From a virus: 32,071 nucleotides of DNA. Every line of letters starts with the position of its first letter. The first letter of the stretch is position 1. The position numbers were made by a program, and so were the translations under genes. Below are positions 1 through 32,071 of the stretch, in pieces. The notes below the pieces were generated by a model, which searched no databases, was not told where the DNA came from, and saw only the letters and a program-made list of their open reading frames with translations. Where the stretch lies: positions 1 to 32,071 of IMG/VR virus record IMGVR_UViG_3300043544_000306; one strand, given 5' to 3'.

Positions 1-1064
1 GCCGACGCAGCGAGCAGCCTCCGGCGGGTGACAGAAGCCGAGGCCGTTACCGCTGACGAAATCGTTGCCTGCAACTCCTTCAGTGTGCCCGTGGAAACTT
101 CCGCGAAGGCAACGCCCCGGCCGATGCCAGCCGGAAGCGTCGCCGGGTCGCTGTACTTTGCCCCGAATCCGGGGTCCCACGGATAGACGGTGATGTAGGG
201 GGAGTTCTCGTGAACAACGGCGATAACACTGCCGTCGGGGCTGAAGGCAACGCCTTTGCCGATGCCAGCCGGAAGCGTCGCCGGGTCGCTGTACTTCGTT
301 CCGAACCCGGGATTCCACGGGTAGGCGGTGATGTAGGGTGAAAGGGCGTGGGCAACGGCGATAACACTGCCGTTGGGGCTGAAGGCAACGCTGTAGCCGA
401 TGCTAGCCGGCAGCGTGGCCGGGTTGCTGTACTTGGTCCCGAAGCCGGGATTCCACGGGTAGGCGGTGATGAAGGGGGAGATCTCGTGAGCAACGGCAAT
501 AGCGCTGCCGTTGGGGCTGAAGGCGACTCCGTTCCCGGTACCGGTCGGCAGCGTAGCCGGGTTGCTGTACTTGGTCCCGAACCCGGGATTCCACGGGTAG
601 GCGGTGATGTAGGGGGAGCTGAAGTGGCCAACGGCAATAGCGCTGCCGTTGGGGCTGAAGGCAACGGCTAAACCGTCACCAGCCGGACGAGTTTGCGGGT
701 TGCTGTACTTCGTTCCGAAGCCAGGGTTCCATGGGTAGGCGGTGATACGAGGTGTGGTCAAGTGAGCAACGGCGATATCGCTGCCGTCGGGGCTGAAGGC
801 AACGCCGTTGCCGTAGCCAGCCGGCAGCGTGGCCGGGTCACTGTACTTCGTCCCAAAGCCCGGGTTCCACGGATAGGCGGTGATGAAGGGCGAAGTGGAG
901 TGGGCAACGGCAATAGCGCTGCCATGCGGGCTAAAGGCAACGCCGTAGCCGTGGCCAGCCGGAAGCGTCGCCGGGTCGCTGTACTTCGTTCCGAACCCGG
1001 GATTCCACGGGTAGGCAGTGATGAAGGGGGGGGTGGAATGGGAAACAGCAATGTAGGCAGGCAT
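1..1064 (-). CDS. seven-bladed beta-propeller (WD40-like) virion protein, partial
   Basis: The minus frame opening at the ATG at 1064 stays open to the window edge, so the C-terminus is missing. It encodes seven copies of a 46-residue unit with the core VAFSPNGSAIAVAH, then ITAYPWNPGFGTKYS and NPATLP. The DNA period is exactly 138 bases: equivalent PW-PGFG points lie at 173, 311, 449, 587, 725, 863 and 1001. Seven WD40-like units fit one closed seven-bladed propeller. The first unit lacks the VAFSP strand and the last is followed by an extra GVAFAEV strand, which is the usual circularly permuted 'velcro' closure. After the propeller the sequence changes to a different region (start LKELQATISSAV). 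It follows the 108-residue gene by a few bases at the end of the virion operon, so a surface, tail or host-contact role is inferred. Several overlapping open frames on both strands here are shadows of the repeat. Confidence 0.85.
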   Translation of the reverse strand, partial: MPAYIAVSHSTPPFITAYPWNPGFGTKYSDPATLPAGHGYGVAFSPHGSAIAVAHSTSPFITAYPWNPGFGTKYSDPATLPAGYGNGVAFSPDGSDIAVAHLTTPRITAYPWNPGFGTKYSNPQTRPAGDGLAVAFSPNGSAIAVGHFSSPYITAYPWNPGFGTKYSNPATLPTGTGNGVAFSPNGSAIAVAHEISPFITAYPWNPGFGTKYSNPATLPASIGYSVAFSPNGSVIAVAHALSPYITAYPWNPGFGTKYSDPATLPAGIGKGVAFSPDGSVIAVVHENSPYITVYPWDPGFGAKYSDPATLPAGIGRGVAFAEVSTGTLKELQATISSAVTASASVTRRRLLAAS

Positions 1065-1068
1065 GGCG

Positions 1069-1395
1069 CTACGCCTTCGGCGCTGTCTGCCCCGTCGCCC
1101 TCTGCTCGACCCTCGCGATGGCTTCCTGCATCCTCTCTACCGGCGGTGCCTGCGGAAGGGTCTTCTCGATAATCGCCTCTACTTCGGCGATTCGATCGAT
1201 TGTCTCGTTCCGGAGCTGCTGGATCCGCTGTTTGAACTCCCCGGCCGGTAGGCTCGGCAGCATCGCCTCGAAACGCTGCAGGTTCAGGCGGTGCGTGAAG
1301 AGGTCGCGCTCCTGCGCCTTGAGGAAGGTCGCGATGATCTCGTCCTGCTCCTCCTGCGTCAGGAGCTGGTACTGGTAGTTCTGCGGAAGCGGCAT
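1069..1395 (-). CDS. small helical virion-operon protein, unknown function
   Basis: A 108-residue protein starting MPLPQNYQYQLLTQEEQDEI. It is rich in Glu, Gln, Arg and Ala with heptad-like hydrophobic spacing (FKQRIQQLRNETIDRIAEVEAII), so mostly helix or a short coiled coil is expected. No signal peptide or membrane segment is visible. A GA-rich stretch (GAGGTAGAGG) before the ATG can act as ribosome site. The stop lies 4 bases before the ATG of the propeller gene, so the two are probably translated together. A helical linker or a chaperone for the downstream fibre-like protein is possible, but nothing in the sequence proves a role. Confidence 0.8.
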   Translation of the reverse strand: MPLPQNYQYQLLTQEEQDEIIATFLKAQERDLFTHRLNLQRFEAMLPSLPAGEFKQRIQQLRNETIDRIAEVEAIIEKTLPQAPPVERMQEAIARVEQRATGQTAPKA

Positions 1396-1426
1396 CTGCC
1401 TCTACCTCACATCCGTGCTGGATCCA

Positions 1427-1462
1427 GCGCCGGGAACTGTCCCGCAGGGAACCTCCCGGCGC
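1427..1462. repeat. nested inverted repeat between two late genes
   Basis: GCGCCGGGA (1427-1435) pairs perfectly with TCCCGGCGC (1454-1462). Inside the loop TCCC (1440-1443) can pair with GGGA (1447-1450). It fills the 87-base gap between the 131-residue and 108-residue genes. No T-run follows on the minus strand, so it looks more like an mRNA-processing or attenuating hairpin than a classical terminator. Confidence 0.5.
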
Positions 1463-1482
1463 CGTACCGCCGTCGTTTGTTC

Positions 1483-1878
1483 TCAGTCGAGCTGCACAAT
1501 CAGCGAACCGGTGTTGAAGACCACCTGGTCATCCGTGTTGATCGCCTTCGACGTGTTCAGCGGGGCCCACGCAATCTGGTTGCCCGTTCCAGTCGACGCC
1601 GAGTGCAGAGCAACATGCGTGATCGTCCCCCAGTTCGCCGTCGCCGTCGGGAATGTGACCGCAGCCGAATTCGAAATCTGCGCCGGGTTCCCGGACGGCG
1701 CGCCGAACGTCACGGACTGCCGCGCATACGCCCCGCCGCTCACCTCCGTCCCCTCGGCCGTGTCGCTCGGCGCAGCCGTGTACAGCCCGACATACACGGT
1801 CGCCGGCGAGCTGAATGCAGTGTTGCGAAATACCGCGTTCAGGACATTGTTTTCCCACGTCTGCTTGAAGCCAGCCAC
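1483..1878 (-). CDS. phage tail fibre-like / virion decoration protein
   Basis: A 131-residue protein with the recognisable pattern VYVGLYTAAPSDTAEGTEV, GGAYARQSVTF, AVTFPTATANWGTITHVAL and a C-terminal VFNTGSLIVQLD. This YVGLYTA..GTEVSGG.YARQ pattern recurs in small phage structural proteins usually annotated as tail fibre or minor virion proteins; the exact role is not established. The start is a GTG at 1878 with GGAGGTGG about eight bases upstream. The protein is beta-rich and has no signal peptide. It follows the small basic genes and precedes the propeller gene, so an exposed position on the particle is inferred. Confidence 0.8.
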   Translation of the reverse strand: MAGFKQTWENNVLNAVFRNTAFSSPATVYVGLYTAAPSDTAEGTEVSGGAYARQSVTFGAPSGNPAQISNSAAVTFPTATANWGTITHVALHSASTGTGNQIAWAPLNTSKAINTDDQVVFNTGSLIVQLD

Positions 1879-1973
1879 TGCTTCACCACCTCCACAACTC
1901 GCTGCCTACGATTCCCGGCAGACATGCCAGACTTCAGCTCAAACTTCGCCCCGAGCTTAACGGTTCTTGGCAT
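1839..1973 (-). CDS. possible 44-residue basic peptide
   Basis: ATG at 1973 (MPRTVKLGAKFELKSG) is preceded by AGGAG seven bases upstream, a good ribosome site. The frame overlaps the end of the 50-residue gene by 17 bases and the start of the 131-residue gene by 40 bases. The peptide is Lys/Arg-rich (RRQRVVEVVKQWLASSRRGK). Short overlaps are common in this operon, but 40 bases is long and no family is recognised. It may be a real small protein or a chance frame. Confidence 0.4.
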   Translation of the reverse strand: MPRTVKLGAKFELKSGMSAGNRRQRVVEVVKQWLASSRRGKTMS

Positions 1974-2109
1974 TCCGTTTCTCCTGCTTCGCCCTCCGCT
2001 GCACATCAAGCGCAATGGCGACAGCCTGCTCCTGCGGATACCCCTCCTCGCGGAGCTTCCTGATGTTTTTCGAAACTGCCTCTCGGCTCGTCCCCTTCGA
2101 AAGCGGCAT
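1957..2109 (-). CDS. 50-residue basic phage protein (DUF6496-like)
   Basis: The ATG at 2109 follows GGAGGTTGAGCG, and the stop TAA is at 1957-1959. The protein begins MPLSKGTSREAVSKNIRKLR, continues EEGYPQEQAVAIALDVQRRA and ends in a basic tail. This matches a widespread small phage protein pattern (MPLxKGxSxxxxxxNIxxxxxEGxPQxQAxAIA, often called DUF6496), usually found in structural modules. Its function is unknown. It sits between the 262-residue and 131-residue genes. Confidence 0.8.
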   Translation of the reverse strand: MPLSKGTSREAVSKNIRKLREEGYPQEQAVAIALDVQRRAKQEKRNAKNR

Positions 2110-2132
2110 CGCTCAACCTCCAGCACACCGGG

Positions 2133-2921
2133 TCACAGCCGCAGCTTCCCGGGCGATGAGAATCCGACCACAAGCCGGCCGGTGCCTGCGTCCATCCGCG
2201 CCTCGATCCCCGCCGTGCCGAGCGGACCGGCATGAATGCCCCACTCGACAGGCTGGTTCTCGGCAACCTCGAAATAGTTGGTCAGCGCAGGCATGGCCAG
2301 CATCTGCGCAATGCTCGTATTCGCGCTCAGCGCAACCGACCACGAAAGCCGCACCCAGAAGCACCGGTTCCCGGACCCCGGCGCCTGCGCGCCGAACGCC
2401 TGCACCCCCGGAACCTGCACCCAGCCGGACGGGACCGTCCACGTAATCCGCCCGCTCTGCGCCAGCGGCACGCCAGCGCTCACCGTGCCGTCCGTAAGCC
2501 CCGCCAGCGCAGTCCAGGCGGAGCCGTCCCAGTACTCCGCCGTCAACGACCCTGCAGCCGTGTTCGCCGTCCCGATCGACACCGCAAGGCCGCGGAACTC
2601 GGTATGCGAACCGATGTACAGCCGCCCGCCGCTTGCTCCCGGCGGGAAGCCGCCGAGGCCGAGCGTCGTCGAAGCCGTGCTGTCCTGCACCGCCTCGCTC
2701 GCATCAGTCGCCGTCGCACCGTTGTCGGTGCTCTTCAGGACATGAATCCACGGGCACGGCTTCACCTGGGCAACCACGCCGGTCACATACGCGCGCCCGG
2801 CCAGCCGCACATACCGCGTCCCGAACGGAAACGCAATCACCGCCGGCGTCGTGGTCAGCGAAACGCCGGTAGCATCGGCGCCGCCGACATCGCCGCGTAC
2901 GCAGTAGATATCTTCCGCCAT
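2133..2921 (-). CDS. beta-rich virion protein, unknown function
   Basis: A 262-residue protein starting MAEDIYCVRGDVGG, with alternating short hydrophobic strands and many Gly, Thr and Ser residues. Segments such as RLYIGSHTEFRGLAVSIGTAN, LTAEYWDGSAWTAL and GRITWTVPSGW look like the jelly-roll or tail-spike style domains of phage surface proteins; the EYWDGSAW pattern is common in such domains. No catalytic motif is visible. GGAGG lies about ten bases before the ATG, and the gene starts a few bases after the 80-residue gene ends. A peripheral tail or capsid-decorating role is inferred from position. Confidence 0.8.
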   Translation of the reverse strand: MAEDIYCVRGDVGGADATGVSLTTTPAVIAFPFGTRYVRLAGRAYVTGVVAQVKPCPWIHVLKSTDNGATATDASEAVQDSTASTTLGLGGFPPGASGGRLYIGSHTEFRGLAVSIGTANTAAGSLTAEYWDGSAWTALAGLTDGTVSAGVPLAQSGRITWTVPSGWVQVPGVQAFGAQAPGSGNRCFWVRLSWSVALSANTSIAQMLAMPALTNYFEVAENQPVEWGIHAGPLGTAGIEARMDAGTGRLVVGFSSPGKLRL

Positions 2922-2924
2922 CGC

Positions 2925-3167
2925 TCAGCGCCTCCAGTACGGCTTCTGCCCGGGGCGCAGCAGCACAGCCACCGGGACCGTTCTCCGCTGCGGGAGCGGG
3001 GCAGGGGCTCCGCCAGCACCCTGCCCGGCACCCCCTGCAACCGGACCGCCATCCGCCCGCACCGCAGCACCGCCGGTCGCCACCATTCCGCCGGCCGGGA
3101 CACGCCCGGCAGGCACCGGGAAATGCGCCCCAAACGCTCGGCCTGGCACCGCTGCCTCGCCGGGCAT
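2925..3167 (-). CDS. short Gly/Ala/Pro-rich protein
   Basis: The start ATG at 3167 shares bases with the stop of the 272-residue gene (TGATG), a typical coupled start; a GTG-type extension to 3182 is less likely. The 80-residue product (MPGEAAVPGRAFGAHFPVPA...) is almost all Gly, Ala, Pro, Val and Arg, and ends VLLRPGQKPYWRR. Such composition suggests a disordered linker. Coupling to its neighbours and the sensible C-terminus support a real gene, but no family is recognised. Confidence 0.6.
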   Translation of the reverse strand: MPGEAAVPGRAFGAHFPVPAGRVPAGGMVATGGAAVRADGGPVAGGAGQGAGGAPAPLPQRRTVPVAVLLRPGQKPYWRR

Positions 3168-3985
3168 CACCGGTCGCTCCACACGGCCACGAAGTCGACG
3201 TCGATGTCGATGTTCGCACCGCTCGTGTTGTAGAACGCAGCGTACGGCAGCACCGCCGTCCCGCCCTCGAACGCATTCCCGGAGCTCTTATCGCCGCCAT
3301 TGACCAGCGCAGGCTCGGCAGGATTGCTCGTGTTGTACACGAGGACGCGCACAGCGTCCTGGGCCAGCTGGATGATCGTCGTGTACCACGTTGCCGCCGA
3401 AGGCGCCCACGTGCCGAGATCAATCTTCGACGTGGGATACGTCGTATCGCCGTCCAGCACCAGGGCCGCCGTGGTCAGCGTCTGGGACGGGTCGCGCGCA
3501 AGCAGCGCAACCGTCACCGCACCGTTCCCGATCGTCGGGACGTCGATGTCGGTTACCGTCTTCGCCGTATACGACGTCAGCGGATCGGTAAAGCCGATCT
3601 CGAACCCCAGCGTGGTAACGGCCGAAGCGCGCCAGCGGATCGCCATCCCGGCGTTCTTGTCGCCGAGCCAGAACGGGTAGCCGCGGAGCGAAACCACCGT
3701 GCCGCTCGTCGTGCCAGTCGCACCGCGCGCAACCGACAGCCCCGCGAGAGCGCTTCCCTCAGCCGGGACCGCAAACGCCGTGCCGCCCGTGCCGGCAGCC
3801 GTCGCCCAGAGCGAGGTATCGAGCGACCGCCCGGCAAAGTCGTCCAGCACGAAGTGCGCCGAATGCCAGCGCATCGGCAGCAGCAGCGTCTTCAGCACTT
3901 TCGGCTCAAGAAACCGCTTCTCCGCAGCGCCAAGGGCAACAAGCCCGCCTTCAAGTGTGCCGTAATCCTTACCGCCAATCGGCAT
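3167..3985 (-). CDS. lectin/LamG-like beta-sandwich virion protein
   Basis: A 272-residue protein. After a short N-terminal part (MPIGGKDYGTLEGG) it contains VLDDFAGRSLDTSLW, the usual opening of concanavalin-like or LamG-like beta-sandwich domains. It continues with strands such as FWLGDKNAGMAIRWRAS, TLGFEIGFTDPL and a C-terminal IDIDVDFVAVWSDR. These domains bind sugars or act as structural jelly rolls in phage tail proteins; no glycosidase residues can be pointed to. GGAGGTAGGCAGGA precedes the ATG. A receptor-binding or capsid-surface role is inferred from fold and position. Confidence 0.75.
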   Translation of the reverse strand: MPIGGKDYGTLEGGLVALGAAEKRFLEPKVLKTLLLPMRWHSAHFVLDDFAGRSLDTSLWATAAGTGGTAFAVPAEGSALAGLSVARGATGTTSGTVVSLRGYPFWLGDKNAGMAIRWRASAVTTLGFEIGFTDPLTSYTAKTVTDIDVPTIGNGAVTVALLARDPSQTLTTAALVLDGDTTYPTSKIDLGTWAPSAATWYTTIIQLAQDAVRVLVYNTSNPAEPALVNGGDKSSGNAFEGGTAVLPYAAFYNTSGANIDIDVDFVAVWSDR

Positions 3986-4003
3986 TCCTGCCTACCTCCA
4001 GGT

Positions 4004-4021
4004 AGCCCCAGTAATCGGGGG
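4004..4021. repeat. small hairpin between virion genes
   Basis: In the 41-base gap, GCCCC and GGGGC flank a short loop, and a second stem CTACCT/AGGTAG lies next to the ribosome site of the 272-residue gene. There is no T-run. Confidence 0.3.
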
Positions 4022-4026
4022 CAGTC

Positions 4027-5028
4027 TCACAGCGATTCTACGGCAGCATTCCCGAGTTCATTCCCTTTGTACTTTTTGATGAGCTCTTCCTTCAGGAATT
4101 GCCGAAGCTGCTCATTCGTCATGAACCCGTGGTTCGACGGCAGCTTGATGCCGCGCATCGGCGCAAACCGCTGCAGGTCCGTCCGCTTCGCCGTCTCCAC
4201 GTACTGGATGTCGCGCAGGAACGCGTCATCTTCCGTCATGCCGTGCACACCAGGCGCATCCTCCGCCTGCTCCCCGTCTGCCCCGTCAGCGTCGTCCCCG
4301 GGCGCATCAACCCCGGCCACGGCAGCGGTCGCAACGGCCGACATCGCCTGTTCACCCTGCGCCCTGAGCGCTGCGAGAATCGCCGTGGTCACCGCGGTAA
4401 TGAGCTCGGTCGTCGACGGCTGATTCGAAGGCATCACGGACTGGATCGCCGACGCCACCGCAGAACCGACAGACTGCGACACCACAGCCTCGCGGTGCAC
4501 CGCGGCCACATGCTGGTTCTTCGCCGCCTCTGCCTCGAACTGCGTCTCCGCAGCAAACTCCCGGGGACAGCCGAACGGACACTTGACGATGGCCACCTCC
4601 AGCAGATCCGGGCGAACATCCGTCACCGCCTTGATCTTGTGGAAGCCCATCGAGATGAGCTGCTTCTTCGTGATGAGATACTCTCCGGGCTTCCCGAAGT
4701 CGTCCGACTCCGTGATCACGTACGTCAGCCCGCCGTTGGCGATCAGCCTCGTCATCCAGCGGTTCGCATCCCGCTCCGCGTATCCCTTGGCGGGGAGCAT
4801 CGTCGAATCGAGGGTGTACGCCACCTCGACGCCGAACCGGTCAGGGAGCTCCCGCCAGCCGAATTCCCGCCACTGCTGGTACTTCGGAGAGTCCGTGCTG
4901 ATCTCCGGCCCAAGCAGAATCCATCCGTCCGGCTTCCGCCAGTACTTGACCTTCCGGTTCTTGAACCGCGTGTTCCTGTCGACCTCCTGGACGGCCGCCT
5001 CGTTCGTGAAATACTTGTCAACGTCCAC
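4027..5028 (-). CDS. virion-operon protein with C2H2-like zinc motif
   Basis: A longer frame starts at 5118, but the GTG at 5028 is preferred: GGAGGG lies eight bases upstream, and the overlap with the 197-residue gene is then only 11 bases. The 333-residue product starts VDVDKYFTNEAAVQEVDRN. Residues about 150-178 read CPFGC followed by H-x4-H (KNQHVAAVHRE), a C2H2-like zinc-binding pattern. Then come a hydrophobic helical region, an acidic Asp/Gly/Ala stretch (DAPGDDADGADGEQAEDAPG) and a helical C-terminus (TNEQLRQFLKEELIKKYKG). The family is not recognised. Its place just after the major capsid region suggests a capsid-associated or head-completion protein, as inference only. Confidence 0.8.
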   Translation of the reverse strand: MDVDKYFTNEAAVQEVDRNTRFKNRKVKYWRKPDGWILLGPEISTDSPKYQQWREFGWRELPDRFGVEVAYTLDSTMLPAKGYAERDANRWMTRLIANGGLTYVITESDDFGKPGEYLITKKQLISMGFHKIKAVTDVRPDLLEVAIVKCPFGCPREFAAETQFEAEAAKNQHVAAVHREAVVSQSVGSAVASAIQSVMPSNQPSTTELITAVTTAILAALRAQGEQAMSAVATAAVAGVDAPGDDADGADGEQAEDAPGVHGMTEDDAFLRDIQYVETAKRTDLQRFAPMRGIKLPSNHGFMTNEQLRQFLKEELIKKYKGNELGNAAVESL

Positions 5029-5611
5029 CGTTGCCCTCCGTGAATTTTTTCCGCAGGGTCGGCCATGCATTGGGGGGCATCTTCTCCCACGGCACAAACC
5101 CCTCAGGATCGCCGGCAATCATCTCGCGCATGTCCTGCTCGACATACCCGGGCGGCGCGGTAATCAGCGGCCGCCAGCAGTGCACGATGACCTCCCAGTC
5201 CATCCTGTTGTCAACAAGCAATCTGCGTGTGTCATCGCCAACCACCGCATCATCGCTGTCGATGCTGGCCTGCAGCATGGACGGGACGATGCGGATCTTC
5301 AGCGGCGTGCCCGGCTTCTGCTTCATCTGGTCGCAGCACGGCCTGCCGTCGGCAAACGCTTTCCGCTTCGGCACAACAGGAATGAAATGGTAGTCCAGCG
5401 CCCTTGGTAGCTTCTCCAGCGCCTGCTTCATCGTCGGCGCTACAGCAAGAAGAAGAGCAGACGGATTGTCAAAGATGGCAACGCTCTGTTCGCCGTCGAG
5501 CGTTACTCGAATCGTGACCTCGTCGATGACGTACTCTTTTTCTTTGCTGATCCAGCCGCCTGAAGCTTCGCTGAACCTGTGGGTGATATATGACCGCAAT
5601 GGCTCCTCCAC
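5018..5611 (-). CDS. unknown protein downstream of the major capsid gene
   Basis: A 197-residue mixed alpha/beta protein (YVIDEVTIRVTLDGEQSVAIF; DYHFIPVVPKRKAFADGRPC; EVIVHCWRPLITAPPGYVEQDM). The annotated start is a GTG at 5611. A TTG at 5599 is also possible because GGAGG lies five bases upstream of it, inside the first codons. No membrane segment or known motif was seen. It lies between the major capsid gene and the zinc-motif gene and overlaps the latter, so a head-related role is inferred. Confidence 0.75.
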   Translation of the reverse strand: MEEPLRSYITHRFSEASGGWISKEKEYVIDEVTIRVTLDGEQSVAIFDNPSALLLAVAPTMKQALEKLPRALDYHFIPVVPKRKAFADGRPCCDQMKQKPGTPLKIRIVPSMLQASIDSDDAVVGDDTRRLLVDNRMDWEVIVHCWRPLITAPPGYVEQDMREMIAGDPEGFVPWEKMPPNAWPTLRKKFTEGNGGR

Positions 5612-5665
5612 ATGGCCTACCCATGCTTCGGAGCCATTGTACGGTCAGTTTGCTGAGTTGCTGCC

Positions 5666-6541
5666 CTAAACGCCGCGCACCAGCACGCAGCCCTCGTTCG
5701 TGGCAGTCGTGTTGCCTGGGGCCTCGGAATAGCGCGTGACCTGCGAGTAGCCGTAGATCTCGCTCATCACGATCACTTCGTCAGCCTCGAGCGCACGGAC
5801 CTGGGTCGTGACTTTCGGCTCCATCGCCATGATGAGCGCAACGCACTCGTCCTTCAGCAGGAAGTTGTCGTGCTGACCAGCAGCCGGGATGGTAAGCAGG
5901 TTGCTCATCTTCACCGGCACACCGGCGCACATGCCGACAAGACCCTTCCGGTTCGCGCCCTCGGCATTGCCCTGCCCGACGTAGTCGGCGTTGCTGAACC
6001 GGTCATCCTTGATGAGCGCGTAGTACTGCGGGGCCGAGACGTAGAAGACAAACCCGTCCGTCGGGTCGTAGTTCGCAGAAGCAGCGAGCGCAATCGCGCT
6101 GAGCAGCGTCTCGAACGTGGCCTCGACACCGTACGTGCCGACCACCTGCGGGAACGAGCCCGCCAGCCCCGCAAGGTCAACGTCGATCTTGCGGGCCATG
6201 GCGTAGCCCATCTTCTTCATGAACTCGGCGCGCAGGTCGTTCTGCGAGAGGACCTTGACGTTGTCCTCGATCGCGACCGCGCTCGCCACGTACGTGTTGA
6301 TCTGGATGGTCTGTTCGGTGTCGGTGTATGCCTGCGGGGTAAGCGGAGTAGCTTCCGCCTTGGCCGCCACCGTCAGGTTCGGGAAGCGCGCCTTCCGGTA
6401 GATGTCGCCGTGGCCCACGAAATCCCAGCTGCGGTCGACATCGTTCTGGATGGTCGTCTCTGCCTCGAGGGCAGCAATCACGCCCTGGACGAACACGTCC
6501 GGGATATGGACGTTTGCCGCAGTCTTGGTAACTGAAGGCAT
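5666..6541 (-). CDS. major capsid protein
   Basis: A 291-residue protein of the usual coat size. It begins MPSVTKTAANVHIPDVFVQG and has the typical coat-protein run: a VAAKAEATPLTPQAYTDTEQ strand region, IDVDLAGLAGSF, FVFYVSAPQYYALIKDDRF and GMCAGVPVKMSN, then a C-terminal strand set with QVTRYSEAPGN. These are features of HK97-fold phage coat proteins (the 'K.DVDLA' helix and the 'P..Y..L..D.RF' segment). It follows a scaffold-like gene directly and has a strong ribosome site (GGAGGAGGAGAAC). It forms the icosahedral shell. Confidence 0.92.
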   Translation of the reverse strand: MPSVTKTAANVHIPDVFVQGVIAALEAETTIQNDVDRSWDFVGHGDIYRKARFPNLTVAAKAEATPLTPQAYTDTEQTIQINTYVASAVAIEDNVKVLSQNDLRAEFMKKMGYAMARKIDVDLAGLAGSFPQVVGTYGVEATFETLLSAIALAASANYDPTDGFVFYVSAPQYYALIKDDRFSNADYVGQGNAEGANRKGLVGMCAGVPVKMSNLLTIPAAGQHDNFLLKDECVALIMAMEPKVTTQVRALEADEVIVMSEIYGYSQVTRYSEAPGNTTATNEGCVLVRGV

Positions 6542-6584
6542 GGTAGTTCTCCTCCTCCGCCGCCACTCTCGTGTGCGTGGTTAG

Positions 6585-7658
6585 CTAGTCGTCGTAGATG
6601 ATCCCCTCCGCCCGCGCACGCTCGTAGTCCTCAACCGTCGGGAACATCCGGAGCCGCTCTGGCGGAGAAAGCCGCCGGAATTCCGAAAGGCTCATGCGCC
6701 CAAGCCCTGACCCGCGGCCGGCAGGCGCAGACGTGTCGGGCCGCATCTGCGCAATCCTCCGGTTCGGCGTCGGCGCCTTCCGCTGCTCCTCTTCACCTTT
6801 TTCCTCAGCATCCCCGGCCTTCGCAGACTGCTGGGCCTGCGGGGGCGGCGGCGGGGGTGCGGCAGGCGGAGGAACAGGCGGAGGCGGCGCAGCCGCCCCG
6901 GTCGCACCAGGCGGCACAAACTGCTGACCGCTTGCCCTGGCAGCCTGCATCGCCGCGTTGAACAGCGTGTTCTGGTACTTGGCAAGCGATTCGAACACCG
7001 TGAGCTGACGCCACTGGCCGTTCGGCAGCACCTCCCGGTCGAAGTAGCCCGCACGCAGCATCTGCTGGTACTGGGCAAGCATCTCCGGCGGGATGTACCT
7101 CGCCACAGCGTCCTCTGCGTGGGCGATCGCCGCCTGCACCGACTGCACCAGGCTCGGGTCCGGAACCGGCTGCGCCAGTTCGTCGAGCTGTCGCCGAAAC
7201 ACGGGGTCCTTGACCGCGCGCTCTTTGATCTCCTCTTCCGACATCGAGCGCAGCTGGAGTTCCTGCAGCTGCCGTCGCGCCTGCATCAGCTCGGCCTCAA
7301 GCCTCGCCTTCTCAGGCTCGTAGCGCTGTTTCGCCTTCCGCCCAACATAGGAGTTGAGCACGTTGCGGAACGCAGGATCAGCCTCCTGCAGCTCCTCGAT
7401 CTGCCGGTACAGCTCGGCTCTCCGGAGGACAATCACGTCGTCCTGCGGTGCCTGTGCTGCGGCCTGCGGAGCGACAGGCTGTTCTGCCCGCGCGCCATCC
7501 TGCTCCTGCCCTGCAATCTCCTGGGAGAGAGAGCCGTCTTCCGATGCCGCGCCTTCCTGCTCTTCCGTCTGCTCCTCGGGTTCCGTCGCGCCGGAAGCCG
7601 ATGCAGCCTCGTCCTGGAGCCTGGCGAGGATCGGGTGAATCCGCTTCTCTACTGCCAA
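6585..7658 (-). CDS. scaffolding-like protein
   Basis: The frame opens at a GTG at 7703, but a TTG at 7658 has AGGAG eight bases upstream and gives the N-terminus (M)AVEKRIHPILARLQDE, so it is preferred (357 residues). The protein has an acidic, Glu/Gln/Ala-rich N-terminal part and a coiled-coil centre (RRAELYRQIEELQEADPAF; KARLEAELMQARRQLQELQ). A Pro-rich hinge follows (PPPPVPPPAAPPPPPP), then a basic C-terminus with SEFRRLSPPERLRMFPTVEDYERAR. High charge, coiled coil and position immediately before the coat gene match phage scaffolding proteins that guide procapsid assembly. The basic tail would contact the coat protein. A head protease is not supported: no Ser-His-Asp motif was seen. Confidence 0.8.
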   Translation of the reverse strand: MAVEKRIHPILARLQDEAASASGATEPEEQTEEQEGAASEDGSLSQEIAGQEQDGARAEQPVAPQAAAQAPQDDVIVLRRAELYRQIEELQEADPAFRNVLNSYVGRKAKQRYEPEKARLEAELMQARRQLQELQLRSMSEEEIKERAVKDPVFRRQLDELAQPVPDPSLVQSVQAAIAHAEDAVARYIPPEMLAQYQQMLRAGYFDREVLPNGQWRQLTVFESLAKYQNTLFNAAMQAARASGQQFVPPGATGAAAPPPPVPPPAAPPPPPPQAQQSAKAGDAEEKGEEEQRKAPTPNRRIAQMRPDTSAPAGRGSGLGRMSLSEFRRLSPPERLRMFPTVEDYERARAEGIIYDD

Positions 7659-7750
7659 AGCGCATACTCCTTTTGCTGGTTTCTTATCAAACGTACCACA
7701 CACCTGCAGAGTAGCTTCCCTAAACGCAAAAACCTCTTGACAGCATGGCG

Positions 7751-7756
7751 TACACT
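7751..7756 (+). promoter_or_regulatory. putative leaderless -10 (TACACT) before small + gene
   Basis: TACACT ends six bases before the ATG at 7763, the same geometry as TATACT before 29094 and TAAACT before 32030. Transcription would start at about the A of the ATG. A TTGACA at 7737-7742 is only eight bases upstream, so it is not a normal -35 for this -10. Confidence 0.4.
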
Positions 7757-7762
7757 GGCTGT

Positions 7763-7885
7763 ATGCGGCCTGGGACCTTCATCATGATCATGCTCTTCAT
7801 TGTTCTGCCGGTGCTCTACGGCCTGTGCAACGACCCGGACGAAGACACGAGCGTCCTCGACCACACCTACTACCACGAGTACTAG
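7763..7885 (+). CDS. 40-residue membrane protein on the opposite strand
   Basis: This short rightward gene lies in the gap between the scaffold and giant-protein genes, both leftward. It encodes MRPGTFIMIMLFIVLPVLYG and then LCNDPDEDTSVLDHTYYHEY. That is one hydrophobic segment of about 16 residues (positions 6-21) followed by an acidic, Tyr/His-rich tail, as in a single-pass membrane protein. Third codon positions are strongly G/C, as in the genuine genes around it. There is no Shine-Dalgarno, but TACACT sits six bases before the ATG, suggesting a leaderless mRNA. An in-frame ATG at 7745 would add six residues. Its stop overlaps the stop of the giant gene (CTAG), so the two are convergent. 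A small lysis, membrane or regulatory role is possible; no family is recognised. Confidence 0.55.
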   Translation: MRPGTFIMIMLFIVLPVLYGLCNDPDEDTSVLDHTYYHEY

Positions 7886-10800
7886 TAGCTCCGGTACTGC
7901 TCGTTCAGAGCCTTCACCGTGTCATAGGTAGCGTTGTCATCCAGCCAGATGAGCAGGTCTGGATGGAGCTTCTTGTAAATGACGAAGTCCGGATTCTGCA
8001 TTTTTTCAACGCCGAGGTTGTAAACATCAATGGCAACCTCGACCGGATACCCCTTCTGCGTGAAGTAGAGGATGAGCCGGTCCTTCAGCGGGGCCTTCTC
8101 CAGCGCGGCCCACTCGGGACGCTTCATCGCATCGAGCGCTGCTGCGCGGAGGTCCATCAGCGTCTTGTCAGGCAGGTCGCTCATCTTCACCGCAAGCCGC
8201 GAGATCGAGTTGTCGAGCCCCGGGAAGTACCCGTCGCGGGTCAGCTGGTTCACAACTCTCCGGTACTCCTGCTCGATGCCGGGCAGCGCCTTCTCGTACA
8301 TCAGCGCATCGATGTAGCGCTGAGCCTCAGGCCCGTACTTCGCCCTCCACTGCGACTGGAGCGCATCAAGCCACTCGTAATCGAGCAGGCCGGTCTCCGG
8401 GTCCTCGGCCTCCTCGAACGTCTGGTAGTAAGCGCGCACCCACTCAGCAGGCGTCCCGGGCTGCACAGCCCTGGGCTCGGGCAGCTGCTCGACCAGCTTC
8501 GCCAGCGCACCCCGCTGCTCGGCAAGAATGATCTTCCGCTGCTCCTTCCACTCGCCCAGCGTGATCTGGCCGGACTCGGCACGCTTCGCAACTGCCTCCA
8601 GCCGTTTCTGGTACTCGGCGCGCGTCTCCTTGATCTCCTTCGCCACCTTCGAGCTGCTCTCCGGAATGAGCTCCGGATGCTGCTTCTCGAAGAACAGGAC
8701 GAACAGCGGGTCGCTCAACGGATCATCCGGCTTGTCATAGTTGAGCGGCTGGCCGTCCAGGCCCTTCGGGGCAAACTCGTATTTCTCGTAGGCGTTGTTC
8801 ATCGCCTCGTTCAGCCTCTCGCGCGCAGTCAGCGGAGACGCCTTGATGCCGAGGAACGAAAGACCCGCCCCGAACGCAATCTCGCCGGGCGACCCCTTCC
8901 CCTCGCGCACACGGTCAATCACGTCACGCACAGTAAACGGGATGGGGGCGTAGCTGAGCCAATCGCCCTTCTTGACCGGGTAGCCCGTCATGGTTTCCCC
9001 GCGGAAGTAGATCGACGGGAGATCGGCCAGCAGGCCGGGAAGCGGCGCGAGGCGCGGCCGAATGAATTCCGACGGGTTCTTGAGCGCACTGCTCATCACC
9101 CCGCGCATGAAGCTGTCGAACGATCCGAACAGCGAAACATCGTGTCCGTAAATCCGCACCTTCATCCAGTTCGGATTCCAGCGGCCATCCTTGATCGGGT
9201 CCCACTCCGTCGGCTGCCCCAGGAATTCGTTCAGCCCGAACGTCAGCAGCCCGCCGCCAACGCCCAGCCGCAGCAGCGCCCGCCTGGCCACATCCCCCTC
9301 AACACCGCCCGAGAGAAGTGCGTTCATCACTGTCTCGATCTGGGACTCAACGAACCGCGCCGCAAAGAACGTCCGGCTCATCGCCTTCTCTGTCGTAAAG
9401 GCCGAAATCGCACCGGTCCGCGCCCGGCCGCCGAGCAGGTTCGCAGCGTTGCTGATCCGCTTAAGCACATCCGGGTCGCTGATATCCACCCCGCGCTTCT
9501 GCGCCTGTTCCAGCAGCGCATACGCCCGGCGGAGCCTGTCGCTGTTCCCCTGCATCGTAAACATCACTTCCGCCTGGCGGAACGGGGGCAGCTGCGCAAG
9601 CCTCCGCGAAAGCGAGTCCTCGTCTCCGAGCGCCCGCAGCAGCACCTCTGACGGGGCAACTTCAAGGCCGCCCTTCCCGACAAGCTCGGCGATCGATGGG
9701 AGACCGCGCTTCACGGCATCGTCTTCGATCTCGCGCAGGATCTGCCACTCGCTCTTCAGCCCTGTTGCTGCCCTGAGGGCATCAGCAAACGATGCGCGCG
9801 TAATGTTCGGGTTGTCGTACAGGCCGAACACGCCGGCAGTCATCGAATACGCCATGTCGAGCGATGCGCCAATAAACCGGAACGAGTTGTTCACAAGGTC
9901 GAAGATGTCCCAGATCGGCGAGAACCGCGACGGCTTGCGCACAACCTTTGCAAGCTGGTTCACGATCTCCGGCGGAACGGGGACCTGGTCCCACCCCTTC
10001 ACATTCAGGCCGGCATCGGAAAGCGTGCTCGACCATCTGCGCCTGTAAACCGCAGCAAGCTGTTCGGTCTCGCTGATGTCCTTCTTGAGAACATCCGCAA
10101 TAGCCCTGTTCTCGGAAAGCTGCTGGCCGAGCTCGGCAATCTTCTGGCTTGCCTTCTCATCAGCTTCGAGAAGGCTGGCGAGACGCTTGCTCCGTGCATC
10201 GACAAGCTGCTGGAGATCAGCGGCCCGGCGCCGGGCAACCGCGTCCTTTATCGCCTGCGTCAGCCGCCCCTCCTCCTTTGCGGTCTTCTCGATCGTCCGG
10301 AGAGCACTCCTCACCTGCCGATCGACGCCCTTGAATTGCTTGCTCATGCGCTCGAGCTCGGCGGCAGCAGTCTCGTACTGCGCGGCAAGGTCCTTCGCAA
10401 CGGGCTTCAGAACATCGGCCTTCCCGGCAGCCTTGCCGCGGCCGGGAACATCGGCGAGCGATTCGATCTGCACATGGAGCTCCGCCATATCGCTGGCAAG
10501 GGCCCGTTTCATGCTGGCAACTTTGGCGCGGTAGTTCATCGCGCGGTTGACAAAATCCTGGAGGTTCCCCTCGCCGACCTTGACCCGCTTCGCCTCGCGC
10601 TGGAGCATCTTCGCCTCGCGAATCAGCGAGTTCAGCTCCTGCCGCGCAGAACTTGCCTGCCCGGCAACCCCCTGCGTCTTCCGCGCATACTCGCTGATGG
10701 ACGAGAGCGCATCATCAAATTCCTGCTTCGCAAGATCATGGGCCGTTCTCGCGGCGTTGAGGCGCACGGCCAGGCTTTCGTCGCTGAGGTTCGCCTGAGC

Positions 10801-13800
10801 AACCAGCCGGTCAATCTTCGTCCCGAGGCTGCTCATCTCGCGCATCTCGATGCGGATATCGCGCTGGATGCGCGCAGACTGCGCCTTCACACGCCGCGCC
10901 TGCGACTCAATCTTCCGCGCCTCGGCATTCAGGTCATCCAGCGCCTGCCGCACGCCCTTCTGAACGCGGAGGTCACCGAGCTTTGCCCCGGTCTTCTCGT
11001 CAATAACAACCTTGTCGAGCTGGTCGCTCAGGTACTTCAGGTTGATCTCGTCAAGCATCGACTGCACATGCGAGACCAGCACCTGGTCGGGATTCGGGTA
11101 CTTCACTCCGGCAGTAGCGATCGCCTCACCGGCTGTAGGCCACTTCCGTCCCTCAAGCCCGCTCACCGTCCGCGCCCGACGAATCCCCTGCGGTTCGACA
11201 TGGACATCGACACGCTCAACAGGAACAGGCTCGCCGCGCGGGAAGTAGAAATCGCCGGTTGCCAGATCGTCCGGCTCAAGCCCCATCGACAGCGCCATCT
11301 CATAGAGCGGACGCAGGGCACGGTCAGCGCGCTCCAGGGCTTTGAACTGCTCATCAGTAAGCAGCCCGAGCTCTTTGTACATCTTTGCGCGCGCAGCAAC
11401 ATCGGAAAGCGTCGCGCCGATTGCACGCATCTCAAGAGCGTCTTCGGTCTGCTTGAGAACAGGAACGATGTACTTGCCCGGCCGATCCGGCACGGCATAC
11501 TGGGCGCGGACCACAGGGTCGGGGAACACCCGCACTGCCGTGTCTTCATCGATCAGGACACGGCCAAGCTCATCAACATCAAAGTTCCGGGCGATATCAT
11601 CAGCACCGGCAATGTTCGCCCACACCGGCACCAGCCGCCGGATGATGTCATTGTTCTGCCGAAACGCCTCGGCAATCCAGTACACGCGATTATCGATCCG
11701 GCGCGCCTGGGCAGCATCGATGAACTTCGACAGGAACGCCCACCACGCATCAGCCACGCGCGCCGTCAGCGGCAGCGGACGATCAACGTTCGCCAGCTCT
11801 TTCAGGAAGAGCGGAATATCCTCGACCGAAAGACCGAGCTCCGCAGCGCGCTCGCGGAACGCCTTCACCGCCGGGACATCGGCCGCTTCAGTCAGCCAGT
11901 CCGCGTAGGTCTTCCTCGCGAGCGGAGAGGTGAACCCCTTCATCGGGGGCGTTGCAAGGCCAATCCCGCCGCCGATCGCGGCGCCCCCGAGCGCCCACTT
12001 CAGCTTCTCCTCCGTGGTCGCATCGTCAGGGGCTGCGGCAAGCCCGATACCGGCGCCGACAAGCCCCGGAACAATCGGGCGCGTCACTCGGTGTTGGAGC
12101 GTCTTCCCGGCAGCACGTGCCAGGTTGTCCGTCATCACACGCACGAGGTCGAGCCCGCCGGCGCCGACAGCCGCACCGCTCAGGATCCACGCCAGCCGCT
12201 CTTCCAGCGACGCATCCTCCGGGGCCGCCATGGCGCCAGCCATCCCGCCCGCTGCGCCAAGCGCAAGCCGTGCACCCAGCCTGGCCGATGCCTCGCCAGC
12301 CTCGCCCGAGGCAAGCCGCGCAATCACACCCGAGCCGGGAACGCGCGCCGGGAGCGCCCTGAGCGATTCCGATGCGGCCTGGCCGGCCGCGGCGCCGAGC
12401 ATCCCCGGGACACTCCCCATCCGTCGCGTCATGTTGCCGACACCGGCCCCAAGAAGCGCTGCCTGCCACGGCTCAAGCCCGGTCCTTTCCTTCCCGCCTG
12501 CAGCTTCATTCAGCACGTAGCCGCCGATCGCCCCCACCATCTCGCGGCCGATGGCCCTCTCCGCAGCATCTACGGCGATATCGGAACGGCGCAGGATCTC
12601 GCTCAGCCGCGTGCCGGCGCGTGCCACGTCGGCGGCATCATCAGCCTTCCCGAAAAGCCCGAAACCAAGAAGGTTCGTCGGGTCATACACAATTCCTGCA
12701 GCAATCTGCTGCCAGAGCGGGCGCTCGAGAAACTTCGCATGCTGGATCTCAGCAAACTCTTTCGGGTTTCCGCCGCTCTCCCTGACGCTCTCGACCAGGT
12801 CCGAGAGGCCAGACTTCGTCTTCGTGTCAACATCGTACCCGGCCGTTTCTTTCGCAACGAGCTTCGCAAACTCACCGGTCCGGTATCCGCCCGGCAGTAG
12901 ATTGGCAGCAGCGTTTAGCAGCGCGGGCGTCAGCTGCGCGCCGGTTTCTGCAAACGGGTCGAAGAAGTAGGTGTTCGCGGCATTGTAGATACCCTTGAGG
13001 AAATCAGCAGTAGAGCGGCTTCCATACTTCTGCTGGATGTACTCGTCGATGTTCCTCACGCGCTCGCGGTTCTGCTGATCCTCCCACCAGGAACGGTACG
13101 CAGGGTTCTTCCGCCACTCTTCCGGATCAGGCTGCTGGAAGCGGATGTTGCCGGCGATCCCGAGCTGCACGTCCTCGTACCGCTTCCAGTCGGCCGGGTT
13201 GGCGATGAAGTTCGAGGCAGTCACCGCCCCCGGCTGCGGCATCTCCTGCAGGCGTCGCTGCTCCACAGCAGGAGCAAGCCCCATCTGGATATCTTCCCAC
13301 CGCTTCCAGTCAGACGGGTTGGCGGCAAAGTTCTGGGCGGTCACCGTGCTCGGGCGAATCGGGGAACCGGCTATCGCGATCTGCTGGTCCTCGTACCGCT
13401 TCCAGTCAGCAGGATTCGCAATGAAGTTGGCAGCAGTATTCGGCCCTGGCTGCGGCGGCTGCTGCCCAAGAATCAGCGGAGCCGCCAGCGGATTCCGTGC
13501 TGCAGCAGCAACACGCATCGCCTGCTCAATGCGCTCGCGGTTAAAGTTCCGCTCAGCCGTAATAGCGCCCTCCAGCTGATTCTGCATGAGCGCATCTTCT
13601 GCGGCGAGCTGGCCAAGCACCTGGGGAGATTGCCACTGCCCGCCGATGAATACCTGCTGATTCGCAGGGTCAACCCACAAACCGTCCTTCCAGATAAGCC
13701 CGGTAGACGGATCGCGATAATGCCCGCCGGCACCATCGTCGACCCACTGATACCCTTGCGGGCTGTACCAGGCTCCATTCTGCCAGCGGTATCCGGTGTT

Positions 13801-14046
13801 TTTGTCGTAGTAGTAGCCGCCGGACGGCGTATCCACCCAGAGCAGATTGGGTTTTCCCTCAACAGGCGTCCCGGACACACCGACCTGCTGCGCCTTCGTG
13901 CCGGCCGCCTGCACAGCCGCCTGCGCGGCTGCACCGGCTCCGCTGACTGCACCGGCCGCCCGTGCGATGACACCGCTGAGCGTCGCGCCGGCAGGCTTGA
14001 AGGAGGACCCTACACCGCCGCCGCCCTCGCCAAAAACCAGCGCCAC
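7882..14046 (-). CDS. giant phage polyvalent / virion protein (about 2054 residues)
   Basis: The start GTG at 14046 follows the previous stop directly, with GAGGT nine bases upstream; a TTG at 14055 is the alternative. Residues 1-60 are Ala/Gly-rich. Residues about 60-145 hold Trp/Tyr-rich repeats (GGYYYDKNTGYRWQNGAWY; GGHYRDPSTGLIWKDGLW). About 205-300 has three copies of NFIANPADWKRYED. About 590-720 has Gly-zipper hydrophobic repeats (GAAGGMAGAMAAPEDAS; GAGIGLAAAPDDATTEE). About 1040-1340 is a long coiled coil. The C-terminal third (GGGLLTFGLNEFLGQP; LAPLPGLLADLPSIYF; DWLSYAPIPFTVRDVID) resembles the C-terminal part of large phage polyvalent proteins. Such proteins are packaged in or near the head and may enter the host with the DNA. 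No ADP-ribosyltransferase, protease or lysozyme active site could be identified. It is coupled to the 1362-residue gene. Confidence 0.85.
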   Translation of the reverse strand: MALVFGEGGGGVGSSFKPAGATLSGVIARAAGAVSGAGAAAQAAVQAAGTKAQQVGVSGTPVEGKPNLLWVDTPSGGYYYDKNTGYRWQNGAWYSPQGYQWVDDGAGGHYRDPSTGLIWKDGLWVDPANQQVFIGGQWQSPQVLGQLAAEDALMQNQLEGAITAERNFNRERIEQAMRVAAAARNPLAAPLILGQQPPQPGPNTAANFIANPADWKRYEDQQIAIAGSPIRPSTVTAQNFAANPSDWKRWEDIQMGLAPAVEQRRLQEMPQPGAVTASNFIANPADWKRYEDVQLGIAGNIRFQQPDPEEWRKNPAYRSWWEDQQNRERVRNIDEYIQQKYGSRSTADFLKGIYNAANTYFFDPFAETGAQLTPALLNAAANLLPGGYRTGEFAKLVAKETAGYDVDTKTKSGLSDLVESVRESGGNPKEFAEIQHAKFLERPLWQQIAAGIVYDPTNLLGFGLFGKADDAADVARAGTRLSEILRRSDIAVDAAERAIGREMVGAIGGYVLNEAAGGKERTGLEPWQAALLGAGVGNMTRRMGSVPGMLGAAAGQAASESLRALPARVPGSGVIARLASGEAGEASARLGARLALGAAGGMAGAMAAPEDASLEERLAWILSGAAVGAGGLDLVRVMTDNLARAAGKTLQHRVTRPIVPGLVGAGIGLAAAPDDATTEEKLKWALGGAAIGGGIGLATPPMKGFTSPLARKTYADWLTEAADVPAVKAFRERAAELGLSVEDIPLFLKELANVDRPLPLTARVADAWWAFLSKFIDAAQARRIDNRVYWIAEAFRQNNDIIRRLVPVWANIAGADDIARNFDVDELGRVLIDEDTAVRVFPDPVVRAQYAVPDRPGKYIVPVLKQTEDALEMRAIGATLSDVAARAKMYKELGLLTDEQFKALERADRALRPLYEMALSMGLEPDDLATGDFYFPRGEPVPVERVDVHVEPQGIRRARTVSGLEGRKWPTAGEAIATAGVKYPNPDQVLVSHVQSMLDEINLKYLSDQLDKVVIDEKTGAKLGDLRVQKGVRQALDDLNAEARKIESQARRVKAQSARIQRDIRIEMREMSSLGTKIDRLVAQANLSDESLAVRLNAARTAHDLAKQEFDDALSSISEYARKTQGVAGQASSARQELNSLIREAKMLQREAKRVKVGEGNLQDFVNRAMNYRAKVASMKRALASDMAELHVQIESLADVPGRGKAAGKADVLKPVAKDLAAQYETAAAELERMSKQFKGVDRQVRSALRTIEKTAKEEGRLTQAIKDAVARRRAADLQQLVDARSKRLASLLEADEKASQKIAELGQQLSENRAIADVLKKDISETEQLAAVYRRRWSSTLSDAGLNVKGWDQVPVPPEIVNQLAKVVRKPSRFSPIWDIFDLVNNSFRFIGASLDMAYSMTAGVFGLYDNPNITRASFADALRAATGLKSEWQILREIEDDAVKRGLPSIAELVGKGGLEVAPSEVLLRALGDEDSLSRRLAQLPPFRQAEVMFTMQGNSDRLRRAYALLEQAQKRGVDISDPDVLKRISNAANLLGGRARTGAISAFTTEKAMSRTFFAARFVESQIETVMNALLSGGVEGDVARRALLRLGVGGGLLTFGLNEFLGQPTEWDPIKDGRWNPNWMKVRIYGHDVSLFGSFDSFMRGVMSSALKNPSEFIRPRLAPLPGLLADLPSIYFRGETMTGYPVKKGDWLSYAPIPFTVRDVIDRVREGKGSPGEIAFGAGLSFLGIKASPLTARERLNEAMNNAYEKYEFAPKGLDGQPLNYDKPDDPLSDPLFVLFFEKQHPELIPESSSKVAKEIKETRAEYQKRLEAVAKRAESGQITLGEWKEQRKIILAEQRGALAKLVEQLPEPRAVQPGTPAEWVRAYYQTFEEAEDPETGLLDYEWLDALQSQWRAKYGPEAQRYIDALMYEKALPGIEQEYRRVVNQLTRDGYFPGLDNSISRLAVKMSDLPDKTLMDLRAAALDAMKRPEWAALEKAPLKDRLILYFTQKGYPVEVAIDVYNLGVEKMQNPDFVIYKKLHPDLLIWLDDNATYDTVKALNEQYRSY

Positions 14047-14047
14047 G

Positions 14048-17000
14048 TCACACAAACCTCACAAGCGATGGTTCATATGCCCTGCCCGGAGGCAGGAGCC
14101 ACGAGGCAAGCTGGGCGATAAGCGACAGCGGAATGCCGCCGGCCGTATACAGCGCATTCGCAAGATCCCATCCGCCGCTGTTCATGAGGGTAAGCAGCTT
14201 ATTCATGTTTGCCGCCTGCGCCGGGCTCGGCAGGCTGATCCCAAGGCCCGGGACCTGCACCGGGTTGTTCGTCATCGCAAAGAACTCACCAGGCCCAATC
14301 TCCCCGCGCAGGAACCTGAGCAGCGGAAGGTTGTTGTAAACACCCTGCCCGTAGCTCATAGTCGAGAACATGTTCATCAGGTCGCCGAGCGTCAGGTTCG
14401 AGAGCGGGGTATTCGCATTCCACGTAGTCTGCCCGCCGCCGGCGCCGCCGCCGCCCGTACCGCCTCCTGCCGCAGGCGTCCCGGGACCTCCAGCGCCCTG
14501 CCCTGCCCCCGGAGGACCGCCGCCGGTCGTGAGAGCAGAAGCGCCCTGCCCGCCGCCGGCACCCCAGGTAAGCGGTGGCATCGGGGCTCCGGTAAGCGGA
14601 TCGATCGGCGTAACCGGGGTCGGAGTAATCGGCACGGGTGCGATCGGAACCGGCGGATACAGCCGCGAAAGCACGTCATCGCTTGCGAAACCACCAAACG
14701 AATACGTCACCTCCCTGCGTGGAGGAGGCCCGTACGTCACGAGCGGCTGCGGATAGCTGCGGAGATACCCGTTATCCCAGTAGCTGTACCCGGGCTGAGG
14801 AGCCCCGCCGATGCTCTGGACCATCCCGTGCTCGAGCAGCCACCGCTGCGCGTTGTCAGGAAGCGCCAGGAATTCCTCATACGTGACCTTCCACGGCTCC
14901 TTCGGAAGCTGCGGCGCAATCCTCATCCACTCATCGATGAGCTGGTTCTGCTCCTCAAACGAAAGCCTGTTCCAGTTCCGTTCCGTCGCAGGAACAAAAC
15001 TGGTGTCGCCGAGACCGACGTTATACCGGTAGAAGATGTTCGGATCCGTAACGACGTAGCCCGTTGGCCGCCCGCCGAGAATCGCCTGCTTCACCTCGTC
15101 CGGGAGCTTGAGCCATTCCTCAAACGTTCTGATCTCGGTAAGAGCAGGAAGAACCGGTTCCCATGTCCGCCGTATCGGATTCCACCTGATCCACGTCCCA
15201 TCGGCCGTCTTCACATCGCCCGGGAGAATCGTGTACGTCCCTCCGCCATCCCACGACTTCTCCGTGAACACCGACGTGGCCACATCGCCGGCAGCCGTCT
15301 TGATCGTCATCGCATTGGTATTCCCGGAAACGTTTTGCATCGGCGCGGCGCCCGGGATCGGCTTTCCAAGAGCATCCGTCGGGATGTTCCCGACACGGTA
15401 GCCGGAGGGGCTTTGCGGATCAGCAACAACACCAACGGCAAGGCCGCTGACATCATCGATCCCGTCCCTGTCCAGGTCGCGGCTCGCGAGCCCCGCAGTC
15501 TGGCCGGGCTTCGGCATGTTCGCAAGGTCCTCGCGCGTAAGGCCGCGGTCCTCGTTGAGAATCAGGGGGAGCGCCTCGCCAAGCTGGCTTCCGGCGTACT
15601 GGCTGTTCGGGTTGGTAATCTTGTCGCTTTCTTTCATCCCGCGGTAGGGCGAGTTCCAGAACGGGTCCGCCATAATCTGAGAACCACGCACCCAAACGCC
15701 GCTTACCGGGTCAACGTACCAATTATCCTCGACAAGGCCGACGAGGCCGGCAGGCCTGGAAGCACCGGGATCGCGCATGATCTGCGCTATCTCGGCACCC
15801 GTGTACACGCGGCCTGTTATCGGGTCGAAGTACTGCCGATCAGGGTAGATGTCGATCGCCACCCCGCCAATCGTTACCGTTCCAATCGGCTTCGAGATGC
15901 TCCCGCTCCCGCTGCCCGTGGACGACGGAGAAGACGTGCTCGACGGCGGCGGAGCCGAGGACGGCGGCGATGCGGGAGGCGTGCTCGACGGCGGTGGAGC
16001 GGAGGACGGCGGCGGCTGGGTCCCGGCAGTACCCGGCGGAGCGCCTGGAACGGTCTGCGTCCCAGCGTACACCCACACCACGGTCCCGGGAGCAATCGTC
16101 TCGCCCTGGTTCAGCCGGCGCACCTGCCCTGTCGCAGGATCGACGATGTAGACGTTCTGCGGATTCGCAAGATCGTTGTAGTTTACCGAAATCGGCGACG
16201 TGATCAGGTTCCAGCCCTGCGACAGCGGAACCGTTCCCCATGACATCCCGGCAGCCGGCGCCGTGCTGCCCGTCGAACCACCGCCGGGAGTACTGCCTGC
16301 CGTGCCACCTGCTGTAGAACCGCCGTTCGAACCGCCGGTGTTGGCAGGCGGCGTATACGTCGCGCCATTGGCATACACAGGAGTACCGTTGAACGAGAAG
16401 CCTGTCGGGCTCGACGAATCGGCCCTTACGCCGATCGCAAGGCCAGTCACATCATCGATACCGTCTCGATTCAGGTCGCGCGATGCATCGCCCACCAGCA
16501 CAGCGCCGGTCGTTGTCCCTGTGCCGCCGGATGTACCACCCGCAGAAGAGCCGCCGCTCGACGTGCCTGCAGGCGGCGTATACCTTGCGCCATTGGCATA
16601 CACAGGGATGCCGTTGTAGGAGAAACCTGTCGGACTCGACAGATCGGTTTTCACCCCGATCGCAAGGCCGGTCACGTCGTCGATTCCGTCTCCATTCAGG
16701 TCGCGCGAGGCACTGCCCTCCAGCACAATGCCGGTCGTTGCCGAGCTGCCGCCGGATGTACCCCCGGAAGAAGAACCGCCGGAAGCAGCTGACCCGCTTA
16801 TCGGCAGCCCGGTCATGTCATCGATACCGTCGCCATTCGCATCATTGGCTGAAGCAGTGCCGCCGTAGTTCTGCCACGCCCACGGGTCTCTTGTCCCGCC
16901 CGCATACATCGGCACGCCGCCGGCAAGCCTGGACAGCGGGACAACCATCGCCTGCGGACGCCCATCTTTCACCCGCAACTTCACCACCTCCGGATTCGGA

Positions 17001-18136
17001 ACACCAGGCAGCTGCGGATCGCCAACAATGAACGTGCGCGCCCGCGTCCACCCGTCCTTCGTCACCTCGCCACCGCGAACGGTCCCCCGCGCAAACTGGG
17101 GCAGCTCGTCTCCGCCGCCGTTTTGACTTCCACCGCCTGCCTGCCCGGTTCCTCCTGCGGGCTGCCCCTGGGGGATGGTCTGCGGCGGACCGCCGCCGAA
17201 GGCGCTGCTCAGGAACGGATTCACCAGTGGGGCCTGGAGCTGCATCAGCTGCCCAAGCGTCATCGGCTGATCACCGGCCTGCCCGGTCCAGATATTCACA
17301 GGCGTCCCAACCGGGAACTGCCCGGTCCTCAGGAAATACTCCCGCGCAACGGCATCGCCCGGGTCAGCCGAGAGCTGGGCGATAATCCGCGCGCGCTCGA
17401 GATTCGTCTGCATCTCGTCACGCGCGCGCTGATACGCCATCTGCTCGTCGAACTGGCGGATCTGCTCTTCAAGACGCTGGCGCTCCAGCTGCAACCTCGG
17501 GTTGTTCGGGTCGTTCTCCAGCGCAAACTGCAGAAGCTTCAGCTCCTTTTCGAGCTCAAACCGCTTCTGCATCAGCTCCATTTCGAGCTGGGCTTTCGCC
17601 TGCTCGTAACCAAGCTTCAGGCCGTAGTCGGTACCTGAACTCCCGCCGCCACCGCCACCGCCGCTCGAAACCCTGACCGTACTTGAACCACCGGAACTGC
17701 GGCTGCCGCCGCCGATCAGGCTGTCGAGGTACTTCCGCTGATCGAGCGCAAGGCGCGCAAGCTGCACCTGGTCGTTTACACTCAGCGGCTGATCGATCCA
17801 CCCGCCCGGCTGCGCCTCGGCCCATGAGAGGCCGAGCCAGGCGTTGAAGTCGGGATCATTCTGCGCGGCAGGCGAGTTGACGTAGGCCTGGACCTTGGCA
17901 ATCAGCGAGGGCGACGCTTCGCCTCCGGCAAGGATTTCCCTGTCGCTGATAGGCCCGTACGGCCACGACGCAGGGAGCCCCACATTCGAGGCGCCGCCTC
18001 TCTGGATCGCCTGGTTGACGATGCCGTTGATCAGCTCCTGCGTGGCGACCGTCACCCACGTAGCCTGGTCGAAAACTCGGCCGCCGAACGGGCGGATCGA
18101 GTTCGCTGCAATCTGGCCTGGCGCAGGATACGTCAT
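14048..18136 (-). CDS. large repeat protein with Ca-binding-type loops (1362 residues)
   Basis: The start ATG at 18136 overlaps the stop of the 282-residue gene (ATGA); the longer open frame upstream is not needed. Residues about 170-260 are a charged coiled coil (LEMELMQKRFELEKELKLLQ). Four loops of the DxDxDGxxD type follow: DANGDGIDD, DLNGDGIDD, DLNRDGIDD and DLDRDGIDD, at about 430, 477, 552 and 887. Two lie in a perfect 75-residue (225-base) tandem repeat ending in YTPPA. Such loops bind Ca2+ in dockerin and thrombospondin-3 type domains. Ser/Gly and Pro/Ser linkers separate beta-rich pieces (GWNLITSPISVNYNDL; YDIYPDRQYFDPITGRVYTG). A Gly-rich segment and a hydrophobic C-terminus follow. 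It sits between portal-side genes and the giant protein, so it is probably a virion protein of the tail, internal or ejection type. No family is recognised as a whole. Confidence 0.85.
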   Translation of the reverse strand: MTYPAPGQIAANSIRPFGGRVFDQATWVTVATQELINGIVNQAIQRGGASNVGLPASWPYGPISDREILAGGEASPSLIAKVQAYVNSPAAQNDPDFNAWLGLSWAEAQPGGWIDQPLSVNDQVQLARLALDQRKYLDSLIGGGSRSSGGSSTVRVSSGGGGGGGSSGTDYGLKLGYEQAKAQLEMELMQKRFELEKELKLLQFALENDPNNPRLQLERQRLEEQIRQFDEQMAYQRARDEMQTNLERARIIAQLSADPGDAVAREYFLRTGQFPVGTPVNIWTGQAGDQPMTLGQLMQLQAPLVNPFLSSAFGGGPPQTIPQGQPAGGTGQAGGGSQNGGGDELPQFARGTVRGGEVTKDGWTRARTFIVGDPQLPGVPNPEVVKLRVKDGRPQAMVVPLSRLAGGVPMYAGGTRDPWAWQNYGGTASANDANGDGIDDMTGLPISGSAASGGSSSGGTSGGSSATTGIVLEGSASRDLNGDGIDDVTGLAIGVKTDLSSPTGFSYNGIPVYANGARYTPPAGTSSGGSSAGGTSGGTGTTTGAVLVGDASRDLNRDGIDDVTGLAIGVRADSSSPTGFSFNGTPVYANGATYTPPANTGGSNGGSTAGGTAGSTPGGGSTGSTAPAAGMSWGTVPLSQGWNLITSPISVNYNDLANPQNVYIVDPATGQVRRLNQGETIAPGTVVWVYAGTQTVPGAPPGTAGTQPPPSSAPPPSSTPPASPPSSAPPPSSTSSPSSTGSGSGSISKPIGTVTIGGVAIDIYPDRQYFDPITGRVYTGAEIAQIMRDPGASRPAGLVGLVEDNWYVDPVSGVWVRGSQIMADPFWNSPYRGMKESDKITNPNSQYAGSQLGEALPLILNEDRGLTREDLANMPKPGQTAGLASRDLDRDGIDDVSGLAVGVVADPQSPSGYRVGNIPTDALGKPIPGAAPMQNVSGNTNAMTIKTAAGDVATSVFTEKSWDGGGTYTILPGDVKTADGTWIRWNPIRRTWEPVLPALTEIRTFEEWLKLPDEVKQAILGGRPTGYVVTDPNIFYRYNVGLGDTSFVPATERNWNRLSFEEQNQLIDEWMRIAPQLPKEPWKVTYEEFLALPDNAQRWLLEHGMVQSIGGAPQPGYSYWDNGYLRSYPQPLVTYGPPPRREVTYSFGGFASDDVLSRLYPPVPIAPVPITPTPVTPIDPLTGAPMPPLTWGAGGGQGASALTTGGGPPGAGQGAGGPGTPAAGGGTGGGGAGGGQTTWNANTPLSNLTLGDLMNMFSTMSYGQGVYNNLPLLRFLRGEIGPGEFFAMTNNPVQVPGLGISLPSPAQAANMNKLLTLMNSGGWDLANALYTAGGIPLSLIAQLASWLLPPGRAYEPSLVRFV

Positions 18137-18981
18137 CGCCGCCCACCCCACGGCCACGGGACCCGCGTCGGGCGATACCACCCAAGGCCGGGCTTCGTCC
18201 CGAACGCATACGCAGGAGCCTGGAGCCACGGATAATCGGGATCATCAAACCCCTGCGGACCGGGAAGCCCGACAGACTGGTTCAGCCGATAGTCGGGGAG
18301 CACATAGTCAGGAAGGCTCGGGGCAAGAATCCGCGAAAGCGTCATGCTGTAGTACGGCTTCGCGTAGTAACCGAACGGCGACGCCATCCCGAGCTCCCTC
18401 TGCCGCTTCAGGTTCTCATAGTTCTGGTCATCGGCGTTCTTGGCATACTGCTGCTCTTTGTGCATCAGGTCGTAGAGCAGCGATGCCCTGTCCTTGAAAT
18501 CCTCGTACTGGCGCTCAACCTCTTTCGTCTTCGCCTTCTCGAGATCGAGGTACGTAGCCCCGGCGCCTTCCGTATCGCCGAGGTACTTGACAAGCTCCTC
18601 AGCGAGCTCCTTATTGGTATACGCTTCCTGCAGTTCGGGGAATCCTGCATCGACAGCACTGACCCAGATGTACTCGTCGACAATGCCAAGGGCCTTTGCC
18701 TGGGCCCGCTGCTCGGGAGACATCCTTTCGAAGACGGGATTCTTGATCTTGACCTTGACCTCGCCGTCGTCGACATCGATATACAGGCCGTTCCTGGCAG
18801 CCTCGGCCTGCATCTCAACCCAGCGCTGCCCGGCCTGCTGAGCCTGGCGCTTCGCTTCGTCCTTCGTCTTTGGAATCTGCGGCTTTGGAATCTGCGGCCG
18901 GTCGCCAGTCAGCGACGGCGGATTGAGATCATCGGCTACAACTGTTCCCGAGCCTTCACCCTTGGTATCCGGAAGCGGCAT
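18133..18981 (-). CDS. virion-operon protein, unknown function
   Basis: A 282-residue protein: a Pro-rich N-terminal part (PQIPKPQIPKTKDEAKRQAQ), a charged central domain with GLYIDVDDGEVKVKIKNPVF, helices with RQYEDFKDRASLLYDLMHKE, and a Pro/Tyr/Trp-rich C-terminus (SLPDYVLPDYRLNQS; PWLQAPAYAF). The ribosome site is GGGGTGA. It overlaps the 141-residue gene at its start and the 1362-residue gene at its end, so the three are coupled. Location next to the portal suggests a connector or internal head protein, as inference. Confidence 0.8.
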   Translation of the reverse strand: MPLPDTKGEGSGTVVADDLNPPSLTGDRPQIPKPQIPKTKDEAKRQAQQAGQRWVEMQAEAARNGLYIDVDDGEVKVKIKNPVFERMSPEQRAQAKALGIVDEYIWVSAVDAGFPELQEAYTNKELAEELVKYLGDTEGAGATYLDLEKAKTKEVERQYEDFKDRASLLYDLMHKEQQYAKNADDQNYENLKRQRELGMASPFGYYAKPYYSMTLSRILAPSLPDYVLPDYRLNQSVGLPGPQGFDDPDYPWLQAPAYAFGTKPGLGWYRPTRVPWPWGGRR

Positions 18982-19381
18982 CGCTCACCCCACCACCAAA
19001 CCTCACCGGCAACATACCATGCTTTTTCAGTTTTGCTTCCATTTTTGCAGACCAGTGAATCGCGGCCGCTTCAACGATGTCGTACAGGTGGATGTACTGC
19101 ATCTCTTCTTCTGTAACGCCGAACGATTCCAGAAGCTGCCGAAGCTCGCCCACCTTTGCCCTGATCCAGCCCTCCGCCGCGCCCACATCGTCATGCAGCC
19201 CCTGTTCGAGGTACTGCTGGATCTGCTCTTTCTCCGTCATGGGGACCATCCCGAACGGCCTCCCGTCAGGCATCAGGATGCTGAGCAGGAACTGGATGTC
19301 CTTCAGGACCGCATCGGCGACATCCTGGATCAGCGACTCCGCATCGGCAGGAAGCCCGGTCTCAATCTCACTGCTCGCCAC
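18956..19381 (-). CDS. small helical portal-adjacent protein
   Basis: A 141-residue acidic, helical protein starting at a GTG (MASSEIETGLPADAESLIQD). It contains MTEKEQIQQYLEQGLHDDVG and VGELRQLLESFGVTEEEMQY. It overlaps the portal gene end by 14 bases and the next gene start by 26 bases. Helical small proteins at this point often are head-completion, adaptor or assembly-chaperone proteins, but no specific family is recognised. Confidence 0.75.
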   Translation of the reverse strand: MASSEIETGLPADAESLIQDVADAVLKDIQFLLSILMPDGRPFGMVPMTEKEQIQQYLEQGLHDDVGAAEGWIRAKVGELRQLLESFGVTEEEMQYIHLYDIVEAAAIHWSAKMEAKLKKHGMLPVRFGGGVSDAASGYQG

Positions 19382-21461
19382 TCGGCTCTACCCCCAGCGC
19401 ACCCGTATCGCGCAGGATCTGGCGCCCGCGGCCGACGGTCTGCAGCGGCTGCGGCGCGCCGGGCGGAAGGCCGCCGCCTACACCACGCAGCGCACCGCCA
19501 GTTCCGAACCGCTGCTGGACGCGCCCAATCGCCTGGGCCACAAGCTGGTCCGGTGCAACACCGCCCATCTTGGCAGCCTCCCCGGACGCATTGATATTCC
19601 GGATCGCTTCGAGGAAGGCCGGAGAGGCCTGCTCCGCCTCGCCCGGCTGAACAGGGCCGGGATGCTCCTGCTCGGCCAGCGCCAGACCAAGCGCCTTGCC
19701 GATCATCTGCGAAACGATCGGGGACGCCAGCCATTCGCGCCGCTTGGCCTGGATCCATTTCTCCCGCTCCATCTGCTCCGGGTCAGAAATCCCGAGAAGC
19801 TCCTCGAGGGCCCAGGCATCCGTCACAAGCGGGGAGTTATGGCCGGGCCTGATCTGCGTCAGCTGGAGCGCAGCCTGCGACGCCACCAGGATGTCCTGCG
19901 GCCGCGGGTCACGCACCTTCGCAAAAATCAGCGGCAGGGGGTCGAGCTTCGCGGGGTCAATGCACAGGTACTGGCCGATTTCCCGGCCGCGCCGGTCCTT
20001 CGTCACCGACTGGACATACACCTTCTCGCCGAGCGCGCGGACAATGTCGAGCACGATCCTCACGCCATTCACCGCGCCTGCGGCAAGACGCTGCTCGATC
20101 TTCGCGTCAAGACTCTCGGCCTGCGTAATCTGGATCTGCTGGTGATAGCCGGTCTCGACACCCGGCGTCCGGAGCCCGAACAGCGCCGGCGACCCGGCCA
20201 GCGAGTTCATCCGCGCCTCGGTCGAGTCATAGAGCCACCGGATCTGGCCGAACTGCTCGAACTGCTCATTGATCGGCTCGATCGATTCATCCGACCAGAT
20301 CGGGATAACCCCGCCCTCCGGCACTTCAGGAGTCGGCGGCAGCGAACCGTCAACATCGCGGCGCTCGGCGCTCACCTTCCAGATACGCGTCGGCCATCCG
20401 ACACGGCGGACGTACGTCATGGTCTGCGAACGCATCTCGTCCAGGTCCTGCGACAGGTCGAGCAGCGCCGTCAGCATCGGCTCAATCTCCGACGTGCCGT
20501 CCTTCCATCCGCCCCCGCGGCCGATGATGTAGTTGTAGAGCGGCCTTCCGATCCCGTGCTCAAAGGCGTACAGCAGCCGCGGCTGACCCTCGGCAATGTT
20601 CAGCAGCGATGGCCACTGTCCACGCGCAGTCCTCGGTGCAAGCAGGTAGTAGGCGTAGTAGTGGCAGTTGCAGTAGTGCAGCAGCACCACCCTCTGGCGT
20701 ACGCCGCCGTTCTCGATCTTCGGCAGGCCGCGCAGCGCATCAGGCGAAAAGAGCGGATTCTGCAGCACCGACCGCAGGCTGCGCTCCTCGATCTCGAAAC
20801 AGTCGTAGAGAAGATCACCCTCGAACAGCGGGTAGAACCGCTCGAGCGGAACCCACTGCCTGAGAATCGGCACGCCGGCAGCGCGGAGGTACTCATCCTT
20901 GGCCTTCTCGTACTCGCCCTCGCGCCCCTGCGAGACGAGCATCCTGTAGAGGTCATCATATTCCTGGTCTTCCTCGACCTCTTCGCCCGTCTCCTCGTCG
21001 ATGTACCGCCTGCGCGACGGGACAAGCGCAGCCCACTTCTGTGACGGGACCGGCAGGTATTTCTCCACGCCGGCATCCATCATGATCACGTCCCTGACCA
21101 CACGCTCCCACGACGTATCGGAAGCGTTCTCTGAGAACGTGAGCATGAGGGCGTTGAGGGCCCGTTCGAGCTCGGCCGCGCGCGAAATCGATTCCTGTGT
21201 CGGCGCACCGCTCTTCGACACAGGGACACACTTGAACTGGGGGTTTGGACGGTAGCGCGCTATCTTTTCGTTGAAGATAGCGTTGAGGTGGAACCCGTGC
21301 GATGCCTTGGCGACATACTGCATCGAGCGCGGGACAGTAATTGGGTTCTTTCCCTCGAGGTGGTCCCGCAGGCGCAGAATCATTTTGTTCCGCACCTGCT
21401 GGATCTCGCGCGCATAATCCAGCATGGAGCGGATTTCAGTTTCGGACGGGACACCAGTCAT
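19368..21461 (-). CDS. portal protein
   Basis: A 697-residue protein, the usual size for large podovirus-type portals. It has the N-terminal helix with YAREIQQVRNKMILRLRDHL, a wing region with an acidic insert (DEETGEEVEEDQEYDD) and RQWVPLERFYPLFEGD. A core follows with HGIGRPLYNYIIGRGGGWKD, SQDLDEMRSQTMTYVRRVGW and IPIWSDESIEPINEQFEQF, then a Gln/Ala/Gly-rich C-terminus. Twelve copies would form the ring through which DNA is packaged, at one vertex of the head. It has no Shine-Dalgarno. Instead TATGCT sits six bases before the ATG, suggesting a leaderless transcript from inside the operon. It is separated from the upstream gene by 36 bases. Confidence 0.92.
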   Translation of the reverse strand: MTGVPSETEIRSMLDYAREIQQVRNKMILRLRDHLEGKNPITVPRSMQYVAKASHGFHLNAIFNEKIARYRPNPQFKCVPVSKSGAPTQESISRAAELERALNALMLTFSENASDTSWERVVRDVIMMDAGVEKYLPVPSQKWAALVPSRRRYIDEETGEEVEEDQEYDDLYRMLVSQGREGEYEKAKDEYLRAAGVPILRQWVPLERFYPLFEGDLLYDCFEIEERSLRSVLQNPLFSPDALRGLPKIENGGVRQRVVLLHYCNCHYYAYYLLAPRTARGQWPSLLNIAEGQPRLLYAFEHGIGRPLYNYIIGRGGGWKDGTSEIEPMLTALLDLSQDLDEMRSQTMTYVRRVGWPTRIWKVSAERRDVDGSLPPTPEVPEGGVIPIWSDESIEPINEQFEQFGQIRWLYDSTEARMNSLAGSPALFGLRTPGVETGYHQQIQITQAESLDAKIEQRLAAGAVNGVRIVLDIVRALGEKVYVQSVTKDRRGREIGQYLCIDPAKLDPLPLIFAKVRDPRPQDILVASQAALQLTQIRPGHNSPLVTDAWALEELLGISDPEQMEREKWIQAKRREWLASPIVSQMIGKALGLALAEQEHPGPVQPGEAEQASPAFLEAIRNINASGEAAKMGGVAPDQLVAQAIGRVQQRFGTGGALRGVGGGLPPGAPQPLQTVGRGRQILRDTGALGVEPSGEQ

Positions 21462-21467
21462 GGTCGA

Positions 21468-21476
21468 AGCATAGCA
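21468..21476 (-). promoter_or_regulatory. extended -10 for the portal gene (leaderless)
   Basis: On the minus strand TGC-TATGCT is followed by six bases and the portal ATG. The same TGC-TANNCT shape occurs before 29094 and 30164. No Shine-Dalgarno is present before this ATG. It would give an internal transcript beginning at the portal gene. Confidence 0.45.
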
Positions 21477-21497
21477 CCGCCATGAAGATTTACAGCC

Positions 21498-22175
21498 CTA
21501 ATACGCGATGAAGTAGTGCAGCGTATCGCTGTACTGGTGGACGGGCGGGAACGGCGGCTCCCAGTCCGGATCCTCCGGGACTTCGAACAGCGAAATCCTG
21601 TTCTGTTCCCAGCGCTCCTTCGTGATCCCCCACTGGCGGTAGCGGAGGCGGCGGCGCTCTGCGAACGCGCGCTGGATCGGCCACGGCAGCTCGTCGAGCT
21701 TCACAGCAGGCCGTCTTTTGCCATCCTTCCCGGGACGCAGTTCGCGGTTCAGCTCGCGCTGCGACGCTTCGATGACCTTCCGCACGTGCGCGTCTGAAAC
21801 CGGCTCGATTCCCCGGCGAACACCCGCGTACGGCTTCCCGGTGAACGCGGCCTCGCAGGCAAGGTGAAGGTCCCAGGCAATCTGGAGGGCAAGATCGAGC
21901 AGCGCAGGAGAGAGCTCGGGGTCACGGCCGATGCACTGCATACCCCTGTACACGGCGATGTTTTCGAGCTTCTCCGGACGCTCTGCCGAGAACTTCTCCA
22001 GCATGGCCTCCGGCGCCATGCCGTCAGTATCGAGCAGCCACTCGTTCACCCGGGAACTGACAGACATCACGCCGGCATCTGAACCGTTTGCAAGGTAGTT
22101 CATGAGCGTGCGCAGCCTGCGGCCTTTCAGCCTGGGCTCAAACGCATCAGGGCTACGATACAGATACTGCGGCAT
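21498..22175 (-). CDS. unknown protein between terminase and portal
   Basis: A 225-residue helical protein. The open frame extends upstream, but the ATG at 22175 overlaps the stop of the 46-residue gene (TGATG) and is clearly the start (MPQYLYRSPDAFEPRLKGRR). Features include a basic N-terminus, a helical centre (LENIAVYRGMQCIGRDPELS), a basic segment (LRPGKDGKRRPAVKLDELPW; FAERRRLRYRQWGIT) and an aromatic C-terminus (YSDTLHYFIAY). No family is recognised. Position between terminase and portal suggests head or packaging function. Confidence 0.75.
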   Translation of the reverse strand: MPQYLYRSPDAFEPRLKGRRLRTLMNYLANGSDAGVMSVSSRVNEWLLDTDGMAPEAMLEKFSAERPEKLENIAVYRGMQCIGRDPELSPALLDLALQIAWDLHLACEAAFTGKPYAGVRRGIEPVSDAHVRKVIEASQRELNRELRPGKDGKRRPAVKLDELPWPIQRAFAERRRLRYRQWGITKERWEQNRISLFEVPEDPDWEPPFPPVHQYSDTLHYFIAY

Positions 22176-22315
22176 CAGGGTTCGACGTCGGGACTCGCCA
22201 GCTCCCGCTTCTGCTGCGGGCAGATCTCCCACGGGTCCGTGTACTCCTCCTGCCACGGGACCTCCCGCGGTTTGACAGGAGTCTCAATCTCAGGAATGGT
22301 CTTCGTCTGCGGCAT
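22175..22315 (-). CDS. 46-residue acidic coupled protein
   Basis: ATG at 22315 has GGAGGT six bases upstream. The stop overlaps the next ATG (TGATG). The product starts MPQTKTIPEIETPVKPREVP and continues with the Trp-rich WQEEYTDPWEICPQQKREL. Its first 26 bases overlap the 148-residue gene. The good ribosome site and coupling make it a likely real small gene; function unknown. Confidence 0.7.
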   Translation of the reverse strand: MPQTKTIPEIETPVKPREVPWQEEYTDPWEICPQQKRELASPDVEP

Positions 22316-22736
22316 GCTGCACCTCCATCGCCGCCAGTTTTCGCACCACCTCAGCCTTCACAGGCTGGACTGGCTCGTCCACAACAGGGCTGTCGCCGTA
22401 GAGGAGCGCCTTCCGCGCGCGGAACGTCTTGAGCAGGACGCTCTCGCCGATGGCAACCCCGTCGGCATCAGTGACGTCGCGAGAAACAGCGGAGCAGATG
22501 GCAAGGCAGTCCCCGAACGTCAGAGGAATGGTGTACTCGTCGAGCATCGAATCGACACAGGTCACGATTGCTTCGATGATAAGCTGGTTCAGTTCGAGGC
22601 TCCCTGGTGGAAAACGCATCTCCGCCATATTCGGAAGCGGCTCAGGCGCGATCTTCGACTCAAGAAGCCAGAGCTCATCCAGTGAGAACGTCACCGGGAC
22701 TGTTCCGAACGGGATAGAGAACGATGCCGGCATCAT
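22290..22736 (-). CDS. unknown terminase-adjacent protein
   Basis: A 148-residue protein (MMPASFSIPFGTVPVTFSLD). Its first ATG overlaps the terminase stop (ATGA), so it is translated with the terminase. A beta-type N-terminus is followed by helices (SLELNQLIIEAIVTCVDSML; IPLTFGDCLAICSAVSRDVT) and a Glu/Asp/His-rich end. No motif identifies it. A packaging or head-assembly helper is possible by position. Confidence 0.75.
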   Translation of the reverse strand: MMPASFSIPFGTVPVTFSLDELWLLESKIAPEPLPNMAEMRFPPGSLELNQLIIEAIVTCVDSMLDEYTIPLTFGDCLAICSAVSRDVTDADGVAIGESVLLKTFRARKALLYGDSPVVDEPVQPVKAEVVRKLAAMEVQHAADEDHS

Positions 22737-24265
22737 CCTGCGCGCACCACCGGAAGCTGTCTCAAGAATACACGAGGGTCTCCGGGACCCTGCCGTAAAC
22801 GCTCATGCATGTACCTGTCTGCTGCAAGAATGTCGGGCTCATCAACAAGCCTGTTCGTGTCTTTGTCGCGCACCCACTCGGACACGGCATGCGCCCAGTT
22901 CGGGCATCCGCCCTCGGCATGGCCTGCCGGCAGGTAGTACGACCCCGGTTTCCCCGTCGCATCGGGGAGCATCCTGATCGAGACGAGGCGCACGCCGTTC
23001 TCGACACTGTCGTGGCCGCCCTTCGACGGGACGATGTCGAACGCCCGCTTCAGCTCGGAGATGCCGAGACCCTGCGAGCGGTCGCCGACCCAGCGGATCT
23101 GCTTCTTGATCGGCTTCGCCCACTTCTCCTCCATCCTGCCCATCCAGTCCGCGAGCCGACGGTAGACGCCGACACCGCGCTGCTGGAACTCGTCGACGCG
23201 AATAAGGCGGCCGGTATCCGTCAGCACGGCAACGATGCCGGCCGTGTAGTGCGCATCGCTCTGCTCGAAGCCGAGGTCGATGCCGCCGTACACGCCGACA
23301 TACTTCGGGACGGGGTCCTTCCACGCGTGGATATCCGGGTTGAACGCCTCGTACACGAGGCCTGCGTAGACATCGAATCTTCCCTCGACGTACCGCTTCA
23401 CCTTCTCGGGCGGCAGGAGGGCGCGGAGGTTCTCCTCGTAGAACGGGCCGTTGTGCGGATTGTCGCGCGGGAGGGACTGGACGAAGACAACCTTGACCTT
23501 GCCGTGCTCCTCCAGGGCCTTGAGGGCATCGCCGTACTGGCCCTTCCAGAACCAGTCGGTGAAAAAGCCGGGCTCAGGGTTGGCGGCGGCGAAGAACAGG
23601 TAGCGCATGCCGCGCCCCCTGATCGGCCCGTGGCGCGGGCAGATGCCTGAAGGGCAGATGTTCGGGCAGACCACGAGATCGTCGTGCTTTGCGCACCACC
23701 CGGGCGGGCAGTCGGAACAGAGCTCAGGGTGCTTGACCTCGTCGACATGGCCGCACTGCTGGCGGAGCATGTCATCGACCTCTTTCGGGAAGAGGCCGAA
23801 GCGAAGCCGGGTGAGGAGGTAGTGAGCGATATCGTAGCCCTCCTGCCCCGTGAGCTCCCCTGCCTCATCGATGAAGATCGCCTGGTACTGCGACGAGCCG
23901 AGCTTCAGCACATCCTGGACGCCGGTGTAGTGGAGCACGGATGTGACGTTCTGCGGCCATGTCCGGTCGCGGACAGCGATCCAGTGCTCGTTGTCGTTCT
24001 TGGTGTACATGCCGGGCGGGAGCGCCTTCCAGAGCTCCTGCATGGTGGAGGACTTCAGGGCGGTCAGCTCCTTGCGGCAGAGAAGGATGCTGATCCCGGG
24101 AAATGCGAAGAGGAGGTCGACGATCGTACGGGCGATGAGGAACGACTTGCCGCCCCCCATCGCCCCGCCGTAGCCCAGGAGGAGGTAGGTGTCCTGCGGC
24201 TGGGTGATGATGTGGCGGTACGCCTCCTTCTGCTTCGGCAGGAGGGGTTTCAGCTCGCGCGTCAT
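22733..24265 (-). CDS. terminase large subunit
   Basis: A 510-residue DNA-packaging motor. Walker A is GYGGAMGGGKS (31-41), Walker B is IFIDEAGE (130-137) and the coupling motif is FFAAANPEP (about 224-232). The nuclease domain has GGIDLG (Asp330), RVDEFQQ, VGDRSQ (Asp395) and DILAADRYMHE near the end, giving the RNase H-like acidic set. It uses ATP to pump DNA into the procapsid through the portal and cuts the concatemer. Between the ATPase motifs lies a Cys/His-rich stretch (residues 171-212: C171, H173, C183, C186, C191, H194, C200, C204, C209, H212), an unusual probable zinc-binding insertion. The start ATG overlaps the end of the zinc-finger gene (ATGA). No convincing small terminase gene was seen; that partner may be one of the small genes nearby. 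Confidence 0.97.
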   Translation of the reverse strand: MTRELKPLLPKQKEAYRHIITQPQDTYLLLGYGGAMGGGKSFLIARTIVDLLFAFPGISILLCRKELTALKSSTMQELWKALPPGMYTKNDNEHWIAVRDRTWPQNVTSVLHYTGVQDVLKLGSSQYQAIFIDEAGELTGQEGYDIAHYLLTRLRFGLFPKEVDDMLRQQCGHVDEVKHPELCSDCPPGWCAKHDDLVVCPNICPSGICPRHGPIRGRGMRYLFFAAANPEPGFFTDWFWKGQYGDALKALEEHGKVKVVFVQSLPRDNPHNGPFYEENLRALLPPEKVKRYVEGRFDVYAGLVYEAFNPDIHAWKDPVPKYVGVYGGIDLGFEQSDAHYTAGIVAVLTDTGRLIRVDEFQQRGVGVYRRLADWMGRMEEKWAKPIKKQIRWVGDRSQGLGISELKRAFDIVPSKGGHDSVENGVRLVSIRMLPDATGKPGSYYLPAGHAEGGCPNWAHAVSEWVRDKDTNRLVDEPDILAADRYMHERLRQGPGDPRVFLRQLPVVRAG

Positions 24266-24450
24266 CGCCGCCTCCCCCGCGCATAGATCCCGATGCAGCG
24301 CCGCGAGCAGAACGCCCTGTCAGCGCTTGCACCGCTCCTCAGCGCCCACTTCCAGCTGGTGTAGTCCCTGAGAAACGGCTTCCGGCAGAGGAAGCAGCGC
24401 AGGGCAATGAGGCGCCGGATCCTGTTCGGGTCTTTCAGGCGTGCTCTCAC
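24262..24450 (-). CDS. 62-residue zinc-finger protein upstream of terminase
   Basis: Start GTG at 24450. The product is basic (MRARLKDPNRIRRLIALRCF) with C19-x2-C22 and FCSRRC (C48, C52), i.e. a C2-C2 zinc finger of FCS/TRASH type, and a basic tail (ARGRRR). Its end overlaps the terminase ATG. Such small basic zinc proteins beside a terminase could bind DNA as a packaging or regulatory factor, or be an HNH relative. No His-Asn-His catalytic motif is visible. Confidence 0.75.
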   Translation of the reverse strand: MRARLKDPNRIRRLIALRCFLCRKPFLRDYTSWKWALRSGASADRAFCSRRCIGIYARGRRR

Positions 24451-24457
24451 GGGACCT

Positions 24458-24466
24458 ATGCTAGCA
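24458..24466 (-). promoter_or_regulatory. putative late-operon promoter with palindrome
   Basis: On the minus strand TGC-TAGCAT is followed by seven bases and the GTG at 24450. It lies inside the perfect 12-base palindrome TATGCTAGCATA (24457-24468), a possible regulator-binding site, and reads the same on the + strand. The start also has only a weak AGG before it, so a leaderless mRNA is plausible. An upstream minus frame (to 24622 or more) overlaps this site, so the promoter reading is not certain. Confidence 0.4.
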
Positions 24467-24622
24467 TATTGCTAAGGCGCTTGATCGCTTGAGGGGTGCT
24501 TCGCCATACTCGGTGATATACTGGTGCTTGCACGCATGCTCGTAACCATGTAGCGACGCGCAGGGCGCGTCAGGCCGCTTCCGGGGCGCATCAAGCAGCC
24601 AGCGCCCGTTACCAAGAAGCAT
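24461..24622 (-). CDS. possible zinc-binding protein upstream of the terminase operon
   Basis: The minus frame from the ATG at 24622 ends at TAG (24461-24463), 10 bases before the 62-residue gene. It reads MLLGNGRWLLDAPRKRPDAP and then CASLHGYEHACKHQYITEYG. The frame stays open upstream to 24880 and includes SRLSKYCFEHEVTLA, where S-K-Y-C-x2-H resembles zinc-ribbon phage proteins. No good ribosome site was found for any start, so the true N-terminus is unknown. Repeats and hairpins in the same DNA argue for a non-coding role instead. Either reading is possible. Confidence 0.35.
   Translation of the reverse strand: MLLGNGRWLLDAPRKRPDAPCASLHGYEHACKHQYITEYGEAPLKRSSALAIC
24514..24522 (+). promoter_or_regulatory. 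extended -10 pointing into the intergenic region
   Basis: TGA-TATACT on the + strand would start transcription near 24529, into the gene-poor region that ends at terminator-like stems near 25.1 and 25.27 kb. No matching -35 was found. Confidence 0.3.
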
Positions 24623-24703
24623 GGCCAGGGTTACTTCATGCTCGAAGCAGTACTTCGAGAGGCGGCTCGTCCCAACCAGACCGCCAGGGGGGGTCAGCCT
24701 TAT

Positions 24704-24825
24704 TGGAACCGCGCCCTCTTCAGCAAGGCGCGAGCAACGGACAGGCCCGGGTTCTGGAACGGGACACTGCTGAGAGGCGGACGTAACGGAGCAGCCGGGT
24801 TCCTGGAACCGAACACTGCTGAGAG
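24704..24825. repeat. three tandem ~50-bp repeats near the terminase operon
   Basis: The motif TGGAAC recurs at 24704, 24755 and 24804. The last two copies share ACACTGCTGAGAG exactly (24764-24776 and 24813-24825), 49 bases apart. The first copy is more diverged and its second half forms a hairpin, CGCGCC (24710-24715) with GGCGCG (24727-24732). Possible iterons or packaging-site repeats. Confidence 0.6.
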
Positions 24826-24826
24826 C

Positions 24827-24861
24827 GCCCTCCTCTCCGCCGGCCCGGCGGAGAGGAGGGC
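24827..24861. repeat. 15-bp perfect hairpin
   Basis: GCCCTCCTCTCCGCC (24827-24841) pairs with GGCGGAGAGGAGGGC (24847-24861) around a five-base loop. No T-run follows on either strand, so it is a very stable structural element or a terminator needing another factor. Confidence 0.7.
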
Positions 24862-25094
24862 CCCCGCGTAAGCGAAGAGCTCAAAACGCACTGAGCTGAG
24901 TGCCGGGCTTAACCGGGAAAGGTTGAAAGACAGGCAGGTCAGTTCTTTCAAAAAAGAAAACACCTCCTGAACGAGCAATGCTGAAAACGTGATTGCCACA
25001 GAACAGTTTCAAAGCGTAAAAATCGCTCTGAAGCTACATGTTGGCTAAAAAGAAACGTTTCAAGTCTAGAGGCCGTTCTTAGCTGAAAACACTC

Positions 25095-25126
25095 AACTCA
25101 AACCTGAGTTTGGTTTTTCTTTTTTC
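25095..25126 (+). terminator. terminator-like hairpin with T-run
   Basis: AACTCA (25095-25100), loop AACC, TGAGTT (25105-25110), followed by GGTTTTTCTTTTTT. The stem is short but the T-run is long, typical of an intrinsic terminator for rightward transcription. Confidence 0.5.
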
Positions 25127-25226
25127 TGAATTGACTTTAGCTCTGGCTCACAAACATTTCCGTGAAGCATGGCTTTTCACAGTGAAACGCTCTGAATCCC
25201 GATATGTCCGTTGAGTGAAACGAATG

Positions 25227-25272
25227 AGACATCATGCTCCTCACTCGCGTTCGGAGCATGATGTCTTTCCTT
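25227..25272 (+). terminator. strong hairpin with T-rich tail
   Basis: A perfect 14-bp stem: AGACATCATGCTCC (25227-25240) with GGAGCATGATGTCT (25253-25266), loop of 12 bases, followed by TTTCCTTTCC. It could end a rightward transcript coming from the region before it. Confidence 0.55.
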
Positions 25273-25480
25273 TCCTGCAAAGCTCTAGATGTTGGAACCA
25301 GGAACATTGGGATTCTGCCTTCAACGAAAACTTCTTGCATGAAGTTTTAGACGTTTCGAAAAACCCCACATTCCCCCCAATCGAGAAAAACTCCTCTAAC
25401 ACCCACCCCCACCCGTGCAAATTCCCGAAGGGAAAAATAAAAGATACGCGGCCGAAAATTTTTGCGCCGCCGCAAAATTG

Positions 25481-25877
25481 CCGCTGCGCCTCGAAAACGC
25501 CGCGGCAGTAGTTTCCTACCAGCGTGAGGCGTTCCGCGGCGCTACGGCCATTCTGTGAGCCCAGGGAGCCATTCGCTGCCTGGCACGGCCGGAACCCGCG
25601 CGCGTACCAGGTTTCAGCCGGCCGAACGGGTGCGCGTATTGGATATGGGGGGAGCCATCCCCCCGCGCGCGCACTCGCGACCCGGACCAACCTCTGGCCG
25701 CTAACCCCGCAGGGCGACAGGCGAGGGTGCCCCAGGCGGCCGTGCTGATTGCCATAACTCAGATAATGCGAGACTCGGACCGAACCGATGCCGTCTCCCC
25801 TGGCGTCCGTGGTGCTGCATGGCTGCCGGGCAAATCGGGTGCTGCCAGCATGCGCGATGGCGGCACTGGGGATGGAT
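25481..25877. other. GC-rich non-coding stretch
   Basis: No gene with acceptable start, ribosome site and composition is seen. It contains a 7-bp G/C stem GGGGGGA (25647-25653) with TCCCCCC (25658-25664) around a GCCA loop. Otherwise no recognisable feature. Confidence 0.4.
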
Positions 25878-26105
25878 TGTCTCCACCATCTCCCATCTTC
25901 CATCTCCCGTCTCCACCATCTCCTGCTGTCTCCCCCATCCCTGTCGTCTCCACCATCTCCCATCCCATCTCCCCCATCTCCCCCATCTCCCATCTCCCGT
26001 CTCTCCCATCTCTCATCTCCCATCCCTCCCATCCCTGTCGTCTCCACCATCTCCCGTCTCCCCATCCCTGCCGTCTCTGCCGTCTCCCTGGCATGTCTCC
26101 CAGCA
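25878..26105. repeat. CT-rich degenerate repeat of CATCTCC / CGTCTCC units
   Basis: More than 25 irregular copies of 7-9 base units (CATCTCCC, CGTCTCC, CATCCC) follow each other, giving an almost pure pyrimidine + strand and a G-rich minus strand (GGGAGATGG). A 28-base segment beginning CCCATCCCTGTCGTCTCCAC is present twice exactly (25934-25961 and 26028-26055), so the tract grew by duplication. The open frames within it are shadows. Weaker GTCTCC copies continue to about 26160. Candidate origin iterons, packaging site or G-quadruplex-forming tract. Confidence 0.75.
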
Positions 26106-26211
26106 GTGCCGTTTGCCCTGGTGACACGCCATCGTCTCCTGGTGATCCCTCGCGTCTCCGTCTCTGTTTCGTCGGCCCAATCGGAACATGACCCATCCCC
26201 AGTTACATGTA

Positions 26212-26240
26212 TTGACTCCCTGGCGCGATTGCCGTACTGT
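26212..26240 (+). promoter_or_regulatory. sigma70-like promoter for rightward genes
   Basis: TTGACT (26212-26217), 17-base spacer, TACTGT (26235-26240). Transcription would start near 26247 and run into the gene at 26290. The leader begins with a small hairpin TGGGCC/GGCCCA. A 10-base palindrome TGGCGCGCCA lies before the ribosome site and might bind a regulator. Confidence 0.6.
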
Positions 26241-26289
26241 GGGCCTGTGCGGCCCAGGATGGCGCGCCAGACAACAACCAGGAGGAACC

Positions 26290-26820
26290 ATGAGCACCAC
26301 CACCACCACCACCACCATCGAGGCTACCCGCTATTACTGGCGGTGCACCGATTGTCTTGCGGGCACCGTCACCACCGAGACGTTCGGGGCAGAGGTACCC
26401 ACTATTTGCAACCTCTGCCAGGGGCCTGTACGGCTGCTGGGCCCTGTTGACGGCATCGAGGCGCACTGGGTGCGAGTGCTGCATCTGAGCCCCTGCGATC
26501 ACCGTTGCACTCGCGCTCGTGGCCGACGCTGCGAGTGCGAGTGCCTGGGGCGCATGCATGGCAGTGGCCTGGTTCGCGAAGTTGAGCGTATTGGGGGTGC
26601 TATCCGGCTCACCCCGTCATTCGACGCGGAGGCCGCGATTGCCCGGGCTGAGGAGTTCCGGGCAATTCGGCAGCGTATCCGTGAAGCCCTCAATGCCCGG
26701 TACGGCCGGTGCTGGTCACAGTACTACCTCGCCGCCTACGGTGAGCTTGCTAACCTGGCAACGCATCAGTCGCGCATGAAGAAGGCGGCGAGACTGCTGC
26801 GCGAAATTGCGAGAGGCTAA
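26290..26820 (+). CDS. Cys-rich zinc-ribbon phage protein
   Basis: The ATG at 26290 follows AGGAGG by four bases; the longer open frame from 26188 is not used. The 176-residue product starts with a run of Thr (MSTTTTTTTIEATRYYWRC) encoded by repeated ACC. C19-x2-C22 with C40-x2-C43 form a zinc ribbon. A second cluster, SPCDHRCTRARGRRCECECL then GRMHGSG (C69, C73, C81, C83, C85, H90), resembles the C..AxGxxCxCxCxGxxHG cluster of uncharacterised phage proteins. The C-terminal half is helical and basic. It is the first gene after the promoter and is followed by a twin hairpin and the 182-residue gene. Role unknown; nucleic-acid binding is plausible. Confidence 0.85.
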   Translation: MSTTTTTTTIEATRYYWRCTDCLAGTVTTETFGAEVPTICNLCQGPVRLLGPVDGIEAHWVRVLHLSPCDHRCTRARGRRCECECLGRMHGSGLVREVERIGGAIRLTPSFDAEAAIARAEEFRAIRQRIREALNARYGRCWSQYYLAAYGELANLATHQSRMKKAARLLREIARG

Positions 26821-26826
26821 GCCGAA

Positions 26827-26892
26827 ACGGGGCTTCGGCCCCGTCTGCCCCGGGTGGCCGCCGGGGCGCTGAATGAGGCAGGCCACAGGAGG
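26827..26892 (+). ncRNA. twin-hairpin leader element, copy 1 (cis-regulatory RNA candidate)
   Basis: Hairpin 1 is ACGGGGC-TTCG-GCCCCGT (26827-26844). Hairpin 2 is GCCCCGG (26847-26853) with CCGGGGC (26861-26867). The loop of hairpin 2 carries TGGCC (26855-26859), which can pair with GGCCA (26881-26885) lying next to the ribosome site AGGAGG (26887-26892). The same layout is found before 27524 with different but still complementary stem bases, so the structure is kept rather than the sequence. It may control translation of the next gene, or end part of the upstream transcript. Confidence 0.6.
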
Positions 26893-26897
26893 ACCCA

Positions 26898-27446
26898 ATG
26901 ACCACCACCCTCACAACTTTCGCCGATCTCCTGGACGAGGCTCGCCGCTACCTCGGCGAGTACGACCAGGCCCGGGTCATCACCCGCGAGCAGGCCGTTG
27001 CGGAGGTCATCGAGCGCGCCGCCCAGCGATGGTGGGGCAAGCACGACCTCGGCGCAGTCAGCGACGAGGTCCTCGCCGACCTCCACCGGCTCGTCGAGGA
27101 AGAGGCCGACGCATACGCCGGGGAAATCGGCCGCTACCTCGACGACACGTACATCGGGCCGTGTATCGCCCGCGACCTCGTCCTCGGCTACGCCTGGCTT
27201 CCCCGGGCTCTTGCCGAAGACGAGGTGGTCGACAACGGCTGCCGCTACGCCTTCTACGTGTGGGAGGACGGCTCCTGCACTCTGGACTGCACCGAGCCGG
27301 ACGCACCCGAGAACGAATGGTGGAGCTACCCCTTCGCCCCGAACGAGGACGTCCGCTGGTTCGAGGGCGTGCCCCAGCACGTCCTCGGCCGGTTCCATCA
27401 GCTCAAGCAGGAGGCCATCGAGAGCAGGGTCGCCAAGGCCAGCTAG
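26898..27446 (+). CDS. 182-residue acidic protein, unknown, with duplicated domains
   Basis: It starts MTTTLTTFADLLDEARRYLG after AGGAGG. The N-terminal half is helical with VIERAAQRWWGKHDLGAVSD and LHRLVEEEADAYA. Nearly the same pattern (VERAARRWWRRHGRG then LFRLIDEELTKAA) occurs in the minus-strand gene at 29567-29872. The C-terminal half (YVWEDGSCTLDC; YPFAPNEDVRWFEGVPQHVL) resembles the C-terminal part of the next gene (YADGSRELILCGPEG; YPVAPEEW, IEGIPTDVL). No known family is recognised. It lies between two copies of the twin-hairpin element. Confidence 0.85.
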   Translation: MTTTLTTFADLLDEARRYLGEYDQARVITREQAVAEVIERAAQRWWGKHDLGAVSDEVLADLHRLVEEEADAYAGEIGRYLDDTYIGPCIARDLVLGYAWLPRALAEDEVVDNGCRYAFYVWEDGSCTLDCTEPDAPENEWWSYPFAPNEDVRWFEGVPQHVLGRFHQLKQEAIESRVAKAS

Positions 27447-27451
27447 TCGAA

Positions 27452-27518
27452 ACGGGAGCAATGCTCCCGTCTGCCCTGAGATGGCCGTCAGGGCACTGAA
27501 GATGGCAGGCCAAGGAGG
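27452..27518 (+). ncRNA. twin-hairpin leader element, copy 2 (cis-regulatory RNA candidate)
   Basis: Hairpin 1 is ACGGGAGC-AAT-GCTCCCGT (27452-27470). Hairpin 2 is GCCCTGA (27473-27479) with TCAGGGC (27488-27494). The loop TGGCC (27482-27486) can pair with GGCCA (27508-27512), just before AGGAGG (27513-27518). The distance from TGGCC to GGCCA is 21 bases in both copies. Compared with copy 1, stem changes are compensatory (CGG/CCG to TGA/TCA). Confidence 0.6.
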
Positions 27519-27523
27519 ACGAG

Positions 27524-27856
27524 ATGATGGCTAACGTGACTGAGACTGACTGGGGCCTTGTCAGGGTCGACGGGACGGGCATCGGCCCGTGCCTGGCGAT
27601 CATGGACGCTACGGCCGACCGGGCCGCTACCGCCGTCGATAGCACCGGCTGGGAGTGGACGGTGCTGCAATACGCCGACGGCAGCAGGGAGCTCATCCTT
27701 TGCGGGCCCGAGGGGCAGACCAGCCCGCTCAGCGGGTATCCGGTCGCCCCCGAGGAGTGGCTGGAGGACATCGAGGGCATCCCGACCGATGTCCTCGACG
27801 AGCTCGCGGCCGCCGGCATCCACCGCGTGCGGCGGCCTGGGCCGGCTCCCCGCTAG
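27524..27856 (+). CDS. 110-residue protein related to the preceding gene's C-terminus
   Basis: It starts MMANVTETDWGLVRVDGTGI with AGGAGG upstream (the second ATG, 27527, is equally possible). It contains GWEWTVLQYADGSRELILCG, then YPVAPEEWLEDIEGIPTDVL. That matches the second half of the 182-residue protein in order and motif, so the two genes probably share a duplicated domain. Function unknown. It ends 20 bases before a strong hairpin that also faces the minus-strand gene. Confidence 0.8.
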   Translation: MMANVTETDWGLVRVDGTGIGPCLAIMDATADRAATAVDSTGWEWTVLQYADGSRELILCGPEGQTSPLSGYPVAPEEWLEDIEGIPTDVLDELAAAGIHRVRRPGPAPR

Positions 27857-27869
27857 GATGCCCGCCACC

Positions 27870-28318
27870 CAACCTAACGTGGCGCTCCAGGAGACGGAGC
27901 GCCACGTTCGCGTTTACCACGTGAACGGCCCAGCGCTCCAGCGGCAGGCCGGCGCTCGAGAACCACCCGCCATCACCCACGGTCCTCGGGATCCACCGGA
28001 TCTCGCACCACGCCACCGCCAGCACCTCGTCAGCCTGCCTGTCGGGCCAGCCGGCCGGCCACAGCACCTCGCGCAGCTGCGCCTTGGTCAGCTGCGCGGG
28101 CCATGGCGCGGCCCACCTGGGGCTCGACGTCTGTCGAGCGCCGACACCTGCGCCCCGGCCAGCCATGCAGATGCCGCGTGTTCGGCCGTGACAATGCCAG
28201 GCGAAGCCGACAGCCCTGCAGGCGCACGACACCTGGTCAGCATCGTGGCTGCCGCCAGCACTGCCGGCCATCGGGCCCAGGCGCGCCTCCGATGGCGGCA
28301 ACCGGGGCTCCTGTGCAC
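27870..28318 (-). pseudogene. degenerate secreted lytic transglycosylase-like gene
   Basis: A GTG at 28318 opens a frame with a signal-peptide-like start (basic residues, WPAVLAAATMLTRC), then ASPGIVTAEHAASAWLAGAQ; this frame stops at 28088. In another frame the sequence goes on with PWPAQLTKAQLREVL, WPAGWPDRQADEVLAVAWCE, IRWIPRTVGDGG, then WFSSAGLPLERW and VVNANVALRLLE. The WCE-x-RW, VGDGG and VNA-x-VAL patterns fit lysozyme-like transglycosylases, where the Glu in WCE is catalytic. The SLGLFQ motif that normally follows VGDGG is missing. One frameshift near 28100 plus this in-frame loss suggest a decayed gene. No ribosome site is seen and no stop follows the domain. A host-derived or phage lysis gene remnant is likely. 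Confidence 0.4.
27876..27908. terminator. bidirectional terminator-like hairpin
   Basis: A perfect 13-bp stem, AACGTGGCGCTCC (27876-27888) with GGAGCGCCACGTT (27896-27908), and a seven-base loop, between a rightward gene and a leftward one. It has no clear T-run. The same DNA encodes NVALRLLERHV in the degenerate transglycosylase frame. Confidence 0.6.
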
Positions 28319-28642
28319 CGCATCGCGTCGTTGGAGGCGACAAAACGTCTGCCAAATTGGCCCTGCTCACCCTGCCACGAGGTGCGCGCCGCAGGGTGCC
28401 TTCCGGCCCTAAATTCCCTATAGCCGATACCGGGGCCGAACTTTTGTCCCGAACGCCGGGTGCGGCGCGTTTCGTCTCTTCCTGCGTGGACGATCGCTTC
28501 CTTACCGCCTTTTCTGCCTCATGCCTGGCCGCGGCGCCGTTATGCAGCACGAGCCCGCCACCCGTACGGCTTTCCGCTGCGAATCGCCGGTCGGCTCTGC
28601 GCCCCAAAGCGTGCGTTCCCGGAACGATTGCCATCGATCGCA
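28319..28642. other. gap without a convincing gene
   Basis: Open frames on both strands lack ribosome sites and normal composition. One hairpin is present: CACCCTGC (28368-28375) with GCAGGGTG (28391-28398). A TATAGG box on the minus strand near 28424 might be a -10 for the degenerate gene. Confidence 0.35.
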
Positions 28643-28846
28643 TCATCCACGCCGTCTGCGCCGCTGATCAGGGGCCTCGCGCTCCCGCAGTGCCTCGTCA
28701 TGAGCGGCCAGCCAGCGTTCCGCCTGGTCCGGCCCGAACACGTGGCCGTAATCGCGGTCCGGCTCGCCCTCGAGCGTGACATACTCCGTCTCGCCGGTCG
28801 CGAGGTCGAGCCAGACCGGCACCCGGACTGACACGCGGCCCGTCAC
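28643..28846 (-). CDS. 67-residue unknown protein
   Basis: GTG at 28846 overlaps the stop of the 21-residue peptide (GTGA), so it is translation-coupled; the larger open frame from 29029 is not used. The product starts MTGRVSVRVPVWLDLATGET and continues YVTLEGEPDRDYGHVFGPDQ, AERWLAAHDEALRERE, then ends in RRRRRG. A beta N-terminus is followed by a helix. Unknown family. Confidence 0.65.
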   Translation of the reverse strand: MTGRVSVRVPVWLDLATGETEYVTLEGEPDRDYGHVFGPDQAERWLAAHDEALREREAPDQRRRRRG

Positions 28847-28908
28847 TGCACCGCCCTCTGCGCCTGGCCGATGGTAATGGCGTTCAGGATGGCCATAGCC
28901 CGGGTCAT
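28843..28908 (-). CDS. 21-residue hydrophobic peptide (start-cassette copy A)
   Basis: ATG at 28908 with GGAGGACGGGC upstream. The product is MTRAMAILNAITIGQAQRAV plus Q, coupled to the next gene through GTGA. The region 28892-28920 is identical over 29 bases to 30036-30064, where MTRAMATFIAV begins. The related MTPTMATLITG begins at 29872. The ATG lies in the loop of a short CGGG/CCCG hairpin. Leader peptide or tiny membrane protein. Confidence 0.5.
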   Translation of the reverse strand: MTRAMAILNAITIGQAQRAVQ

Positions 28909-29078
28909 GCCCGTCCTCCAGTTGTGAGATCTGTCGGTATCTTGCGCTCCAGCACCTCCAGCACGCACTGATGCTCGGCCTGGTATCAGCTATGCGCGTG
29001 GAGCGGCATTGGTAATGTAACAGCGGCAATGCAGTAAAGATAGGAATCGCGTATCTGCTTCATGCTGAAGCGCTGCTG

Positions 29079-29087
29079 TGCTATACT
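29079..29087 (+). promoter_or_regulatory. extended -10 promoter, leaderless start of the DUF3037-like gene
   Basis: TGC-TATACT ends six bases before the ATG at 29094, so the transcript would begin at the start codon. A weak TTCATG is 17 bases further upstream. This supports 29094, rather than the inner ATG at 29160, as the start. Confidence 0.6.
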
Positions 29088-29093
29088 AGCGCT

Positions 29094-29540
29094 ATGACTG
29101 CTTCCAGTTCTCCCGCACCAGATGATGTGATTACTGGCAGATCGCCTGAAGGATGCCGAATGACTGCTGCTACGGATGTCCAGAAGGCATACTTCACTCT
29201 CATACGTTGGTTAGAAAGTCCTGGTCGTGGCGAGGCCAAGAACCTCGGCGTCATCCTTTTCGATGCGGAGGGCGCCTGGATGAAGGTGAAGGTCGCTCCC
29301 CTCAAGCGGATTCTCCCGAGCCTGGCCGATACCGTCGTGGACGACTACCTCGGCCACCTCGAAGGTCGCGCGCAGGAAAGCAAGGGCTTCACACTTACTG
29401 AGGTTCGAGAGCTGTTCGAGACACATGTGCACTCGTTACAGTTCACCGAGCCACGGCCGGCGGCCGTGGCCGCAGACGAGAACGGCCCCGATGCCACCGT
29501 TGATGCCCTTTACAGTGCGTTGGTCGCGCCGCCCGAGTGA
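29094..29540 (+). CDS. DUF3037-like protein
   Basis: A 148-residue protein. From residue 32 it reads AYFTLIRWLESPGRGEAKNL, GVILFDAEGAWMKVKV. This is the DUF3037 pattern (Y..LRY.P...RGE..N.GV.LF), a family of unknown function common in bacteria and mobile DNA. The rest is helical and acidic (LADTVVDDYLGHLEGRAQES; TEVRELFETHV). An ATG at 29160 with AAGGA upstream is a possible second start, and then the first 22 residues would be absent. The usual HipA-like or aminotransferase partner of DUF3037 is not visible here. The gene is flanked by the two copies of the 29-base repeat. Confidence 0.8.
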   Translation: MTASSSPAPDDVITGRSPEGCRMTAATDVQKAYFTLIRWLESPGRGEAKNLGVILFDAEGAWMKVKVAPLKRILPSLADTVVDDYLGHLEGRAQESKGFTLTEVRELFETHVHSLQFTEPRPAAVAADENGPDATVDALYSALVAPPE

Positions 29541-29566
29541 TCGCATCAGGAAGTGAGCGGTTTTGC

Positions 29567-29872
29567 CTAACGGCTCTTCTTGGCTGCTTTGGTGAGTTCC
29601 TCGTCTATGAGCCGGAAGAGCTCCATCTGCTCATCATGGCCAAAGACGCCGCGTCCATGCCGGCGCCACCAACGACGGGCGGCTCTTTCAACCGCTTCTG
29701 CGGATAGGACCCAAGGCAACGCCTCCGCTTCTTCGCTCCATGCGGCGTACTCCTCCGCGAGGTCTTCCACGTCGTCCAAGCTGTTGACAATCATGTGCTT
29801 CGTCACTCGGTTAGCTGCGCCGATGGCGCCGATGACGGCGCCGGTGATCAGGGTGGCCATGGTTGGGGTCAT
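29567..29872 (-). CDS. 101-residue membrane-anchored protein (ERAARRWW family)
   Basis: The ATG at 29872 has AGGAGGACGAGC upstream; the longer frame to 30052 joins it to another small gene and is not accepted. The N-terminus MTPTMATLITGAVIGAIGAA is a hydrophobic segment with GxxxG spacing. The rest is helical: SLDDVEDLAEEYAAWSEEAE, then LSAEAVERAARRWWRRHGRG and LFRLIDEELTKAAKKSR. The latter part matches the N-terminal half of the 182-residue rightward protein, so a family member was duplicated and inverted. Role unknown; it could be a membrane-bound form of a soluble protein. Confidence 0.7.
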   Translation of the reverse strand: MTPTMATLITGAVIGAIGAANRVTKHMIVNSLDDVEDLAEEYAAWSEEAEALPWVLSAEAVERAARRWWRRHGRGVFGHDEQMELFRLIDEELTKAAKKSR

Positions 29873-29897
29873 GCTCGTCCTCCTGTGATGGGGGTGA

Positions 29898-30052
29898 CTA
29901 CCAGCGCGCGTAGATGTGCGGGACGGTGCCTGTGCCCTGCGATGTCTGGTCTGTGCCGACCGGGTCGGACAGCGCCGCCGCCGCGCTGAACAGGTGGTTC
30001 GCCCGGCGCCGATGAATGCCACCGCGATGAAGGTTGCCATAGCCCGGGTCAT
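29898..30052 (-). pseudogene. small membrane protein gene with probable frameshift (start-cassette copy B)
   Basis: ATG at 30052 after GGAGGACGGGC begins MTRAMATFIAVAFIGAG and then turns into Arg/Ser/Thr-rich sequence unlike a protein. One frame over, the DNA right after the hydrophobic segment (near 30002-30009) reads ANHLFSAAAALSDPVGTDQT, then SQGTGTVPHIYARW and a stop at 29898. The likely original product is about 51 residues, interrupted by a one-base change or a sequencing error. A programmed shift cannot be excluded, but no clear slippery site is present. Confidence 0.5.
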
Positions 30053-30105
30053 GCCCGTCCTCCAGCGGTGCGGTCTGCCGGCATCTCGGCCTCCGCTTCC
30101 ATCAT
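30049..30105 (-). CDS. possible 18-residue leader peptide
   Basis: MMEAEAEMPADRTAGGRA ends in TGA overlapping the next ATG (ATGA). A homologous end, KIPTDLTTGGRA, overlaps the 28908 ATG in the same way. The ribosome site of the next gene lies within the last codons. It may be a coupled leader, or only conserved non-coding sequence. Confidence 0.25.
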   Translation of the reverse strand: MMEAEAEMPADRTAGGRA

Positions 30106-30106
30106 G

Positions 30107-30137
30107 CTTGCAGAACTGCTTGCAGTCCTGCTAGACT
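30107..30137 (+). promoter_or_regulatory. promoter with tandem 12-base repeats
   Basis: CTTGCAGAACTG (30107-30118) and CTTGCAGTCCTG (30119-30130) are direct repeats, a likely operator. TGC-TAGACT (30129-30137) is an extended -10; TTGCAG at 30108-30113 could be the -35 with an 18-base spacer. It would serve the gene at 30164, which has a normal ribosome site. The minus-strand genes start on the other side, so this is a divergent control region. Confidence 0.5.
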
Positions 30138-30163
30138 TACTGTATCACCCGTGGAGGAGGAGT

Positions 30164-30448
30164 ATGCAGGAGGAGCTCATCGACCCCGCGAAGTTCTTCC
30201 GGGAAGCAATTCGCGAGTCGTTTCTCCAGATGGATGCATGCGACAACGAGAAGGCCGGGGCCGAGCTCATCATCGGCGCCGGCTCGCTTGGGTACATCTC
30301 GCTCGTCGTCTCCTGGGACGTCTGCGCCTGGTCCGCAACCATCACGTTCGTCGCAATCGAGCGCGGCCTGCTCCGCTATGACAGCAGCGGACGCTCAGCC
30401 CGGTTGCTCGCGCCGTTGCTGCGCGGCTCCGCCATCCTCGAACCATGA
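30164..30448 (+). CDS. 94-residue unknown protein
   Basis: The ATG at 30164 follows GGAGGAGGAGT; the earlier GTG-started frame is not used. The product begins MQEELIDPAKFFREAIRESF and continues with EKAGAELIIGAGSLGYISLV and SWDVCAWSATITFVAIERGL. It has an amphipathic helix followed by beta strands, without a clear membrane segment. It overlaps the next gene by ATGA. Confidence 0.75.
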   Translation: MQEELIDPAKFFREAIRESFLQMDACDNEKAGAELIIGAGSLGYISLVVSWDVCAWSATITFVAIERGLLRYDSSGRSARLLAPLLRGSAILEP

Positions 30449-31053
30449 CAGCGCGACTGGTCCCGGCCACGGATGCCGAGGCCGTGCTGCGGGCAATCGG
30501 CGGAACAGGCAGCCGTTTGGAGTACCTGTTCTCCCTCTTCCTGAGGAGCTGGTACCTCTACCTCGACGCCGGGGACGGACAAACGCTTGAGCTGTGCGGA
30601 ACGTTCCACCGCACAAAGTCATACTGGCCGGACAGGGAGGAGTACGGCCTCTCGGTCTCTGTCGTCTCAGACCGCCGTGAGTGGTCGTGCAGGGAGATCC
30701 CCATCGTTGTTGAGCGACGCGGCTTTACCCCGGCCCTGTTCGTCCAGTGCCTCGTCGGCGGCTGTGACTGCTGTGACGAGTGCCCGGAGCAGCCCGGCAG
30801 GCCGTCGGCCTCATTCGACGAGGAGCAGCACGCCCTGGTCATCTCCCGCGAAACAGACGGCTGCTGCCTGGCTGATGAGTTCCGGCTTGTCGTTGCTGCC
30901 GAGAACGGCTTGCTCACCGTTTCCTTCGTCGACCGGGACGATTACCACCCGGTCACCCGGAAGCCGCTGGCCGAACCGAAATTCACCGTCCTCGGCAGTA
31001 CCCCGCCATTTGCGCCCGCTGCAGTACCGCGTACAGGCTGTCAGGTTCCCTGA
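30445..31053 (+). CDS. 202-residue Cys-containing unknown protein
   Basis: It starts MTARLVPATDAEAVLRAIGG, coupled to the 94-residue gene. The N-terminal part has LEYLFSLFLRSWYLYLDAGD and LELCGTFHRTKSYWPDREEY. A Cys cluster follows in the middle (QCLVGGCDCCDECPEQPGR), then beta strands (VISRETDGCCLADEFRLVV; LLTVSFVDRDDYHPVTRKPL). The cluster may bind a metal. No known family is recognised. Confidence 0.75.
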   Translation: MTARLVPATDAEAVLRAIGGTGSRLEYLFSLFLRSWYLYLDAGDGQTLELCGTFHRTKSYWPDREEYGLSVSVVSDRREWSCREIPIVVERRGFTPALFVQCLVGGCDCCDECPEQPGRPSASFDEEQHALVISRETDGCCLADEFRLVVAAENGLLTVSFVDRDDYHPVTRKPLAEPKFTVLGSTPPFAPAAVPRTGCQVP

Positions 31054-31109
31054 GGAAAGGAACGCCACCAACACCATCACTTCACCCTGACAATACACGG
31101 GGAAACAAC

Positions 31110-31832
31110 ATGACGAATGCAGATGTTACCACCATTGCCCAGCTGGAGGATGCGAACGGCAAATACGATCTCATCAATGTGGTGGGCATCGATCTCCGTG
31201 GCCAGACCATCAAGGCCAAAACGGTCAGGCTCACCGGGTGTTCGGGAGACGTCATTAATATTGATGCCGATTACCTCATGGTCGAGGGCTGCATGTTCAT
31301 GGGCATTATTACCAGGGCGACCGATGTCCGGTTTATCAAGGCGGCCTTCGACCGTCTTACCATGAAGGAGCCTGCCAATGCACTCGTGATGAACAGGACT
31401 AGCGTCTTTTCCGTTACCACTAAATCTATTGGCGAGGTGTACATCGCTCGCAGCTGGATCAGCTCAATCCTCATTGATAAGGCACAGTTTGTGGCAATAT
31501 ACGACTCTTACATCCAGAACGCCTACACCAATCAAGATCCACCATTCATCTTTTCCCAGAACTCGGCCATTAACCGCACCGAGTGGCCGATCGTTGACGG
31601 CGGCCCCAACGCGCGCGGTGCCCGCCTGAACATGTTCAAGGGCCGCACCCGGAACGGGATCCCTGTCAGAACACTGGAAAACATGGAAGGTTCAGAGGAG
31701 ACCATCCTCGTAACGGTCGGCCACCGCCAGTTTAGCTCCGTCGATGCTGCCGTGAAGCACTGGAGGAAGCACAAGAAAGGCATGCTCGAGCTCCTCGAAA
31801 AGGCGTCCGAGCAGCCAAACAAACGAGAGTGA
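31110..31832 (+). CDS. beta-helix-like protein
   Basis: A 240-residue protein starting MTNADVTTIAQLEDANGKYD. Repeated short strands of about 20-25 residues follow (VVGIDLRGQTIKAKTVRLTG; CSGDVINIDADYLMVEGCMF; TRATDVRFIKAAFDRLTMKE; EVYIARSWISSILIDKAQFV). This spacing is typical of right-handed parallel beta-helices, as in phage tailspikes and pectate-lyase-like proteins. No catalytic residues are evident. The C-terminal part is a basic helix (VDAAVKHWRKHKKGMLELLE). The ribosome site is weak (GGGGAAACAAC). It may be a host-interaction or anti-host protein, as speculation. Confidence 0.75.
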   Translation: MTNADVTTIAQLEDANGKYDLINVVGIDLRGQTIKAKTVRLTGCSGDVINIDADYLMVEGCMFMGIITRATDVRFIKAAFDRLTMKEPANALVMNRTSVFSVTTKSIGEVYIARSWISSILIDKAQFVAIYDSYIQNAYTNQDPPFIFSQNSAINRTEWPIVDGGPNARGARLNMFKGRTRNGIPVRTLENMEGSEETILVTVGHRQFSSVDAAVKHWRKHKKGMLELLEKASEQPNKRE

Positions 31833-31884
31833 GCCAGTGACGGTTTCCTCTAAGTTCAGCCTCGACGCCGACCAGGCTGCTAGG

Positions 31885-31920
31885 CAGGGTGAAAGGTTAG
31901 CGCCGTAACCTTTCACCCTG
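31885..31920. terminator. 15-bp perfect hairpin after the beta-helix gene
   Basis: CAGGGTGAAAGGTTA (31885-31899) with TAACCTTTCACCCTG (31906-31920), loop GCGCCG. Very stable, without a T-run. It lies 50 bases past the stop of the beta-helix gene. Confidence 0.6.
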
Positions 31921-31952
31921 TCGCAGCCCTGGTAACATCCTTTCATCGCGCG

Positions 31953-31982
31953 AATATCCGCCACGCTACGGCGGATATTTTG
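31953..31982 (+). terminator. intrinsic terminator
   Basis: AATATCCGCC (31953-31962), loop ACGCTAC, GGCGGATATT (31970-31979), followed by TTGCTG, so the stem runs into a short T-run. Second terminator of the pair after the beta-helix gene. Confidence 0.65.
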
Positions 31983-32017
31983 CTGTCCGCTTGGGAAGCT
32001 GTTTGTACTCTGCGCCG

Positions 32018-32023
32018 TAAACT
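32018..32023 (+). promoter_or_regulatory. putative leaderless -10 (TAAACT)
   Basis: TAAACT ends six bases before the ATG at 32030. The next bases, TGCTAGCAT (32023-32031), are identical to the palindrome core near 24460. Confidence 0.4.
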
Positions 32024-32029
32024 GCTAGC

Positions 32030-32071
32030 ATGGAGTTGTGGCGGCGGTCCCGGGGTATCGTCCTCCTGGTC
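32030..32071 (+). CDS. start of a gene leaving the window
   Basis: The ATG at 32030 is open to the edge (MELWRRSRGIVLLV): basic residues followed by the beginning of a hydrophobic stretch, as in a signal peptide or membrane anchor. Only 14 codons are present, so the identity cannot be given. It follows two terminators and a TAAACT box. Confidence 0.45.
   Translation, partial: MELWRRSRGIVLLV

Follow-up and report, generated by a model that had tools for sequence, protein, structure and literature searches.

Type II hammerhead ribozymes between phage genes: a tight fit from stop codon to ribosome site, and recurrent core insertions

Type II hammerhead ribozymes (Rfam family RF02276; Perreault et al. 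2011, PMC3088659) have a permuted order in which stem II is left open, a core made of a GAAA and a CUGANGA strand, and a GUC triplet. The pseudoknot between loop I and the tail was reported for the class in the same 2011 study and is needed for fast cutting. Members occur near phage and prophage genes, and clusters flanking single prophage genes were noted, for which transcript processing was suggested (PMC3088659). Self-cleavage in vitro was shown for tandem hammerheads of bacterial genomes, and those of A. tumefaciens also cut when transcribed in E. coli (PMC3088659). In the haloviruses HF1 and HF2, the hammerhead HHphage lies just 5′ of a phage start codon (13 nt), and the 5′ end of an mRNA was mapped to within 3 nt of the site of cleavage (PMC3088659); together with the A. 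tumefaciens result, this gives in vivo support for cutting. In the crystal structure of a pseudoknot hammerhead (8YDC, PMC11300833), the pseudoknot supports catalysis in place of loop–loop contacts. The reason why hammerheads cluster near phage genes was called still unknown in a 2023 paper (PMC10085705).

The window analysed here is a whole 32,071-base IMG/VR virus record, classed as linear. On its minus strand it carries a capsid gene (5666–6541) and a terminase gene (22733–24265). Two very long open frames on the same strand (7882–18229; 2057 and 1393 aa) had no Pfam match and are probably structural genes of a divergent phage. On the plus strand, positions 26188–27856 hold a row of three small genes, A, B and C, separated by two spacers of 77 nt each (26821–26897 and 27447–27523). 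Gene A, the upstream cistron, occupies 26290–26820, with an open frame reaching back to 26188 and a TAA stop codon at 26818–26820; its product has a zinc-ribbon-like CxxC...CxxC start and a Cys-rich stretch ending in Gly-Arg-Met-His-Gly. Gene B (26898–27446, 182 aa) ends with TAG at 27444–27446, and gene C (27524–27856, 110 aa) follows the second spacer. None of the three genes matched a known family. The preliminary description of this locus had proposed a domain common to genes B and C; the similarity exists, although it is weak (E 2e-6 in a single comparison, with 30% identity over 83 aa). This common domain suggests that a gene-plus-ribozyme unit may have been duplicated. Peptide-pattern searches of IMG/VR revealed no relatives of genes B and C, and tblastn against 50,697 phage records revealed none of genes A, B, C or the terminase, while the sole match of a DNA search with the locus was 45 nt in a Streptomyces phage exonuclease gene. 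No promoter was recognised. A 12-bp hairpin 3′ of gene C on the plus strand (27877–27907; z -6.3), which has neither a clear U run nor a terminator call, is a possible end of the operon.

Both spacers matched the Hammerhead_II family RF02276, copy 1 at 26820–26887 with 49.5 bits and copy 2 at 27445–27514 with 45.2 bits, compared with a gathering score of 37 (E = 1.9e-7 and 2.4e-6, respectively, for the window against all 4227 families). Rfam returned nothing else of note, and snoRNA matches to sR51 and sR32 were dismissed as they fell below the gathering score. The invariant core elements GAA, A15.1–U16.1, H17 (as GUC), CUGA and GA are present in this order in both copies. Stems I and III are closed by loops, and the RNA ends lie at the open stem II. 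Stem III has 7 and 8 bp, stem I has 8 bp and stem II has 3 bp. The loop I–tail pseudoknot UGGCC/GGCCA, a feature of most but not all members, is found in both copies. Instead of the 7-nt core strand CUGANGA, which is usual in the class but not defining, both copies have an 8-nt strand; core insertions have been recorded before in natural members (PMC3088659). The folding energy of the spacers (z -0.7 to -2.4 relative to shuffles) is weak evidence by itself, because the GC-rich background folds almost as well.

In copy 1, the 5′ strand of stem II (GCC, 26821–26823) directly follows the stop codon TAA of gene A and pairs with 26877–26879. The GAAA core strand, stem III and the GUC triplet occupy 26824–26845, stem III being formed by A26827–C26833 and G26838–U26844 around a cUUCGg loop, and by class homology cleavage is predicted after C26845. 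Stem I (26846–26868) pairs U26846–G26853 with C26861–G26868 and displays UGGCC at 26855–26859 in its loop. It is followed by the core strand CUGA-A-UGA (26869–26876), which equals CUGANGA plus one nucleotide, an insertion of the A6a type. The 3′ strand of stem II (GGC), a linker A and the pseudoknot strand GGCCA (26881–26885) then span 26877–26885, and the Shine–Dalgarno sequence AGGAGG of gene B is located at 26887–26892.

Copy 2 is built in the same way. Its stem II 5′ strand (GUC, 27446–27448) begins within the stop codon of gene B, so that the G of TAG is base 11.3 of stem II. The segment from this strand through the GAAA core and stem III (A27452–C27459/G27463–U27470) to GUC covers 27446–27471, with cleavage predicted after C27471. 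Stem I (27472–27495) consists of U27472–A27479 paired with U27488–A27495, with UGGCC at 27482–27486 in the loop. The core strand CUGAAGA is extended by U27503 just before stem II (27496–27503; U9a type). The 3′ strand GGC, which pairs with GUC in copy 2 and with GCC in copy 1, is followed by a linker A and by GGCCA at 27508–27512 (together 27504–27512), and this pseudoknot strand abuts the AGGAGG of gene C (27513–27518).

The layout that the preliminary description had reported for both spacers, two hairpins followed by GGCCA beside AGGAGG, is thus present element by element. Its stems differ between the copies by compensatory changes and stay complementary, and exactly 21 nt separate the TGGCC loop from the GGCCA tail in each. 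In hammerhead terms, hairpin 1 corresponds to stem III and hairpin 2 to stem I, and the pairing of TGGCC with GGCCA forms the loop I–tail pseudoknot of the class. The layout, for which the preliminary description knew no named riboswitch, is that of a known ribozyme; what had been overlooked are the two core strands, GAAA and CUGANGA, and the stop codons next to them.

In comparison with the described systems, the two copies share with the members reported in 2011 the permuted order, the open stem II, both core strands, the GUC triplet and the pseudoknot, as well as the phage gene setting and the tandem arrangement flanking a single gene (PMC3088659). They differ from the RF02276 consensus in that their 3′ core strand is longer by one nucleotide (8 nt versus 7) and stem II has 3 bp rather than 2 bp; in addition, a stop codon is packed into or against stem II. 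The RNA of 8YDC was designed, consists of two strands and has the pseudoknot in the place of helix II, whereas the window copies are natural single strands that retain a 3-bp stem II (PMC11300833). HHphage also lies just 5′ of a phage start codon; however, it belongs to an archaeal virus and has a core insertion near C3, unlike the insertions found in the window (PMC3088659). The class is a known one; the interest of this locus lies in the tight packing and the recurrent core insertions.

Relatives were collected from viral contigs by scanning for sequence patterns and then filtering by structure, and the resulting counts are lower bounds. Since an initial, permissive core pattern mostly picked up chance matches, stricter patterns and stem checks were used. 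At least 435 type II hammerheads, at least 416 of them distinct, were found at a minimum of 241 loci, with the parts in the same order as in the window. When applied to the reversed sequence of these loci or to three Markov shuffles of them, the structural filter passed nothing; taken with the E values for RF02276, these controls establish that the layout is real rather than due to chance. Ribozymes lie between consecutive genes, with up to 11 detected per 8.5–14.6 kb stretch (L241, L346). Five loci (L241, L346, L271, L378 and L427) carry 8 to 11 in a row, mostly one per gene; the cores at L241 are all of the U9a type, those at L378 and L427 are all canonical, and L346 has both. On the minus strand of L346 (599–669 on the reverse complement), two hammerheads lie nearly back to back, with their C11.1 positions 70 nt apart and no room for a gene. 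The gene 3′ of the ribozyme in other viruses is often unknown, and those that could be named include genes for DUF932, HARE-HTH, Mu transposase, GemA and ArdA, which agrees with the associations reported for Mu-like phages and antirestriction genes (PMC3088659, PMC10085705).

Covariation was assessed in an ungapped alignment of 33 relatives that have the core of copy 2, with stem III left out. In this set, 93.5% of cells pair versus 65% in shuffles, and the covariation score was 0.737, compared with 0.182 after shuffling and at most 0.161 when partners were slid by 1–3 columns. The filter required stem I and thereby helped the stem I result, and in part that of stem II, but it did not require the pseudoknot. 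In the pseudoknot helix, 90% of cells pair and three of the four pairs change on both sides, which bears out the conserved, covarying pseudoknot proposed earlier. Among the matches listed, 93% have pseudoknots of at least four pairs, versus 53% when tails were swapped between ribozymes.

The extra core nucleotides raise the possibility that these hammerheads have decayed and that their hairpins only protect mRNA ends or act as spacers, and the A6a-type insertion of copy 1 does belong to a class of change for which low activity was measured in 2011, in the one A6a insertion assayed (PMC3088659). On this basis, cutting of copy 1 may be slow. However, the insertions are specific. The copy 2 type, NGA plus U followed by stem II, recurs widely, and the inserted base is nearly always U, the only other base among the matches listed being a single A. 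As one scan pattern partly forced the copy 2-type core, ribozymes free of this forcing were counted separately, giving 5 U9a versus 23 canonical cores in one set of loci; among neighbours in a second set of loci there were 3 versus 33. The copy 1 type is rare and yet recurrent: when any two bases were allowed at its insertion site, the listed folded viral examples, at least 12 distinct ones with the window included, all read CUGA-AU-GA, or CUGA-AA-GA in one instance. A scan of bacterial and archaeal contigs totalling 257 billion bases gave 116 matches to this core, two of which passed the stem filter. One of these (L539, Oscillospiraceae, CUGA-AU-GA) is the one convincing non-viral example, while the other (L541, CTGATCGA) is probably due to chance. 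At L474 and L480, a hammerhead-like element with the core CUGACAA (G8 to A) was observed near a copy 1-type ribozyme. Stems, core and pseudoknot are intact in the variants, and the U9a type covaries. Because the inserted bases are specific and recurrent, the insertions look selected, and we regard decay to inactive elements as improbable.

The ribozymes are also tightly packed against the neighbouring genes across many viruses. Of the 405 listed ribozymes with enough upstream sequence, 277 (68%) have the stop codon of an open frame of at least 60 codons ending 2–8 nt 5′ of C11.1, a base of stem II, versus 2.8% for random positions on the same strands, and moving the test point by 10–60 nt lowered the value to 0.2–4.7%. 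The commonest arrangement is TAG-Y-C, which places the stop-codon G inside stem II as in copy 2, and in the second commonest, as in copy 1, stem II starts immediately after the stop. Among the viral ribozymes listed, the distance from stop to start has a median of 85 nt (quartiles 78–92), so the spacer is essentially all ribozyme. No description of this stop-codon packing was found in the literature searched.

On the downstream side, the pseudoknot strand of both window copies lies only 0–1 nt from AGGAGG, and the preliminary description had proposed that the pseudoknot could hide or expose the ribosome site. In a translational switch of this kind, the pseudoknot would form or open in response to a signal, and cutting would be absent or incidental. 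Such a switch would be in keeping with cleaved leaders that retain stem I and could retain the pseudoknot, and with the 2011 finding that the pseudoknot forms without the rest of the ribozyme (PMC3088659). In the relatives, however, the spacing between pseudoknot and Shine–Dalgarno sequence is not conserved (median 7 nt, 5–95% range -1 to 36, and 0–1 nt in only 8.5%), while the catalytic core is. The pseudoknot already has the role of holding the ribozyme active, and no aptamer-like domain remains outside the ribozyme. In simple folding of the leaders, limited to secondary structure without pseudoknots, the Shine–Dalgarno sequence of copy 2 stayed largely accessible and that of copy 1 partly so. 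A riboswitch was likewise rejected, as there was no Rfam riboswitch match, each conserved part belongs to the ribozyme, and the register with the ribosome site varies. Of the earlier interpretation, the structured two-copy RNA, the pseudoknot, the covariation and the position at the ribosome site thus stand, while the unnamed layout and the hiding of the ribosome site as a general mechanism do not; we judge the switch slightly less credible even than decay. The two strong GC-rich hairpins per spacer might speak for simple terminators of transcription or for hairpins processed by an RNase, and a match to a plain terminator alone had been named beforehand as a refutation. Both are very improbable given the missing U run, the lack of any plus-strand terminator call in the region, and the conserved non-hairpin core and pseudoknot.

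We therefore consider it highly probable that these are type II hammerheads in a phage operon of the order A–ribozyme 1–B–ribozyme 2–C, which cut a shared transcript into one-gene messages. Cleavage, its site and the chemistry of the ends are predicted from the class. On the emerging transcript, stem III would fold before stem I and the short stem II, and the loop I–tail pseudoknot would lock the fold. The predicted cuts after C26845 and C27471 would part the three cistrons. The upstream RNA would end in the stem III hairpin just past the stop codon with a 2′,3′-cyclic phosphate, and the downstream RNA would begin with a 5′-OH, followed by the hairpin of stem I, the 3′ strand of the pseudoknot and, immediately after it, the Shine–Dalgarno sequence. 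The message of gene B would measure 626 nt, that of gene C would end near the hairpin at 27877–27907, and each gene would obtain its own short mRNA with structured ends; effects on stability and translation we only infer. In RiboJ-type insulators, too, a hammerhead cut leaves the gene with a fixed leader, capped by a hairpin, ahead of the ribosome site, but they were engineered from a plant satellite RNA hammerhead and are placed after promoters, not between cistrons. Translation of the preceding gene could, by inference only, delay cutting, since a ribosome terminating there would sit on stem II and on the first part of stem III. A further reading, which we hold to be speculative and rather unlikely, is that stop codon, ribozyme and ribosome site form a phage module. 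In it, the timing of the cut would be set by the terminating ribosome, through masking of stem II, and the core insertions (an extra U behind A9, an extra A behind A6) would be selected to set the rate of cutting.

Stop–ribozyme–start packing in hundreds of viral spacers points to a job for these ribozymes, namely the production of single-gene messages with defined ends and without a host nuclease. In addition, the recurrent core insertions are naturally occurring variations on a textbook catalytic centre, which do not appear in the Rfam consensus.
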